NCBI RefSeq assembly: GCF_007860185.1
Contig: NZ_SJPY01000004.1
Coordinates: forward strand, 186,001-250,000
Origin: Novipirellula aureliae
GTDB taxonomy: Bacteria > Planctomycetota > Planctomycetia > Pirellulales > Pirellulaceae
DNA: 64,000 nucleotides
Direction of reading: 5' to 3'
Numbering within the stretch: position 1 is the first letter of the stretch; each line of letters begins with the position of its first letter. Below the pieces are notes generated by a model. That model made no database searches. It saw only the letters and a program-made list of their open reading frames with translations, and was not told where the DNA came from. The position numbers and the translations under genes are program-made. This document shows positions 1-64,000 of this stretch, in pieces.

Positions 1-1321
1 GTCGAACGGCTTTGTCACTGCTAATCATTACAAATCGCGACGTTTCATACTTGTCGGCGGCGTCGGCGACGTTCTGCGTACCGGTGATATTGTTAACCAC
101 CGCTTCGCGAACATTGCGTTCCATCAACGGTACATGCTTGTGAGCGGCCGCGTGAAAGACGACTTGCGGCGAGAACTCAGCGAACACATCATCGATTCGC
201 GAACGATCACGTATGTCGGCAATGACGGTTTCCAATTTGGTCGTGCCACGACGCGACAATAGTTCCTGCTCGATCTGATAGATTCGATTTTCACCCCTTC
301 CGAGCAAAACCAGCAATTCAGGCGAAAAGCGAATCAATTGTCGACATATCTCTGATCCAATGCTACCGCCTGCACCCGTTACCAAAACCCTTTGTCCTTC
401 GATCAATTCACGGATGTTCTCTAGATCCAACTCGGCCGGTTGTCGGCCCAGTAGATCGTCGATATTGATGTCACGTGTTGGGATCATCCCATTGCCGTGC
501 ATCCGTTGCTCAAAACGCGGGACAATCTGCAATTTGACATTTAGATCTCGGCAAACATCCATCAATTTTCGCATCGTTTTGCCAGACAACAAATCAGTAT
601 GAACCAGGACCGTATGAATCGCTTGACTGCGAACGATCTTGTCAATTTGATCTAGAGTTCCTAGCACCGCAAACCCGCCCATCAATCGTGGATGGGGTGT
701 GCTCGTGGCACTGACCAAGCCGCAAATCCGCATCGGCAATCGCCCATACGACTGAATTTGGCCTGCCAAAAATACGGTCTCCGGGTCCGTTCCAATCATG
801 ATTGCGGGTGTGTATTGGTCCGAGACCAATTGAGGGCGAACCATCTCTAAGAAGACACGGCAACTCGACCGAAGCCCGCCCACAATGACCATCGTCAGTA
901 CCGCGTCCAAGATCACGACGGATCCTGGAATGCTTAGGCTGTTGCTAAAAAAAGCTGCCGCAGCAAACAATGAAAGCGACGCTAAACAGGTCAAACTAAT
1001 CGCGATCATGTCGCGAAACGTGACGATCCTCCACCATCCATGAAGTTGTCCTGACAGAAAAAACACGGCGAGTTTCGTCGAAACGACCGCCGGCATCGTC
1101 ACCCAAAACGCAATCCTGTAGTGTTCGGGTATTACAAGGTCAAAACGAATTGCAAACGCCATTGCGTAGGCGAGACAAAACAAGAGGAGATGGATTGCGG
1201 AGAGGAGTACCACGCGATAGGCAAGCAGCGTTCTAAGTGCAATCCCATTGGTGGCCCAACGAGACTCAAATTCCGAATTGAAATTTGCATCTTCTTTTTG
1301 TGTTACTAGGTTTTGGATCAT
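1..1321 (-). CDS. CapD/WbpM-type polysaccharide biosynthesis NDP-sugar epimerase/dehydratase (partial, C-terminus off window)
   Basis: I translated the reverse strand from ATG at 1321; the frame stays open to base 1, so about 440 residues are visible and the C-terminal part is missing. The N-terminal half has several hydrophobic membrane segments and a CoA-binding-like domain. The second half starts the extended SDR domain with the nucleotide-binding motif VLVTGAGGSIGSEICRQL, and continues with HAAAHKHVPLMERN and SSDKAVR, which are signatures of the CapD/WbpM/FlaA1 family. Known members convert UDP-GlcNAc-type sugars by 4,6-dehydration or epimerisation for surface polysaccharide. It is the last visible gene of a minus-strand operon, 40 bases after the EpsI-like gene, which fits a role in making the exosortase-linked exopolysaccharide. 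The exact substrate cannot be read from the sequence. Confidence 0.93.
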   Translation of the reverse strand, partial: MIQNLVTQKEDANFNSEFESRWATNGIALRTLLAYRVVLLSAIHLLLFCLAYAMAFAIRFDLVIPEHYRIAFWVTMPAVVSTKLAVFFLSGQLHGWWRIVTFRDMIAISLTCLASLSLFAAAAFFSNSLSIPGSVVILDAVLTMVIVGGLRSSCRVFLEMVRPQLVSDQYTPAIMIGTDPETVFLAGQIQSYGRLPMRICGLVSATSTPHPRLMGGFAVLGTLDQIDKIVRSQAIHTVLVHTDLLSGKTMRKLMDVCRDLNVKLQIVPRFEQRMHGNGMIPTRDINIDDLLGRQPAELDLENIRELIEGQRVLVTGAGGSIGSEICRQLIRFSPELLVLLGRGENRIYQIEQELLSRRGTTKLETVIADIRDRSRIDDVFAEFSPQVVFHAAAHKHVPLMERNVREAVVNNITGTQNVADAADKYETSRFVMISSDKAVR

Positions 1322-1361
1322 CTCGCTAAATCGCTTCCATCGAAAAGGTTCAGATCTAATA

Positions 1362-2027
1362 TCAATTTGCGGCCGTTGGGTTTGCAGTCGGATGGGGGGT
1401 TGACTCAGACACCAAAATCACATCGTGCAACCGCCCCGCCAAGTCGCTGAGGAAGGCTTCGGAGCGACCGAGGCCCGTATCAGAAGTTTCAAGCATGAAC
1501 TTCATCAGAGGTGGCCAATGCGTTTGTCCCCAACAAACCTTTCGCCGCAACAATCGATGTTGGACGCGGTCCAGGAAAATGTTCTCGCCGAGTTGGAACC
1601 AATACAGCACTTGAATATTGCGCCCCGCTTGGCTAAAGCGAAGCACCTTCGCGTTGAACTCCGCTCCGCTAGCGCACTGGATCAAAACATCCTCGGAATC
1701 ACGAAGTTCCCAGCCCGCTTCCCGATAACATTGCTGAGGAAAATGCAAACGGATGTAGTCATCCGTCCAAACCGCATGCACGAGTACGTTTTCGCCCGAT
1801 TCATTTAAGTAGACACGGTCAATACCATCCTGGGCACGCAAAACGTCACGTATTCGATCATCGGCCGGTAGCTCCTTGCCAACCCAATTGCCGAGTTGCA
1901 GAGACGTTTGCCCCAGTTCTTTCTCGGGTGGAACGACTTGCCCCTTTGAGTAGCCGCTACGGATGTGTCCGATTGCGACATTTCCAAGGATTAGAAGTGC
2001 GATCGTTAGAATAGCCCGCTTAGTCAT
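1362..2027 (-). CDS. EpsI-like exosortase-associated protein (DUF3485)
   Basis: This is a 221-residue protein with an N-terminal hydrophobic segment (residues 5-20) that looks like a membrane anchor or signal peptide. The body, with VLVHAVWTDDYIRLHFPQQC, YREAGWELRDSEDV and VLYWFQLGENIFLDRV, resembles the EpsI/DUF3485 domain. That domain is found either as a separate protein or fused to the C-terminus of exosortases. Its molecular role is not well established; in known loci it sits with exosortase and polysaccharide export genes. Here it lies 10 bases after the Wzz/kinase gene and before the CapD-like gene, all on the minus strand, so co-transcription is very likely. The family call rests on the motif resemblance and on the neighbouring exosortase at 4339-5325. 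Confidence 0.8.
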   Translation of the reverse strand: MTKRAILTIALLILGNVAIGHIRSGYSKGQVVPPEKELGQTSLQLGNWVGKELPADDRIRDVLRAQDGIDRVYLNESGENVLVHAVWTDDYIRLHFPQQCYREAGWELRDSEDVLIQCASGAEFNAKVLRFSQAGRNIQVLYWFQLGENIFLDRVQHRLLRRKVCWGQTHWPPLMKFMLETSDTGLGRSEAFLSDLAGRLHDVILVSESTPHPTANPTAAN

Positions 2028-2037
2028 TGCTTCTTTC

Positions 2038-4299
2038 CTAGTGGAGATTTGACACGTCGTGAGAAACGGTGGCTCGTTCGATCACCACTGCGCCTGCGAC
2101 CGGAGTTCCCGATGCACGGATCAGGTCGACGGCATGTTTGATATCGCGTACACGGCTGATGTCTCGATGGACGGAAAAGACAATGGTATCGACATGCGGT
2201 GCGACGTAACTGACGTCGGCCGAGGTTAAGACGGGGCAACCATCGATAATCACAACATCAGCCATGGATGCTAATTCACGAAAGAACATTGGCACCGCTT
2301 TATTGCGTCCGAGTGCTTGCAGCGAATTGCGGCAACACTCCCCAGCGGGCAAGACCGATAGGCCGTCGATGGATGTCGGTTGGATAGACGCCTTCAAATC
2401 CTGTTCGCCACGAAGCACTTCACAGACACCGGGCGAAAGGTCGACCGAATAGAGTCGATGAGCGACAGGGTGACGCAAATCGAGATCCACCAAAATAACG
2501 GTCCGACCCATCGAGGCGATGTTGCGAGCCAATTGGCTAGCCAATGTGGTTTTGCCTTCGCCTCGATTTGCGCTGGTGACCAACGCCAAATGCTGTCCAC
2601 TTTCATTTTGATAGCGATTGACCAAGCGATTAGCAATTCGCTTTATCGATTCGGTGAGCGTCGCTTGCCAATAGAGCGAGCGTTTGTTTCTCGGATTACG
2701 TAGATTGCGAATGACGGTTGGTGGAATCACCGGCAACGTGCCGATGATGTCTAATCCAGTCCGTGATGTCAGCAAGGCAGAACTATTGACCCGCTGTTTC
2801 GACAGATCCAACAAGACGAGCGAGACAAGCGGCAGTGCCAGGGCAGCTATGCCAGAAACCCCAGCCAAGCCGACGCGTTTTGTAAATTCGGCTGGCTCCA
2901 AGTCTTCGGCATTTCGAAGCACCTCAACTCGTGGCCGCGAACGCAATTCAACCTTTAGCTCTTCGCGTTGCTGTGCCACATTGGCCATGACTGCGTCGAG
3001 TTGTTGGATCTCACTGCGCATCATTTCGACGTCGATCGACTTATTACCGACTTTCTCGAACTCCTCGCGTAGTGTCTGCTCTTGAACCGCGATTCGCTCT
3101 TCTAAATCGGCGAGGACTTCAAGCTCCGCTTTGACTTCGAGAAGTCGTCGGTTTTTAGCGACCAGATCGAGTCGCGACTGCTCGCGTCTACGCAGTGGTT
3201 CGAGAGCTCCGAGTTCCTCTTTGATCATTTGGCGACGAGCGACCAGTTCTTCTTCAATTCGTTCATTAACCCGTTCATAAGGGGAATCGTGTTTCGTTTT
3301 GAAAGCAGATTCTGCTTCCGCGTCCAAACGCAAAGTCGTTAACTTGTCACGAAGGAGTGACAAGTAGACCGAGTCGTTCAGTAGAGCGGACTCAATTTCG
3401 TCGCTACTGACCACATAGGTTTCGGATGTCTCATCGGTCGCGACGCCCGCTGAGGTTGCTTCGGCAGCTGCGACGTTTGCTTTCGCGTTCTCGATGGCCA
3501 TTTGCAATGACTTTTCTTCACTATCGAGACTCCAGTGGCGAGATTGCAATTCAATCAATTGACGTCGGAACGAGCCGAGTTCTTGAACCAAGAATTGTTG
3601 ACGAATCGAGAGCGTTTCGGAATCGCCGGTACCCAACTGCTCAGCCAACGACTTTAGTTCGTTTCGTTTCCGCCGAATTTCGGCCTGTTTCTCCTCGAGC
3701 ACCCTTTCAATCCCGTCGAGACGTCGCTGCCGACTATCGCGTTCTCGGTTGACCACCTCCACCATGTAGGCCTCCACCGTTGCATTGACGAGGTTAACGG
3801 GGTCCGCATTTTGAGGTGCGACAATGGAAACGTTCATGATCTCCGTTTGCGGAGGAATTGAGACCGAAAGGTTTCGCAACATCCAATCAACAGGCCTGTC
3901 TTGATCACGAATGACGCTCGAAGTGCTCAAACGCGGGTCTCGTAGTGCAGCGGTCAGAACCATCCGACTTCGAACAAGTTCTTTCTGAGTGCCTTGGAAG
4001 ATCTCGAAGTCGTCGATATCGCGTCGATCGAACACCAAATTGTTTTCTGTAGCAGATAGTTGTAACAATGCGGACGCCCGAAAGACGGGTTTCTGCGTCA
4101 TGAAGACGCCCACCGCCAAGGCAACCGATAACGGTAACCCGATCAGAAACCCCATCCAACCGCGTCGGCGGATGGCATGCAGTAAATCCAATGGCTGGAA
4201 CTCCGAACCACTTTGTGCAGCGATCACCGTTCCACGATGACCACTGACGATCGTAGGTGGGGAAGGGATAACGCCGCGATCTTCAGGAGAAGAAATCAT
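2038..4299 (-). CDS. Wzz/GumC chain-length determinant fused to BY-kinase (tyrosine autokinase)
   Basis: This 753-residue protein has the full layout of a polysaccharide co-polymerase with a bacterial tyrosine kinase. The N-terminal Wzz domain starts with a membrane span near residues 50-70 (FLIGLPLSVALAVGVFM) and is followed by about 330 residues of coiled coil rich in E, R, Q and L. A second span lies near residue 480 (GIAALALPLVSLVLLDL). The C-terminal kinase has a Walker A motif (TSANRGEGKTTLASQLARN), a Walker A' motif (TVILVDLDLRHP) and a Walker B motif (DVVIIDGCP). I do not see a tyrosine-rich C-terminal tail, so autophosphorylation at such a cluster is doubtful. It would set chain length and gate export of the polysaccharide made by this operon. 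It lies 39 bases after the exosortase stop. Confidence 0.93.
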   Translation of the reverse strand: MISSPEDRGVIPSPPTIVSGHRGTVIAAQSGSEFQPLDLLHAIRRRGWMGFLIGLPLSVALAVGVFMTQKPVFRASALLQLSATENNLVFDRRDIDDFEIFQGTQKELVRSRMVLTAALRDPRLSTSSVIRDQDRPVDWMLRNLSVSIPPQTEIMNVSIVAPQNADPVNLVNATVEAYMVEVVNRERDSRQRRLDGIERVLEEKQAEIRRKRNELKSLAEQLGTGDSETLSIRQQFLVQELGSFRRQLIELQSRHWSLDSEEKSLQMAIENAKANVAAAEATSAGVATDETSETYVVSSDEIESALLNDSVYLSLLRDKLTTLRLDAEAESAFKTKHDSPYERVNERIEEELVARRQMIKEELGALEPLRRREQSRLDLVAKNRRLLEVKAELEVLADLEERIAVQEQTLREEFEKVGNKSIDVEMMRSEIQQLDAVMANVAQQREELKVELRSRPRVEVLRNAEDLEPAEFTKRVGLAGVSGIAALALPLVSLVLLDLSKQRVNSSALLTSRTGLDIIGTLPVIPPTVIRNLRNPRNKRSLYWQATLTESIKRIANRLVNRYQNESGQHLALVTSANRGEGKTTLASQLARNIASMGRTVILVDLDLRHPVAHRLYSVDLSPGVCEVLRGEQDLKASIQPTSIDGLSVLPAGECCRNSLQALGRNKAVPMFFRELASMADVVIIDGCPVLTSADVSYVAPHVDTIVFSVHRDISRVRDIKHAVDLIRASGTPVAGAVVIERATVSHDVSNLH

Positions 4300-4338
4300 G
4301 AAAAAGTCCTGTCCGTTCTGGCATCACAGGCTGGAAAC

Positions 4339-5325
4339 CTAGGCCACAGTGTGGGCGGTGAAATCGGCATCGCCGAACTGGAGCGGTACATCCGTAGGCT
4401 GTGGAATCAAAATCGCTTGGGTTAGTCGCACCACTGCCCAAACCATCGCGGTAGCAAGCGGTAGCATCAGGAACCCAAAAAAGTCGTGGAAGACCGCCTC
4501 AGCAAACTCGGCATCGGAATATTGATACAGCAGTCCCGTGGCGACGATCCGAATGACGTTGGACAAGATTGCCGCAGGTATCGCTGCTAAAATCACCACG
4601 ATCCGCTCGGGGACCCCCTTGACCACCATCGCAGCACAAACACTGACCGCCATAAACAGGACCGTAGACCGCAAACCCGAACACGCTTCCTCGACGCCAA
4701 GCTCGGTGTTCGTTAAAACGATCACGTTGCCGAACGAGGCAGCAGGAACCCCAAAAACTTGAAGCAGAAACGTGCTCGCTACCGTGGCAACACGTTGTAA
4801 CGCAAGGTTCCCCCAACTCGACATAAAATCCGGTAAAGGAATCATCAGCAGAAGCACGACTAGCGACGGCCAAAGCCACCCAATGACCTCTTTACCACCG
4901 AGAAACAGTAAGATCCCGGCCAAGCAAACAGGAATAGAAAGTGGCGTTAGCAACGGATCGGTCATATACGCAGAGACGCACTGCATTGCAATCGCAAGTC
5001 CAATCAATGCCAACCCCCAAACGCTTCCTTGGACCCGCTTCCAATCCACCATGTTGCGTCTGCGGTATGACAGGTAAACGGCAAAGGGGATGACGAGAAA
5101 GCCATGGATATAATCAGGATCTTGCCACCACTGTGTCGCCAACCGGAGCAACTCCGAAGAATAGGTCCACAAGATGGTGATGGCGATCGGTAGAAACCAT
5201 AGCGCAGGCTTCCACAGCGAGCGGATGGCTGATGGAACAGAGCCCAATTGGGTTGTCTCTTGCATGAAAAACTTACGAAAGAGCAGAGTCAAAAATCGAT
5301 TTGCTAAGTGAGTCGAAGCGTTCAA
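4339..5325 (-). CDS. Exosortase/archaeosortase family transpeptidase
   Basis: This 328-residue polytopic membrane protein has about eight hydrophobic segments. It carries the exosortase catalytic signature: cysteine in EEACSGLRS (around residue 215), arginine in NVIRIVATG and histidine in FHDFFGF. Known exosortases cut C-terminal sorting signals such as PEP-CTERM and hand the protein to the cell surface, usually together with an exopolysaccharide locus. That context is present here, with Wzz/kinase, EpsI and CapD genes downstream. Translation could start at the first ATG (5325) or 20 codons later at MQETTQLG; the first 20 residues are not needed for the fold, so the later start is plausible. 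No protein with an obvious PEP-CTERM tail is encoded in this window, so its substrates must lie elsewhere. Confidence 0.92.
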   Translation of the reverse strand: MNASTHLANRFLTLLFRKFFMQETTQLGSVPSAIRSLWKPALWFLPIAITILWTYSSELLRLATQWWQDPDYIHGFLVIPFAVYLSYRRRNMVDWKRVQGSVWGLALIGLAIAMQCVSAYMTDPLLTPLSIPVCLAGILLFLGGKEVIGWLWPSLVVLLLMIPLPDFMSSWGNLALQRVATVASTFLLQVFGVPAASFGNVIVLTNTELGVEEACSGLRSTVLFMAVSVCAAMVVKGVPERIVVILAAIPAAILSNVIRIVATGLLYQYSDAEFAEAVFHDFFGFLMLPLATAMVWAVVRLTQAILIPQPTDVPLQFGDADFTAHTVA

Positions 5326-5748
5326 AGGATCGCTGTCGTATCGTCTATTTACGTAGCTTCGCTATCCTCGGTGACAGCCTCACTTTTCCAGATTGGCATC
5401 GTCCCGAGGTTCAGATGGCGTCGTTTTGGTTACTCGACGAAGGCAATTGTAGAAGCGCAAAATTGGATGAAAACCGCTTTCACACGGTATTAACCTTGCG
5501 GGAACCTACCGCTAACAAAAACACACAGAGGGCACCTTGTAGCCGTTAATGACGGACTATGATGCATAGCGAGCTATTAAGCGACTTGTGTTTTCTTCAT
5601 AACCGTATGCAATGACGTCGCATCGCGTAGCGCGATCGAGAACAGAACGATCGCTTCCGAGCTATCGTTGCCACATTCCGTCGTTCACCACGATGAAAGG
5701 GTCAACCCTTTGATATCGCCAGAAAAGAAAGCACACGATCGATGAGGG
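5326..5748. other. Intergenic region upstream of the exosortase operon
   Basis: I see no gene here. This stretch lies between the end of the ExbD-like cassette and the start of the exosortase operon, both on the minus strand, so it should hold the operon promoter. I could not identify convincing -10/-35 or sigma-54 boxes. It contains an inverted repeat, GCGATCG (5632-5638) and CGATCGC (5648-5654), with a 9-base spacer. This may form a hairpin 3' of the preceding operon, but no T-run follows it in either direction. Confidence 0.5.
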
Positions 5749-6288
5749 CTATTCGACCAAGGTTCGGCGCTGATCGATCGCGTCGGCCGGGATATCTGCG
5801 GCAGACAATGCAGAGACGATCGCTTGTTCGGCTTGGGCGGTAGCTGAGAAAGTACGAGCAATGCGAACCTTAATTCCAGCTCCGTCGCCGGACGCGTTCT
5901 TCGCAGCTTCGACCAATTGTTCGATCGTCGATGTCTCTCGCATCCACTGGTCGCCGTGTTTGCTCGTCGCGACCAAATACTCGTCTCCATCCACGACAAT
6001 GTCGACGACGGGGATCGGTTCGAAGTTCGGCTCTTCAAGCTGGATGGCCTCGACCCCCACCAGCGCTTCGGTGTCAAGGTTTCCGATGCCCACCGGTGCC
6101 TCTTCTGTGTTCGTCGCTTCTGTGTTTTGATCGTTCGTCGGATCATTCGTCGACGGATCGTTCATTCCAGGCGGATTAAAGTTGAGTAGTCCCATCATGC
6201 TGAGCGCAACAAAGACGACTGCCGAGGCTGCGGCAAGCGGGACAACTTTCACGCTTCGAGGGATTAGACTCCGCTTTTTATTTGGCAT
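5749..6288 (-). CDS. Small membrane-anchored protein of an ExbB/ExbD-like cassette
   Basis: This 179-residue protein has one N-terminal membrane span (residues 16-36, LAAASAVVFVALSMMGLL). An acidic, T/N/P/E-rich linker follows, and then a compact C-terminal domain (residues 85-179) with the strand patterns PVVDIVVDGDEYLV and IKVRIARTFSATAQAEQAI. This is the topology of ExbD/TolR proteins, but the aspartate usually present in their membrane span is missing. Its start overlaps the end of the 301-residue ExbD-like gene by 11 bases, which suggests translational coupling. It may be a second, degenerate ExbD/TolR-like partner in the complex. The function is inferred from position and topology only. 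Confidence 0.7.
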   Translation of the reverse strand: MPNKKRSLIPRSVKVVPLAAASAVVFVALSMMGLLNFNPPGMNDPSTNDPTNDQNTEATNTEEAPVGIGNLDTEALVGVEAIQLEEPNFEPIPVVDIVVDGDEYLVATSKHGDQWMRETSTIEQLVEAAKNASGDGAGIKVRIARTFSATAQAEQAIVSALSAADIPADAIDQRRTLVE

Positions 6289-7183
6289 CTTCGGGCTCCC
6301 CGGCTAATGGTTTGGTTGAGTCGTTCTCGGTTGGATCATGCAATGGTGTAACCATCAAGTCACGATTCGGGTCGGTGATCGCACCGATCACAGCATATTC
6401 AAAACGAGTTCGTTCACTCGAGTCGTCTGCGAGCCACTCGATTGCCTTGGGCATTCCATCGAGCACGGGCTGAAAGTTTCCTGCGATCGCTCGAGGACTG
6501 TAGGACACCAAAATGACGACCAAGCCCTTGGGCTGAGGCAGTTGCAAGTAGGCGGCTCGGAGTTGGCGAATGAACTCTTCGGCACGCTCGTTTTGTGAGC
6601 GTGCCTCCAAGCGAAAACTCTGTGATTGTTCGGGGCGATTGCCGGCATCAAGTTCGATGTCTCCCCGGTCCGATATGTGCAGCGTCCATATTTCCGCCCG
6701 TTTGAGAAGCTCGTCATAGCCTGCGTAAAACCTCAGCAATTCGGTGCTGTCGATGCTTTGCAGCGACGCTGCGGTCGCGACCGCTTCCCGCAGCGTGTCG
6801 GACGATTCAGGCGGCGATAATTCCGTTTGCATCACATTCGGATCGATCTGGAAACGCTCTCTCAACCACGTCTCTAGCAATGCATGACGCCGATTCGCTT
6901 CTTCCGCTATAACGACCGCTTGCATTTGTGATGTGCGAAGTTGTTCATTCTCATTGATTAAACGTTGGCGTGTCTGGGCAAGCTCGGAAGCGATCTTTAA
7001 GTATTCGTTCTCGATCTCTTCACGAGTCTCAGCGATCTTTTCTTGAGAGCGAATTTGGGTCAGATTGTCGATCCGCTTAAAGTCCATGTACTGGGCGAAA
7101 ACGATGATCAAAAGCAGATCCATCAGCGACGTTAACTGGAATCGAATCGAGGTCGAACGAAGGAAATCGAATGGACGCTTCAC
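6278..7183 (-). CDS. ExbD/TolR/MotB-like protein with coiled-coil periplasmic region
   Basis: This is a 301-residue protein. The N-terminus, FQLTSLMDLLLIIVFAQYMD, resembles the single ExbD/TolR membrane helix, including the aspartate near its start that in ExbD takes part in proton transfer. After the helix comes a coiled coil (residues 40-90) rich in E, Q and R, then a globular domain with VVILVSYSPRAIAGNF and FEYAVIGAITDPNRD. Canonical ExbD/TolR proteins are about 140 residues, so this one is double size and not a standard member. Its start overlaps the stop of the ExbB-like gene by 4 bases (ATGA), and its end overlaps the next gene by 11 bases. A proton-driven motor or transport complex with the ExbB-like protein is likely; its cargo is unknown. 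Confidence 0.72.
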   Translation of the reverse strand: MKRPFDFLRSTSIRFQLTSLMDLLLIIVFAQYMDFKRIDNLTQIRSQEKIAETREEIENEYLKIASELAQTRQRLINENEQLRTSQMQAVVIAEEANRRHALLETWLRERFQIDPNVMQTELSPPESSDTLREAVATAASLQSIDSTELLRFYAGYDELLKRAEIWTLHISDRGDIELDAGNRPEQSQSFRLEARSQNERAEEFIRQLRAAYLQLPQPKGLVVILVSYSPRAIAGNFQPVLDGMPKAIEWLADDSSERTRFEYAVIGAITDPNRDLMVTPLHDPTENDSTKPLAGEPEDAK

Positions 7184-7854
7184 ATCGACTCCTTCGCCAC
7201 TTTCGAATGAGAGAGTGTCGGATCACTTGTTCGCACGTCGGAAGCAATCAGGTCGCGTTTCACCTCCGTAACCAATTGGCGAACATCGCGGCGGTTTTCC
7301 AGCAGCCTCGTGAATAGCGTTTCACAGAAGCTGTTGACAATCATGAGCACGATCGCTGTGGCCAAGCCAGCGAACGTACTGTCGATTGCCAATCCAAATC
7401 GCTCGACGATTGTCCCGACGGCTGCCGACGCATCACCCGCTGGCTCTCGCATCGCCAACCACAAAGCAAAGATGGTGCCGAGGACTCCTAGTAAGGGATA
7501 GACTTCGATCCCTGAACGAGCGACGTTCCAGGCGGTCTCAAAGCGATAGGAATCGAGGTAGTCGCGTTTCTCGTCGAGCAGACTGATTCGGTTGGTAAGC
7601 GTTTTGCGGTCGCTTGGATCTTGGACGGCTTCACGCACATCTTCGACGAAAGCATCCACTTGGTCTGTCAGATGGCCTCGCCAATCGAGCCGACTACGGC
7701 GAGACAGCCCGTCTGTAAAACGAGCCAACAAATCGGCCAAAGAGCGAAGGTCACGTCCGGCAGTGAACCGTAAAACGGCAAACACGAACAGATGCAAGAC
7801 GCCGAAAATCAAGATCAACGGCGTAAACCAAGTCGTGGCGAATTCGAGCAGCAT
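7180..7854 (-). CDS. MotA/TolQ/ExbB-family proton channel protein
   Basis: I chose the ATG at 7854 (MLLEFATTWF); an upstream ATG at 7878 would overlap the preceding gene. The product of about 224 residues has an N-terminal membrane span and two later spans. It carries the family core: VYPLLGVLGTIFALWLAMRE and FGLAIDSTFAGLATAIVLMI. The conserved pattern of 'GLLGTV..GL...A' then 'ALxTTxxGLxxAI' is how ExbB/TolQ/MotA proteins are recognised. Such proteins form a pentameric proton channel around ExbD/TolR helices. It is the first channel gene in a tightly overlapping set with the ExbD-like genes at 6278 and 5749. No TonB, Pal or porin gene is nearby, so the driven process cannot be named. Confidence 0.85.
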   Translation of the reverse strand: MLLEFATTWFTPLILIFGVLHLFVFAVLRFTAGRDLRSLADLLARFTDGLSRRSRLDWRGHLTDQVDAFVEDVREAVQDPSDRKTLTNRISLLDEKRDYLDSYRFETAWNVARSGIEVYPLLGVLGTIFALWLAMREPAGDASAAVGTIVERFGLAIDSTFAGLATAIVLMIVNSFCETLFTRLLENRRDVRQLVTEVKRDLIASDVRTSDPTLSHSKVAKESM

Positions 7855-7865
7855 GCTTGTCACAA

Positions 7866-8141
7866 TCAGTGCTCGCAAATGTTCTCAGGGGCTGTCGTGA
7901 AACCTTCGGAGGTTTCATTGAACTTGCCCTTTGTGTCCAGGAAGGCGATCAATTCATCAGCGGTCATGTCCTGTTTCGAACACGTGTGATAGCGCGTTTG
8001 TTCGCCAAATTTCTCAACAATCTCTGCTCGCAAACTCTCCTTGGTGTAGCGTTTTCCCGACTCGACCATCATCTGCATGATATCGTGGCCGTGAACCGAT
8101 TCATTCGCAACCACTTCCAAAGGTCGTGCCGAATCACTCAT
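7866..8141 (-). CDS. YecH-family small metal-binding protein
   Basis: The ORF could start at 8204, but ATG at 8141 is preceded by AGGA about eight bases upstream and gives a 91-residue protein of normal family length. The sequence has VHGHDIMQMMVESGKRYT, a RYHTCSKQDMTADELIAFL stretch and a C-terminal GFTTAPENICEH. These match the YecH/DUF2492 pattern of histidines and cysteines (HGH, HTCS, CEH) that suggests metal binding. The biochemical role is unknown. It lies 11 bases upstream of the ExbB-like gene on the same strand, so it is probably transcribed with that cassette. Confidence 0.85.
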   Translation of the reverse strand: MSDSARPLEVVANESVHGHDIMQMMVESGKRYTKESLRAEIVEKFGEQTRYHTCSKQDMTADELIAFLDTKGKFNETSEGFTTAPENICEH

Positions 8142-8600
8142 CTTTTGTTCCTGGAGGTTTAAGTTTTTTTCGTAACGTGACGTCGCCACCCTACTTTGCC
8201 ACAATGCCGCGAAATTCCATCACACGGGGGGGATGACTGAGTGTAGAACCGAATTCGCTCGGTTTTACACAGAATACCGTCACTTGATGTCATCGGCTAC
8301 TGCGACTGCGGTACTCAAACGGTTATCAATCAATTTCGCTTTTAGCGGCTTTGCGGCAATGACGCTCAGCTCTCGGGGCTGAAAGCGTCCACCGATTGGC
8401 TCGGTCCAACTATTGATCCCAGATCGAAGACGCTTTCCGCTCGGAGAGTCGATGGACAATCGAGGCGATAATTGGAGAAAGGTTTCCGCATCGTTGGCAC
8501 TGGCCATCGGTTTGCGGTATATTTCCAAGCGACTATATTTCCAAGCGACGAAGCGTCTTCTTTCACTTTTCCTCATTCATCCAACTTTGATAGGAGTGCC
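8142..8600. other. Divergent intergenic region with hairpin and dispersed-repeat sequence
   Basis: This region separates the minus-strand YecH cassette from the plus-strand acyl-CoA dehydrogenase gene. It holds an inverted repeat with 12-base arms and one mismatch (8241-8252 and 8259-8270). A minus-strand ORF of 98 codons at 8280-8576 has no recognisable domain and poor codon quality, and I do not consider it a gene. The 18-base string at 8431-8448 (CGCTTTCCGCTCGGAGAG) recurs at 46464-46481, also inside a repeat-rich intergenic region. Confidence 0.55.
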
Positions 8601-9680
8601 ATGACAGCGGTGCGACCTGTTTTTTCCCTCGACGATCACGCTATGGATGAACTGTGTGGACAGCTTTCGGCCGCTGCCCAACGCTGGAAAAATGTCGGCG
8701 ATTGGCCTGCGGAATCGCTCGCTGCCTGTGCGAACGCTGGCGTGATTCGTTGGTTCATGCCCTCGCAGTGGGGCGGCTTGGGATGGAATGAAGTCGACCA
8801 GACGAACGGATATTTGCGGCTATCCGAAGTCGATTTGACGACCACCTTCATCATCACCCAATTGATGGGCGCCGTTCGCCGCATCGCGGGAAGTGAGAAT
8901 CAGCAACCGGCCGACCGTTGGCTCAAGAAACTCATCTCTGGTGAAGCATTTGCAACCGTGGGGGTTAGTCATCTTACAACGAGTCGTCAACACCTCGTCA
9001 AGCCAGTTTTGCGGGCTGAAAAAACCAAAGATGGATTTTGTTTGGATGGAATGGCACCTTGGGTTACCGGAGCTCCGCACGCGGATGTTTATGTTGTTGG
9101 GGCGACGATGGATGATGGACAACAGATCCTGGCTGCCATCCCCCGGTCGGCGACAGGCGTGAATCCCCATTCCGGTGCCGAATTGATGGCATTGACGGCT
9201 AGTTGCACGGATCGTTTGGAATTCGACCGGGTGATGATCGACGAATCGATGCTGCTTGCTGGCCCCGTCGAGAATGTGATGAAGTCAGGTACAGGCGGAA
9301 GCACTGGAGGGCTACAAACGTCAACGTTGGCCGTCGGGCTCACGCGAGCCGCCGTCGATTATCTTGTCCGTGAAGCCGAGCAGCGAAAGGACCTCAAGGC
9401 GGCAGCCACTGAATTGCAATCGTCACTTCGAAGTCTTGAAGCGGAGCTATTGAGGGCCGTTGGTGGTGATGCGAATTGTGACGTTGCCGATATCCGAGGT
9501 CGCGCAAATCGATTGGTGCTCAACTCAACTCAAGCCGCCTTGATGGCAGCCAAGGGCGCAGGCTATTTGTCGGGTCACCCGGTCAATCGATGGTGCCGTG
9601 AAGCATTGTTCTTCCTCGTTTGGAGTTGTCCTCGGCCAATCGCTGACGCGCACCTCTGTGAATTAGCAGGCATCGCTTAG
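8601..9680 (+). CDS. Acyl-CoA dehydrogenase family protein
   Basis: ATG at 8601 is preceded by a good ribosome binding site (TAGGAG, 8591-8596); the upstream in-frame ATG at 8472 lies in repeat-like sequence. The 359-residue product has the N-terminal helical domain with ALAACANAGVIRWF-type sequence, then WGGLGWNEVDQ and a TTFIITQLMGAVRRI segment. The middle beta domain includes APHADVYVVGATMDDGQQ, and the C-terminal helical domain follows. This layout matches flavin-dependent acyl-CoA dehydrogenases/oxidases, which are usually about 380 residues. The substrate is unknown, and I cannot place the catalytic glutamate with certainty. The next gene begins about 60 bases downstream on the same strand and could be co-transcribed. 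Confidence 0.85.
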   Translation: MTAVRPVFSLDDHAMDELCGQLSAAAQRWKNVGDWPAESLAACANAGVIRWFMPSQWGGLGWNEVDQTNGYLRLSEVDLTTTFIITQLMGAVRRIAGSENQQPADRWLKKLISGEAFATVGVSHLTTSRQHLVKPVLRAEKTKDGFCLDGMAPWVTGAPHADVYVVGATMDDGQQILAAIPRSATGVNPHSGAELMALTASCTDRLEFDRVMIDESMLLAGPVENVMKSGTGGSTGGLQTSTLAVGLTRAAVDYLVREAEQRKDLKAAATELQSSLRSLEAELLRAVGGDANCDVADIRGRANRLVLNSTQAALMAAKGAGYLSGHPVNRWCREALFFLVWSCPRPIADAHLCELAGIA

Positions 9681-9738
9681 CCGTGAAGGTTACTGGGCAT
9701 CTCGATGGTTGCCACAACGTTTTCAGCGGACACCCCGA

Positions 9739-10488
9739 ATGGTAATGACTCTTTCCAAAACGCTCGTCGATCGCTTCTCGGCCCACTTTCCAGCCGCGGT
9801 CTCCTGTCCACCAGTCTCCTGTCCCCCCCAGGAGGAATTGAAGGCCGAGGATGGATTGATTGGTTTCTTTCAGAATTTTCGGCCCGACGGCAGTGGGCTT
9901 CATTCGCTGTTCGAAAAGATGCCATCGGGCGAACAAACCCATACGGCAAATCGACTGCTTGATCGATTGGAATTGCTGTTTCGATTCGCGGGAGACCCGG
10001 AGCGGCCCGAGGGGGGACGAGATGCCTATTTTATTGTCCGAAATCCTGAGCCGATCCAACCGCAGCGAGTCGAACAACTTGGCGAACAATGGCTGGGCAA
10101 TTTGCATCAGTTGGCATTGCAAGCAGGTGCAACCGAACTCCGTGATAGGCTGGCGCCGATTCCGTCGATTCGGGTGCTAGAGGGGATCGCACCGAAGCAC
10201 CCCCGCAACGATTCCGAAAAAGCGGAACTGCTGATGCAGCTTCGCGATACCGGCCCGAACTTGACCTCTCGATTCGATCACGACGACTCGTCGATCCGTA
10301 CACTCCAGGGGGCTTATTACTATATCGCCTGTGATTGGATGCTTCGCGACTACTTGATGTGGCCTCTATTCGAAGACAAAATAAGGCTGGGTGATACGTT
10401 TGAGCCCTACTTTCAATTGTGGAGGCACGGGATCAAGTACCGCATCTTTTCGGACGAGCGAGCCGAACTGTACATGCCCAGGCATTGA
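9739..10488 (+). CDS. Hypothetical protein (about 250 residues)
   Basis: I do not recognise this protein. The start is uncertain: ATGs at 9709, 9739 and 9745 are possible, and none has a clear ribosome binding site. The sequence is soluble and helix-rich with many aromatic residues, for example GAYYYIACDWMLRDYLMWPL and FEPYFQLWRHGIKYRIF near the C-terminus. It has no signal peptide or membrane segment. Codon use resembles neighbouring genes, and the frame is open on a strand where real genes continue, so I accept it as coding. It follows the acyl-CoA dehydrogenase gene closely, but this does not reveal its function. Confidence 0.7.
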   Translation: MVMTLSKTLVDRFSAHFPAAVSCPPVSCPPQEELKAEDGLIGFFQNFRPDGSGLHSLFEKMPSGEQTHTANRLLDRLELLFRFAGDPERPEGGRDAYFIVRNPEPIQPQRVEQLGEQWLGNLHQLALQAGATELRDRLAPIPSIRVLEGIAPKHPRNDSEKAELLMQLRDTGPNLTSRFDHDDSSIRTLQGAYYYIACDWMLRDYLMWPLFEDKIRLGDTFEPYFQLWRHGIKYRIFSDERAELYMPRH

Positions 10489-10773
10489 GGGCGAAAGCGA
10501 TGAAATTCACCACGAGCAAAACGGGTTCCCAGGCTTCTGCCTGCCGAGAGGTCGTCCGGCGTTTCATTCCAGCTGAGTCAACAACTTAACCACCTCCACC
10601 GAGCGAAGCTTGGGGGAGGTCGAACGCGGCGTTAAGCCGCCGTTCGGGAGGGGGCCTCCACGATGTGCTTCGTGCAAGCGCTCCGCGGGCCTCCTCCCTC
10701 GCGAACGCCTAAAGGGCGTCGCTCGGCCTACCCCGACTGCGCCGTGAGAGGTACAACACAAGAATAAACGATT
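10489..10773. repeat. GC-rich intergenic repeat-like segment
   Basis: No gene is visible. The segment contains a short palindromic core, CGGCGTTAAGCCGCCG (around 10630-10645), set between oligo-G and oligo-C tracts typical of REP-like intergenic elements. The phrase ACAACTT(A/G)ACCACCTCC found here (near 10577) recurs around 40207. A minus-strand ORF across it (10564-10782) is a by-product of the composition. Confidence 0.45.
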
Positions 10774-12216
10774 GTGAAACAAGCACTTAAAAGTCGGGCG
10801 ACCTGCCGCGTGAGGTTGTCTCGAGAAAGTAGCCTCGGGGCGAGTCTTTTTTCGTGGCGCCGATCGAGAGAGGTCGGTTTCGCTGCTTTCGCCATGCTAC
10901 TGTTATCAGGCTGCGTTCAAACGGTTTACGAGGTCGAATTGACTCCCCAAGGCGATTCGATCGACCGATCCTTAACGGTGTGGGTTGAGGATAGCAGCGA
11001 ACCTCCACAAAACACTTCGCCATCGGAAGAGATCGTCAAACGTCTCGATACGGTTTACGCCGACCATGAACATCAAAAGGACGGTAATAAGGTTGTCTAT
11101 CGAGGCAGCTTTGTTGGCGAAATGCCGCAAGATATCGGCGGAAGTGGCGAGTATCAACGTTACGAATCGCCCTTTGGTGAATTGTTTGTCTATCGTGAAC
11201 GCTTCGGCGCGGACGTTGACCTTGTAACTCCGTTGAAGCAGCGACAAGCGGGTATCGATCGATTTGTTGATTTGATTGCCGATTGGATGGCATCCGAAAT
11301 CGATGACCCGCAAATGAATCAAAGGGTTGATGAGCTGCTGCGATTCGAAGTCCGCAACGACCTGCAGAATCTCGGCCTGTATTTATGGACCTTTCAAGCA
11401 ACCTCTCGATTGGAAACAACCGAGAATGGCGATGACTTGATGGCCTACGTCGCAAACTACTTGATTGAACGAGAGTACATCACGCTCGAAGATCTGCCGT
11501 CGCTTGCCCGCTTGATGGTGGTGGGGGACGCTTCGAAAATGGCTGATGCCGCTTTGCGATTATTTGCTACAAAACTCGGAGTCGAACCGTCAGCACCGAT
11601 ACCTGAATCACTCCATTTTCTGAAGGACAGATCGGCTGCGAAAGCATCGCTTGATGCTTATCTTCGCACGACAGAAATCTACCGACAGAAATTGGCAGAG
11701 TGGAAAAAAAACGTGGCCATGGATTCAGCGGAAGCGGATCAAAAAGAGCCGAACCCGTTTGACGTTCTGTCAGAATCAATAATGGTCGACGACTATTTGA
11801 ATGCATACGCACCGGATGATTGGGTCCGGGTGCTACTGCATTGTGGATCGGAACCGATCGAAACCAATGGAAAATGGGACGACCAAAACAAGACCGTTAA
11901 GTGGGAAGATTCAATCGTCCAGCCACCCTTGCCGATGCTCGTTTACGCCGTTTGGGTCGAGCCGAACGACGACAATCAGAAGAATGCCTTTGGTGGAATA
12001 AAGCTAGGCGGCGCCGAACTGAGAACTTACGTGGTTTGCTATCAGGCAATGACACCCGAGGAGCGATCGAAATGGGACGGTTTGATGGAGCGGCTTAAGT
12101 CGGAAACGAAGGCTGCCCTTTTCCAAACCGAATTTGACGCCACCTTTGCGGATCCTGCTGCGTTACCGTCACGGCTTTGTGAGATGGTGTTGGATGTTTT
12201 GAATTCGAAGACGTAG
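10774..12216 (+). CDS. Predicted lipoprotein, planctomycete hypothetical
   Basis: The frame begins at GTG 10774. The 480-residue product has a basic N-region, a hydrophobic stretch and the lipobox LLLSGC (cysteine near residue 47), so it is predicted to be lipid-anchored after signal peptidase II cleavage. The mature part is charged and mostly helical, with repeated acidic motifs such as WVEDSSEPPQNTSPSEE and a WVRVLLHCGSEPIETNGKWD segment near residue 350. I recognise no enzyme motif. The signal region is long (about 46 residues before the cysteine), so the true start may lie further downstream, for example at GTG codons before the VGFAAFAMLL segment. Its role is unknown. Confidence 0.78.
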   Translation: MKQALKSRATCRVRLSRESSLGASLFSWRRSREVGFAAFAMLLLSGCVQTVYEVELTPQGDSIDRSLTVWVEDSSEPPQNTSPSEEIVKRLDTVYADHEHQKDGNKVVYRGSFVGEMPQDIGGSGEYQRYESPFGELFVYRERFGADVDLVTPLKQRQAGIDRFVDLIADWMASEIDDPQMNQRVDELLRFEVRNDLQNLGLYLWTFQATSRLETTENGDDLMAYVANYLIEREYITLEDLPSLARLMVVGDASKMADAALRLFATKLGVEPSAPIPESLHFLKDRSAAKASLDAYLRTTEIYRQKLAEWKKNVAMDSAEADQKEPNPFDVLSESIMVDDYLNAYAPDDWVRVLLHCGSEPIETNGKWDDQNKTVKWEDSIVQPPLPMLVYAVWVEPNDDNQKNAFGGIKLGGAELRTYVVCYQAMTPEERSKWDGLMERLKSETKAALFQTEFDATFADPAALPSRLCEMVLDVLNSKT

Positions 12217-12431
12217 GCTGGGGGGCAAGCCACGATAGCGGTGCGGACGCGGCAAGCGACGCAGAAGAATGTTTGCAATTTGGTTAGCATGTGGATGCTG
12301 GGTCTTCCCGTTGGTCGGTCCCGTTTGCAGTGGACGCTCCCGCCAGCGCCGCTACCCGCGTTGTGCTTTTCTCTGCTTTGCGGTTCTAATGGCTTCCCTA
12401 TTTGAAATGACTGTTTTTTGGAGCCTGTTCC

Positions 12432-13136
12432 TTGAGTGACCCATTTTTTGAGCCGTATGACCGGGATGATATCGCTTACGGCGAAAAGCCTTCTGGTAGC
12501 TTGGCGGCCTACCTGAATCAAGTGAAAGGGGGCGGGAAAGCACTCGACTTAGGCGCAGGCGCTGGTCGCGATTCGATTGCACTGGCTATCGCGGGCTATC
12601 AAGTGCTAGCGGTCGACTTGAGTGCTCGAGGATTAGAGCGTATTGCCCAGCGTGCGGAGCGGGCAGGAGTTCTCAAGCGTGTTGAGACGCTCGCTAGCGA
12701 CGTACGAAAGATCGATCTTCCGCCGAATACATATGACGCGATTGTCGCCACGACGGTCTTGGATCACATCCCTTTGGCCGACTCTCAAGCGTTGTGGAAG
12801 CGGATGACCGAAGCGTTAACCGATCGAGGCGTCCTGTATGTCCAGGTCCACACGACGGAAGATCCTGGTAGCGATCAGCTGCCAGGCAGGTTGAGTGACG
12901 CACCGGTAAGCGAGACGGCGGCGGAAGTCATCAATTACTTTTCACCGAACCAATTAGCGTCCTGGGCGGCTGATCCTGATCGGCGGCTAAGAATTTTACG
13001 GTACGAAGAACGTTTGGAATGGGATTACACGCACGGTCCCGAACATCTGCATGGCAAAGCGGTTTTGTTGGCCGTGCGCAGCGGATTGTTCCCCAACTGG
13101 TACGGCCAACCCGCTGCGTTCCCCAAGCAGGAATAA
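12432..13136 (+). CDS. Class I SAM-dependent methyltransferase (TehB-like)
   Basis: The frame opens with TTG at 12432 (LSDPFFEPYDRDDIAYG); no ATG lies before the conserved part, so the TTG start is likely. The 234-residue protein has methyltransferase motif I, ALDLGAGAGRDSIALA (residues 36-51), then the acidic SAM-ribose end VLAVDLS. Motif II-III sequences VETLASDVRKIDLP and IVATTVLDHIP follow. The general form resembles TehB/UbiE-type small-molecule methyltransferases. The substrate cannot be told. It stands 215 bases after the lipoprotein gene and about 80 bases before the alcohol dehydrogenase gene. Confidence 0.85.
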   Translation: MSDPFFEPYDRDDIAYGEKPSGSLAAYLNQVKGGGKALDLGAGAGRDSIALAIAGYQVLAVDLSARGLERIAQRAERAGVLKRVETLASDVRKIDLPPNTYDAIVATTVLDHIPLADSQALWKRMTEALTDRGVLYVQVHTTEDPGSDQLPGRLSDAPVSETAAEVINYFSPNQLASWAADPDRRLRILRYEERLEWDYTHGPEHLHGKAVLLAVRSGLFPNWYGQPAAFPKQE

Positions 13137-13215
13137 CCACCGGCGGACTCTCGCCCTTTTGCTACAATTTCATTTCAAAATTTGTCTACCGTACATCTCC
13201 ATTACCAACGATTGA

Positions 13216-14382
13216 ATGACCAACCCTTTAAGCCATACAATGCAACCTTTTGACATAACCGGGCGGATGCGAGTCGTCTTTGGCGAAGGATCGATTCGTC
13301 GGGTCGGCGAATTGGCAGCTGAACTTGGTGCGCGGTCGGTGATGATTGTCAGCGATCCGGGCTTGATTGAAGCAGGCCATTTTGATGTGGCAAAAGAGTC
13401 ATTGCAGCAGCAGGGCATTCGCGTTGAATCGTTTCACGATTTTTCGGACAATCCAACTTCCGACATGGTCGACGCAGGTGTTCGGCGCGCTGCGGAAGTA
13501 AAGCCGGATTTGCTTGTCGGGCTTGGGGGTGGCAGTAGCATGGATTGTTGTAAAGGAATCAATTTTGTGTACTGCTGTGGCGGCACGATTCACGATTACC
13601 GAGGTGTGGGAAAAGCGACGACCGAATTGTTGCCCATGATCGCGATACCAACGACATCAGGGACCGGCAGTGAAGCTCAATCCTTCGCTTTGATCAGTGA
13701 TGCAAAGACTCATGAAAAAATGCCATGCGGTGACCCTCGTGCGGCTTGCAAGATCGCAATCCTTGATCCAAATCTAACCTTGACCCAACCGACCGGCGTG
13801 ACCTCCTTAACCGGAATCGACGCCATCTCCCACGCGATCGAAACCTATGTCACGCGAAGGCGAAATCCGATGTCGGTGACGTATTCCAAGCGAGCGTTTG
13901 AATTGCTCTCGAGTGGTTTTTCTAAGGTGCTTTTGGAACCCCAAAATCTTGCCGCTCGAACTCAAATGCAGTTGGGTGCCCACTTTGCAGGGATGGCGAT
14001 CGAGAGGTCCATGTTGGGTGCTGCCCACGCGGTCGCCAATCCGTTGACAGCGCGATTTAACATCATTCACGGCCAAGCGGTAGGGATGATGTTGCCAGCT
14101 GTGATACGAATGAATGCACCGGTGGTGGGCTCCCTCTATGCCGAACTTTTGCAAGCCTCTGGTATCACCGCGTCCCCTGAAAATGCGGCTGATCGATTGG
14201 CTTGCCGCGTTACGGATTGGCTGATCGAAGCAGGAATGGCCACCAAACTGAGCGATTTATCCATTCCAACCGAGACGTTTGATAGGCTCACCGGCGATGC
14301 TCTCACTCAATGGACGGGCACGTTTAACCCGGTTCCGCTCCGCCACGACAATGTGCTAGGGCTCTATCAGTCAAGCCTGTAG
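13216..14382 (+). CDS. Iron-containing alcohol dehydrogenase
   Basis: This is a 388-residue protein with the standard group III (iron-containing) alcohol dehydrogenase pattern. The N-terminal dinucleotide domain has LLVGLGGGSSMDCCKG, with the GGGS(S)xD motif for NAD(P)H. IPTTSGTGSEAQSFALIS follows, and then the metal site, with an aspartate and histidines in ISHAIETYV, LGAAHAVANPL and IIHGQAVGMMLP. Known members reduce aldehydes or oxidise alcohols and diols. The physiological substrate cannot be read from sequence. Length is normal for the family (380-390). The start at 13216 gives MTNPLSHTMQPFD; a second ATG eight codons later is also possible. Confidence 0.92.
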   Translation: MTNPLSHTMQPFDITGRMRVVFGEGSIRRVGELAAELGARSVMIVSDPGLIEAGHFDVAKESLQQQGIRVESFHDFSDNPTSDMVDAGVRRAAEVKPDLLVGLGGGSSMDCCKGINFVYCCGGTIHDYRGVGKATTELLPMIAIPTTSGTGSEAQSFALISDAKTHEKMPCGDPRAACKIAILDPNLTLTQPTGVTSLTGIDAISHAIETYVTRRRNPMSVTYSKRAFELLSSGFSKVLLEPQNLAARTQMQLGAHFAGMAIERSMLGAAHAVANPLTARFNIIHGQAVGMMLPAVIRMNAPVVGSLYAELLQASGITASPENAADRLACRVTDWLIEAGMATKLSDLSIPTETFDRLTGDALTQWTGTFNPVPLRHDNVLGLYQSSL

Positions 14383-14663
14383 GAGCGAATGTGTGTGGAG
14401 GAGAGGCTAGGTCGTGAACTTTTCCCATGAGGGCTTGTAGTGGTGCGCTGAGTCGCAGGCTTCTTCCTTGATCCTTTGGCAGCGATGCATGGGGACAAAC
14501 GATTGAAGCGCGAAGGGTGACAAACAAGCTTCACGACCGGACTCCATGCTCGGGCAAAAGATGCGAAAATTAAAAATCGGTGGCCGGTCAACGTATTACT
14601 TAGTCGATTCTTTATGTTAGAGTGTTGGCATAGTAACGAGTTTGGACGAGTTTAGTTTTTCGG

Positions 14664-16661
14664 TTGATGGATTTTTTGGCGGAAGATTACATCCTTGACG
14701 AAACACTCAAGTCACCTGTTGGCGGGAGAGGATCGATGAATCGATCGGCGGAATCGACACAGAACGTAACAACGCATCGAAAGCTGATTTGTATCGGCGA
14801 TCCAATGACGTTGCCGGGCGATTTCCCGGAAGAGGATGTTGTCGTCGTCGATGGCTCCATCGCAGTCGTCGATCAATTGGAAGACCCTGCGATCGATGGC
14901 GTTTGGATTGCTCGCGATAAATTGCCCGAAGTGAGTGAACTGCGGGGCATTTCTCAAAGCGGGATTATGCTCCGCGATATGCCCGAAGGGGTCGCTCTTC
15001 TTGATACCGAGTTACGCGTGTTGTGGGCCAATCGCCGGTTGTTGAAATGGGCAGGGCTAACCGAATCGCCGGTTGGCATGAGTTTTTACGAGGTGCTGTC
15101 CAACCCTGAGATCATGGGCCCCGATTTTTGCCCGTTTCATACCGCACTGGCGACCGGGGACGAGAGCAACAGTACGCTGCATACCGAAGACAGTCGCTAT
15201 TTCCAGGTTCATGCCGCCCCGATGATGCACCCCGACCACAGTCGCCAATTGGTGGTCACGGTCAATGATATTACCGAAGAGATACTCCAGCAGCAGAAAT
15301 TGGCTGCGATTCACAACGCAGGGCGTGAATTAGCGGATTTGCGTCCATCGGAGATCTTTATGATGGAGGTCGATGAGCGGATCGATCTCCTTAAAGAAAA
15401 CATTCGTCACTATCTGAGTGACCTGCTTAATTTCGAGGTCATCGAGATTCGGCTTCTCGAGCAAGCGACCGGCACCCTGATGCCACTTCTAAGCGTCGGA
15501 ATTGACCAAGACGCCGCCGACCGCCAACTCTTTGCTCATCCGCAGGGCAATGGGGTAACCGGCTACGTCGCCGCCAGCGGCGTGAGTTACATTTGTCATG
15601 ATGTGATCAACGATCCGTTATTTATCCCCGGCGTTGCCAACTCGCGAAGCTCACTGACCGTTCCTTTGATGTTGCACGACCAAGTGCTCGGTACGATCAA
15701 TATCGAAAGCCCGGATGTCAACGCGTTTGGGGACGCGGATCTGCAGTTCTTGGAGATTTTTTCGCGAGATATCGCGTTTGCCCTCAATACACTTGAATTG
15801 TTGGTAGCTCAGAAAGCAAATACGGCCCAGCAAAGTTGTGACGCGATTCATAGTGCGGTAGCACTTCCGGTCGACGAGATTTTGAACGATGCCGTCAATG
15901 TGATGGAACAATACATCGGGCACAGTGGTGAGGTGACCGACCGGCTTCGCCGAGTGCTCCGCAATGCCCGCGACATCAAGCAAACGATCCAGCAAATTGG
16001 ACAACGAATGACGCCGCTCGAAGCGGTTCCGGTAGGTCATCAATCTCCCTGTCATACGGCTTTGCGTGGCAAGCGGATCTTGGTCGTCGATGCGGATGAG
16101 CAGGTCCGCGAGGATGCCCACGAACTGCTTGAGCGGTATGGATGTATTGTTGAAACGGCCCATAAAGGTGACGAAGCCGTTTTGATGGTTCGCGGCAGTG
16201 ACGAAACCTCCACTTACGATGTCATCATTAGCGACATCAAACTGCCCGATTATAGCGGCTACCAACTGATGCTGAAGCTTGGCATGTTGATGGATCATGT
16301 GCCGATGGTTTTAATGACCGGGTTTGGCTACGACCCAGGGCACTCAATCGTCAAAGCTCGGCAAAATGGGCTGCACGCCAAAGGGGTGCTGTTCAAACCG
16401 TTCCGCTTGGATCAACTTGTCGACGTTGTCAAAACGATTCTTGAGGATGCCGAGGACAAGAAAAAAACGTTGTCAGCCGATGCACCGAATGCCAGCCCGA
16501 ATGCCGGCCCCACTCCCGACCCGAATGCTAGCCCGGCTCCCGGCCCGAACGCTGCCCCCGCTCCCGGCCCGAATGCCAGTCCGGCTCCCGACCCGAACGC
16601 TGGCCCGACTCCCGGCCCGAACGCTGGCCCCGCTCCCGACTCGAATGCCAGCAACGAATAA
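14664..16661 (+). CDS. PAS-GAF sensor protein with C-terminal response-regulator receiver and PNA-repeat tail
   Basis: The frame starts with TTG-ATG at 14664/14667; an alternative ATG at 14736 has a better ribosome binding site (GGGAGAGG). The 665-residue product has a poorly conserved N-terminal domain, a PAS domain (about residues 105-205, GVALLDTELRVLWANRRLLKWAG) and a GAF domain (about 225-385, NGVTGYVAASGVSYICHD). A helical linker and a receiver domain (about 470-600) follow. The receiver has acidic residues in ILVVDADE, the phosphorylatable aspartate in VIISDIKLPDYSGY, the threonine in LMTGFG and the lysine in LFKPFRL. No histidine-kinase ATPase domain is present, so it is not a kinase itself. 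The tail is a proline-rich octapeptide repeat. Confidence 0.9.
   Translation: MMDFLAEDYILDETLKSPVGGRGSMNRSAESTQNVTTHRKLICIGDPMTLPGDFPEEDVVVVDGSIAVVDQLEDPAIDGVWIARDKLPEVSELRGISQSGIMLRDMPEGVALLDTELRVLWANRRLLKWAGLTESPVGMSFYEVLSNPEIMGPDFCPFHTALATGDESNSTLHTEDSRYFQVHAAPMMHPDHSRQLVVTVNDITEEILQQQKLAAIHNAGRELADLRPSEIFMMEVDERIDLLKENIRHYLSDLLNFEVIEIRLLEQATGTLMPLLSVGIDQDAADRQLFAHPQGNGVTGYVAASGVSYICHDVINDPLFIPGVANSRSSLTVPLMLHDQVLGTINIESPDVNAFGDADLQFLEIFSRDIAFALNTLELLVAQKANTAQQSCDAIHSAVALPVDEILNDAVNVMEQYIGHSGEVTDRLRRVLRNARDIKQTIQQIGQRMTPLEAVPVGHQSPCHTALRGKRILVVDADEQVREDAHELLERYGCIVETAHKGDEAVLMVRGSDETSTYDVIISDIKLPDYSGYQLMLKLGMLMDHVPMVLMTGFGYDPGHSIVKARQNGLHAKGVLFKPFRLDQLVDVVKTILEDAEDKKKTLSADAPNASPNAGPTPDPNASPAPGPNAAPAPGPNASPAPDPNAGPTPGPNAGPAPDSNASNE
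16485..16658 (+). repeat. 24-bp coding tandem repeat (octapeptide PNAxPxPx)
   Basis: The 3' end of the PAS-GAF-receiver gene is a tandem repeat of about 24 bases encoding PNASPAPG-like units. About five clear units are preceded by one partial unit (PNASPNAGPTPD), and the series ends in SNASNE. Third-position variation shows that the copies have diverged. Such P/A-rich tails act as flexible linkers or low-complexity tethers; length polymorphism between strains would be expected. Confidence 0.85.
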
Positions 16662-16772
16662 GTTGACCCGTCGCGAAGTGAAGGCGGAGTGGGATAACCC
16701 GGGCGACTGATTTCGCCAAGATTCACGACTGATTTCGACAGGATTCCTGGCAGAGACAACAGGCCACCCCCC

Positions 16773-17219
16773 CTAGGTTTTCGTTCCGTCCGTCCATGGC
16801 ATCGGCGGCGTCTTCGATTGGATCATCAAACTTCGTACCGAGTCGGGGATTTCCACGACCTTGTGAGCTCTCAAGTTGACGTAAACCCAACGGGTATCGA
16901 CTCGTGCCAAAACCGCTTGATCCGCTGGACGACAAATCAGAGTCTTGCGAATGGACGCGTAACGGTCCATGTCGCTGACCCAGGTGCGAATCACCAAGTG
17001 GTCCCCGGCGAAAGCAGCCCTGCGATAAGTGATCTCATGCTTGCGAACGACCCAACCGAGACCGTCGGCTGCTGCCTGCTTGGAATCCCAGCCCATGGCC
17101 GCTGAATGTTTACCGGCGGCCCATAGTGTCCATTGCAAATACCTTAGGTTATGGACGTGTTGCTGAGAATCGATTTCGTCATCCTCCACAAGGTGAGGGA
17201 GGTCGTAATAGGGGAGCAT
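16773..17219 (-). CDS. Acyl-CoA thioesterase, 4HBT hotdog fold
   Basis: This 148-residue protein is of typical length for 4-hydroxybenzoyl-CoA-thioesterase-like (4HBT/YbgC) enzymes. The N-terminal VEDDEIDSQQHVHNLRYLQW resembles the family signature in which an aspartate next to H-V-N-(N)-x-x-Y forms the catalytic loop; the usual aspartate just before 'x-x-G-H-V' is replaced by D-S-Q-Q-H. The later strands ITYRRAAFAGDHLVIRTWV and LARVDTRWVYVNLRAHKVVEIP match the beta-sheet of the fold. It is encoded opposite to its neighbours. The acyl-CoA substrate is unknown. Confidence 0.85.
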   Translation of the reverse strand: MLPYYDLPHLVEDDEIDSQQHVHNLRYLQWTLWAAGKHSAAMGWDSKQAAADGLGWVVRKHEITYRRAAFAGDHLVIRTWVSDMDRYASIRKTLICRPADQAVLARVDTRWVYVNLRAHKVVEIPDSVRSLMIQSKTPPMPWTDGTKT

Positions 17220-17322
17220 CGTGAGGCGAGTCCTGAGGTGAGTAACAATGTGACCAAAAGCTAGTCACTTGACTATCATAGAAGCGTAACAAGAACAAAG
17301 TCCAAATCAGGAACAAATAACC

Positions 17323-18012
17323 ATGCATTTGACCAAGACAATCAAGAACCTAAATGGGAACCCAGGCAGACTGCGATTTTTGGCCGCTGTCGTGATCATT
17401 TGCTTGTATTTGCTGCCGAAAGCGGCGTTTGCAGACGAACCTCAGCCGAAGGCAGACACAAACACCAAGCCGGATCAAACCGTTGCAACGTTGGCAGCAG
17501 GTTGCTTCTGGTGTACCGAAGCGGTCTATGAACGTATCGAAGGGGTCAATGATGTGGTTTCTGGCTACACCGGTGGCCCGTTAGCCAACCCGAATTACAC
17601 GCAAGTATTGACAGGGCGAACCGGACACGCCGAAGCGGTCGAAGTCTATTACGACCCCTCGGTCCGAACGTACGAAGAGATCTTGAAGATTTTCTTCAAG
17701 ACGCATGATCCAACATCGCTTAACCGACAAGGTGCTGATGTAGGCACCCAGTATCGCAGTGCGATTTTCTATCACAATGACGAACAAAAGAAGATCGCGG
17801 AAGCGACGATCAAGAAGCTGAACGAATCGAGTGAATTTCGTAATCGGATCGTCACCACGCTCGAGCCGGCGGAAAAGTTCTATCCCGCCGAAGAATATCA
17901 TCAGGACTATTATCGCCGAAACCCCTACCAAAGCTATTGCCAGAGAGTGGTCCGAACCAAAGTTCGCAAGACCAATCTAATTTTTAGCGATCTACTCAAG
18001 AAAAGCCAATAA
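17323..18012 (+). CDS. msrA: Peptide-methionine (S)-S-oxide reductase with signal peptide
   Basis: The 229-residue protein has an N-terminal hydrophobic export signal (about residues 18-37, LAAVVIICLYLLPKAAFA), so the enzyme is probably exported. The catalytic motif is GCFWCTEAVYERIEGV, with the nucleophilic cysteine in GCFW. Family signatures GYTGGPLANPNYTQV, TGHAEAVEV, FKTHDPTSLNRQGADVGTQYRS and AEEYHQDY follow. MsrA reduces the S-form of methionine sulfoxide in oxidised proteins. An AGGA ribosome binding site precedes ATG 17323. A dispersed repeat follows about 55 bases after the stop codon (see 18067). Confidence 0.96.
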   Translation: MHLTKTIKNLNGNPGRLRFLAAVVIICLYLLPKAAFADEPQPKADTNTKPDQTVATLAAGCFWCTEAVYERIEGVNDVVSGYTGGPLANPNYTQVLTGRTGHAEAVEVYYDPSVRTYEEILKIFFKTHDPTSLNRQGADVGTQYRSAIFYHNDEQKKIAEATIKKLNESSEFRNRIVTTLEPAEKFYPAEEYHQDYYRRNPYQSYCQRVVRTKVRKTNLIFSDLLKKSQ

Positions 18013-18066
18013 TCCGCTTCCGTTTCGGTTTTGCCACAGGCAGCGGAGCCCACGTTAAGAGGCTTC

Positions 18067-18120
18067 GTACTTTGTCACCGCTTGATTTTAGGCTTAGCAA
18101 AAGAGTGGCTCGGGCCTCTT
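18067..18120 (+). repeat. Partial copy (third) of a ~110-bp dispersed repeat
   Basis: The sequence TACTTTGTCACCGCTTGATT and the following AGGCTTAGCAAAAGAG match the first half of longer elements at 34871-34968 and 40031-40133. All three copies lie on the plus strand, shortly after the stop codon of a plus-strand gene. Confidence 0.7.
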
Positions 18121-18169
18121 GGGATCGTCTACAATATGACTTCGACGTTTTGCTTTTGGAGACCATGAG

Positions 18170-18913
18170 TTGCAGCATTCGACTATCGCCGTCCGTGAGT
18201 GTGCCGACATGTTTTTGGCACAAACCCTTTGCAATCGCTTAGCGACCGAGGGGATTCCGTCGATCGTTACCGGAACCGATCCTGTCACAGCACTCGGGTT
18301 TGGCGGTGCGGGAACCAATCGATTGGTTCGCGTCGAGGTCGCCGAAAAGGACTACTTGCGAGCCGCTGAAATTCTGCAAGCGGACGAGTGGCTTCGCGAC
18401 ACGGCCACCGCATGGGTGTGTTCACGTTGCGACGAGCAAAACGAGCCGACCTTTGAAGTTTGTTGGAGCTGCAACAAAAAGCGAGATGGTGCGGATTTGC
18501 CAGGCCGCACCGTTTCGGATTTCGATAGGAATGAGCGGGAAAAGGGTTGGGAGTCGGAGACGATCACCGTTCCGAACGATCGAGTCGTCCTGCCGAGATC
18601 GAGTAATCCTTACTCGCCGCCGGTTGTGATTAAAACGCCAAGCGAGTCGTCAGCAGCATCAGGTCGGTTGATCGGCACGAATGCGGAGCAAGTGGAAACA
18701 ACCAAGGCGGACGTGCGGCGAGTTTTTTACTCGTCGATCATTGGCCTGCTATTTTTTCCCCCGCTTCTCAATGGTTATTCGCTCTATCTGACGTTCGGTT
18801 TATCCCCGATTGCCTATCGAATCCGCAGTTGTCGACGTCAACTGCTCCTTGCGACCCTAATCAATGGAATCAATCTCTCCTTTTGGACATTTTATTGGCT
18901 GACCGGTTGGTGA
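18170..18913 (+). CDS. DUF2007-like / zinc-ribbon membrane protein
   Basis: Translation is predicted from TTG 18170, nine bases after TTGGAG; an ATG at 18165 is out of frame. The 247-residue product begins with a DUF2007-like ferredoxin-type fold (residues 1-78), in the 'putative signal transducing protein' class: STIAVRECADMFLAQTLCNR and TNRLVRVEVAEKDYLRAAEI. It then has a RanBP2-type zinc finger, WVCSRCDEQNEPTFEVCWSC (four cysteines). The C-terminus has hydrophobic segments in IIGLLFFPPLLNGYSLYLTF and LLATLINGINLSFWTFYWL, so it is a membrane protein with a soluble N-domain. The function is unknown. Its stop is 16 bases before the dnaE2 start. Confidence 0.82.
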   Translation: MQHSTIAVRECADMFLAQTLCNRLATEGIPSIVTGTDPVTALGFGGAGTNRLVRVEVAEKDYLRAAEILQADEWLRDTATAWVCSRCDEQNEPTFEVCWSCNKKRDGADLPGRTVSDFDRNEREKGWESETITVPNDRVVLPRSSNPYSPPVVIKTPSESSAASGRLIGTNAEQVETTKADVRRVFYSSIIGLLFFPPLLNGYSLYLTFGLSPIAYRIRSCRRQLLLATLINGINLSFWTFYWLTGW

Positions 18914-18928
18914 TGGAGCATCCATTGA

Positions 18929-21900
18929 ATGAAGTACGTTGAGCTGCACTGCAAGAGTAACTTTTCATTTCTGCAAGGTGCGTCCCATCCCGATGAGCTT
19001 GTTGAGCGGGCATCGGAGCTTGGGTACGCGGGCCTGTCGATTACCGATGAAGCCTCTTTTGCCGGTATCGTTCGGGGGCACACGCCAGCGAAAGAGGTTG
19101 GCATCGAGTATCTCGTTGGAACCGAGATCGATCCGATTGATGGACCGCCCCTTGTCTTGTGGCCGACCGATCGCGCCGCTTATGGCCGACTATGTCGGCT
19201 GATTTCTCGAGGGCGTATGCGGGCCGAAAAGGGGCGTTATAGGTTATCCTTTGCCGATATCGCAGAACACAGCGAAGGAAGTATCGCAGCGGTCCTCCCG
19301 ACGTCGGACTGCACCGTGCATTTTTTGCAACGCCAATTTGGTGAAGTCTTTGCTGACCGAGCGTACGTGCTACTCGAAATGCACCGCGGAGTCGACGACC
19401 GCGAAAAAGCAAATCGGCTTCGTGAGGTATCGATGCAAACCGGCGTCCCTCTCGTCGCCGCCGGAGGTGTGCATTACCACTGTGCCGAGCGGATGTTACT
19501 GCATGACTGCGTCACCGCCATTCGCAGCGGGATGACGATCGAAGAGGTTTCTCAAAGGCGGTTTACCAACAGCCAATTCGGACTCCGAACGCTGGCGGAA
19601 ATCGCGGACCTCTTTCGCGATGCACCTGATGCGATTGCACGCACGGCCGAAATCGCAAGCCGATGCAATTTTTCGCTCGATGAGTTGCGATACGAATACC
19701 CCGTCGAATTGGCTCCCGAGGGCAAAACACCGATCGAGCATTTAAAGCGATTGACGTGGGAAGGGGCCAATCAACGTTGGCCAACGGGGGTGCCCGAGCG
19801 GATCATCGACTTGGTGCGACACGAGATGAAGCTGATTGAAGAACTGGGGTACGAAGCCTATTTCTTGACCGTTTGGGATCTGGTCCGGTTTGCTCGTGGA
19901 AGGGGGATCTTGTGTCAAGGTCGCGGCTCGGCAGCCAACTCAGCGGTCTGCTACTGTCTGGGTATCACCAGTGTCGATCCCAGCCAAACGGATTTGTTGT
20001 TCGAGCGTTTCATTAGCCGCGAACGAAACGAGGCTCCCGATATCGACGTCGATTTTGAACACCAGCGACGCGAAGAGGTGCTCCAATATTTGTACGAAAA
20101 GTATGGTCGGCATCGAGCGGGGTTGACCGCCGTCGTTACAACCTACCGTACCCGCAGCGCGATTCGCGAGGTTGGTAAAGTCCTCGGCATCTCGCCCGAC
20201 CAACTCGACGCGTTGTCGAAAGCAGGCGGCGGACTCGATCGGGATGCCCGTTTTAGCGACCGCTGCCGAGCGGCAGGCTTGAATACCGAATCTGAAATTG
20301 GCAAGCGGTTTGTCTATCTCGTGCAAAGCCTGATCGGTTTCCCACGACACTTGTCTCAACATACCGGCGGCATGGTCATGACGCAGGGGGAATTGTGCGA
20401 ACTTTGCCCGATCGAGAATGCGGCGATGGATGGACGCACGGTTATCCAGTGGAACAAGGACGACTTGGATGAACTTGGTATCTTGAAAGTCGACGTTTTA
20501 GCGCTTGGCATGTTGTCAGCGATTCGACGTTGTTTCGAATTGGTTGCTCGGCATCATGGACGAGATCTCAGTTTGTCGACCATACCAGCGGACGATTGTG
20601 AAACCTATGACATGATTTGTGCTGCCGATACGATTGGAGTGTTCCAGATTGAAAGCCGGGCGCAAATGAGTATGCTGCCACGACTTCGCCCCCGATGCTA
20701 TTACGACCTGGTCGTCGAAGTCGCGATCGTTCGGCCTGGCCCGATTCAAGGCAATATGGTTCATCCGTTCTTGAAAGCGAGGCAGGATCCGGCGTCGGTC
20801 GTCTATCCGAACGAGGCGATACGCGGTGTCCTCGAAAAGACTTTGGGTGTGCCGATCTTTCAAGAGCAAGCGATGCGGTTGGCGGTTGTCGCAGCCGGTT
20901 TTACTCCTGGCGAAGCGGATCAACTTCGTCGTGCGATGGCAGCTTGGCGAAGACCAGGAGTGATCGAAAAGTTTCGCATCAAGCTGCTTGAAGGAATGCG
21001 TCGAACGGGACTCGATGAGAAATTTGCCGAGCACGTCTTTCATCAAATCCGTGGCTTCGGTGAATACGGTTTCCCCGAATCGCACGCCGCTAGTTTCGCT
21101 CTGCTGGTGTATGCGTCGTGCTATTTGAAGCGGCATTTTCCGGCTGCCTTTTGCGTAGCATTGCTCAACAGCCAACCGATGGGATTCTATGCACCCGCAC
21201 AATTGGTCGCCGATGCAAAGAAGCACGGCGTTGTGGTTTTTCCCTTGTGCGTTAATCGGAGTGATTGGCAATCAACGCTCGAGGCAAACCCGGATAATGA
21301 AAACCAACCGGCAATTCGGTTGGGACTTGATCGAGCGGCGGGGTTGGCAAAAGAAGCGGCCGAGCGAATTGTTGCCGAACGAAATCGCGGTGGAGCGTTC
21401 GCCAATGTTGCTGAATTGGTGCGGCGAACCAAGGTTAGTTCAGCCGTGGTATCCAAGTTGGCCGATGCGGATGCTTTTCAAACCATCGCGGGCGACCGCC
21501 GAGCAGCCGTGTGGCAATCGCTCGCTCAAGAAACCAAGCCTACCGAGCAACCATTGTTTGGCTCGCTGATGGATGAGGAGGAACCGATTCCTGATGGGTT
21601 GGCATCGATGTCGATGCAGGAGGAAGTCGAAGCCGACTACCGAACCATCGGAATGAGTTTGAAGGCTCACCCGATTTCGTTCCTTCGTCCACAGCTGGAA
21701 GCAAATCGATGCGTCCGAGCAAGCGACTTGCCTGGACTGAGAGATGGGCGGCATGTCCGAGTCGCCGGTGTCGTGCTGCTGCGACAACGGCCGGGAACCG
21801 CTAAAGGGATTACGTTCGTCACGATCGAAGACGAAACGGGATCAATGAACTTGGTCTTCTTTCCCGCGGTTTGGAAGCGGTTTTACGCGGCGACGCATGA

Positions 21901-22030
21901 GAGCAATGTCTGGATGATCGACGGGAAATTAGAGAACCGGGAAGGCGTCATTCATGTTGTCGTTGGTCGAGTCGACAAGTTGGAAAACCAGTCCGTTTCG
22001 ATCGACCAACGCTCGCGAGATTTTCGATAA
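18929..22030 (+). CDS. dnaE2: Error-prone DNA polymerase III alpha subunit
   Basis: This is a 1033-residue DNA polymerase of the DnaE2/ImuC group. It starts with a PHP domain (YVELHCKSNFSFLQGASHP), and the catalytic palm carries QGRGSAANSAVCYCLGIT and PDIDVDFEHQRREEVLQYL with the DxD pair. LSQHTGGMVMT, IPIF-type FQEQAMRLAVVAAGF and GEYGFPESHAASFALLVYAS follow, and near the C-terminus an OB-fold (VRVAGVVLLRQRPGTAKGIT). These features distinguish DnaE2 from replicative DnaE1, which is longer and lacks this N-terminus. In bacteria it works in SOS-linked translesion synthesis, usually with ImuA and ImuB; neither is visible in this window. The start at 18929 has a plausible GGAG site. Confidence 0.95.
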   Translation: MKYVELHCKSNFSFLQGASHPDELVERASELGYAGLSITDEASFAGIVRGHTPAKEVGIEYLVGTEIDPIDGPPLVLWPTDRAAYGRLCRLISRGRMRAEKGRYRLSFADIAEHSEGSIAAVLPTSDCTVHFLQRQFGEVFADRAYVLLEMHRGVDDREKANRLREVSMQTGVPLVAAGGVHYHCAERMLLHDCVTAIRSGMTIEEVSQRRFTNSQFGLRTLAEIADLFRDAPDAIARTAEIASRCNFSLDELRYEYPVELAPEGKTPIEHLKRLTWEGANQRWPTGVPERIIDLVRHEMKLIEELGYEAYFLTVWDLVRFARGRGILCQGRGSAANSAVCYCLGITSVDPSQTDLLFERFISRERNEAPDIDVDFEHQRREEVLQYLYEKYGRHRAGLTAVVTTYRTRSAIREVGKVLGISPDQLDALSKAGGGLDRDARFSDRCRAAGLNTESEIGKRFVYLVQSLIGFPRHLSQHTGGMVMTQGELCELCPIENAAMDGRTVIQWNKDDLDELGILKVDVLALGMLSAIRRCFELVARHHGRDLSLSTIPADDCETYDMICAADTIGVFQIESRAQMSMLPRLRPRCYYDLVVEVAIVRPGPIQGNMVHPFLKARQDPASVVYPNEAIRGVLEKTLGVPIFQEQAMRLAVVAAGFTPGEADQLRRAMAAWRRPGVIEKFRIKLLEGMRRTGLDEKFAEHVFHQIRGFGEYGFPESHAASFALLVYASCYLKRHFPAAFCVALLNSQPMGFYAPAQLVADAKKHGVVVFPLCVNRSDWQSTLEANPDNENQPAIRLGLDRAAGLAKEAAERIVAERNRGGAFANVAELVRRTKVSSAVVSKLADADAFQTIAGDRRAAVWQSLAQETKPTEQPLFGSLMDEEEPIPDGLASMSMQEEVEADYRTIGMSLKAHPISFLRPQLEANRCVRASDLPGLRDGRHVRVAGVVLLRQRPGTAKGITFVTIEDETGSMNLVFFPAVWKRFYAATHESNVWMIDGKLENREGVIHVVVGRVDKLENQSVSIDQRSRDFR

Positions 22031-22534
22031 CGGATCACGCCACCGGCAGGGGACGAATGGTTGATTTGCCCCCTCATGCCCACCGATGCGTTCCCGCAAT
22101 CCCGAGCAAATAGCTAAAATGCCTTCGGCACATTCGTTAACAAAGATCACGCGGAAACAAAATCGGCATCCTCCGAGACGGCGAATTCTGCGGCTCGGAG
22201 AGACAGGACTACAGGAAGGCCAAGGCGACTCTATTTTGCTAGCATTTGAGATGGAAGGTTTTTTCAAAAAGACTAGTGTATGCACACATGGTGCGTTTCG
22301 GTAAGATTGCCTCCATAGAGGGCAAGTAACGTAAAGGGATTTAGTTTTGTGCGTCTCTCGGACGTGTTCTACAAGACGTAGAACGCTTGCCTCGTTAATC
22401 CTATCGCGGCACTGGTTTGTGTCTGCGGATTAGCAGGCATCTCTGAAGGGTCGACTCGGGCATTTTGCTGTTCCAATCATGGCCACTTCGAGAGAGGTTA
22501 TTCAATTTGAGCGTTTCGGAATGGAGACCATCCC
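22031..22534. other. Intergenic region before the CsrA-receiver fusion gene
   Basis: No gene is supported; short ORFs on both strands have no recognisable domain. The region contains an inverted repeat, CTCCGAG/CTCGGAG (22171-22177 and 22194-22200). Just upstream of the next ATG (22535), GGAGACC overlaps the ribosome binding region and contains a GGA core, the kind of sequence bound by CsrA proteins, so autogenous control is conceivable. Promoter elements were not identified. Confidence 0.45.
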
Positions 22535-23320
22535 ATGCTCGTTTTATCGAGGAAAAAGAATCAAAGTTTACGTTTTCCCAACTTGGGGATTTCGATTGAA
22601 ATCCTTCGCGTAGACGGCAAGACTGTCCGTGTGGGCGTTGACGCCCCCCGCGACGTTCGTGTCCTCCGCGGCGAATTACCCGATACGGAGACATTTAAGA
22701 CCGACGCGTTGGCAGCGCAGGAAACCGAGGCCGCTGACCAAGCCGCCCGTCATGCTCGTCACGAACTTCGCAACCGTCTCAATACCGCCAATTTGGCTCT
22801 GCATCTACTCCAGCGACAACTGGATCTTGGTCGCATCTCGGACGCCGAGCAGACGCTGACACAGGCTGTCGAATCACTCGCAGAACTCGATCGTCTCGCT
22901 TCCGAACCCGTCACGACTCGAAAGCAACTGAAGGCGGATGGTACCTGTCGGGCTTTGGTCGTCGAAGACAACGAAAATGAACGTCAATTGATGGTTGGAT
23001 TCTTGGAGCTTTGCGGATACAACGTCGAGGCCGTGGAAGATGGAGTTGCCGCACTGGAGTATCTACAGAGTCATGAAAAACCCGACATCGTGCTGCTCGA
23101 TATGAACATGCCTCGAATGGACGGGCCCAAAACCGTTTCAGCGATCCGCAGCAACCCCGATTACCAAGGAATCAAGTTGTTCGCCGTCAGTGGCGCTGAG
23201 CAGACGACCGTCCAGATTTCAGTCGGCGATCAAGGGGTCGATCACTGGTTTTCCAAGCCGATCAAGCCTGATCAATTTGCCCAAGATTTGGCCGAAGAAG
23301 TGAAACGTTCGTGCTGCTAG
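22535..23320 (+). CDS. CsrA domain fused to a DHp-like segment and a response-regulator receiver
   Basis: The 261-residue protein begins with a complete CsrA-like RNA-binding domain (residues 1-49), including MLVLSRKKNQSL, ISIEILRV and VGVDAPRDVRVLR. A helical segment (about 65-115) follows, with an H-box-like motif (ARHELRNRLN) resembling histidine-kinase dimerisation domains but without any ATPase domain. The C-terminal receiver domain (about 135-258) has ALVVEDNENE, the phospho-aspartate in VLLDMNMPRMDG, and KPIKP. CsrA normally is a free 60-70-residue homodimer that binds GGA sites in mRNA leaders. Here phosphorylation of the receiver could control RNA binding. The domain assignment is strong; the mechanism is inference. 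The gene is followed by an array of hairpin repeats. Confidence 0.9.
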   Translation: MLVLSRKKNQSLRFPNLGISIEILRVDGKTVRVGVDAPRDVRVLRGELPDTETFKTDALAAQETEAADQAARHARHELRNRLNTANLALHLLQRQLDLGRISDAEQTLTQAVESLAELDRLASEPVTTRKQLKADGTCRALVVEDNENERQLMVGFLELCGYNVEAVEDGVAALEYLQSHEKPDIVLLDMNMPRMDGPKTVSAIRSNPDYQGIKLFAVSGAEQTTVQISVGDQGVDHWFSKPIKPDQFAQDLAEEVKRSCC

Positions 23321-23338
23321 CCCGGTTTGTTCGTAGTT

Positions 23339-23610
23339 AGTAGTGGATCTTGTTAAAGATCCTGCGGTCAGTAATGGATCTTGCCAAAGATCCTGCATTC
23401 AGTAATGGATCTTGTTAAAGATCCTGCGGTCAGTAATGGATCTTGCTAAAGATCCTGCATTCAGTAGTGGATCTTGTTAAAGATCCTGCGGTCAGTAGTG
23501 GATCTTGCCAAAGATCCTGCATTCAGTAATGGATCTTGCCAAAGATCCTGCGGTCAGTAATGGATCTTGTTAAAGATCCTGCATTCAGTAATGGATCTTT
23601 AACAAGATCC
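23339..23610. repeat. Tandem array of 31-bp hairpin units (8 direct units plus 1 inverted)
   Basis: Eight head-to-tail 31-base units occupy 23339-23586. Each is built on AGTA(A/G)TGGATCTTGNNAAAGATCCTGC, with a 7-base stem GGATCTT/AAGATCC and a 4-base loop (GTTA, GCCA or GCTA). The last three bases after TGC alternate between GGTC and ATTC, giving a 62-base higher-order period. A ninth copy (from 23587) carries the inverted core GGATCTTTAACAAGATCC and abuts the priA stop. The array fills the gap between two convergent genes. A single matching unit occurs at 46387-46410. Confidence 0.9.
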
Positions 23611-23611
23611 A

Positions 23612-26038
23612 CTACAGCATGTCCATTGGGTCGATGTCGACGACGAACTGGACGTCATCTTTTTCGGGGATGGTAAAGGAATCCGTCGCGCGGCGGATCG
23701 TTTCGCCAAGGATGGAAGCTTGGGTCGCTTGCAGCAGGATATGAAATCGATACTTCCCGCGCAATTTGGAAATTGGTGGCGGTGCAGGGCCGAGAATTCG
23801 CACTTCGGTTTCCAGTGCTAACCGTGCCGCTTCGAGTCGACTGACCAACGAGTCGGCGACCGCTTCGGTCACCTCTTCGACCACTCCGCGGATGATGATC
23901 CGGGCAACGGACCCGAGCGGTGGGTAATTGAACTTGCGGCGATTGACCATTTCATCGGTCGCAAATTGCAGGTAATCATGCCTCGATGCGGCTTGAATCG
24001 CAGGGTGTTCAGGCGTGAAGGTCTGCACCACCACCCGTCCGCCTCGCGATCCACGGCCGGTTCGACCAGCGACCTGGGTAACTAGCTGAAATGTACGCTC
24101 GGCAGCACGGAAATCAGGGAAATGCAGGGCGCTATCCGCATTGATCACTCCGACCAACAAGACGTTGGGAAAGTCGAGTCCTTTGGCGATCATTTGCGTG
24201 CCGAGCAAGATATTTAGCTCGCCGCTGCGGAAGGCGGACAAGACTCGTTGATGACTCCCCGGTCGGCGCATTGTGTCGCTATCCATCCGGGCGACTCGGG
24301 CATCGGGAAATCGAGCTTTGACTTCGACTTCCAATTTTTGCGTACCCAATCCACCGTAGCGAATGCCGTCATACCGGCATGCTGGGCACCAGGGCGGTGT
24401 CGCGATCGTATAGTCACAATAATGGCAAACCGCTTTGCCACCATCGCGGTGATGGGTTAGCGGCATGTCGCAGTCGGGGCACGCGACGACGTGTCCGCAC
24501 GAGGGGCATTGAATCGTCGTGGCGAAACCACGTCGATTGAGTAGCAGGATCACTTGACCGTTTTCTTTTAACGTATCGACTGTCGCTTGATGCAATTGTC
24601 GGCTGATAGCACCTCGCGACCGCTGGTCGCGGATCCGCAGGTCGACCAATTCGACGTTGGGCATGGGGCGGTTGTAAATCCGTTCTTTCATCGTGATCAA
24701 TTCGGCATGCCCGCTGGCTGTTGCATGCCACGATTCCATCGACGGTGTGGCACTACCAAGAATCAAGGGGACGCCCAGTGACATCGCGCGTGCATGAGCC
24801 ACTTTGCGAGCGTGATAACGGGGTTGAGTGTCCTGTTTGAATGAGGCATCGTGTTCTTCATCGATTACGATCAACCCAAGTCGAGGGAGGGGAGCGAAGA
24901 CGGCGCTTCGTGGACCGACGACCACTTGAACCTCGCCACGACGGATCCGCTGCCATTGGAAGTGCCGTTCCGCAGGCGTCATTTGGCTGTGCAATACCGC
25001 CACACCATCAAACCGGCGTTCGAACCGCCCGCGTGTTTGAGGAGTGAGGCTGATTTCGGGTACCATCACGATCGCACCACGACCGAACTTAACCACATGT
25101 TCGATCGCTCGGATGTAAACTTCGGTTTTGCCGCTGCCGGTCACGCCATGCAATAGCAGGGTCTTTCCTTTTCCAGAATGGATTGCTGCGTTGATGCGAT
25201 CGAGGGCAACGCGTTGTTCGCTGCTGAGGGTATGTGCCGACGTGTCTTCGCCATCGTTTTTCTGCCAGCGCATCGGCGTGCTCGTTGTCATCTCACGGCG
25301 GACCATTGTCTTTAGGAAGCCCTTTGATTCGAGGGCACTAATCGGCCCCCGAGTGCATTCGGCATGGACCATCAGTTCCGATGCGGTCATTGGACGCGCC
25401 GCCGCGATCAGGAAACGCAGAGCGGATTGTTGTTTCTTTGGCAGTTTTTCGATCTGATCTTCGTCACAATTCGATTCGTTGGGTGTCAGGTAACTACGCT
25501 CGCGAGTTCCTGCGTTGGCGCGAACACTTGAGGGAATCAGCGTGTCAAAGACTTGTCCCATGGGCGTTTGGTAGTAGTGGCTGATCCAGGCCACTAAACG
25601 GACGAGTGGCGGATCGCAAAGAGGTTCATCATCGAGAATTTCGACGATGTCTCGCAGTTTGCCACTCTGTTTGACCGCACCAAATTGAGTCGAAATACAC
25701 CATCCAATCATCGGTTGGCGGCGACGTCCCAAGGGGACGCGCACTCGCATCCCCGGCTTGATGTGCTCGCGGTCTTGCTCAGGAATTCGGTAATCGTAGG
25801 GGCCGTAGGGGGCTTCGCTCAATACGATTTTCGCCGTCGCAATGTCCGCTTCGACCGTTAATTCCCAAGGGGGCGGATCGGTTTCAAATAGTTCGGCTTG
25901 CTGGGAGGACCCCGGTTTGCCACCCTCCGACGCTTGCCCTCGGCCCCGATCAAGATTGTCGAGTTCAAAATCATCAATCGGCGAACGATTGGTATCGCCG
26001 TCATCGCGATGATTCTGTTCGGATTCAAATGATGGCAT
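23612..26038 (-). CDS. priA: Primosomal protein N', replication-restart helicase
   Basis: I use ATG 26038; an upstream ATG at 26158 would add 40 residues that match no domain. The protein has the PriA 3'-DNA-binding domain (KIVLSEAPYGPYDYRIPEQD), a helicase core with Walker A GVTGSGKTEVYIRA and DEEH box LIVIDEEHDASFKQD, and LILGSATPSMESW. The zinc-binding cysteine cluster is ...CPSCGHVVACPDCDMPLTHH and CHYCDYTIATPPWCPAC. Helicase motifs V/VI (GLDFPNVLLVGVINADSALH and QVAGRTGRGSRGGRVVVQT) and the C-terminal domain are present. PriA reloads the replisome at stalled forks. Its stop codon borders the 31-base hairpin array. Confidence 0.95.
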   Translation of the reverse strand: MPSFESEQNHRDDGDTNRSPIDDFELDNLDRGRGQASEGGKPGSSQQAELFETDPPPWELTVEADIATAKIVLSEAPYGPYDYRIPEQDREHIKPGMRVRVPLGRRRQPMIGWCISTQFGAVKQSGKLRDIVEILDDEPLCDPPLVRLVAWISHYYQTPMGQVFDTLIPSSVRANAGTRERSYLTPNESNCDEDQIEKLPKKQQSALRFLIAAARPMTASELMVHAECTRGPISALESKGFLKTMVRREMTTSTPMRWQKNDGEDTSAHTLSSEQRVALDRINAAIHSGKGKTLLLHGVTGSGKTEVYIRAIEHVVKFGRGAIVMVPEISLTPQTRGRFERRFDGVAVLHSQMTPAERHFQWQRIRRGEVQVVVGPRSAVFAPLPRLGLIVIDEEHDASFKQDTQPRYHARKVAHARAMSLGVPLILGSATPSMESWHATASGHAELITMKERIYNRPMPNVELVDLRIRDQRSRGAISRQLHQATVDTLKENGQVILLLNRRGFATTIQCPSCGHVVACPDCDMPLTHHRDGGKAVCHYCDYTIATPPWCPACRYDGIRYGGLGTQKLEVEVKARFPDARVARMDSDTMRRPGSHQRVLSAFRSGELNILLGTQMIAKGLDFPNVLLVGVINADSALHFPDFRAAERTFQLVTQVAGRTGRGSRGGRVVVQTFTPEHPAIQAASRHDYLQFATDEMVNRRKFNYPPLGSVARIIIRGVVEEVTEAVADSLVSRLEAARLALETEVRILGPAPPPISKLRGKYRFHILLQATQASILGETIRRATDSFTIPEKDDVQFVVDIDPMDML

Positions 26039-26269
26039 CACTGCGGATCCAAGAATTGGCAGCGGAAAAGAAGTTGGGTCAGAGTGTAGCATAGCGGGTA
26101 AGTCGAAATGCGAGAAAAGGGTAAGTGAGATTTCCATTCTCGACGACCTGGGTGACACGTCTGGTCATTGGCAGACAAAAAATTGCTACGATGCTCGTTA
26201 CGAGACAGGAGCCTGGGGGCTAGGTTGGGGGCCGTCGTGCACCGAAAAACAGAAACAGGGACAAAAAAT

Positions 26270-26878
26270 ATGCGAATCGGGCTTTTGGGAGGATCATTTG
26301 ATCCCGTTCACCTCGGGCATTTGTGGATTGCCGAATCGGCGATCGAAACGCTCGATTTGGACCAGCTTTACTGGATACCGGCCGCCACATCGCCACTAAA
26401 GCCAAATGGACCGGTCGCGTCGGATGCGTTGCGAGCCGAAATGCTCCGGCTAGCGATTTCGGGCAGCGACAAGCACAGCGTTGATTGTCGCGAACTCAGC
26501 CGGGGGGACGTCAGCTACACAATCGATACGGTTGAGCAATTGCAGGCGGAACAGCCTGATACGGAGTTCGTTTTGATTATCGGCAGCGACTCGCTAGCAT
26601 CGATTCGAAAATGGCACGAGCCAAGGCGGTTGCTTCAAAAAGTAGTGATTTCTGTCGTCCATCGTGGTGGCGACCCGCCTATCGACTTGTCTGTACTCGA
26701 CGGCCTGGTAACCCCGGAGCGATTTGCCGAAATCGAGCGAAGGGTCCTTCACATGCCTGTGATCGAAATCTCAAGCAGCGAACTCCGAGACCGAATCGCG
26801 ACGGGGCGAAGCATTCGGTACCGGGTACCAAGGAGCGTGGAGGCCTTGATCGAGGCGAACGGCCTTTACCGTGATTGA
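26270..26878 (+). CDS. nadD: Nicotinate-nucleotide adenylyltransferase
   Basis: ATG 26270 starts the conserved core directly (MRIGLLGGSFDPVHLGHLWI); upstream codons from 26168 are not conserved-looking. The 202-residue protein has the nucleotidyltransferase motifs GGSFDPVHLGH and, near the C-terminus, ISSSELRDRIATGRSIRYRVP, the NadD-type (I)SSTxIR motif. The enzyme joins ATP to nicotinate mononucleotide to form deamido-NAD in NAD biosynthesis. It lies 44 bases upstream of the P-II gene on the same strand. Confidence 0.94.
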   Translation: MRIGLLGGSFDPVHLGHLWIAESAIETLDLDQLYWIPAATSPLKPNGPVASDALRAEMLRLAISGSDKHSVDCRELSRGDVSYTIDTVEQLQAEQPDTEFVLIIGSDSLASIRKWHEPRRLLQKVVISVVHRGGDPPIDLSVLDGLVTPERFAEIERRVLHMPVIEISSSELRDRIATGRSIRYRVPRSVEALIEANGLYRD

Positions 26879-26922
26879 TGGCGGGTCGCATTTGCGATAG
26901 AAAAGGCGTGGGAGCAACTTGA

Positions 26923-27225
26923 ATGAAACAAATTATCACGACGATTCGTCCCTACCTAGCCGAGCAGGTGCTCGTCAGTTTGCGGCGTGCTCCGCTCGAG
27001 GCGCTCAGCGTCGTCGAGGTGAAAGGGTATGGACGCCAAAAGAGCTATTTGGACGAGTATCGAGATACCGAGTATTCTCAAGCGTTTGTTCCCAAAGTCG
27101 AAATCACGCTTTGGGTTGACGATTCTCGCTGCGAAGAAATACTTGAGAAAATCGTCTCGGTGACGCGAACAGGCCGCATCGGCGACGGAAAAATATTGGT
27201 TTTGCCCGTCGCGGAGTATCTTTAG
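26923..27225 (+). CDS. Short P-II family signalling protein
   Basis: This 100-residue protein has the P-II fold: a first strand (IITTIRPYLAEQVLVSL), the T-loop region VKGYGRQKSYLDEYRDTEYS with the tyrosine equivalent to the uridylylation site of GlnB, and the ATP-site sequence TGRIGDGKILVLPV. It is shorter than GlnB (112 residues) and lacks the C-terminal R-x-R-T-G-E motif. Binding of ligands and effectors may therefore differ. No amtB or glnA gene is nearby; the partner is unknown. Confidence 0.88.
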   Translation: MKQIITTIRPYLAEQVLVSLRRAPLEALSVVEVKGYGRQKSYLDEYRDTEYSQAFVPKVEITLWVDDSRCEEILEKIVSVTRTGRIGDGKILVLPVAEYL

Positions 27226-27234
27226 CAATTTTTG

Positions 27235-27272
27235 CCGTACCCTGCCCGGTAAAGAGGGGGTGCGGATTTTTT
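27235..27272 (+). terminator. Probable Rho-independent terminator after the P-II gene
   Basis: Immediately after the stop codon (27225), CCGTACCC (27235-27242) can pair with GGGTGCGG (27258-27265) with one G-T pair. An ATTTTTT tract (27266-27272) follows. This is a plausible intrinsic terminator for the nadD-PII transcript. Confidence 0.6.
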
Positions 27273-27312
27273 AGTGCTTGTTACCTCGCTGCGGTGTTGA
27301 TCGCCGAAACGA

Positions 27313-28740
27313 CTAATGATCCATCCGCTTTAAGAGGGTTGCCACCGCGCCACCCTCCGGCGCATGGCTGATACAGATTGCGTAGTCTTTTTCGAGTGAC
27401 CGCGACGCTTGACGCTGAAAAGCAGGCCTGTTTGGCGATTCACTGACATTCGCCAACCGCAGCGATGGCGGGATCACGCCGCGTGACAGGGCAAGAACCC
27501 CAACGAGCAACTCAATCGAACCAGAGGCTGCTCCGGTATGCCCGACCTTTTCGATCGGAACGACGATAGGGACGCCGGGCAGTGTTTCTGTGACAGCAAT
27601 TCTTTCTTGTTCGTCGATGATCGGGTCTCCCATCGCGTGACCAACGACCAGACCGATTTGCTTCACATCCATTTTCGATTTGGATAGGCAGTCCTTGATG
27701 GCGAGGCTAATCGCGGCAGCCGACCCACGAATAGCAGGGGTTGCTGGTGTGGTTGTCGACTGTTGTTCCTCGGCGGTCAACGGCCGATTTTCGCTCGAGC
27801 GTTTTATCAGTGACATGCCGCCGGAGGCAACGAACCGGCTTACCGAGCAGACGACTTCGGCTAGCGGTTTCGCACCGCGAGCAATCGCGGTTTCTTTCGA
27901 CTCGACGAGAAAGGCGACGGCGGCTTCACCGCCAACGACGCCACGGGAATCGACATCGTAAGGGCGTGACGATTGGGAAACCGGGTTTGCGATCGATGCG
28001 ACAGGAAAGTCGCTGCGGTAATTCATCCGCGTCCCATTGATGCGGGTGCCGGTTCCGCCGGTGAGCATCCATTTCGCTGCTCCTCGTTCGATGCATGACA
28101 TCGCCTCGATTAACGCAGCGGAGCCAGAGGTATCGCCCAGTAGGATCGAGTTGTTTGGGCCGTGCGCATTGATAGCGATCCCGATATGGCAGGCTGGCAT
28201 GTTGGGCAGGTACTTCAGCATCCAGAGCGGCATGATTTTTTTCATTGCCGCTTCGCCGAATTGCGACTCGTCCATTTGGCCATCGTCGTTAAGGCATAGC
28301 TGGAACGCATCGGCCAATTCCGTTGGTGGCCCGTAGAACATCTCGCTGCCGAAAACGGTACCAATCTCGCTGGGGTGAATCCGGCCATCGTCACGGGCGG
28401 GTAGATCGTCAGCCAAGTCAGCGTTCTCGACCGCCATCATGGCTGCCGCGAACGTCAACTGGATTTCGCGGCACATTACCTTGATCGCTTTCCGCGGCGT
28501 GACAAACTCTTTGGGTTCAAACCCAATCACCGGAGCCCCGACCCATACGCCATCGAATTCACCACCGCTACCGTTGGTTCGGTCGAAGTCAGGCGGTGGT
28601 TTTGGCCCATCGTCGTCTCGCTCTGACAACAAACGAACGCCCGACCGGTCATGGAGCAGAGACTCGAAAAAGTCCGCGTGCCCGAGTCCGATCGGCGATA
28701 CCACGCCCGCTCCGGTGATGACTATTTTTACTTCCGGCAT
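27313..28740 (-). CDS. Beta-ketoacyl-ACP synthase-like protein lacking the catalytic cysteine
   Basis: This 475-residue protein has a full thiolase fold of the FabF type, with ITGAGVVSPIGLG at the N-terminus. The nucleophile region reads NSILLGDTSGSAALIEAM: by alignment with the FabF pattern (TACTSGVHNIG), the cysteine position is an aspartate. The two other active-site positions are kept: H in VVGHAMGDPIIDEQE and H in EKVGHTGAASGSIELL. Without the cysteine it cannot form the acyl-enzyme, so condensation in the normal way is not expected; it may be a chain-length-factor-like partner, a decarboxylase or a degenerate member. It lies opposite to the P-II gene and 86 bases from the next gene. Confidence 0.88.
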   Translation of the reverse strand: MPEVKIVITGAGVVSPIGLGHADFFESLLHDRSGVRLLSERDDDGPKPPPDFDRTNGSGGEFDGVWVGAPVIGFEPKEFVTPRKAIKVMCREIQLTFAAAMMAVENADLADDLPARDDGRIHPSEIGTVFGSEMFYGPPTELADAFQLCLNDDGQMDESQFGEAAMKKIMPLWMLKYLPNMPACHIGIAINAHGPNNSILLGDTSGSAALIEAMSCIERGAAKWMLTGGTGTRINGTRMNYRSDFPVASIANPVSQSSRPYDVDSRGVVGGEAAVAFLVESKETAIARGAKPLAEVVCSVSRFVASGGMSLIKRSSENRPLTAEEQQSTTTPATPAIRGSAAAISLAIKDCLSKSKMDVKQIGLVVGHAMGDPIIDEQERIAVTETLPGVPIVVPIEKVGHTGAASGSIELLVGVLALSRGVIPPSLRLANVSESPNRPAFQRQASRSLEKDYAICISHAPEGGAVATLLKRMDH

Positions 28741-28826
28741 AATCGGGCCAATAGGGTAACGGTGTTTAGCGAAAAGACAGTGTTTAGCGTAGAGTATGAT
28801 TCGCCTGGCAGTTGCTTACCAGGGTC

Positions 28827-29975
28827 TTACAGTGGGCGATCGTACAATCGATGCGTTTTTGTTCGTGTCGCACCCCCTCGCTCGACGGAGCCTTTGGACA
28901 GTTGGTTGCTCTCTAAAATCCAGGAAAACTCGCCAATTTCGATGCCAAAATCGATCGCATCGGGTAGGACTCTCGAAAGCGTCACCAATCCAATACCCCA
29001 CTTTTGGTACTTTGGCAACACGTTGGTGCTAATCAACCGCAAACGCTTGATTTTTCGTCGCTGTGTCAGCAATTTTAACCAACCAAAGGGCAGCAATCGG
29101 CCATGGATCCTGCCGATAATGTCGTTGTAATCGAGCAGCCCAAAACCGGCGCCGACCGGTTCGCCGTCGATCTCTGCGATACTCGTCAATTCGGGGATGA
29201 TCAAGTGTTTGAGCCCCGCACTTTGTTCGCGAATCTCCGCTTCGCTCATCGGCACATAGCCCCAAGTATTTTCGAGTGAGCGATTGTAGATGTCGAGAAA
29301 CGAGCGAACATCCTCTTTGAATCGTTTACGGTCAAGCATTCGGCATTTCACATTGAACCGCTTGGCCGATTCATCGATGATAAACTGAATCTTCGGATCG
29401 AGAGTGCTCAGAATATCGATGTGAGCCTCGTAGGTGTACAGATCTTGCGATTTTTCGAAGCCTGAAGCGAGAAATAGCCTTTCGTAGTAGGCCGGATTGT
29501 AGGGGATCATGAAGGTTGGTGGCGAATCAAAACCGTCGACCAACAAACCCACCTCATAATTCAAACTTGGGTGGACAGGCCCACGAACGGTCGTCATGTT
29601 CTGTGCCCGCAACCAATCAAATGCGGCTTGGAACAGTGCTGCGCTAGCTTCCGCGTCGTCAAAACACTCGAAAAAACCAACAAATCCGCAGCTTTCTTCG
29701 TAGCGACGATTGTGAGCATGGTTGACGACCGCCAAAATTCGTCCGACGGCACGGCCATCTCGGCGTGCGATAAACGCTTGTCGGTCAGCATCCTCGTAAA
29801 ACGGGTGCGGTTTGAACCCGACGATTTTGCGGCGTTCCGACCACAAAGGTGGTATCCAATTCGCATTCCCCTTGTTGACATCCCGTTCTAAGTACAGAAA
29901 CTCTTTTTGATCGCGGCGCGACTCCACTTTGAAGCAATTTAGTGCCCCGTCAACATTTACTTGGTTCGTCGTCAT
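28827..29975 (-). CDS. GNAT-like acyltransferase (planctomycete hypothetical)
   Basis: This 382-residue protein has the acetyltransferase-like motif DREAFIARRDGRAVGR-type sequence (here DRQAFIARRDGRAVGRIL), with conserved arginines, and a second half with QKWGIGLVTLSRVLPDAIDF resembling GNAT motif A. Residues 1-130 and 200-380 look like two related folds. No signal peptide or membrane span is seen. Such proteins are abundant in planctomycetes without assigned function. It sits next to the ketosynthase-like gene on the same strand, which suggests, but does not prove, a lipid-related role. Confidence 0.65.
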   Translation of the reverse strand: MTTNQVNVDGALNCFKVESRRDQKEFLYLERDVNKGNANWIPPLWSERRKIVGFKPHPFYEDADRQAFIARRDGRAVGRILAVVNHAHNRRYEESCGFVGFFECFDDAEASAALFQAAFDWLRAQNMTTVRGPVHPSLNYEVGLLVDGFDSPPTFMIPYNPAYYERLFLASGFEKSQDLYTYEAHIDILSTLDPKIQFIIDESAKRFNVKCRMLDRKRFKEDVRSFLDIYNRSLENTWGYVPMSEAEIREQSAGLKHLIIPELTSIAEIDGEPVGAGFGLLDYNDIIGRIHGRLLPFGWLKLLTQRRKIKRLRLISTNVLPKYQKWGIGLVTLSRVLPDAIDFGIEIGEFSWILESNQLSKGSVERGGATRTKTHRLYDRPL

Positions 29976-30069
29976 GTTATTCTCTTGCGTATCCGTTTCG
30001 ATCTATTTCTTTTGTCTGAGTTGATGCGGCATCCGTCATTTTTCGGCATCTCCAACCGCACGAATCTAC

Positions 30070-30903
30070 ATGAACCCCTGTCCTGACATCGTCATTCGAA
30101 GTCACGCCAACCCGACCGTTCGTCATTTAGTCCGGCTGAGAAGCAATCGTACACGACGCAAAGAGAAGCGTCTGCTAGTGGATGGATGGCGTGAAACGGG
30201 GCAAGCGATCGAGGCTGGGCTGGAATTGGTGCGGTTGGTCGTACCCGAATCGGTCGAAGATCCGAAATCGGATGCAACGCTGATAGAGCGGGCTGCCGCC
30301 GAACAAAAATTGACTCGAGTTTGCCATGCGGTCATGGAAAAAATTTCCTACGGTGACAATTCGCGTGGAGTCGTCGGCGAATTCCTCGAGCCCAGGAAAA
30401 CGCTCGGTGATTTGCAACTGTCCAACACTCCGCTTGTTCTCGTCCTCGACTGTCTGGAAAAACCGGGCAATATTGGTGCCGTATTTCGGTCTGCCGATGC
30501 GGCGGGCGTCGATGCGGTGATTCTCTGCGGTGGCGGATCGGACGTTTACAACCCAAACGCCATTCGAAGCAGTTTGGGCACCGTTTTTAGTATCCCAAAT
30601 GTTTCGGCCTCGGAAGCGGATACGATTGCGTTCTGCTCCGAACGAGGAATACAAGTCGTCGCCGCGCGAGTGGAATCGTCGACGGAACTATGGAGCACGG
30701 ACCTAACCGGTCCTCTGGCAATTGTGCTCGGCAGTGAAGCGGACGGGCTCGGCAAGCACTTTTCGATTGTCGACAAGAAGGCAACTTCCGCCGTTCGAAT
30801 ACCAATGCTAGGTGCGGTCGACAGCCTCAACGTTTCGGTTTCCGCAGCTGTGATCCTCTACGAAGCCCAAAGGCAACGCCTTTCGATCAGCCGTGCTAAA
30901 TAG
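30070..30903 (+). CDS. TrmH/SpoU-family RNA 2'-O-methyltransferase
   Basis: This 277-residue protein of the SPOUT superfamily has an N-terminal substrate-binding domain (VRHLVRLRSNRTRRKEKRLL). In the SpoU core, motif 1 is LVLDCLEKPGNIGAVFRSAD, motif 2 is LAIVLGSEADGLGKHF and motif 3 is IPMLGAVDSLNVSVSAAV. These residues form the trefoil knot that binds SAM. Known members methylate tRNA or rRNA ribose; which RNA is targeted here cannot be told. A stop at 30903 is followed by a 500-base region with no clear gene. Confidence 0.93.
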   Translation: MNPCPDIVIRSHANPTVRHLVRLRSNRTRRKEKRLLVDGWRETGQAIEAGLELVRLVVPESVEDPKSDATLIERAAAEQKLTRVCHAVMEKISYGDNSRGVVGEFLEPRKTLGDLQLSNTPLVLVLDCLEKPGNIGAVFRSADAAGVDAVILCGGGSDVYNPNAIRSSLGTVFSIPNVSASEADTIAFCSERGIQVVAARVESSTELWSTDLTGPLAIVLGSEADGLGKHFSIVDKKATSAVRIPMLGAVDSLNVSVSAAVILYEAQRQRLSISRAK

Positions 30904-31405
30904 CCACGGTCCGCAGAACCATGGTCGCAGCCGTGTGACTCGTCCCTCGAACCGTGAGTCTCGTACGGATTTCTTTCGGGCGTGCGGTTTGTAGCGCCAC
31001 TTGTTTCCTCCGCCGAGACAAGCTCGACGGAAGGAGGTTTCACGTTTCAGAATTCCTTCAGTACACGCCATTCGGGCGAGCTCTGGGGGGGCTCCAATGT
31101 ATCGACGAATGGCCAATTCGGATGCGTTGTTCTTGTTCTTCCGTACCGACAAGTACGCCAACGCCCATGCGGCCAATGAGCGAAAGGCGACAACCAAGCA
31201 ATGAAAATCGGGACGATCGCTGCGACCGGCGGGACTCCGTTTACCGATAGATGCGGATGAAACGTCAGAATCGTTAATGTCGAAGCAAAGCTTATCCGAT
31301 ACATAAAGCAACTGGACGCCGGATGCAGGGTTTTGCATTGGGCGGCCGAGTGCGATGTGCCGAGGGGGGCCCATCGATTTGATCGTTCGTACGCAAGGAA
31401 GCGGC
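30904..31405. other. Intergenic region with no confident gene
   Basis: No ORF here has a convincing family match. Two overlapping minus-strand frames (31047-31304 and 30808-31407) each contain a hydrophobic segment: PPVAAIVPIFIAWL in one and LVVAFRSLAAWALAYLS in the other. Joined across a frameshift they could read as a small membrane protein, so a degraded gene is possible. Confidence 0.3.
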
Positions 31406-33109
31406 ATGCGTGGCGCTAATTACACAATGGACAAACGACGACGGACAAAGAGCCGAAGTTACCGACGAGCGATGTTGAGTTTGTGGCTCGTCGCGGTCGG
31501 GGCATCGGCTTCGGCTTCCGAGCCAATCGGCGCTCGCCACGACGCAGATGAAATGCACGCAACCAAACCGGCCACGGCACTCAAAGTACGGATGTTGCCG
31601 CCACTGCCGATCGAGGCCATCGATTCGCCTCCCATCGCCCAGGTTTCAGGCACCGCTGTTCAAATGAATCCGTACTGCGGTGACTTAAACGTCCAAGCCG
31701 ATCCGCTGATCAAGCTGGCCTCGGGCGATTTTACTGCGGGCGAAGACAGGTCGGCGGTACGGCTCAAACCAATTGGAGCTGCCATTGGTCTGTATCCGAT
31801 CGGCAGCCCCGCGTTGCCGAGCAATGGTCGCCCGGCGATGACGATCGAAACGCCACCGTCGGCTCCTGTGCGAACCAATCCAATGTTGGCGTCGCAGCAT
31901 CACGTAAACCACGAATTGGTCGATGTGGAATTGACGGAAACCGAGGCCTCGTCGCCGACCGACCCGTCCGAATTGAGTTTTCGCCCACCAGTGAAAGTTC
32001 AAGCTTACACGTCGGCGCAGGTACAGCCCAATCCGGTTGAAACAGCACAACGCGTCGAACACGAACCGGACACCGATTCGCAGCCAATCCTGTTCTCGAT
32101 GAGCGACGACGAAGATGTCTTGCCAACGATCAACGAAGTGGAGCAAATGGTTGTCGCAGAGGAATCGATGGATGCGGTTCCGATGCCAGATCCTGTCGTG
32201 ATCGATCACGGCGGTGAATATAGCGAAGAAGAAATGGCAATGCTCAAGCTGATGTTGGAAGAAGAGGACGAGGTCCGTCGAGAGCCGATTGCCGATTCTG
32301 CCCCAATGGGTTTGCAACCGCTTGAAACGAGCGAGCGAATCGATTTGGGTGGGCGAACCGAAATGAGCGAACCGATCAAACCGATCGCAATCGATGTGGT
32401 TCCGCACATTGATGAAACCAATGTTGTCAGCGAGGATTCGCGTGTAGCGAGTCTTCGCAAAAAACGCTACCGTCCGCCGGTCGACGTCAAGGCGCCACCC
32501 GTCGGTGCCGAGCGTGGACCACTTGATCCAACCGCTTCGATCATTCGGCCTGTGGTCACGGCGGTCGTCGCACCTCGCTTGGACGCGTCCCCAGTTCCAT
32601 CGAATCCACGTGTCATCTTGGACACGGGGAAACAAAACATGCCTGTCGCTGGATCGAGCGAGCCAATACCGCTCTACATCAATCTGGCTCAAGTTCGTTC
32701 CTTGACCGTCGATGGGGAACTGCGCCGAGTGAGTGTTCAGAACCCAAGCATCTGCCGAGCGTTCACTTCAGGTTCTAGCCAGGTCAAATTGATCGGAGCG
32801 GGGAGCGGAGTGACGCGGTTGGTGGTCTGGGCCGATACGGACACGAACGTGCCAACCAAAGTTCGACAATTTGATATCCACGTTCGAGACACCGCGGCAG
32901 CGACAAATGACTCCGTCGGAGACAAAGTCGTTGTGCTCAATCGAACGATCGCCAAAACGTTTCCGAATGCCCGTGTCGACGTCCGCATGGTCGACAGCGA
33001 ATTGGTCATCTCAGGGAATTGTGATAGCGAATCATCGGCCAAGCAAATTGTTCGCATGGTACGCAAAGCCTGTCTAGTTCCCGTTCGCGATGAACTGGGC
33101 GTGCGTTAA
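31406..33109 (+). CDS. Pilus/secretin N-domain plus BON-like protein with long disordered region
   Basis: ATG 31406 has an AAGGAAG ribosome binding site; an upstream ATG (31355) is weaker. The product starts with a basic N-region and a signal-like hydrophobic segment (LSLWLVAVGASASA), so it is probably exported. A long proline- and glutamate-rich, probably disordered region of roughly 380 residues follows. The C-terminal part has a CpaC-like pilus-assembly N-domain (IPLYINLAQVRSLTVDGEL ... KLIGAGSGVTRLVVW). A BON/secretin-like domain then ends the protein (ARVDVRMVDSELVISGNCDS). There is no secretin barrel. It may be an envelope-anchoring or pilus-related protein. The next gene, an outer-membrane protein, begins 100 bases later. 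Confidence 0.75.
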   Translation: MRGANYTMDKRRRTKSRSYRRAMLSLWLVAVGASASASEPIGARHDADEMHATKPATALKVRMLPPLPIEAIDSPPIAQVSGTAVQMNPYCGDLNVQADPLIKLASGDFTAGEDRSAVRLKPIGAAIGLYPIGSPALPSNGRPAMTIETPPSAPVRTNPMLASQHHVNHELVDVELTETEASSPTDPSELSFRPPVKVQAYTSAQVQPNPVETAQRVEHEPDTDSQPILFSMSDDEDVLPTINEVEQMVVAEESMDAVPMPDPVVIDHGGEYSEEEMAMLKLMLEEEDEVRREPIADSAPMGLQPLETSERIDLGGRTEMSEPIKPIAIDVVPHIDETNVVSEDSRVASLRKKRYRPPVDVKAPPVGAERGPLDPTASIIRPVVTAVVAPRLDASPVPSNPRVILDTGKQNMPVAGSSEPIPLYINLAQVRSLTVDGELRRVSVQNPSICRAFTSGSSQVKLIGAGSGVTRLVVWADTDTNVPTKVRQFDIHVRDTAAATNDSVGDKVVVLNRTIAKTFPNARVDVRMVDSELVISGNCDSESSAKQIVRMVRKACLVPVRDELGVR

Positions 33110-33211
33110 CGTTTCGTCAAGTTTACTGTTTTTTTGTTTGTCTAAACTACTGCCAACCGGTCACACCCAGCGGTGCCAATCGATGGCACTTCGAGTCTAC
33201 GAGGTTCGATC

Positions 33212-34582
33212 ATGAAGATCTGTTCAATTCAACAACGCTTCGGTCGCAAAACCGCTCGCACGTTTGCGACGTGTGGGTTGATGGCCGGTGCCCTACTCAC
33301 AAGTGGTTTTTGGTCCAGCCCTGCTTGGGGCGAAAGCGGAAACCAAAACGCATTCGGTGCACCGGTCCAGACCGCATCGTATCAGACCGCTAAAGCGAAT
33401 GGCTCGAAGTCAATCGTTCACGGCGACCGCGAATACAAGGTGATGACCGCTGATGGCGTTCCGACGGCGGCAAGTGCTAGCCGTGTGGCGACAGTCGGCA
33501 GCATTCCGCAAAGCGATCCGCTCGGCTCGGTTATGCAAGCCAGTTGTCTATCATGTGGGACAAACTGTGGCGGTTCTTGCGGAAGCAGTGGCTTCGATGG
33601 CGGCTATGGCGGTGCTTGCAGCACCGGCATGTGCGGTAGCTCCTACGGCGGGTTTGGCGATTCATATGGCGGCGGCGGCTTCGCCGGATGTGGGACTCCC
33701 TGCGATCCCTACATGTTTGTCATGGTCGAGGCTCTTTATATGCAACACCAAGGCGACGCACGTCCCTTGATCGGGCAAAGTTTCCGAAGTGACGACTTCG
33801 ACTTCGAATGGGGCACTCGGCTAACCTTCGGCTCGGTCCCTGACTGTGTTCACGGGATGGAAATTACCTACGTCGGTCCTTTTGATTGGGATCTGGGAAT
33901 GAGCGGCCCTTTGAACCCTGCATTGAATTTTGCCGGGACGGGTGGGGCGATGTCCACCGATTCCTTGCTTGGGCCCTTCTTCGATGACTTTACCGCGGTC
34001 GACGAAGAGCGAGTCGAATACAGTGCTGAGTTCTGGAGCCTCGAAGCGAATAAGACGCTTGTGGGTTGGGAAGTTGCGAAAGTTCTGTTCGGTGGCCGCT
34101 ACATCAACTACGATGAATCCTACCGCTACTCCTTCAGCCAACCTGGGGCGGCTGGTAGCTTTAATAGCGAAACCGATAACTCGATGTACGGCTTGCAAAT
34201 TGGCTTGGACATGTTGTTCCCCGTTTCCTGCCACGGCTATATGGACTTCCGAGGCCGAGCAGGCGGGTACTTGAACTTTGCCGAATCGAATGTCGGCGGG
34301 TTCAAGGGGGTTGCTGGTGGGGCGACGCCAACGTTCCAGCCCTTCTCCGATTCGGATGATAGCGATATCGCCGGAGTCTTTGAACTCGGTGCCGGATACC
34401 GATACGATCTCGGTCAAATGCTTTCGATGCGAGCAGGCGTGGAAGGTTGGTATGTGACCGGAGTTGCCAACGCTGAAGACCAAGCTCGGCAAGTTATCTC
34501 ACGTGGTTCATTCCAGAGCATTGATAACGACGACGACTTCTTTGTCTTCGGCTTCAACTTCGGTGCTCAGATTAAGTACTAG
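33212..34582 (+). CDS. BBP7-like outer-membrane beta-barrel protein
   Basis: ATG 33212 follows an acGAGG site. The product of about 456 residues has a signal peptide (ATCGLMAGALLTSGFWSSPAWG), then a Cys/Gly-rich section (SCLSCGTNCGGSCGSSGF and similar, around residues 110-160). The C-terminal half looks like an outer-membrane beta-barrel, with alternating aromatic/hydrophobic strands ending in FVFGFNFGAQIKY. The layout (export signal, Cys/Gly-rich tract, barrel) matches the planctomycete BBP7/outer-membrane-protein type. No ligand or transport function can be read. A good hairpin terminator follows at 34607. Confidence 0.75.
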   Translation: MKICSIQQRFGRKTARTFATCGLMAGALLTSGFWSSPAWGESGNQNAFGAPVQTASYQTAKANGSKSIVHGDREYKVMTADGVPTAASASRVATVGSIPQSDPLGSVMQASCLSCGTNCGGSCGSSGFDGGYGGACSTGMCGSSYGGFGDSYGGGGFAGCGTPCDPYMFVMVEALYMQHQGDARPLIGQSFRSDDFDFEWGTRLTFGSVPDCVHGMEITYVGPFDWDLGMSGPLNPALNFAGTGGAMSTDSLLGPFFDDFTAVDEERVEYSAEFWSLEANKTLVGWEVAKVLFGGRYINYDESYRYSFSQPGAAGSFNSETDNSMYGLQIGLDMLFPVSCHGYMDFRGRAGGYLNFAESNVGGFKGVAGGATPTFQPFSDSDDSDIAGVFELGAGYRYDLGQMLSMRAGVEGWYVTGVANAEDQARQVISRGSFQSIDNDDDFFVFGFNFGAQIKY

Positions 34583-34606
34583 AGTCCGCAGCGAATCGAG
34601 CAAGCG

Positions 34607-34639
34607 AAAAGGACAAGCTGTCAAAGCTTGTCCTTTTTT
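34607..34639 (+). terminator. Rho-independent terminator after the outer-membrane protein gene
   Basis: GGACAAGCT (34611-34619) pairs with AGCTTGTCC (34625-34633), with loop GTCAA. It is preceded by AAAA and followed by a TTTTTT tract. It lies 25 bases after the stop codon at 34582 and is a textbook intrinsic terminator that could work in both directions. Confidence 0.85.
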
Positions 34640-34730
34640 CGTCGTTTGGCCGAGTGCCCCGCAGGGTACGCGTTTTGTGTTTAGCCGCATGCCCAGCGGG
34701 CCACGTGTAAGCTCATCCGTGGGCACGGCT

Positions 34731-34806
34731 CAAGCCGGCCCCGCCCGATCAAGCCGGCCCCACGCGATCAAGCCGGGCCCACGCGATCAAGCCGGGCCCA
34801 CGCGAT
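34731..34806 (+). repeat. Four tandem 19-bp repeats
   Basis: CAAGCCGG(C/G)CCC(A/G)C(G/C)CGAT-type units of 19 bases occur at 34731-34749, 34750-34768, 34769-34787 and 34788-34806, followed by a degenerate fifth unit. It lies in the gap between the outer-membrane protein gene and the HPF-like gene. No coding frame uses it. Confidence 0.8.
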
Positions 34807-34870
34807 CAAGCCGAATCGAGCGGCAAGCCGGCAGCATCAGGCGGTAGGCTTGCCGCAAAAAAAACGCGAG

Positions 34871-34968
34871 TGCTTTGTCACCGCTTGAATTTAGGCTTGG
34901 CAACAGGCTGGGCATCTTGTCCTCGTAAGCTGCGGCTGGAAGCCACCACCACGAAAGATTCTTGCCCT
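34871..34968 (+). repeat. Full copy of the ~110-bp dispersed repeat
   Basis: This is the second copy of the element also seen at 40031-40133 and, shortened, at 18067-18120. Shared strings include TTTGTCACCGCTTGA, TTAGGCTTGGCA, GGGCATCTTG and CCACGAAAGATTCTT. It lies between genes and upstream of the HPF-like stop codon. Confidence 0.8.
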
Positions 34969-34990
34969 CCTTCTTCGTTGTGGTCAAACG

Positions 34991-35356
34991 CTAGGCTGGC
35001 GAACGGTTTGCCAGTTCACTCGATTTCCCTTTCGACTTCTTCGAGCGGCTTTTCTTTTGCACGCGATCCACTTTTTGGCTGAGCGTGTAGGAGACACGCT
35101 CGGCAACTCGATTGAACAGGTTGCGATAATTCTGGTCAGCATCTTCGATCACAATCGGTGCCATTTTCTTTAGATGCACTACACAGCGACACTTCTTATC
35201 AATTCCACCTCGCGGACCATTCACATCCCTGACGCTAACCTTCACGGTTCGCACGCGTGAACGAAATCGATCGACAGCAGCTAGCAGTAAATCCTCTACA
35301 TCACTTCTGACGGATGGTGAAGCTTCCAAATTTCCGAAATGGGTCGAGAGCATCAT
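34991..35356 (-). CDS. Hibernation-promoting factor / RaiA-like protein
   Basis: This 121-residue protein resembles the short HPF/RaiA ribosome-associated proteins: SVRDVNGPRGGIDKKCRCVV and the preceding V-R-S-D-V region with basic helices. It ends in a lysine/arginine/serine-rich tail (KKSRSKKSKGKSSELANRSPA). Known members bind the decoding centre and promote ribosome hibernation under stress. It is encoded on the minus strand, opposite to the tRNA-tuf block. Starts at 35356 or 35353 are equally plausible. Confidence 0.8.
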   Translation of the reverse strand: MMLSTHFGNLEASPSVRSDVEDLLLAAVDRFRSRVRTVKVSVRDVNGPRGGIDKKCRCVVHLKKMAPIVIEDADQNYRNLFNRVAERVSYTLSQKVDRVQKKSRSKKSKGKSSELANRSPA

Positions 35357-35638
35357 TGTGGTTTACCTTCGCAAATGGGTTCATTGAAAAGGGCGTCCGA
35401 ACATCGGAAGCCATCTCAATTTTACGTCGGATTCGATCCATCGGCCAAAGAAATTCATGCGGAATTGGAGCTGTTTCCCCCAATCGGCGGGAATTTTCAA
35501 TGCAAGTAGGCGTTTTCTATTTGCCAGCAAAGGAGATTTGAGCAAGAAAAATGGTAAAAAATGTGATTCAGCGGTGTTGAATCCCCTTTTTCGTCTTGTT
35601 TCAATTGCACCGATTGCTAAACTCTGCCCTTCCAAAGT

Positions 35639-35711
35639 GCCAGCGTAGCTCAGTTGGCAGAGCAGCTGATTTGTAATCAGCCGGTCGTGGGTTCGAATCC
35701 CTCCGCTGGCT
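35639..35711 (+). tRNA. tRNA-Thr (anticodon TGT)
   Basis: The cloverleaf has acceptor stem GCCAGCG/CGCTGGC, anticodon stem GCTGA/TCAGC with loop TTTGTAA (anticodon TGT), and T-arm GGGTTCGAATCCC. CCA is not encoded. It is the first of five tRNAs around tuf. Confidence 0.96.
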
Positions 35712-35832
35712 TTGGTTGGATGAATAATCGGTAAAAAATCAGTCACTCTGGTTCGGATACCGAACAAAAAAGTAGCAGGGTTGACGTCCGAGTCGATCAG
35801 GCGTTAAACAAAAGGCTAAATCGTAGCGTCTC

Positions 35833-35915
35833 GGGGGTTTGTCCGAGTGGTTAAAGGAGACGGACTGTAAATCCGTTCGCTTATGCGTACACAGGTTCGA
35901 ATCCTGTAGCCCCCA
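35833..35915 (+). tRNA. tRNA-Tyr (anticodon GTA), class II with long variable arm
   Basis: The acceptor stem is GGGGGTT/AGCCCCC (one G-T pair). The anticodon loop CTGTAAA with stem ACGGA/TCCGT gives anticodon GTA. The long variable arm of tyrosine tRNA (TCGCTTATGCGTA) is present. Confidence 0.96.
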
Positions 35916-35992
35916 CTTTTAAGAGGTGTGAAGGAAGAGGTTAGCGGTGTGAGGCTTGAAGCTTTGCACTTCTCGCTTCAAACTTTCGCGTC

Positions 35993-36063
35993 GCGGGTGT
36001 AGCTCAATGGTAGAGCAGCAGCCTTCCAAGCTGAATACGAGGGTTCGATTCCCTTCACCCGCT
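35993..36063 (+). tRNA. tRNA-Gly (anticodon TCC)
   Basis: The acceptor is GCGGGTG/CACCCGC and the anticodon loop CTTCCAA gives TCC. The top pair of the anticodon stem is G-A, so four pairs remain. The T-arm reads GGTTCGATTCC. Confidence 0.95.
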
Positions 36064-36075
36064 TTTGGGACAGGC

Positions 36076-36142
36076 GTCAGGCGTCAGAAGCCAAGTATCA
36101 GGAGATCGACGTTTCCCTGATGCCTGGCCTCTGACGCCTGAC
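36076..36142. repeat. 27-bp imperfect inverted repeat between tRNA-Gly and tRNA-Thr
   Basis: The left arm at 36076-36102 (GTCAGGCGTCAGAAGCCAAG...) is the near reverse complement of the right arm at 36116-36142 (...TGGCCTCTGACGCCTGAC), with a 13-base spacer. A stable hairpin between two tRNAs could affect processing or be a REP-like insertion. Confidence 0.85.
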
Positions 36143-36151
36143 TTCTGTTCT

Positions 36152-36223
36152 GCTGCTGTAGCTCAGTGGTAGAGCGCCTCCTTGGTAAGGATGAGGTCAT
36201 GGGTTCAAATCCCATCAGCAGCT
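36152..36223 (+). tRNA. tRNA-Thr (anticodon GGT)
   Basis: The acceptor is GCTGCTG/CAGCAGC. The anticodon loop TTGGTAA gives GGT. The second pair of the anticodon stem is a C-T mismatch (CCTCC/GGATG), which is unusual. This is the second threonine tRNA of the block, immediately before tuf. Confidence 0.94.
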
Positions 36224-36655
36224 TTCGCGTGAGACGATTGCCGAAAAGATGATTTCTGACGGATGTGAATCCTAGAGGAATCGATTGCTGGTTGACGATC
36301 CAGTGCTAGATTTCGTGCCATTAGGGCGCGTTTGAAGCACCGAATGAGCCCCCGCAGTAAAAAAGTAGCTAGGAAGTTCCTTTTTTTTGCTTTCGGCAAT
36401 TGCGTTCGACGGCTCTTTTCGCAACAACTATGGCGAAGCTGCGTAAATATTTTTGCAGTAATGACACGTGCTCTGCGGTGGAGCACCGAAGATTTTCCAT
36501 TTCGTTTCGATTTCTTTGTTGAACGAGTGGCCATGCGGCTGAGAGATTGGCGAGCAACCGTGGGTGTGAACGCGGTCGTTGTATCTCTTGGGCTGAGGAA
36601 GGGTTGCCCCCCGGAACCAGTTTACGCGTTGGTCGAGTGTAGGTGAATTAGAAAA
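36224..36655. other. Leader/intergenic region before tuf
   Basis: No gene is supported. The ORFs overlapping it on both strands have no recognised domain and read through tRNA sequence. The tuf promoter should lie here, or transcription may come from upstream of the tRNA block, but I could not identify convincing promoter boxes. Confidence 0.4.
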
Positions 36656-37852
36656 ATGGCTAAGGAAACTTTCCAACGGACAAAACCCCACGTCAACGTC
36701 GGCACTATCGGCCACATTGACCACGGCAAAACGACCACAACTGGTGCGATCCTCGCGGTGCAAGCTGCCAAGGGTCTAGCAAAAGCAAAGGGTTATGCGG
36801 ATATCGCCAAGGGCGGTACCGTTCGTGACTCAACGAAGACGGTTACGATTGCGGTTGCTCACGTCGAGTATGAAACCGAGAACCGTCACTATGCCCATAT
36901 TGACTGCCCCGGTCACGCTGACTTTGTAAAGAACATGATCACCGGTGCTGCCCAGATGGACGGTGCGATTTTGGTGGTTTCCGCTGCGGACGGCCCAATG
37001 CCGCAAACCAAAGAGCACGTTCTTCTTGCTCGCCAGGTCGGTGTTCCTTACATCGTGATCTTCTTGAATAAGTGTGACTTGGTCGATGACGAAGAACTGC
37101 TAGAACTCGTTGAGCTCGAAGCTCGTGACTTGCTCAGCAAGTACGGTTTCCCAGGCGACGATGTGCCTGTCGTTCGTGGTTCGGCATTGCCAGCTTACAA
37201 TAACCCATCCGATCCTGAAGCGAGCAAATGCATCAGCGAATTGATGGACGCACTCGATTCAGCGATTCCTGAGCCTGTGCGTGAAGACGACAAGCCGTTC
37301 TTGATGGCGATCGAAGACGTTTTCTCGATCGAAGGTCGTGGAACGGTTGCAACCGGTCGTATCGAGCGTGGTGTGGTCAAGGTCGGCGAAGAAGTGTCGA
37401 TCGTTGGTCTTGCCGAAACTCCCGTGAAGACAACTTGTACCGGCGTCGAAATGTTCCGCAAGGAAATGGGCGAAGGCCGAGCGGGAGACAACGTCGGTTG
37501 CTTGCTGCGTGGTGTCAAGCGTGAAGATATCCAGCGTGGTCAATGCTTGGCAAAGCCAGGTTCGATCACTCCGCACACAAAGTTCGAAGCCGAGGTCTAC
37601 TGCTTGAGCAAAGAAGAAGGTGGCCGTCATACCCCGTTCTTCAGCGGTTATCGCCCTCAGTTCTACTTCCGTACGACCGACGTGACCGGTACGGCGAACT
37701 TGATCGAAGCTGAAATGTGCATGCCTGGCGATAATGTCAAAGTGGAAGTCGAATTGCACAAGCCAATCGCAATGGATGATGGTGTTCGTTTCGCGATTCG
37801 CGAAGGTGGACGTACCGTCGGTAGTGGTGTTGTCACCAAGATCCTTAGCTAG
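36656..37852 (+). CDS. tuf: Elongation factor Tu
   Basis: This is a 398-residue EF-Tu of normal length. G1 is [11 protein letters not shown]3 DCPGHADF, G4 NKCD and G5 GSAL. C-terminal domains 2 and 3 read [18 protein letters not shown] and [18 protein letters not shown]-Tu-GTP delivers aminoacyl-tRNA to the ribosome. It stands between tRNA-Thr and tRNA-Trp, the same order as thrT-tufB-secE in enterobacteria. No Shine-Dalgarno sequence is obvious before the ATG. Confidence 0.98.
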
Positions 37853-37876
37853 ATCGTGTTTGAAGATTTATCCGAT

Positions 37877-37906
37877 GGCCAACAAAGGTTAAAACCTTTG
37901 TTGGCC
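37877..37906 (+). terminator. Perfect 14-bp hairpin after tuf
   Basis: GGCCAACAAAGGTT (37877-37890) is followed by AA and its exact reverse complement AACCTTTGTTGGCC (37893-37906). There is no strong T-run after it, so it may be a processing or attenuation hairpin, or a weak terminator, between tuf and tRNA-Trp. Confidence 0.7.
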
Positions 37907-37954
37907 GTTGGCAATTTACAATGCTCGTGCTAACATCGGTGGCATGAGTGATTT

Positions 37955-38027
37955 AGGGGTGTAGCTCAATTGGCAGAGCACTGGTTTCCAAAACCAGCGG
38001 TTGAGAGTTCAAGTCCCTCCGCCCCTG
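37955..38027 (+). tRNA. tRNA-Trp (anticodon CCA)
   Basis: The acceptor is AGGGGTG/CGCCCCT with one T-G pair. The anticodon stem CTGGT/ACCAG with loop TTCCAAA gives CCA. The position between tuf and secE is the conserved one in many bacteria. Confidence 0.96.
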
Positions 38028-38137
38028 CTTCGAGTCGATAGCACGTCTTATCGATATTTATTATTATAGGTGCGATTTTTTGACTGCGACGGATTTGTGG
38101 TCACGGTAACGCCAAGGATTACTTTTAGGAGCGAACG

Positions 38138-38581
38138 GTGTCACGAGACATTGCGGGGACCAACAGTGCCCCATTGACCAGCGAATTGTTCCACGCCTCG
38201 GTTTACAAACCAAATCAAGGACGAATTGTTCGCCAGATTACCTGCTTGGGTATCTGGATTATTGTTGCTTTGGGCTGCTGGAGCCTCTATGCGACGCTGC
38301 GCAGTTACGCCGAAATCAGTTCCTACGTTCCCGCTGCGACCTCATTGGGTATGTTAGCAATTGGAGCTTGGGTCGGTTATCGGCTTGTGAATTGGCCCCA
38401 GTTCGCTGACTTTCTAATCGCGGTCGAAGCCGAGATGAATAAGGTGACGTGGCCGAGTAAAGATGAATTGATCCGGGCCTCGATCGTGGTGATGTTCACG
38501 ATCTTTTTCCTGGCTGTCTCGCTGTTTTCCTTTGACGTCATTTGGCAATTTATATTTGATTTTATTGGCGTCACTGGCTAG
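38138..38581 (+). CDS. secE: Preprotein translocase subunit SecE
   Basis: GTG start at 38138, preceded by TTAGGAG. The 147-residue protein has three hydrophobic segments: two early spans (LGIWIIVALGCWSLYA; AATSLGMLAIGAWVGYRL) and the essential C-terminal one (IVVMFTIFFLAVSLFSFDVI). The conserved cytosolic amphipathic helix is EAEMNKVTWPSKDELIRAS. This is the three-span layout as in E. coli. SecE clamps SecY in the Sec translocon. The stop codon (TAG) abuts an inverted repeat. Confidence 0.95.
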   Translation: MSRDIAGTNSAPLTSELFHASVYKPNQGRIVRQITCLGIWIIVALGCWSLYATLRSYAEISSYVPAATSLGMLAIGAWVGYRLVNWPQFADFLIAVEAEMNKVTWPSKDELIRASIVVMFTIFFLAVSLFSFDVIWQFIFDFIGVTG

Positions 38582-38680
38582 GCTTTGTCCGAAAAGGGGG
38601 GCTGGCCCTCTCCTGACAAGCCGAAAACAATTGAAAATGTGTCCTCCAAAGGGTCTGACCCCCCTTTTCGGATAAAGCCT
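38581..38680. repeat. Long inverted repeat between secE and nusG
   Basis: The left arm at 38581-38609 (GGCTTTGTCCGAAAAGGGGGG...) and right arm at 38650-38680 (...CCCCCCTTTTCGGATAAAGCC) are near-perfect reverse complements (a 21-base core with a single mismatch). They are separated by 40 bases. It begins within the secE stop codon and is probably a MITE/REP-type insertion or RNA processing hairpin. Its GGGTCTGACCCC motif resembles sequence at 46730-46785. Confidence 0.85.
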
Positions 38681-38743
38681 AACGGCATCCTGATCGAATT
38701 AAAAATACCCGCCCCTTCCGGCTTACTATCCTGCGGCAAAATT

Positions 38744-39496
38744 GTGAACGAAGCTGATTCGAGTCCAAACGAAAATGATCAAGAAGAAACGTTGCATGAT
38801 GAGTCTGCAGTCGTTTCTGATTCGCTAGCCGATACGCCGCTCGATGCGGAATCGCTCGACGCGGATGATGAATCGTCGACGCCAACACCTCCGCCTCCGG
38901 CGCCAGCACCCAAGATTGCTAAGCCGAAGGTTGATAGCGAAGATCAATTCGAAGGTGTCATGGATTGGTACATTTTGAAGGTGGCTTTCAACCGCGAAGA
39001 TTCCATCGCTGATGCTCTGAGAAAACGTGTGAAGATGGAAGGGATGGCTGAGTTTTTTGGCGAGATTGTCGTTCCGACCGAAGACGTTGCAACCTTTACA
39101 CGCGACGGAAAACGACGCGTTACCAAGCGTAAATTGTTGCCCGGCTACATTATGGTCAACATGATCATCAATGACGATACCTGGTTTCTCGTTCGCGAAA
39201 CTGGCGGAATTAGCGACTTTACTGGCTCAGCCGGTAAGCCGATGCCGATGGAACCGTCAGATATCGAACGGTTCGTGAATCGCCCCGAACTTGACGATGA
39301 AGACGACACTCCGATCAAAACCGCGATTCCGTTCAAAGTCGGCGACCGAGTACGGGTCAAAGAAGGAAACTTCGAAAATCAGGAAGGCGATGTCGATGCG
39401 GTCGACGAAGCTAACGGTCGAATCACGGTGATCATCAATATCTTCGGTCGTAGCGTCCCAATGGAATTGGATCACTGGCAAGTCGAGCCTTTATAA
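38744..39496 (+). CDS. nusG: Transcription termination/antitermination factor NusG with acidic N-terminal extension
   Basis: The reading frame opens at TTG 38585 inside the inverted repeat. I prefer the GTG at 38744, which excludes the repeat; the ATG at 38960 (MDWYILKVAFNRED) would give a normal-length NusG. The NGN domain is WYILKVAFNREDSIADALRK ... LLPGYIMVNMIINDDTW, and the KOW domain GDRVRVKEGNFENQEGDVD ... ITVIINIFGRSVPMEL. An acidic, proline-containing extension of about 70 residues precedes the core if GTG is the real start. NusG modulates RNA polymerase elongation and termination. Start choice is uncertain. Confidence 0.93.
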   Translation: MNEADSSPNENDQEETLHDESAVVSDSLADTPLDAESLDADDESSTPTPPPPAPAPKIAKPKVDSEDQFEGVMDWYILKVAFNREDSIADALRKRVKMEGMAEFFGEIVVPTEDVATFTRDGKRRVTKRKLLPGYIMVNMIINDDTWFLVRETGGISDFTGSAGKPMPMEPSDIERFVNRPELDDEDDTPIKTAIPFKVGDRVRVKEGNFENQEGDVDAVDEANGRITVIINIFGRSVPMELDHWQVEPL

Positions 39497-39591
39497 GTCG
39501 ACCAATCGTTTAGCGGCTAGCCGTAGGCGAACGTTGAAATTAGCAAGCCCTACATATCCTTAAAAACATTTAGAAGCTCAATAAAAATATC

Positions 39592-40017
39592 ATGGCAAAA
39601 ACAGTCACTGGAGTCGCGAAGTTCCAAGTTCCTGGCGGTCAAGCAACCCCGGCACCACCGGTCGGAACATCGCTCGGTAAATACGGTGTGAACCTCGGAC
39701 AATTCGTCCAAGGCTTCAACGATCGTACGAAAGAGTACAACGGTACTCCCATCCCGGTCATCGTTACGATCTACAACGACCGTAGTTTCGAATTCGTGAC
39801 CAAAAGTCCACCCGCTGCGTCGCTGCTTAAGCAAGCCGCCGGAATCGCAAAAGGCAGCGGTGTCCCCAACCGTGACAAAGTCGCTACCGTCTCGCGTTCA
39901 CAGTGCGAAGAAATCGCTCAAAAGAAGATGGAAGACCTGAACGCCCGAAGTCTCGACCATGCGACCCGCATGATCGAGGGAACCGCGCGAAGCATGGGCA
40001 TCATCGTCGAAGGTTAA
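39592..40017 (+). CDS. rplK: 50S ribosomal protein L11
   Basis: This 141-residue protein is the usual length of L11: [25 protein letters not shown] and the C-terminal domain [20 protein letters not shown]. It binds 23S rRNA in the GTPase-associated centre. In most bacteria rplK is followed by rplA and then rplJL; here it is followed by a dispersed repeat and a pseudogene, so the operon ends or is split here. Confidence 0.98.
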
Positions 40018-40030
40018 GGCTTCGAAGGTT

Positions 40031-40133
40031 TGCGTTTTGTCAGCGCTTGATTTGGGCTTGGCAGAAGAGCAGCTGGGGCATCTTGCCCCAGTAATCTGCG
40101 GCTAGAAGCCACAGCCACGAAAGATTCTTCCCC
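40031..40133 (+). repeat. Full copy of the ~110-bp dispersed repeat
   Basis: This is the third copy of the element seen at 34871-34968 and 18067-18120. Diagnostic strings are CTTGATTTGGGCTTGGCAGAAGAG, GGGGCATCTTGCCCCAGTAA and CCACGAAAGATTCTT (compare copy 2). It starts 14 bases after the rplK stop. Confidence 0.8.
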
Positions 40134-40283
40134 TAATTCTTAGGGGTGACAATGCACGAGGGGTTTAGCCCTGTTTAGGGTTTGTGCCGTGTTTGCGTTT
40201 AGCCGAACAACTTGACCACCTCCGCCCGCTGCTGCGCCTGAGGGAAAGGCAGCCATCTCGGTTGTTCCTGAAATCAGCTCCCC

Positions 40284-40580
40284 GTTTTTAGAAGTTTCTC
40301 TGTTGCAAACGATGAGATTGCAAACGGTGAGATCGATCGATCAATCATCAATACCGATGCCGACAAGGACTTTCGTATTGAGTGTGCTATGAGTGGTGCC
40401 GATCTGGGCACGGTATCGGGCCGTATCTTGACCGCCGACGCCGTCGATTCCCACAACACGTTTGACCAGCCCGAAGCGGTCGAGCCAGCCGATTTCGATG
40501 GAGCGACGGTTGAAGAAGGGATGCTGAAGTTAAAGCTGCCAGCGAAATCGGTCGTGGTTCTTGAGTTGGCGCAGAAGTAG
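40284..40580 (+). pseudogene. C-terminal remnant of a GH51 alpha-arabinofuranosidase-like gene
   Basis: The frame from about 40284 to the stop at 40580 has no start codon until 40389. It reads VANDEIANGEIDRSIINTDADK and LTADAVDSHNTFDQPEAV followed by LKLPAKSVVVLEL. This resembles the C-terminal beta-sandwich end of GH51 alpha-L-arabinofuranosidases, which remove arabinose from plant polysaccharides. Only the last about 99 residues of a normally over 500-residue enzyme are present. It is a remnant without catalytic domain, placed right after rplK and the dispersed repeat. Confidence 0.7.
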
Positions 40581-40624
40581 AACGTAGGCTCGCACAAATT
40601 GTTTCCATTAAAGCGACGCCGCCC

Positions 40625-43600
40625 TTAGGAGTTTCCCCATTGCTGAAGGATCAAGTCTAAGGCGGATTCGTTGAGTTCGTCTTGCTCGCTGGTCCAATCG
40701 AACGGGTCGTCGGTCTCCAAGATCATGACTTGCATCCATGCGCCGTTTGGCTCAGGTTCCGCAGTCGAGGTGCGTCCTAAATGATTGATCACGATTAGGC
40801 TGTCGAGAGCCGTGATTTGGCCGTCACCGTTTACATCGTGAAAACGTTGAGTCACGGATTCGCCTGCTGCAACACTCTGCACGCCGGTCGATGCTTGCGG
40901 CTGATTCAGATAATTGATTCCAATCAAAGCGTCCAAGGCGCTGACAATGCCATCATCGTTGACATCGAGTGGATTCAATTGGTTTTGTTGGATCATCGCT
41001 AGTGACGGAGTCTCCTGCGAAGGTGGGGCGAGCGGGAGGGTAATCAGCCGTAGACCACCCGATGGCATCTGATTAAATCTTGCATCGAGCATGTCAAACA
41101 CGTTGACCGATCCACTGCGATCGATGTCATACACACTCCAGGCATGGTTTATGCCGACACTGTTGGTTCTCGGACTTTGGTTGAAGCGGATGTCGAGGCT
41201 GTCGAAGACATTGACCGTCACCGTTCCGTTTATCGAAACGGAGCCGTCGACGTCCGCACCTTGGTTGCCAAAATAGAACACATCGGCGACGGCCAATCCG
41301 GTATCGTCCGTGGGGTTCACCGTCACTTGCAACCAACGATTCTTGATCGCAACATCGTCAGCCCAAGACAATGTCACCCGTGAAACGTCGTCACCGAGAT
41401 CCACTGCTGGTAAGATCGTTGGTAACGCGTCTCCGCTGAGCAGGTCCCAGTCGCTGGGATCCTCCGTATTGCCCACGCGAAACTCAAAATCGCTTACATT
41501 GTTGAGGGTGCCTGTTGGGAGGTTGGCAATGTCGATCATCACACGGTTCAAACCCTTCATGTAATTTGTATAGTTGGCCATTGACGCCAGCGTTCCTGGA
41601 GTCCGCAACGCCGTTTTGCTCGTATCGATCGCGTCCTCACCGTAATCCGCCGTCGTGCCGCCGTAGGCTACCCAGCGACCCATCACACTCGACTCGAGCG
41701 AATCGTTGTCGACGATCGTTACTTTCTCTTGCAATAAGAACGCTTCTGCATAGGACAAATCGGTTGTGTTTATCTTATGACTGAGATAAGCAAAGTGATC
41801 ACCCTGGGCGATCAAATCGTCCACCGCAGTGACACGAACTCGTTGTGGCTGCGACCAATTTCCAGGCCCAAATATCAGCGTATCTGAGCCGGTTGTTTCG
41901 CTGACGGCTGTGATTTGGCCACCCGTCTGTTCGATCTGAATCGAAACGCTCTCCGTCGGAGCCGTCGTTAAGACAACATCGTAATAGTCCGTCGAACCCG
42001 CTTCGTAAACGGTGGTGTCACCATCGGAGGGGATCAACATCACGCCTGCGTAATCGTCGTCAATGACGCCAACCGAGATTCGCGGCATGCCGACACCATC
42101 GTAGTTCGGATCGGTGCTGGTGCTGCTTTGGCGAATAAAGGATCGCCGGTAACTCTCTGCATCAGAATCATCAATGGCTCGGACCCGAACCGTTTGTGGG
42201 ATGTTCCAATTTTGAGTCGTGAATACGACAAAGTGGTTCGCCAGATTGTTTGCATCGACGGCATCGACTTGACCGGCGTGCCCTGTGAAGGAAACCGTCA
42301 CATCGGCTAGCGGCGGCTCGGTCAGACGAATCTGATAGGTGTCATCGACACCCGTTTCGCTAACGATGGTCACACCGCCACTTTCGACGACCGAGGCGCC
42401 AGGGCCGTTGGGGTCGACAAGCGTTGCGTACTCGGGATTCAGGTCGAAATGGAGTTCGCCTTGACCCGTCGCTTCCCAACCACGAAAGTCAAAATGCGAT
42501 TGCATGATGTAGCCTGATTGGCCATCCTGGAAAAGTCCTTCGACCCAACCACTGGTCATGTTATCGAAACCAAAGATCCCTTCGATGTCAGGATGGATAT
42601 CCAAAATCAACCACTGCAAATCGGTCCAAACCAAATCGGGACCTTGTGTGGTCGGGACGTGGACCTCATCGATCAAGAAGACCGGCACGCTTGTCGAACC
42701 ACTGATTCCACTGATCGTCTCGGAGCGAGCATAGCCCGCGTCATTCTGATCGAGCACACCGTCGCCATTGGTATCAAGTCCGACATCGAATGCCAATTGA
42801 TTGCTAAGGATGCTAACCTGAGCTCCGGTGTCGAACAGGAAATTACCTTGGGTGGTCAAATCATTGGACTTGATTTCAGCAGTCAAGAACGGTAGATCGG
42901 CCCAGGCGGGAACCGCATCACCTTCGACCACCGCGTCATCGGGAAAAAACTCGACCCGATTGTCCACACGGACCGTGTACCGCTCACCAGCCGGCTCGGG
43001 AACCGCTTCGTGAAAATCGGTTCCCAGAAATAGATTGGTTCCGACGACGGTCGTCCAAGGCGTAAAGTCCACCGTGGTGACCCGTTCCGTCATCGCTGGC
43101 ATTCCGACGATTCCATAAGGACCAAAGATACTGACATCCTTGTCCGGATTCGAAATAACATGCGTGTCGAGAATTCGATTGCGTTGACCGCTGGCACCTG
43201 CGAAATCGAAAACATAGGATTCCGAAATATCAAAAAGACTTGACCCACCCACGCCGAGTTCTTCGAATTTTCCCACGGTTTCATACGTTGGCTCGCTACC
43301 GGTCATATCGTCGACTGCGGACTGAAAAACCAACGTCGTGTTGGCTCCGGTGTCCAAGAGCCAAGAATTGAGGGTATTGGGACCGACGATGGTATTCCCC
43401 GCCGGTTCGGTATTCGGAGCAGGTTCTTCGGTCAAAAATTGCACGGTGACGCGAGGTTGGTCCAAGGCAACATTGTCGGATGGACCGACATCGACAAACG
43501 CTCGCCCATCGATCGAGCTGGCGGAAAGAGGTAATCGCGGCTCCAAGGTTTCAAACCGCCCAAACCGCCTTCGTCGCTTCGCCCGCCGAGATGCCTTCGC

Positions 43601-43663
43601 TTTTGTTTTTAATTTGTCGTGCGACGTATCGGAAACAATTGTTTTGAAGGGCATCGGACACAT
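40625..43663 (-). CDS. Exported protein with two aspartyl-protease DTG motifs, LEPR motif and C-terminal dockerin repeats
   Basis: This is a 1012-residue protein. The basic N-terminus with FGRFETLEPRLPLSA (residues 34-48) is the LEPR-type motif common on planctomycete surface proteins. Two retropepsin/pepsin-type active-site motifs follow: LLDTGANTTLVF (residues 102-113) and LFDTGAQVSIL (residues 276-286), with the hydrophobic-hydrophobic-glycine partner motifs GIVGMPA (184-190) and IFGFDNM, so both lobes of an aspartyl protease appear present. A long beta-rich middle follows (GVDDTYQIRLTEPPLADVTVSF). Dockerin-type repeats end the protein (DVNDDGIVSALDALIGINYLN and DVNGDGQITALDSLIVINHLG). Probably an exported protease or protease-like scaffold; activity is unproven. 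Confidence 0.85.
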   Translation of the reverse strand: MCPMPFKTIVSDTSHDKLKTKAKASRRAKRRRRFGRFETLEPRLPLSASSIDGRAFVDVGPSDNVALDQPRVTVQFLTEEPAPNTEPAGNTIVGPNTLNSWLLDTGANTTLVFQSAVDDMTGSEPTYETVGKFEELGVGGSSLFDISESYVFDFAGASGQRNRILDTHVISNPDKDVSIFGPYGIVGMPAMTERVTTVDFTPWTTVVGTNLFLGTDFHEAVPEPAGERYTVRVDNRVEFFPDDAVVEGDAVPAWADLPFLTAEIKSNDLTTQGNFLFDTGAQVSILSNQLAFDVGLDTNGDGVLDQNDAGYARSETISGISGSTSVPVFLIDEVHVPTTQGPDLVWTDLQWLILDIHPDIEGIFGFDNMTSGWVEGLFQDGQSGYIMQSHFDFRGWEATGQGELHFDLNPEYATLVDPNGPGASVVESGGVTIVSETGVDDTYQIRLTEPPLADVTVSFTGHAGQVDAVDANNLANHFVVFTTQNWNIPQTVRVRAIDDSDAESYRRSFIRQSSTSTDPNYDGVGMPRISVGVIDDDYAGVMLIPSDGDTTVYEAGSTDYYDVVLTTAPTESVSIQIEQTGGQITAVSETTGSDTLIFGPGNWSQPQRVRVTAVDDLIAQGDHFAYLSHKINTTDLSYAEAFLLQEKVTIVDNDSLESSVMGRWVAYGGTTADYGEDAIDTSKTALRTPGTLASMANYTNYMKGLNRVMIDIANLPTGTLNNVSDFEFRVGNTEDPSDWDLLSGDALPTILPAVDLGDDVSRVTLSWADDVAIKNRWLQVTVNPTDDTGLAVADVFYFGNQGADVDGSVSINGTVTVNVFDSLDIRFNQSPRTNSVGINHAWSVYDIDRSGSVNVFDMLDARFNQMPSGGLRLITLPLAPPSQETPSLAMIQQNQLNPLDVNDDGIVSALDALIGINYLNQPQASTGVQSVAAGESVTQRFHDVNGDGQITALDSLIVINHLGRTSTAEPEPNGAWMQVMILETDDPFDWTSEQDELNESALDLILQQWGNS

Positions 43664-44021
43664 ACCGTAATTTCAGAGTAGAAAAAAGAATCCAGTGTTC
43701 CATATACGCACTTAGGATACGCCTTAAGGTTGGAATGATCAACCAAGTGAATGGCTGATTGGCGAGGAATCGTGTTGTTATCGCGGGGCAAAGATTGAAA
43801 TTCACCCCATTTTAGCTTCGCCGCAACAAACAGGGACTCGGTTTCCAGTCAGGGACGGCAGCAATATCCAGGCTGGAAGCAATGGGACGCGAATGATCCC
43901 CGACCGAATAATTCGCGATCGATGTTTAGATTGGCGTTTACGTTGCTGGCCCAACTGCTCTACACTCCGCCCGTGTCTGGTTCAGAACGAATGGTTTCTA
44001 TTGTCTGCCGAAGGAACGGCT
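43664..44021. other. Divergent intergenic region
   Basis: This gap lies between the divergent dockerin-protease gene and the lolC-like gene. Short overlapping ORFs are not supported by any motif. The region is relatively A/T-rich around 43670-43760, as expected for promoters, but I could not assign specific boxes. Confidence 0.4.
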
Positions 44022-45635
44022 ATGTATCGTTGGTTGCTCTGTTTCCGCTATTTGCGGACTCGCTATATCGCTTTGGCATCGATTATTAGCGTCACGCTCG
44101 GTGTTGCGACTTTGATTGTCGTCAACAGTGTGATGGCTGGTTTTTCAGCCGAAATGCATGATCGGTTGCACGGCTTGGCCTCCGACATTTTGATCGAATG
44201 CCACCTCAGTGGCGGAATGCCCGATCCAGAGCATCACCTCCGCGAAATCGAAGCGGTTTGTGGTGACAAGATTGCGGGCTCTTCGGTCAGCGTCCATGTG
44301 CCGAGTATGTTGGGGATTGAATTCAATGGCCAGCAAATCGCTCGTCACGTCAACTTGGTCGGCATTGACTCCGAAACCTACGACAACGTTAGCCAATTCG
44401 GACAGTTCTTAATGCACCCCGAAAACAAGGAACGTGTCAGCTTCGATTTGCGAGAAGACGGCTTTGCGCCCGATCGCGATGGTTTTCCCGCATCGGGGTG
44501 GAGCTATCGACGGGCTCGTGCAAATTACGAGAGAGCGCTCGAAGTTGAACGGGCACGAGTCGAAACGCTCAATGCCAAACGACTAGCCGAATTCGATCGG
44601 CAGAAGCGAATTCAAAATGGCGAGCCAGCGGAGACACCCAAAGCGACACCCGATGCGACGAATACCGCCAGCAGCGGGCCGACGATCTCGCCTTTCTTTT
44701 CACCCGAGATGATGGAAGGCACCGACGGCGACGCGCCCAAAGAATTCGATCCGGCCGTCGATCAATACCCTGGGATCATTCTCGGCATCTCCACTTGCAC
44801 GACGAAGCAACGGGACGCCGAAAATGTGGTGCGTGATTACTACTACGCCAAACCAGGCGACGACGTGCGGATGATGTTTCCCAATGCGTCGGATAACGCC
44901 AAGGTCATCAATCAAAAATTCACCGTCGTCGATCTGTACGAATCGGGCATGAGTGAATACGACAGCACGTTTGCTTTTGTCCGACTTGATCAATTGCAAG
45001 ATTTCCGCGGCATGATCGATCCCCAAACGGGCATCCGCAGCGTCACGACGATCCAACTGAAACTGATCGAAGGAGCGGACTTGAACGAAGTTCGCGATGA
45101 GCTTCGCCGACGATTTCCAGCGGAGATCTATGCCTACAACATTCAAACCTGGAAAGATATGCAGGGACCACTGCTGTCAGCGGTCCAACTCGAAACGACG
45201 ATTTTGAACATCTTGTTGTTTCTGATCATTGCCGTCGCAGGTTTTGGGATTCTTGCCACCTTCTTTATGATCGTCGTTGAAAAAACACGCGACATCGGAA
45301 CACTCAAAGCACTTGGGGCCTCGGGCCGAGGTGTGATGAGTATCTTCCTCAGCTATGGTTTACTGCTTGGCATCGTCGGCAGCGGTGCGGGCCTGATCGG
45401 CGGGCTGTTGTTCGTGCAAAACATCAACAAGATCGCTCGAGTGATCGAAATGATCACCGGTCAAGAAGTCTTTGATCCAACGGTTTATTACTTTACCGAA
45501 ATTCCCACCATCATCCATCCATTTACCTTGGTATGGGTGATGGCCGGTGCGGTCACGATTGCGGCGATGGCGAGTGTCTTACCAGCACTGCGTGCTGCAC
45601 GCATGCATCCGGTCCGTGCATTGAGGTTTGAATAG
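44022..45635 (+). CDS. LolC/LolE-type ABC transporter permease (FtsX-like)
   Basis: ATG 44022 has an AAGGA site; an ATG at 43893 upstream lacks one. The 537-residue protein has an N-terminal membrane span (YIALASIISVTLGVATLIVV), a large periplasmic region with an inserted linker (A/P/T-rich, residues about 175-235), and three C-terminal spans with the FtsX-like core, for example TTILNILLFLIIAVAGFGILATFFMIVVEKTRDIGTLKALGA. The topology matches LolC/LolE/MacB permeases, which release lipoproteins from the inner membrane or drive related export. The ATPase gene follows after 1 base, so they form a transport complex. Confidence 0.9.
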   Translation: MYRWLLCFRYLRTRYIALASIISVTLGVATLIVVNSVMAGFSAEMHDRLHGLASDILIECHLSGGMPDPEHHLREIEAVCGDKIAGSSVSVHVPSMLGIEFNGQQIARHVNLVGIDSETYDNVSQFGQFLMHPENKERVSFDLREDGFAPDRDGFPASGWSYRRARANYERALEVERARVETLNAKRLAEFDRQKRIQNGEPAETPKATPDATNTASSGPTISPFFSPEMMEGTDGDAPKEFDPAVDQYPGIILGISTCTTKQRDAENVVRDYYYAKPGDDVRMMFPNASDNAKVINQKFTVVDLYESGMSEYDSTFAFVRLDQLQDFRGMIDPQTGIRSVTTIQLKLIEGADLNEVRDELRRRFPAEIYAYNIQTWKDMQGPLLSAVQLETTILNILLFLIIAVAGFGILATFFMIVVEKTRDIGTLKALGASGRGVMSIFLSYGLLLGIVGSGAGLIGGLLFVQNINKIARVIEMITGQEVFDPTVYYFTEIPTIIHPFTLVWVMAGAVTIAAMASVLPALRAARMHPVRALRFE

Positions 45636-45636
45636 C

Positions 45637-46377
45637 ATGAAAGCGACTAAGAAAATGAACTCTGAATTTGTTCTTCGGGCATGCAACGTCTACAAGAGCT
45701 ACCACAAGGACAAGATTGAAGTTCCGGTGTTGCGCGGCGTTGATGTCGATATCACTGCAGGCAAAGTGAATGCGTTGGTTGGACGATCGGGCAGCGGCAA
45801 AAGTACTTTGATGCACCTGTTGGCCACACTCGATCAGCCCGATTCGGGCGAGATCCATTTTTGTGGCAAGCGGATCGACAATGCACCACGCGCGAAGCGA
45901 GATGCGTATCGAAACCAAGATATCGGCATCATTTTCCAGTTCTATCATTTGTTGCCCGAGTTATCGGCCATCGAGAATGTCCTGGCACCGATGATGATCG
46001 GGCAAAGTTTGTGGAACTACTTTCGCAATCGCAAAGATGCCAAGCGACGCGCCGAAGCGATGCTCGATCGAGTTGGCTTGTTACACCGTGCGACTCATCG
46101 ACCGGCCGAGATGAGCGGCGGAGAAATGCAGCGGGCAGCGATCGCGAGAGCTTTGATGACTGACCCCTCGCTACTACTCGCCGACGAACCGACCGGTAAC
46201 CTCGATACCGAAACAGGCGAATCGATCCTCGAGTTACTCGTCGGGCTTAGTCGCGATGAGAATCTGACCATCGTGATGATTACGCACGACGATTCGATCG
46301 CCGATAACGCCGATGTCTGCTACCGCATGCAAGACGGACTCCTCGAGACAAACGGCAAAGTCGTACGAGCGGCCTAG
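45637..46377 (+). CDS. LolD-type ABC transporter ATP-binding protein
   Basis: ATG 45637 is one base after the permease stop. The 246-residue ATPase has Walker A GRSGSGKSTLM, Q-loop IIFQFYHLLP, signature AEMSGGEMQRAAIARAL, Walker B SLLLADEPTG and H-loop IVMITHDDSIAD. The length is typical for LolD. The pair with the LolC/E-like permease at 44022 suggests lipoprotein release, which a cell with an outer membrane needs. Confidence 0.93.
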   Translation: MKATKKMNSEFVLRACNVYKSYHKDKIEVPVLRGVDVDITAGKVNALVGRSGSGKSTLMHLLATLDQPDSGEIHFCGKRIDNAPRAKRDAYRNQDIGIIFQFYHLLPELSAIENVLAPMMIGQSLWNYFRNRKDAKRRAEAMLDRVGLLHRATHRPAEMSGGEMQRAAIARALMTDPSLLLADEPTGNLDTETGESILELLVGLSRDENLTIVMITHDDSIADNADVCYRMQDGLLETNGKVVRAA

Positions 46378-46386
46378 AATCCTAGG

Positions 46387-46447
46387 TAGTGGATCTTGTT
46401 AAAGATCCTGACGCACTGTAGCAAGCGAAAGTCGCCAAGACTTTCGC
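46387..46447. repeat. Solo 31-bp hairpin unit and adjacent 9-bp inverted repeat
   Basis: TAGTGGATCTTGTTAAAGATCCTG (core 46391-46408) matches the array unit at 23339-23369. It is followed by GCGAAAGTC-GCCAA-GACTTTCGC (46425-46447), a perfect 9-base-arm hairpin. Both lie directly 3' of the lolD-like stop (46377). Confidence 0.85.
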
Positions 46448-46463
46448 TCTCCCGGTCCGAGAA

Positions 46464-46558
46464 CGCTTTCCGCTCGGAGAGCAGAGTGACAATCGCCGCG
46501 AAACGACACGCTCGCTGAGCTTTGTCGACAGCCAACGCTGGCCTCACTACAATTAGCG
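46464..46558. repeat. Dispersed intergenic repeat sequence
   Basis: CGCTTTCCGCTCGGAGAG at 46464-46481 is identical to 8431-8448. The following stretch (GCAGAGTGACAATCGCCGCG...) continues into the DUF4058 remnant. No gene is present. Confidence 0.6.
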
Positions 46559-46591
46559 ATGATACAGGGACTTCGGGAAAGGAACTTTGTC

Positions 46592-46720
46592 ATGCCATTG
46601 CACGACTGGACTCGCGTCCGATCTGGGATTTATCACAACCTCCATTGTCGATGGATTGCCGCCATCATGGATCGCCTTAACGCGGGCGTGTTGCCCAGTG
46701 GATTGGTTGCGATGCTGAGG
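46592..46720 (+). pseudogene. N-terminal remnant of a DUF4058-family gene
   Basis: An AAGGA site precedes ATG 46592. The 43 residues MPLHDWTRVRSGIYHNLHCR ... resemble the conserved N-terminus of DUF4058 proteins. The similarity ends at about 46720, where a hairpin element begins, so the gene is truncated. Confidence 0.7.
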
Positions 46721-46729
46721 ACTTCGTCG

Positions 46730-46785
46730 GGGTCAGTCTGGTCTTCGGTTTTCACTGAACGAAAACCGAAGATCAAGTCTGACCC
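46730..46785. repeat. REP-like hairpin with GGGTCAGTCT motif
   Basis: The left arm 46730-46753 (GGGTCAGTCTGGTCTTCGGT...) pairs with 46761-46785 (GAAAACCGAAGATCAAG-TCTGACCC, one extra base) around a 7-base loop. The GGGTCAG/CTGACCC ends are typical of REP-associated elements. It interrupts the DUF4058 remnant. Confidence 0.85.
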
Positions 46786-46859
46786 GCGCGAAGCATTCCC
46801 TAACCGAGGTATACGATTTCTGGTGATTCTGCTGACGCTTTTCTCTCGGGAGGTGTGTG

Positions 46860-47064
46860 ATGGTTCGGTTGGCACGTAGCGAGGTGTTTGATCCGCAAGA
46901 GGTCGTTATCGCCCATCTGTACAATCGGACCTGCCGACGCTGTTTCCTGATGGGAAATGACCAAGTGTCCGGCAAAAACTTCGACCACCGGAAAATCTGG
47001 ATCGAAAAGTATCTGCAACAGTTTGCGGAATTTTTCTCTTTAGATTTGCTAGCTTTTTCAATAC
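46860..47064 (+). pseudogene. N-terminal remnant of a RAYT-like (REP-associated tyrosine) transposase
   Basis: An ATG at 46860 with a GGGAGG site begins MVRLARSEVFDPQEVVIAHL ... FLMGNDQVSGKNFDHRKIW ... SLDLLAFSIL. This resembles the N-terminus of planctomycete REP-associated IS200-like transposases, which continue into an S-N-H-F-H metal motif; here that is missing. The frame is cut at about 47065, exactly where the 163-base direct repeat R1 begins. Confidence 0.72.
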
Positions 47065-47227
47065 TAGTCTTGATCTTCGCGAAGCGCCCTCTGTGACTCC
47101 GTGCCTCTGTGAGAGATTCATTGCCGGACGGCGGGGCTCTCACAGAGGCACGAAGGCACGGAGTTTAGGCGGTCGTGACGTTAGCGACGACGGCTTCGAG
47201 GAGTTGCTAGCGTCCTCGAAGACCATG
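47065..47227. repeat. 163-bp direct repeat R1, with internal hairpin
   Basis: R1 is nearly identical to R2 (47639-47802). Both contain GTGCCTCTGTGAGAG and CTCTCACAGAGGCAC arms (15-base hairpin) and end at GACCATG. R1 joins the truncated transposase remnant to a GxxExxY remnant. Confidence 0.9.
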
Positions 47228-47436
47228 GGGATCAGGCTGGCGATCTTGTCGGCACCGCCGGAAAGCGACTTGAGACCGTCGACCCACTTCACTTCATGGA
47301 AATTGATCAGCAGCCCAACTTGCAGACCCGTCAATCTAAAATGGGAGAGCGTTTGCGCTTTGTCGATCGGATGGATAGCAGACTTTGCCTTAAGCTCAAC
47401 GACAACTTGCGTGACCGCATTAAGACGTTCAGTCAA
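47228..47436 (-). pseudogene. C-terminal fragment of a GxxExxY-family gene
   Basis: The minus-strand frame from 47436 reads VTQVVVELKAKSAIHPIDKA and SHFRLTGLQVGLLINFHEVK, matching the conserved V-E-L-K and G-L-L-I-N-F elements of the GxxExxY family (function unknown). The N-terminal half with the name-giving motif is missing, and the reading frame continues into the direct repeat R1. It is a truncated remnant. Confidence 0.68.
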
Positions 47437-47638
47437 GCGTTCAAGGACCTGGACGATCAGTGGATCGAAAACAAATCAGACGTGCAAGAACGAGTTGATT
47501 CCGACAGTGAAAAATTGCTCGCTACGCTGACGCTGTTTCTGAAGGGCGATATTGGGAAGGCGTACGATGAATTTGAGCTTGGCATTGAGTGCTTCCGTAG
47601 CGCCGTCGATAATTGCCGCGGAGGACTTCGTTGGGGTC

Positions 47639-47802
47639 AGTCTTGATCTTCGCGAAGCGTTCCCTCTGTGACTCCGTGCCTCTGTGAGAGATTCATTGCC
47701 GGACGGCGGGGCTCTCACAGAGGCACGAAGGCACGGAGTTTAGGTGGTTGTGACGTTAGCGACGACGGCTTCGAGGGGTTGCTGGTGTCCTCGAAGACCA
47801 TG
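47639..47802. repeat. 163-bp direct repeat R2, with internal hairpin
   Basis: This is the second copy of the repeat at 47065-47227, beginning with the AGTCTTGATCTTCGCGAAGCG block. It follows an unidentified 200-base segment and joins it to the sulfatase remnant. The two copies differ by a few single bases and one 2-base insertion. Confidence 0.9.
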
Positions 47803-48008
47803 CGATCTAGGTTCGGTGTCGCGTCGTGGGTATCGCCGAACGGATGGATGTCGTCATAGCCCATGTCGTCAATGAAGAGAATGATCACGTTCGGCGTCTC
47901 CGACGAAACCGCGTTCACATTTACGGAAAAAAACATTTGGACGACCATCGCAGTCGTCAGAAATATGACCGGGCGAATGAAGTCGATTACGGTTTGAAAA
48001 CGCTGCAT
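47799..48008 (-). pseudogene. N-terminal remnant of a sulfatase gene
   Basis: The frame from 48008 gives a signal peptide (FIRPVIFLTTAMVVQMFF), then ETPNVIILFIDDMGYDDIHPFGD and ATPNLDRM. This is the start of type I sulfatases (the first metal-binding aspartates in IDDMG). It is cut at ATPNLDRM, exactly where repeat R2 begins. The catalytic C/S-x-P-x-R part is absent. Confidence 0.8.
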
Positions 48009-48264
48009 GACAAACTCTTATTTGAGGGTGGGATCGTGATTGCCGTACATCGCTTAGTGACTTGGCTGGTCCTTTGCAGGACAGCGTTGGATGGATTGAA
48101 GGGTCAAAATACAAGCTTGGAACACTAATCGGCACTTATTCTCATTAATCCGGCTCGATGGTCTGTTGTCTTATGCCAGGTCGATTCGGAGAATTGATTC
48201 GAGCACTTTGGTGGGATAGACTGAGACGTGTTCTGCCGCCGCACTGTTTCGCTTGAGTTGTTCC

Positions 48265-49593
48265 ATGTTGTTCCTTCCTTACGGCACCGATGCACCGCTT
48301 TATCATTGGCCGATCGCTACCGGGACGATCATCTTTGCCAATGTCGCGATTTTCTTTGCCACGACGGCGCAGGTCCTGTTTGGAAATATGGAGATCGAGT
48401 CGGTCGAGTTCTTGATCCTTCAATTCAACCAAATCAATCCGTTTCAATGGATCAGTAATGCATTCATGCATGGCGGTTTCATGCACTTGCTTGGCAACAT
48501 GTTTTTTCTGTGGGCGTTCGGGATCGTGGTCGAGGGCAAGATCGGCACAGCCATGTTCACGGGATTGTACTTTCTAATCGCTGCCATGGATGGGGCTGCT
48601 GTACAAGTTCCAATGTTTTTGCTGAGCGGCGAAGGAGCTGCGTTGGGAGCGTCGGGAGTGATCTTTGGGTTGATGGTGATCGCGATGTTGTGGGCACCCG
48701 AGAATGAAGTCGATTGCTTCTATATGATCTTCTTCACCTTCGGTACAGCCGAAATCCGCATCATCGCACTCGGTGCGACCTTTGTCTTTATGCAGGTCGC
48801 TTTTCTGTTTCTTGGCGGATTCTCGATGTCTTCCGAAATGCTACACATGATTGGTGCTGCGATAGGGCTGCCGATTGGCGTGCTTATGCTTCGTCAAGGC
48901 TTGGTGGACTGTGAAGGATGGGATGTGATATCACGGAATCCGTTCTTGCAAGAGTACGAGTTGCTTTGTAGTGAGAAGCAACGCCGACGAATACTCCGTC
49001 AAACCGAGAGCACCGATGACCCCATGTCGGCAGCCCTTCGTACCTCAAGCACTGCAGCGGTACAGACACCTACGGTAGTGGCGTCAAAAACGGCGGCGGC
49101 CATCCCTGTGGTCCCAGCTGTCAAAGCCAAAACGCAATCGCGAATGCCCAATCTTTTTTCAAGAAAGAGGGCTGGGGTCGCGGCGCAGCAACCCGCTCCC
49201 AACGTGTCGGCACATCCCGATTTCAATCGCTTGGCGTTTACGCTGCGTCAATCGATCCAAACGGAAACGATGGCAACGGCCGAGCAAGCGTTCGCCCGAA
49301 TCGAACAACTGAAACTCTCTTCCGCGATATCCGACCGTACGTTGTTCGCGTATGCTTCCTTGCTAGGCAAGCGAAAACGTTGGCTCGAAGCGATTCATCC
49401 ACTGACGATCATTGCCAACCACAACAGAGAATTAGCGGATCCATCCCGAATTCGAATCTCGCAAATCCAATTAACCGTTATGAAGAAACCGGAACTCGCC
49501 ATACAGACCTTACTACAGATCAAAGATTCCGAAAACCAAACGGCGGCGCTGATCAAAAAGCGAGACCAATTGCTCGCATCCGCAAGGAAGTAG
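48265..49593 (+). CDS. Rhomboid-family intramembrane serine protease with C-terminal soluble extension
   Basis: ATG 48265 is preferred over the TTG at 48253. The 442-residue product has six or seven membrane segments. The rhomboid pattern is present: MHLLGNMFFLWAFG (L1 loop/TM2 with N), GASGVIFGLM with the catalytic serine, and HMIGAAIGLPIGV with the catalytic histidine. The C-terminal about 200 residues are charged and helical, resembling a TPR-like or coiled extension, with a low-complexity A/T/V linker. Rhomboids cleave membrane-anchored proteins; the substrate is unknown. The next gene starts 56 bases later on the same strand. Confidence 0.9.
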   Translation: MLFLPYGTDAPLYHWPIATGTIIFANVAIFFATTAQVLFGNMEIESVEFLILQFNQINPFQWISNAFMHGGFMHLLGNMFFLWAFGIVVEGKIGTAMFTGLYFLIAAMDGAAVQVPMFLLSGEGAALGASGVIFGLMVIAMLWAPENEVDCFYMIFFTFGTAEIRIIALGATFVFMQVAFLFLGGFSMSSEMLHMIGAAIGLPIGVLMLRQGLVDCEGWDVISRNPFLQEYELLCSEKQRRRILRQTESTDDPMSAALRTSSTAAVQTPTVVASKTAAAIPVVPAVKAKTQSRMPNLFSRKRAGVAAQQPAPNVSAHPDFNRLAFTLRQSIQTETMATAEQAFARIEQLKLSSAISDRTLFAYASLLGKRKRWLEAIHPLTIIANHNRELADPSRIRISQIQLTVMKKPELAIQTLLQIKDSENQTAALIKKRDQLLASARK

Positions 49594-49649
49594 ATGCATC
49601 GTCTTGACTTGTCCTCCAATTCCGCAATGATACATTCATCGAACTTGCC

Positions 49650-50912
49650 GTGTCCTTGGCTGGAGGCAAACGTATTGTGGAAAGACTTTGTCGTGTCCAT
49701 CCGCTTTTTAAGAAGCGACTTTCACGGTTGAAAGTCTGTACCGGCATCGAACTGGATCCGAAGGCGTTTTCTTCGCAGGCCCTTTTTTCACAACCCGATT
49801 GCTTCGTCGCAATCACGTCGAGTCGTTTGGGGCATGACGCACAGCTACATCGTCAGGTGTGTCGATTTTTATCGCACCGAATGATGGATCTTCGCCACCG
49901 ATCGGCTCACCTCTTGGTCGCAGCAAATTCGGCCATCGAACCATTGGCGATGCGTGCTGCGGAGTTGTTTCGCATTCCTATCACGCGGCTTTTTGTTGAC
50001 GAGAAATGTCCTTCACTGGCGGATTATGACTGCTCCATCTATACCAACAAGCGATTGTCTCGCGATCAACTCTTGTTGGGGATTGCTGACCGAGTCGACG
50101 CCGTCTACGTTCGTCCCAAAGGCAAAATCGCCGCCGCGCTCGAGCAGCGAATCAAGACCGAGCGATCGGCTTCAACACGCGTTGCGGTGATCAACCAACC
50201 GAAAAACGCTGCTGCTGAATTGATTGACTCCGGTGCAATCGGATGGTTCTTAACGGGCTCACGGAATGATTTCGATGACATGGTAGCTCGACGTGCTGAG
50301 CTTGACTCGATCGATTATTCTTCGCCCTCTTGGATTCACGATGCCAATCGATGGTTGATCCATTGCACGCGAGGATGCACAGGAGCGTGGCCAGGGCAAA
50401 CGGTGAAGCAGTATCAAGACGAAATGTTGCTTGGCGATGCGGGTGTGACTCAGCGTACGGCTTTTGATGTTTTGGTTCGGATCGTTCAAAAACGCCGCCT
50501 CATCGCAAATGCGGTCACCAGTGCAAAGGCTTATCCGGTCGTCTGTTTTTCTCAACGTTCGCTTGCCGAGTGTTTGCGAAAACGAATATACCGGTCGCAT
50601 GTCGGACGGTGGGACGGAGAACCGTACGGCATCGCAATCGATCTCGAAGCGGCTAGACGCATTGGGATTCGTCCGGTCCTCTATGGCGATCACGCGACAC
50701 GACCTACGATCGATCGAGCTGACCAATATCGATTCCAAGCTCGAGGAAAAACCTTCGACTGGACCGCAGAGCGGGAATGGCGGGCGGATCGATCGGTTGA
50801 TCTGATGCAGTTCTCTGCTGACCAGGTTCGTGTCTTCGTCGCAACCGAGAGCGAAGCCGCGCGTCTAAGGTCGATCTCGAAATGGGAAGTAGGTTCGGTC
50901 GAGTCGTGCTAG
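49650..50912 (+). CDS. Unidentified protein with EREWR motif near C-terminus
   Basis: GTG start at 49650; the protein has 420 residues and no signal peptide or membrane span. I do not recognise its family with confidence. The region near residues 325-380 (EPYGIAIDLEAARRIGIRPV and, further on, WTAEREWRADRSVDL) resembles DUF2971/AbiGi-like folds seen in some defence proteins; this is only a weak resemblance. The N-terminal half, including a Cys-Thr-Gly-Ile-E-like opening and an R-R-A-E-L-like helix, has no evident motif. It follows the rhomboid gene on the same strand and precedes the giant surface protein gene. Confidence 0.6.
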   Translation: MSLAGGKRIVERLCRVHPLFKKRLSRLKVCTGIELDPKAFSSQALFSQPDCFVAITSSRLGHDAQLHRQVCRFLSHRMMDLRHRSAHLLVAANSAIEPLAMRAAELFRIPITRLFVDEKCPSLADYDCSIYTNKRLSRDQLLLGIADRVDAVYVRPKGKIAAALEQRIKTERSASTRVAVINQPKNAAAELIDSGAIGWFLTGSRNDFDDMVARRAELDSIDYSSPSWIHDANRWLIHCTRGCTGAWPGQTVKQYQDEMLLGDAGVTQRTAFDVLVRIVQKRRLIANAVTSAKAYPVVCFSQRSLAECLRKRIYRSHVGRWDGEPYGIAIDLEAARRIGIRPVLYGDHATRPTIDRADQYRFQARGKTFDWTAEREWRADRSVDLMQFSADQVRVFVATESEAARLRSISKWEVGSVESC

Positions 50913-51177
50913 CAACACAGACCCGGCGAGCAAAAACAGACCCGGCGAGCAACTGGGGCGACGTTTACGGAGTGGTCAACGTTTGTACACACGCGTTGCT
51001 TTCCTAGCAGCCTTCACAAAAAAAGTGGGTGTTTTCACTGGCTGATACGTATATGATGGGGGGACTGGCATTGACCCTGTAGCGATGGAGACGATGTTGT
51101 ACGCTCGCAAGGCGTTCTTCGAATCGAGGCCATAGCGAAAGTGGTTGCAAGATAATGTTACATCAACGAGCTGAATC

Positions 51178-54100
51178 ATGAGTCATTTCAACGAGGGCCA
51201 GTCTGGCCTGTCCCGTCTTCTTTCCCGTTCGCCTCTTGCTGGAAAGCGGCGGCCGAAAGATTCTCGTTCTCGTGGACGTCGCAAGCCTCGTGTTTGTCGT
51301 TACGAGGTGCTCGAAGCTCGTCGGGTTTTGGACGCTGCGATTTGGCACAACGTGTTACGCGCGACCGACGTCGATGCAGAGCAGGGTCTGAGGGCGAGTG
51401 ATGCGCTCGCGATCATTAACGAATTGACCGATCGACGTTACAGCGATCCTGGGACTGGCGCTTTGATTACGGAGTTTTCCGAACAGACACGTCCTCCCTT
51501 TTATGATGTGAATTGCGATGGCAAGGCGACCGCTCACGATGCGTTGGTGGTGATCAATGCACTTTCGGGTTCGGAGTTCGGCTCGATTTACTCCTTTGCC
51601 TCCTCGGTCGACGGGGAAACGACTGGCGGCAGTTACGATGCGGTTGGTTGCCATGTCCGGCTCAACGAAGGCACGAGTCTACGGACGGAGGTGTCAAGTC
51701 AACTGACGTTGCCAAGCGACGACGCTGGCGTAAGCGTTCGCTTCGAAACACCGGTGTTCGATACCGCATCGACCGAATCGATGCAGGATGCTTTTGAAGT
51801 GACGGTTACGGACACCGCTGGCAACTCCCTCACCCAGCCCTTTGCCTATGGACGAACGGCATCGCTGAATTGGTCCGAGCGTACCGCTGACGCAGTGGGG
51901 CTGGCGACTTCATTGGACGACGGAGGAACCTCGCCAACGTCCGTTCATGAAGCGGTGATCAATTTGGCTCATCTTGACGCCGGGACGGAAGTCATCGTGA
52001 CGGCACGCCTACTCAATAACGACCGCGATGAGACTTCGTCGGTCGTGATCCACGATATGAAGCCTGTGACCGGCATGTCGATGCCACCGATGGAGTATGC
52101 AGGGGAATCGACATCGGGCTTGCAATCGGGCGGATTGCTGGATGGAGGTCCGCTGGTTGTCGAAAACTTGGAAGACGTTTCCGCTAGCATGGAGGCTCAT
52201 TATGGGCGGACCTCGTATATTTCGGATCGATCCCAGATTATCAGTGAGCTTGTCGTCACCAACCGCGGCAATCAAGCGGTAACCGGGCAGATGATCGTGG
52301 TGTTGGATCAATTCAGCGAGATCGATACCTTCGTCATGCATCCTGACGGATTGCTGGCCGATGGTCGGCCTTACTTTGACATGACCGCATCACTTGATGG
52401 CCCGCTCGGTCCGGGTGAGTCGACACGGCCTCGTGAGATCCGTTTCACCAACCCGGGTGATACACGATTCGGCTATCGTTTGACGACTTTGGGTGACTTG
52501 AATGTCGCCCCGAGTGGGTTCACGACAACGCCGCTTACCAAGATCGAAGCGGGCCATACGTATCATTACGATGCCGTTGCGGCTGACGAGGACGACCAGT
52601 CGCTCGTGTACAGCGTGGTGACGGGGCCACCGGAGGCTACGATCGATTCGGAGACCGGCCGATTGTCGTGGGAGACGCTTTCGAGTGATCTCGGACGGCA
52701 TCATGTCGTATTGCGTGCGACCGATCCGTATGGGTTGTTCGTCGAGCAGCGTTTCGAGATAGAGGTGGTCGAATCGCTCGCAAACCGACCGCCGAACTTC
52801 GTCAGCGATCCGATCACCGACGCAATTGCATCGAGCGGATTTGAGATCACAACGGTGGGGGTAGGTGATTCGCCGGCGGGTGTGGCGACGATCAGCGGTT
52901 TCCAAGGTCCACGAATCGTAACAATCAATTCCGGCGAGCAAACTGTTGGTGTCTACGCGGGCGAGAACAACGACCGATTTGATGATGCGACGAGTTATTC
53001 GACAGGATTTCCAGCTGCCGATGGTCAGTTGTTTGATGTGGGATACAAGGTTGATGTTGGCATACCCGAATACCTTTCGGCAAGCGATAGCAATGGCGTC
53101 TTCGGCATGGATCAGGGCGACCTCAACGGTGATGGCATTCTCGATATGGTCACGCTGTTTGCGTTTAACTCCTCCGTGCTGGGGCTCCAATATCAATTGC
53201 GGATTACGGCGGTGCTTGGCGATGGCGATGGCGGCTTTGGTGCGCCGATTGAGATCTACGCCCATGACATCGGTAGCAACATTTATGATCCTCGGAATCT
53301 TTTGCTTCGCGACTTTACCGGCGACGGCAACTTGGACGTGGTAGCGGTCGAGCGGCGGCAGGATCCGCGGCTGATCGTCATTACAGGAAATGGCGATGGA
53401 ACGTTTGGAGAGGCATTGGAGCAGACATTTACTAATCCAGTCAGTGACTTTTTCGCGGCGGATGTAAACGAAGATGGCGTTTTAGATCTCGTCGGGCGGA
53501 CCGCAGTGCTGGGCTTTGGTGCCAACTATGAGGCGGTGTGGATGAAGGGTGTCGGCGATGGGACTTTCGCAGAACCGGTCGTTATTGGCTCAGCGGGCGA
53601 AGCTCCGAATTGTTGCTATTCAACGCAAACGCGGCCTTACGACGTTCTCGATGTAAACGGCGACAGCCACCAAGATCTGGTGATTGCTGTGGGTAGCAAC
53701 ATCCAGGTTTACCACAACGATGGGGCTGGCAACTTCACACTGGCTGCCGATTTCGATCCCGAAGGCAATTTTACCCCGTACTATTGGATCCGTGGCGGAG
53801 ACTTCAACGGTGATGGGAATGTCGATCTGGCATTTCATCGCTCAACGGCCAGTCTCGATGTCTTACTTGGGGATGGTAGTGGGATCGATTTTACTTATCA
53901 GCCAGGGCCTGAAACAGATGCTTGGCTCAGCAACTATGCGGGCAGTGACAATCCTGTAGATGTTGATTTCGATGGCGATCTCGACTTGATTTTTGGGAAT
54001 GCGAACGGCGATTGGACTTCGACGAAAGTTGCCATTAACGACGGCACAGGGCTCTTTCAGATTACGGAATATGCCATGCTAGACTTCTCGGGTGACGTCG

Positions 54101-57100
54101 AACCGCTCGAGGTCGGAGATATTGCCCGCGGGGCAATGTTCGGTGATTACAACCGCGACGGCGTCATGGATTATTCGTACTTCACAGAAAGCGGTGACTT
54201 TGACGGAGTCGGGATCCGGCTGGGAACCCGCCCCGGAGAGTTTGGCGGTACACGGACCGTTCCTGCGATATCAGGTGCGATTTGGAAAGAGACACTCGCT
54301 GCCGATTTCGATGGTGATGGTGCCGTCGATCTTTTGGACGTATCGAACGACCGCATCTATCTGGGCAATGGCGACGGGACCTTTGCGGAGCCATTCCCGT
54401 CGCTTGGTGTCTCTCGGCCAACCGGGGTCGGTGCGGTTGCGGACTTTAACCTAGACGGCTTGCCTGACGTCGTCGCCACGCGGGCACGCGCGAATGGGAG
54501 TCGCTATTATGTTGCGCTTTCCAATGGAGATGGGACGTTTACTGTCAGTGACGATCAACCGGGTGGCGGTTTTTATGGCTACAACGATTTCCAAATCGCG
54601 GATTTCAATTCGGATGGATTTCCGGATTTTGTGACGAAGGATTCAATTGCCCGGTACATTGATGTCTACTTGAATGATCCGCAAGATCCCGGCGTCTTTA
54701 CGCATACGCATCGAGAGCAGCTTCCGGATGGTTCTCAAGGCGTGAACGTCTCATTCTGGGAGCATGCCTTTGTCACCAGCGATTTTACGGGCGACGGCCT
54801 ACCCGATCTGGCGTTTGCATCGCGTGAATCTGGCCAGGAGATCATGCTGGTGGTGATGGCTGGCGATGGCGCCGGCGCTTTCACGCTTCACAATCAGTTT
54901 GCAGCCTACCAGGAGGACACAATTACCCCGCTCGTCGGCTCGATCGACACGGCAGGCGATTATATGGCGGGTGATCTGGACGGCGATGATGACGTTGATC
55001 TCGTCATCGCCTCGGTCGCTGGTCCACTGATCTTTTTAAATGATGGTACCGGCGTTTTCGAACTGTTCCAACATCTGGAGGATTCAGGAAGAGCGCAGAG
55101 ATCTCGTGATAGTTGGCTAGTGGATTTCAATGAAGATGGCCATTTGGATTTAGTGACGGATTCCGATCACTCGTCAACCGCTCAAGGTCGCGGTCCGCTA
55201 TCGGTCCGGCTGGGTCGCGGCGATGCGACGTTCGAACCTCCCCAACGCATTGGCATGGTGGGGTCGACAGAGGAAGGTGTGTTCATCGATGTGGATCATG
55301 ATGGGCATCTCGATTTCGTACACGGCTCAGACGGTGTTGGCAACTACCACCCGGATACGACGTCGATCTATGCAGGACGACGTGATGACTTGGTCGATCT
55401 TGTCGCCGTCGACCTTGACGGCGACGGCAATGAAGAAGTTCTGACAATTCAAGACCAGATGGACCGTCTGCAGATCTTCGTCGGAGACAACCTGGGGCGT
55501 CTGACGCGTCAATCTGATTTATTGACTGGCCGATCTCCCAAGGCGGTCACAGCAGCGGACATTGATGCCGATGGGCAAATGGAGTTGATCACCGCCAATC
55601 GCGCCAGTCGTAGTCTAAGTGTTTTCGCGGGCAATTTGGCGAGCGGCTATGCCTCGACTGACATACCGGTTGGCAATGGACCGATTGACGTTGCGGCAGC
55701 CGATGTCAACGGCGATGGCCATATCGATATCGTGGCCCTCGATGACTCGTTGAACGCCCTGTGGGTTTTTCAGGGCGATGGCACTAGCACGCTTGGTCAG
55801 CCGACGGCAATTGCGATTGGAGACAAACCTGGGCGACTAACGCTCGCAGACGCGGACGGCGATGGTACGATCGAGGCTGTCGTTACCTTGCCCGATACGA
55901 ACCGTCTGATGATCTTAAGCGATTTGGCTAGTAATCCGACCGGTTCACCCATCTATGTCGATCTCGCATCCACGCCAAGCGACGTGACAGCGGTTGACCT
56001 GAATGACGACGGCAATCCCGATTTGGCCGTAACGCTTTCCGAAGACGACGTGCTGGCAATCTTTTTTGGTCGAGGGAACAACCAGTATGCCAGGCCGCAA
56101 AACATCCGCGTCGGAGATCATCCAATGCGTGTGACGCTTGCGGATGCAGACGAAGATGGACGTACGGATTTGATCGTTGCGAACTCGGGCGATGCGACCG
56201 CCAGCGTGATCTACAACCGCTTCGATCCCAACGAAGTTTACCGCTACGACAGTGATGCGGTGGATCCTGACGACGATCCGCTCACCTACTCTATCGTTGA
56301 TGGTCCAGGCGGACTCATCATCAACCGTGACTCGGGCGCTTTATTGTGGGCGGCATCTCCAGATCAAGTTGGTGTCCATGACGTTACGATCGCAGCGGAT
56401 GATGGTCGGGGAGGTGTGGCCACGCAGTCGTTCAAGATCGACGTCGTGCCCGCCCGTGAGAATGCTGCACCGCTGATCGCGACGGAGCCGGTAACCTCGA
56501 TTGGGGCAAACGAAAAATTCAGCTACGCTGCGACCGCCGTTGACGGAGATCAGGATGCTCTTCGCTATCGACTACTGAACGCGCCAGACGGTGCCACGCT
56601 CGATCCCACCACCGGTGAATTGGACTGGGATGGGCGAGGGCAAGCGTTTATCTACGCTCCCTATGACGAAGGGGGCGACGTGCGTGTCCCGGCGGATGCT
56701 TCCTTACAGCCAAGTAGCGTTACGGTCGAAGGTTGGTTCAATATTCACACATTGACCGCCAGCAACAGTGCTTCCGTTCTGTTTAGGCTGCCGGGTGCTT
56801 ACGGCAATGCATTCTACCTGCGAACTCGCTTCAACACGCAGTTGGAGCTCGTGATGAATTTCGATGGACAGACAATCACTTTCCGGCCGGAATTCGAGGC
56901 TCGCGAAGATCGTTGGGTTCACATGGCGCTGACTATCGATGATGCTACGAAAACGGCCACCATCTATGCCGACGGACGCGTTGTCGGCACGACATCCATT
57001 CCAGATTCGATCGCCTATTCAGAGGATGGGATTCTGGAAGTTGGATACGGTGGCCAGTACAAGACGATGGCGACGCTCGATAACTTCCGCGTCTGGAACG

Positions 57101-60100
57101 TCGCCCGGTCAGCAGCCGAGATACAAGAAGGGATGGGGCGACAGTATGAGAACCATCCTGAATTGGTACTCGATTTCCGATTCGAGGATACTTATGCGCT
57201 GTCGGTGAAAGACTACTCCGGCAACAACAATTTCGGCTACCGAACCTCCAATGGGTTGCTGCCACAGCCAACGTCAGGGTTGGTAACCCCTGGCCAACAC
57301 GATTTCTCAATCGCTGTCGAAGACGGCCGTGGTGGGTACGACGAGCAGTCGTTTACGGTCAATGTTCTGCCGGAGCTGCGTGGTTCCATCACCGGCCACC
57401 TTTTCGATGATCTGAATCGAGATGGCGATCAAGACGATGGCAGCGAGGAAGGTATCCCCGCCGAACCGCCGCTCGAAGGCTGGCAACTCTACATCGATAC
57501 CAACGGCAATGCTTATCCGGACCCAAGCGAACCAACGGCCACCACGGATGCTAATGGTGATTATCGCTTCGAGGGTCTCTTGCCGGGTAGTTATCCCGTT
57601 CGCGTTTCACCGATGGCCGGTTACGACGTGCCGCCCGGCGCGATGCCGGTCAGTGTCACGGCCAACGACGAGACCGCTTTTGACTTGGCCATCGAGCAAC
57701 TGTCGCTAAGCCACATCCGTGGGCAATTGTTGACCGAAGATGCGGAGGCGGTGGCCTACTGGAAAGTGTTTGCGGACCTCGACAATGATGGTTCGCGAGG
57801 TGAAAACGAACCGATGGCGGTCACAGATCGCAACGGTGATTATGCGCTGACGGGGCTCGATTCGGGCACCTACAAGATCCACACGGAGCTGCCTGCTGGC
57901 TGGGCGGACACGGCGGGCCGTGATGGACTGACGGTCACGCTGGCCGACGACGAGATTTCAGCGGGCAATGATTTTATCGTTGAGCCAACCAACACCTCGG
58001 TCACCGGCGGTGTGCACTTTGTCACCACGCCGAGCACAACGATCGAAGCCAGGCAAACGTTTCGCTATGCGTCGGTCGCCATGGGCATCGCCGCCGATGC
58101 GATCACCTACGATCTATCGCTAGCACCCGCTGGCATGACCATTGATCCTCAAACCGGACTCGTTGCCTGGCGTCCGTCGATTGATCAAGTCGGCGAGCAT
58201 TTGGTCATCCTGCGAGCCACTAACGTATCCGGCTCCATATCCTTGCACGATTTCAATCTCAACGTCACCGCACCGAACACTCCGCCGGTGATCACCCGTG
58301 GCACAGGCCTCTTGCCTGTGATTCCTACCTTTTCCACGACAGCCTACTCCACCATCTCCTACAGCTACGACATCATCGCCCAGGACGCTGAATCGACAAC
58401 ACTGACTTACACGCTCACGAATGCCCCGGCTGGTGCGACCATCGATGCCACGACAGGCCGAATTGCCTGGACACCCGCGGCTAGCGACGTCGGCTCACAT
58501 GCATTTACGGTCGAAGTCGCGGATGAAGCGGGTGCATCCACGACGGCCACTTGGTCCGTCGAGGTTACCACCGAAACACCGACCGTATTGCCGCTGGATG
58601 TCAATCTGCCGCGAACGACCGCGGCGGTCGTCACCGACTACTTCAGCCGTATCGGCGCAATCGATCAGCTCGGTCGACCTGTCAGCTGGTCGCTTTCGAA
58701 TGGCCCCGCCGGTTTAACCGTGGAGCCAGACGGCACGATCGAGTGGACGCCTTCGTCGAGCCAGCTCGGTACTCAATCGGTCGAGTTGGCGGCCACGACC
58801 GCTGATGGCGACACCGAAACAATCACGTTCGAGATCGAAGTCACCGGTCGCCTCAAGAATGCCCCTCCGTCGATCGATTCTGCTCCGCTGCTTTCGGTGT
58901 CACTCGGACAACCCTACGAGTACGACGTGATGGTATCCGATCCCGATCGAGATATCCTTGCATTCACATTGCTCGACGCTCCCATCGGCATGAGTGTCCA
59001 TCCATCGATGGGACATGTCCGCTGGACACCTGCTGGCGATCAACTTGGTGAACACGTCGTGCTTATCCAGGTCAGTGATCCGCTGGGCGCCACGGCGACT
59101 CAGGAATTCACACTCAACGTCAGCCGCTTTGGTGGTCCGCCGCGGATCGTTAGCGTGCCGCCGACGGAGGCCAATGTGGGATCCTCGCTGTTGTACACGG
59201 TCGTTGCGATCGATCGCGAAGGCGATCCGTTGACGTTCACTCTACTGACGGCACCGACCGGGATGACGATTGTCGAAACCACCGGCGAGATCTCATGGAC
59301 GCCTGCGGTCGATCAAGTCGGTCAGCAAGATGTGGTGATTCAAGTCAGTGATGGTGTGGGCGGCGCCGCAACACAGGCGTTCGCGATCAACGTCGCGGCG
59401 GGCACTGCCAATTTGCCGCCGCAGATCACCAGCGATGCACCACGTTTTGGTTCGGTCGGAACGGAATTCATCTATACCCTATCGGCCACCGATCCGGAGA
59501 GCACCACGATCACCTACAGCCTGGGACGCGGACCGACCGGCATGACGGTCGATGCGGCCACGGGCGTGGTCAGTTGGACTCCGGCGACCGATCAAGCTGG
59601 CAAGCACGTCGTCACGCTGATCGCCACCGATGCGGGTGGAGCCAGTGCCATCGAGTCGTTCGAGTTTGACGTGTTGGCGCAGAACTCGGCACCAGTCATC
59701 AACAGCATCGCACCGTTGAACGTGTCCGCCGGTGAAGTCTTCAAGTACGACGTCTTGGTCAGTGACGCGGATCTCGATCAACTCTCGTATGAGTTAACGA
59801 GCGTTCCTGCCGGAGCCGAGATCGACTCCTTTGGACGCATCCGCTGGCAGACGGACATTTCACTCATTGGTTCGCACGACTTCACCGTGAAGGTTAGCGA
59901 TCCGCGTGGCGGCGAAGTCATGCAGAGTTTTACGCTCGAGGTGATCGAGGATGTTATTCCGCCCAAGCTCAGCCTGATCGAGAACCTTGGCGAGGGATCT
60001 CGCAACGTCCTACCATGGCAGGGTCCCTTCAAGGTGTTTGTCAAAGCGATCGATAACGTAGCGATCGCGTCGTTGACGCTACAAGCCAACGGTCAGGACA

Positions 60101-63100
60101 TCCCGCTCGACGCCGCCGGCACCGCCACGTTTACCTTCGAGGATTGGACGTTCCAAACGATCAACGCCACGGCAACCGCGATTGATACCAACGGCAACGT
60201 GACCACCAAGACGATCACGTTTGATTACGATTTCCCGGAAGGCTGGAGCGGAGCGGGTACGGAAGACATCCCCACCGCGGTGATCACAAGTCCAACGGAC
60301 ACCGAGTCGGTCACCGGCATGGTCAGCATCGTCGGCACCGCCGCCCACGAGGATCTATTCGGTTACAAGCTGTCGTACCGCCGCGTGGATGAGACCAGTT
60401 ACACCGAGTTCTACGAGAGCACGACTGCTGTCACCAATGGCGAACTCGGCGTCTGGGACACCAGTTTGTTAGTCAACGACGAATACGTGATTCGTCTCGA
60501 AGTCGCCACCAATGCGGGCATCGTCAACGTCGTCGAGCACCACGTTGGGTTGGCCGGCGAGCTGAAGCTCGGGAATTTCCGTTTGAGCTTTACGGACATG
60601 GTGATCCCGGTCGCCGGAATCCCGATCGAGATCACACGGATCTACGACACGCTACAAGCCGACCGTGAAGGCGACTTTGGTTATGGTTGGCGATTAGAGT
60701 ATCGCAACACGGACTTACGGGTGGGCTTACCAAATAGCGGCCTCGAAGACATTGGCATCTACTCGGCCTTGCGTCCTGGTGTGAAGGTCTACTTGAATGT
60801 TCCCGGCGAAGGCCGCCAGGGTTTCACCTTCGACCCAGATATCCGCGTGCTACCTGGATTTGGCGGGAACAACTTGGTCCTCGCTCGTCCCCGCTTTACC
60901 CCTGACCCTGGTGTGACTTCAACGCTCTCGACGGGAACCAGTAGCTACCTGCAGGTCAACGAACAGGGCGAACTGTACGCCCCGGGCGGCATTCCGTACA
61001 ACCCTGCCAGTCCAAGTTTTGGCGGTGCGTATGTATTGACGACACGCGAAAAAATTACCTATCGAATTGATGGTGGGACAGGCAAGCTTCTTTCGGCCGA
61101 TGATCGAAATGGCAATACGATTCGCTTTACGGACGCGGCAATCTTGAACGATTCGGATCAGTCGATGGTTCACTTGAGGCGAGATAGTCGAGGGCGTATT
61201 GTTTCGATTGGCGACAATGAAGGGGGAGTCACACAGTATCTGTATTCGTCCGGCGATCTTGTACGAGTTGTTGACCCCGATGGCTACGACACCAAAGTGT
61301 CTTACGATGGACAACATCGAATTACCGAGATCATTGACCCCCTTGAAAGGCCAATTGTTCGCAACGAATACGATTCCAATGGACGGCTAACGAAACGAAC
61401 GGACGCCTCGGGGCGTGAAGTCCAGTTCGATGTGGATGCATCGCTGAGGCAAGAAGTGATTGAAGATGTTGATGGTGCCGTGACCGTTCACCAATACGAC
61501 AATCGTGGAAACCTTGTCCACTCAACGGATCCTCTTGGCGGCGTGACGCAGCGCAGTTTTGATTCCAATAACAATCTCATCGAGGTCGTCAACGCGAATG
61601 GTGAAATCACGCGGCAAACATTCGACTCCACCGGCAACTTGTTAATGCGCACTGAAGCCGATGGAGGCATCACTCGATTTAGTTATGCCAGTGGGGACCG
61701 CTTGACGTCATGGGTCGATCCGACCGGACGCGGATTGCGATTTGAGTATGACGAACAAGGTAATCTCGTTAAACGAATCGATTTGCAGGGCAATATGGTC
61801 GTGCAGCGATCCGTCAATTCGAAAGGGCTCATCGAGTCAGAAACGGATGCAGACGGTAATCGAACAACATTCACCTATGATGCGATGGGAAACCAAACGT
61901 CGGTGTCCGACCCCTTGGGGCGATCGCAAACACAGACCTATGATGCGACTGGAACTCCGATCACTTTTGAAACTGCGGGAGGAACTCGATACGAATTTAA
62001 GACCGATTCGCGGGGCCTGTATAACGAAGCGAGCTCAGAAACGGGCGCTTCAATTAAATTAGTGTTTGATGGTACCGGAGAATTGGCGAGCGTGATTGAT
62101 GCGGAGGGCGTTGAGGCCTTCTCGATCAGTTATGACAGCAACCAACAGGAAACCATGTTTGAGGACTCGTTGAACCATGCTCAAACGCGAGAGTACAACG
62201 AGAAGGGGGAACTCGTTCGATTGGTGAATGAAACGGGGGCCGCGGTTCTCTTTGTCTACGATGCACTGGGACGCCAAATTCGCGTCGACTTGCCCGACGG
62301 CGGCACGATCAAAAACGGCTATGATCCCGTCGGTCGCTTAATCACGCGAGAAGATCCTTCCGGTGCGACCACGACTTACGACTACGATCCGACAGGTCGG
62401 TTAATTTCACAAACCGACCCGCTCGGCGGCATCACTCGCTATCAGTACGATCTGGCGGGACGGTTGACTCATGTGACCGATCGTGGCGACTATACGACCG
62501 AGACCATTTACGATGATCGTGGACTTGCTGTCGAGACAGTTTTTGCAGACGGATCACGGATCCAACGCGAATACGACACCAAGGGTGAACTTATCGCCGT
62601 GATGGATCCGCTGGGGCAGGTTCAACGATTCGCTTACGACCTAGTAGGCAACCTCGTCACCGTCATGAACCCGGACGGATCAAGTGCGCACTTCGTCTAC
62701 AATGACGACAACTTGATTTCTGAGCAGACCGATGCCTTGGGGCGAACCACTCAGTTTCAATACGATGAAGCAGGGCGATTGGTCTCGAAGGTCTACCCCG
62801 ATGGATCGACCGTAAGGACCATCTACAATGCAGCTGGACTTGTGACTTCGCAAATCGATAGCGATGGTTCCAAGACCGACATAACGATGGACCGTAATGG
62901 GCGAGTCGTCGAACGTCGCTTCGCCGACGGACTAAGCGAATCGTTTGTCTATAACGATGATGGATCGCTTGCCGAAAGCATTAATGACCAAGGTACGACT
63001 CGATACCAGTATGACACGACGGGGCGACCAACGAAAATTGAATTTCCCAATGACACCGAGCTGATTTACACTTATGATGCTCGTGGCTTGAGGCAGAGCG

Positions 63101-64000
63101 TTACCCAGTCGTTCGCTGATGGCTTAGCGAAGACGACGCAGTACACCTACGATGAACTTGGGCGAATCAAATCGGTGACCACAACGGACGACGCGGTTGT
63201 CTCCTACCACTACGATTCTCGCGACAACGTCACCCGAATCGACTATCCAAACGGAATCGAAGCGGAATTCGCCTACGATTCATTTAGCCGAATGACACTT
63301 GCCCAGTACGTCCGTGGCGAAGAAGTGCTGGCGAGTGTGCAATATGCGTATGACGCAGCAGGACGGAGAAGCGAAGCCCGTTATGACAGTGGTCGTTTGG
63401 TAGAGTACAGCTACAATGATCGTGGATGGCTCGTCGACGAAACGCATTACGATGGCGATGGCTTGATCCTTTATCAACAATCACACTCCTATGACGCTGT
63501 GGGTAACGCGATCACCCGAATTGTTGGTGAGACGGAAACGACGCTCGTTTACAACTTGTTGGATCAAGTCGTCTCTAGCGGCATGGTTTCTTTTACCTAT
63601 GACGAAGATGGCCGACTGCAATCGAAAACGGTGGGCGAACAGACGATTGAATACCGCTATGATGCTGAAGGACAATTGATTCGGGTTGTTGGTAGCGACG
63701 TGGACGTGACGTACCAGTACGACGCGAGTGGCTATCGACTTTCGCGGTCCGTCGGCGATGAGGAAACAATTTATGCGAATGATCCGTTTGACTTGTCCGG
63801 CGTCACTCAAGTTGTCGGCGAATATCGAGACGAGGGTGCCGAGGCATTTTACTATGTCTACGGTGATCGCCCGCTGATTCAATCCGATGCCGCAGAGCAT
63901 CATCACTACATGTTGCTCGACGGATCAACCGACGTGATAGCCATCGCTGACGAATCGGGGGTGATCGCGGCGAGACACCAATACGATGCATTTGGAATGG
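51178..64000 (+). CDS. Giant exported surface protein: dockerin, FG-GAP/VCBS, LamG, SdrD-like, He_PIG and Rhs/YD repeats (partial, runs off window)
   Basis: One open frame runs from ATG 51178 to the edge (4274 codons, no stop; in-frame checks at 53101, 56221, 60061 and 63961 agree). Residues 1-56: basic N-terminus with a YEVLEARRVLDA motif (42-53). Residues 63-131: dockerin-type calcium repeats. About 452-535: first cadherin/He_PIG-like domain. About 642-1681: FG-GAP/VCBS repeats (many D-x-N/D-x-D-G motifs). About 1688-1821: two He_PIG-like domains. About 1833-2021: LamG/concanavalin-like. About 2069-2268: two SdrD-like domains. About 2278-2925: seven He_PIG-like domains of roughly 91 residues. 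About 2928-3127: Ig-like domains. About 3125-4274: Rhs core with YD repeats. The C-terminus, where Rhs proteins usually carry variable toxin or effector parts, is not visible. Probable adhesion/defence/effector scaffold. Confidence 0.9.
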   Translation, partial: MSHFNEGQSGLSRLLSRSPLAGKRRPKDSRSRGRRKPRVCRYEVLEARRVLDAAIWHNVLRATDVDAEQGLRASDALAIINELTDRRYSDPGTGALITEFSEQTRPPFYDVNCDGKATAHDALVVINALSGSEFGSIYSFASSVDGETTGGSYDAVGCHVRLNEGTSLRTEVSSQLTLPSDDAGVSVRFETPVFDTASTESMQDAFEVTVTDTAGNSLTQPFAYGRTASLNWSERTADAVGLATSLDDGGTSPTSVHEAVINLAHLDAGTEVIVTARLLNNDRDETSSVVIHDMKPVTGMSMPPMEYAGESTSGLQSGGLLDGGPLVVENLEDVSASMEAHYGRTSYISDRSQIISELVVTNRGNQAVTGQMIVVLDQFSEIDTFVMHPDGLLADGRPYFDMTASLDGPLGPGESTRPREIRFTNPGDTRFGYRLTTLGDLNVAPSGFTTTPLTKIEAGHTYHYDAVAADEDDQSLVYSVVTGPPEATIDSETGRLSWETLSSDLGRHHVVLRATDPYGLFVEQRFEIEVVESLANRPPNFVSDPITDAIASSGFEITTVGVGDSPAGVATISGFQGPRIVTINSGEQTVGVYAGENNDRFDDATSYSTGFPAADGQLFDVGYKVDVGIPEYLSASDSNGVFGMDQGDLNGDGILDMVTLFAFNSSVLGLQYQLRITAVLGDGDGGFGAPIEIYAHDIGSNIYDPRNLLLRDFTGDGNLDVVAVERRQDPRLIVITGNGDGTFGEALEQTFTNPVSDFFAADVNEDGVLDLVGRTAVLGFGANYEAVWMKGVGDGTFAEPVVIGSAGEAPNCCYSTQTRPYDVLDVNGDSHQDLVIAVGSNIQVYHNDGAGNFTLAADFDPEGNFTPYYWIRGGDFNGDGNVDLAFHRSTASLDVLLGDGSGIDFTYQPGPETDAWLSNYAGSDNPVDVDFDGDLDLIFGNANGDWTSTKVAINDGTGLFQITEYAMLDFSGDVEPLEVGDIARGAMFGDYNRDGVMDYSYFTESGDFDGVGIRLGTRPGEFGGTRTVPAISGAIWKETLAADFDGDGAVDLLDVSNDRIYLGNGDGTFAEPFPSLGVSRPTGVGAVADFNLDGLPDVVATRARANGSRYYVALSNGDGTFTVSDDQPGGGFYGYNDFQIADFNSDGFPDFVTKDSIARYIDVYLNDPQDPGVFTHTHREQLPDGSQGVNVSFWEHAFVTSDFTGDGLPDLAFASRESGQEIMLVVMAGDGAGAFTLHNQFAAYQEDTITPLVGSIDTAGDYMAGDLDGDDDVDLVIASVAGPLIFLNDGTGVFELFQHLEDSGRAQRSRDSWLVDFNEDGHLDLVTDSDHSSTAQGRGPLSVRLGRGDATFEPPQRIGMVGSTEEGVFIDVDHDGHLDFVHGSDGVGNYHPDTTSIYAGRRDDLVDLVAVDLDGDGNEEVLTIQDQMDRLQIFVGDNLGRLTRQSDLLTGRSPKAVTAADIDADGQMELITANRASRSLSVFAGNLASGYASTDIPVGNGPIDVAAADVNGDGHIDIVALDDSLNALWVFQGDGTSTLGQPTAIAIGDKPGRLTLADADGDGTIEAVVTLPDTNRLMILSDLASNPTGSPIYVDLASTPSDVTAVDLNDDGNPDLAVTLSEDDVLAIFFGRGNNQYARPQNIRVGDHPMRVTLADADEDGRTDLIVANSGDATASVIYNRFDPNEVYRYDSDAVDPDDDPLTYSIVDGPGGLIINRDSGALLWAASPDQVGVHDVTIAADDGRGGVATQSFKIDVVPARENAAPLIATEPVTSIGANEKFSYAATAVDGDQDALRYRLLNAPDGATLDPTTGELDWDGRGQAFIYAPYDEGGDVRVPADASLQPSSVTVEGWFNIHTLTASNSASVLFRLPGAYGNAFYLRTRFNTQLELVMNFDGQTITFRPEFEAREDRWVHMALTIDDATKTATIYADGRVVGTTSIPDSIAYSEDGILEVGYGGQYKTMATLDNFRVWNVARSAAEIQEGMGRQYENHPELVLDFRFEDTYALSVKDYSGNNNFGYRTSNGLLPQPTSGLVTPGQHDFSIAVEDGRGGYDEQSFTVNVLPELRGSITGHLFDDLNRDGDQDDGSEEGIPAEPPLEGWQLYIDTNGNAYPDPSEPTATTDANGDYRFEGLLPGSYPVRVSPMAGYDVPPGAMPVSVTANDETAFDLAIEQLSLSHIRGQLLTEDAEAVAYWKVFADLDNDGSRGENEPMAVTDRNGDYALTGLDSGTYKIHTELPAGWADTAGRDGLTVTLADDEISAGNDFIVEPTNTSVTGGVHFVTTPSTTIEARQTFRYASVAMGIAADAITYDLSLAPAGMTIDPQTGLVAWRPSIDQVGEHLVILRATNVSGSISLHDFNLNVTAPNTPPVITRGTGLLPVIPTFSTTAYSTISYSYDIIAQDAESTTLTYTLTNAPAGATIDATTGRIAWTPAASDVGSHAFTVEVADEAGASTTATWSVEVTTETPTVLPLDVNLPRTTAAVVTDYFSRIGAIDQLGRPVSWSLSNGPAGLTVEPDGTIEWTPSSSQLGTQSVELAATTADGDTETITFEIEVTGRLKNAPPSIDSAPLLSVSLGQPYEYDVMVSDPDRDILAFTLLDAPIGMSVHPSMGHVRWTPAGDQLGEHVVLIQVSDPLGATATQEFTLNVSRFGGPPRIVSVPPTEANVGSSLLYTVVAIDREGDPLTFTLLTAPTGMTIVETTGEISWTPAVDQVGQQDVVIQVSDGVGGAATQAFAINVAAGTANLPPQITSDAPRFGSVGTEFIYTLSATDPESTTITYSLGRGPTGMTVDAATGVVSWTPATDQAGKHVVTLIATDAGGASAIESFEFDVLAQNSAPVINSIAPLNVSAGEVFKYDVLVSDADLDQLSYELTSVPAGAEIDSFGRIRWQTDISLIGSHDFTVKVSDPRGGEVMQSFTLEVIEDVIPPKLSLIENLGEGSRNVLPWQGPFKVFVKAIDNVAIASLTLQANGQDIPLDAAGTATFTFEDWTFQTINATATAIDTNGNVTTKTITFDYDFPEGWSGAGTEDIPTAVITSPTDTESVTGMVSIVGTAAHEDLFGYKLSYRRVDETSYTEFYESTTAVTNGELGVWDTSLLVNDEYVIRLEVATNAGIVNVVEHHVGLAGELKLGNFRLSFTDMVIPVAGIPIEITRIYDTLQADREGDFGYGWRLEYRNTDLRVGLPNSGLEDIGIYSALRPGVKVYLNVPGEGRQGFTFDPDIRVLPGFGGNNLVLARPRFTPDPGVTSTLSTGTSSYLQVNEQGELYAPGGIPYNPASPSFGGAYVLTTREKITYRIDGGTGKLLSADDRNGNTIRFTDAAILNDSDQSMVHLRRDSRGRIVSIGDNEGGVTQYLYSSGDLVRVVDPDGYDTKVSYDGQHRITEIIDPLERPIVRNEYDSNGRLTKRTDASGREVQFDVDASLRQEVIEDVDGAVTVHQYDNRGNLVHSTDPLGGVTQRSFDSNNNLIEVVNANGEITRQTFDSTGNLLMRTEADGGITRFSYASGDRLTSWVDPTGRGLRFEYDEQGNLVKRIDLQGNMVVQRSVNSKGLIESETDADGNRTTFTYDAMGNQTSVSDPLGRSQTQTYDATGTPITFETAGGTRYEFKTDSRGLYNEASSETGASIKLVFDGTGELASVIDAEGVEAFSISYDSNQQETMFEDSLNHAQTREYNEKGELVRLVNETGAAVLFVYDALGRQIRVDLPDGGTIKNGYDPVGRLITREDPSGATTTYDYDPTGRLISQTDPLGGITRYQYDLAGRLTHVTDRGDYTTETIYDDRGLAVETVFADGSRIQREYDTKGELIAVMDPLGQVQRFAYDLVGNLVTVMNPDGSSAHFVYNDDNLISEQTDALGRTTQFQYDEAGRLVSKVYPDGSTVRTIYNAAGLVTSQIDSDGSKTDITMDRNGRVVERRFADGLSESFVYNDDGSLAESINDQGTTRYQYDTTGRPTKIEFPNDTELIYTYDARGLRQSVTQSFADGLAKTTQYTYDELGRIKSVTTTDDAVVSYHYDSRDNVTRIDYPNGIEAEFAYDSFSRMTLAQYVRGEEVLASVQYAYDAAGRRSEARYDSGRLVEYSYNDRGWLVDETHYDGDGLILYQQSHSYDAVGNAITRIVGETETTLVYNLLDQVVSSGMVSFTYDEDGRLQSKTVGEQTIEYRYDAEGQLIRVVGSDVDVTYQYDASGYRLSRSVGDEETIYANDPFDLSGVTQVVGEYRDEGAEAFYYVYGDRPLIQSDAAEHHHYMLLDGSTDVIAIADESGVIAARHQYDAFGM

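Follow-up and report, generated by a model that had tools for sequence, protein, structure and literature searches.

Free CsrA is a small protein subject to sponge RNAs or FliW, and the control of CsrA is understood mainly via these two. In two-component signalling, two-helix hairpins with an H-box are found in the DHp domain of HisKA kinases and in Spo0B and ChpT, DHp-like phosphotransferases without an active ATPase domain. Receivers are coupled to RNA-binding outputs in ANTAR proteins, which work by antitermination according to an excerpt of PMC3369931, and in response regulators with a CsrA output, which passages of a 2007 article (PMC2222644) name with reference to a census of 2006. On the evidence of these passages CsrA response regulators are, as a class, already known, and the regulatory logic that the original prediction set apart from the usual control of CsrA is to that extent less new than implied. 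Among the titles and abstracts listed in the literature searched, which reached little of the subscription literature, none could be recognised as dealing with naturally occurring CsrA-receiver proteins, their histidine segment, or their linkage to kinases; nor did a histidine segment without a kinase, a linkage to hybrid kinases, or a GGA hairpin with covariation turn up there.

The protein described here is encoded in Novipirellula aureliae, in a window that is the whole stretch of 64,000 nucleotides analysed. It shares with the CsrA/RsmA family (E. coli CsrA, Pseudomonas RsmA, RsmE, and RsmN) the same domain and the RNA-contact residues, and in many leaders of the fusion family a looped GGA overlies the ribosome-binding site; unlike free CsrA, the fusion adds about 210 residues of two-component domains. 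Like ANTAR proteins and the CsrA response regulators catalogued in 2006, the family of the window couples a receiver to an RNA-binding domain; in contrast to ANTAR proteins, it has an N-terminal CsrA domain and a histidine-bearing helix pair between CsrA and receiver. This pair is a two-helix hairpin with an H-box as in HisKA DHp domains, Spo0B, and ChpT, in a protein without an active ATPase domain; the differences from HisKA DHp domains are the lack of conservation of the kinase-specific acidic residue and the fusion to CsrA and a receiver. The locus comprises:

22518..22529, + strand: leader element with GGA at 22523-22525 in Shine-Dalgarno position (sequence)
22535..23320, + strand: gene of the CsrA / DHp-like / receiver protein, 261 aa (ORF, Pfam, homologues, selection)
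22535..22678, + strand: CsrA domain, residues 1-48 (Pfam PF02599, E 3.8e-15)
22694..22903, + strand: DHp-like helix pair, residues 54-97 and 101-123 (AlphaFold2 models; hhalign; HisKA E 0.008)
22760..22762, + strand: H76, H-box histidine, motif HELRNRLN (in 59 of 84 homologues)
22949..23317, + strand: receiver domain, residues 139-261 (Pfam PF00072, E 7.1e-21 over 141-250; Foldseek)
23099..23101, + strand: D189, predicted phospho-acceptor aspartate (position in receiver motif)

The protein is probably a response regulator with a CsrA RNA-binding dimer as output, which would be fed by hybrid kinases and, in part of the family, autoregulated. The ORF 22535-23320 (+) is one complete frame of 261 residues with zero internal stops, between genes that we take to be dnaE2 and priA. 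Pfam, the structural model, and the intact ORF all bear out the combination in one gene of CsrA, an H-box-like segment, and a receiver with an intact phospho-aspartate, as it had been read from the sequence; the CsrA match scores 56 bits against a curated cut-off of 27. The AlphaFold2 monomer model (mean pLDDT 84.7, pTM 0.56) contains the strands of the CsrA part (residues 1-4 below 50), helices 54-97 and 101-123, and a complete receiver; it was built on an alignment of 57 sequences that omitted those with degenerate receivers, L037 and L088 excepted. By Foldseek the receiver resembles CheY and RR468 (E about 1e-8), and the protein carries the full receiver set of E144, D145, D189, S219, and K241. 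A Pfam match to Caudo_TAP on the helical segment (E 1.7e-4) was treated as compositional.

The same three-part architecture was sought in other planctomycete genomes and was found there. The alignment holds 84 homologues from 66 planctomycete genomes, 78 of them with a receiver, and is made of best matches, a non-random choice, from the family search and the phylum search plus the locus L040. These are what was kept of 95 distinct ORFs with a CsrA start; the 11 dropped are eight of 63-107 aa and three (L003, L125, L127) that are longer and lack the family segment. A CsrA start off the motif left nine loci (L084, L086, L096, L102, L106, L120, L122, L123, and L135) and the second copy of L121 without a row. 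Residues E/D144, D145, D189, and K241 are jointly intact in 64/84 homologues, the receiver being degenerate in 14 and absent in six; H76 and an intact receiver occur together in 57 of the 84. At least 62 of the 66 genomes have a receiver-bearing copy and at least 51 a copy with an intact receiver (Pirellulaceae account for at least 56 and 45, respectively), all lower bounds due to the entry of only part of the family-search matches into the alignment. In that search, all of the 149 Pirellulaceae genomes matched residues 1-135, since any CsrA passes E 0.001, and fusions are the full-coverage matches with long frames among the Pirellulaceae matches listed. At E 1e-12 the phylum search matched nine of 294 genomes, three Pirellulaceae and six from another single family of the class, and a scan of titled genomes, limited to close relatives, returned 31 loci, with a match over the CsrA part in L039 and L040 alone, both planctomycetes.

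A stop or frameshift between CsrA and receiver was also sought: the 78 receiver-bearing homologues are single open frames, having been picked as open, and one match among the family-search matches listed (G106:C827) has an internal TGA. Of the three Novipirellula genomes analysed, 3/3 have the entire protein, the other two copies being 80 and 82% identical to that of the window. Judged from this recurrence in homologues as a single conserved ORF, the fusion is no accident of the frame.

Residues L4, R6, G34, A37, and R45 of the CsrA part are unchanged in all 84 homologues, including those with a lost receiver, and position 7 is R or K in 69/84. L4 and R6 are presumably RNA-contact residues. 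R45 was equated by eye alignment with Arg44 of RsmA, essential for RNA binding according to an excerpt of PMC3791407. The loss of RNA-binding residues for which the homologues were checked was thus found in none, L4, R6, and R45 being kept in 84/84. Because these contacts are invariant even where there is no receiver, RNA binding looks like the constant function of the family. Six loci (L031, L091, L103, L104, L107, and L130) have a degenerate or missing receiver, no H-box histidine, and the CsrA residues kept.

The description of the central segment as DHp-like is upheld by profile comparison with HisKA. Pfam gives a HisKA match at residues 69-121 with E 0.008 and 16.6 bits, under the cut-off of 26.9. 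With hhalign, 47 helix-pair segments matched seven HisKA domains (five from kinases near fusion genes and two from the N. aureliae genome) with probability 77 and P 2e-5 over 36 columns, histidine on histidine, a match that leans on the selection of the 47 segments for having H, so that their H is invariant by choice; a helical segment taken as control from four of these kinases gave probability 0.1. Taken singly, 11/47 segments match HisKA at E up to 1, and the match to SPOB_a, the Spo0B comparison, is weak (E 0.23 for the window segment, 4/47 segments at E up to 1). When solved structures were searched with a profile of the helix pair, the 13 hits with E of 1 or less (best 0.013) included no kinase, a Foldseek search with the pair returned nothing at E 0.001 or better, and Pfam found no HATPase domain after the pair in the window protein.

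The residues around the histidine bear on the chemistry that the segment may have retained. The roles of H+1 and H+4 in HisKA domains come from authors whom we take to be Willett and Kirby. As stated in passages of PMC3510030, the acidic residue at H+1 is needed for kinase activity and dispensable for phosphatase activity, while T/N at H+4 is needed for phosphatase and dispensable for kinase activity. In the 59 H-bearing homologues, H+1 is E/D in 24 and A in 16 (E in the window protein), H+3 is R in 55, and H+4 is N in 48, as in the window protein (N80). A role of the pair as phosphatase or phosphotransfer site is suggested over that of a self-kinase, because an ATPase domain is lacking and the acidic residue specific to kinase activity varies. 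This conservation points to a DHp domain that may have lost its kinase side and kept the side facing the receiver.

Another possibility, rather unlikely, is that the helix pair is a HisKA-derived dimerising spacer in which H76 has no chemistry and the receiver alone controls CsrA, as the variable H+1 would allow. Seven homologues have an intact receiver and no histidine, and on a quick tree built without the trait columns the histidine changes state seven times and the receiver five times. Against an inert spacer, H76 is present in 57/64 homologues with an intact receiver versus 2/20 of the others (L037 and L088), the rows being related; the co-loss gives a Fisher p of 7.8e-11 on these related rows, and the tree yields two to three well-supported independent pairs and no significance, so that the link between H76 and receiver is suggestive. 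The same spacer would not require that R at +3 and N at +4 accompany the histidine, N occurring at this site in 5/25 homologues without H, nor that helix pair and receiver change slowly within the genus (dN/dS 0.05-0.06 wherever dS is unsaturated), in contrast to the much more variable linker that precedes the helices (pN 0.36-0.47, with dS saturated there). A phosphatase or phosphotransfer site is accordingly preferred to a spacer, with the proviso that the DHp-like segment is not needed for the switch everywhere: H76 appears dispensable in some members, because of the seven intact-receiver homologues without it and because some members with kinase neighbours lack it.

The receiver itself might be merely structural and the protein another CsrA without phospho-control, which is improbable. 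It would agree with the 20/84 homologues that keep the CsrA part with a degenerate or missing receiver and with the presence of nine CsrA matches in the N. aureliae genome; against it are the four receiver residues intact in 64/84 and the kinase-type genes that flank 32/64 homologues with an intact receiver versus 1/20 of the others, a comparison in which flank lengths differ, many of the latter having short flanks. This linkage comes from a search of the flanks with ten kinase-type proteins as queries, in which a match beyond the receiver part was required: a kinase-type flanking ORF is found in 33/84 homologues (38/84 if receiver-only matches count), in 25/39 of those whose flanks reach 900 bp or more on each side, and in 25/76 after the removal of eight query-source or near-identical rows. 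Four of the 33 belong to the 25 homologues without H. The free csrA loci of N. aureliae have such a neighbour in 0/8 cases, and about 2% per locus is expected by chance, a hand estimate from the density of HisKA in N. aureliae (34 places in 7.27 Mb) that would be higher if the relatives have more kinases.

The domain composition of the neighbours is of two types. Among aligned homologues from other genera the two nearest are L012 and L013 (wider loci L137 and L136), where the adjacent gene encodes a PAS-HisKA-HATPase-REC-REC protein; in L098, L119, and L138 it encodes a CheB-CheR-PAS-HisKA-HATPase protein, with an extra REC in L098 and L138. L121 has one CheB-CheR protein without a kinase part. 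In four genomes (L102, L106, L119, and L121), paired CsrA-fusion genes about 11-12 kb apart enclose a run of CheB-CheR genes, two in L106 and three in each of the others, whose members were named by Pfam (two) and otherwise by BLAST or, in L102 and L106, by the printed start.

No HisKA match was found anywhere in the 64-kb window, no kinase hit in the 1.5 kb flanks of the window copy, and none near the fusion in the other two genomes of the genus (1.1-1.5 kb flanks). The N. aureliae genome has two CheB matches, both in CheB-CheR-PAS-HisKA-HATPase-REC proteins (1617 and 1756 aa), and these two hybrid kinases are candidate donors for the window protein.

For hybrid kinases that end in REC the usual phosphate acceptor is a histidine phosphotransfer site, and of the five neighbour kinases scanned four have one or two terminal REC domains; a protein that served as phosphorelay intermediate or phosphate sink (from the REC of a kinase to H76 and on to its own or another receiver), with RNA binding outside the control of phosphate, is nevertheless slightly less probable even than a structural receiver, given CsrA RNA-contact residues that are invariant in the 84 homologues, even in those that have lost the receiver.

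In the favoured response regulator, a hybrid histidine kinase would lead to phosphorylation of D189 of the receiver. The donor in relatives would be the nearby CheB-CheR-PAS-HisKA-HATPase protein, often with REC, or the PAS-HisKA-HATPase-REC-REC protein, and in N. aureliae probably a hybrid kinase encoded elsewhere in the genome. The helix pair would join two protomers beneath a putative CsrA dimer, and the face formed by H76 and N80 could serve the receiver as phosphatase or phosphotransfer site and not as a self-kinase. The phosphorylation state would then alter the binding of target mRNAs by the two RNA sites of CsrA, predicted to recognise looped GGA; some members of the family may have the ribosome-binding site of their own gene among the targets. 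The domains, their conservation, the kinase linkage in relatives, and the covariation of the leader hairpins are observed; phosphorylation, dimer formation, the kinase that serves the window copy, RNA binding, and the direction of control we infer from the sequences. The phosphorylation-controlled CsrA of the original prediction is, on such data, partly supported, because of the architecture, the conservation of RNA-binding and phospho-acceptor residues, and the kinase linkage in relatives. A narrower version is a possibility to be held tentatively: CheB-CheR-PAS hybrids would phosphorylate a CsrA dimer whose kinase-dead DHp acts as phosphatase or relay, a chemosensory-type input would replace sponge RNAs, and a GGA hairpin would provide feedback.

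If CsrA is indeed wired into His-Asp signalling, this would be a second logic for global post-transcriptional control, and the helix pair would be a natural DHp domain kept for phosphatase or transfer chemistry after loss of the kinase side. The kinase linkage supplies candidate partner kinases and, together with the histidine segment and the GGA hairpin, makes the proposed phospho-switch directly testable.

The GGA-containing leader had been proposed as an autoregulatory site. Plain enrichment of GGA was not used for this purpose, because free csrA genes share it and the distal excess is mild: within 20 bases of the start GGA occurs in 34/35 free csrA and 11/29 rpsL leaders of Pirellulaceae, and H-bearing fusions have 0.95 distal GGA per leader versus 0.71 in shuffles. 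A loose hairpin search gave a weak excess: swaps reached the observed mean in 58/2000 cases for H-bearing fusions, 642/2000 for other fusions, and 229/2000 for free csrA. A narrower test required at least three Watson-Crick pairs closing NN-GGA-N or NNN-GGA-NN, with 3' flanks exchanged among genes. A GGA in a hairpin loop is the form to which CsrA binds, and the ANGGAN hexanucleotide loop is the published form according to an excerpt of PMC3791407. The 59 H-bearing fusions have 52 distinct leaders with GGA, and such a hairpin is present in 23 of these, a number that 0/5000 exchanges reach, versus 6.45 expected, the 8-nt loop having been added after seeing the data; with the six-base loop alone the count is 9 versus 3.27 expected (p 0.0008). 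Representatives below 45% protein identity have it in 11/23 versus 2.9 expected (maximum 9 in 5000), free csrA in 2/34 versus 1.3, and fusions without H in 2/22 versus 1.2. Among control geometries, one pair is mildly enriched in fusions (0.016) and another in free csrA (0.03). The stems vary in sequence among leaders (AAGAA/TTCTT, TGGG/CCCA, CGGG/CCCG, GGT/ACC, AGCAA/TTGCT) and therefore covary. Autoregulation is in this way made plausible across the family by covarying GGA-loop hairpins, and less so for the window, whose own leader is a weak member of the family hairpin, with a possible 2-bp stem GG/CC round the 8-nt loop AATGGAGA.

Downstream of the gene, at positions 23335-23599 of the window, a 31-bp unit that contains the palindrome GGATCTTGNNAAAGATCC is repeated 8.5 times. 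A role of this array as CsrB-like sponge was weighed and dropped, its GGA sitting in the stem of the palindrome, a core that occurs 347 times in the genome, alone or in arrays (0 for the reversed-pattern control). CsrA matches number nine in N. aureliae (including L001-L008) and up to 14 in the 60 Pirellulaceae genomes searched. A FliW gene (Pfam) lies at L144:2673-3134 (-), on a contig that carries none of the nine CsrA matches, and adjoins a gene that is presumably flagellin/FlgL-like by its sequence.
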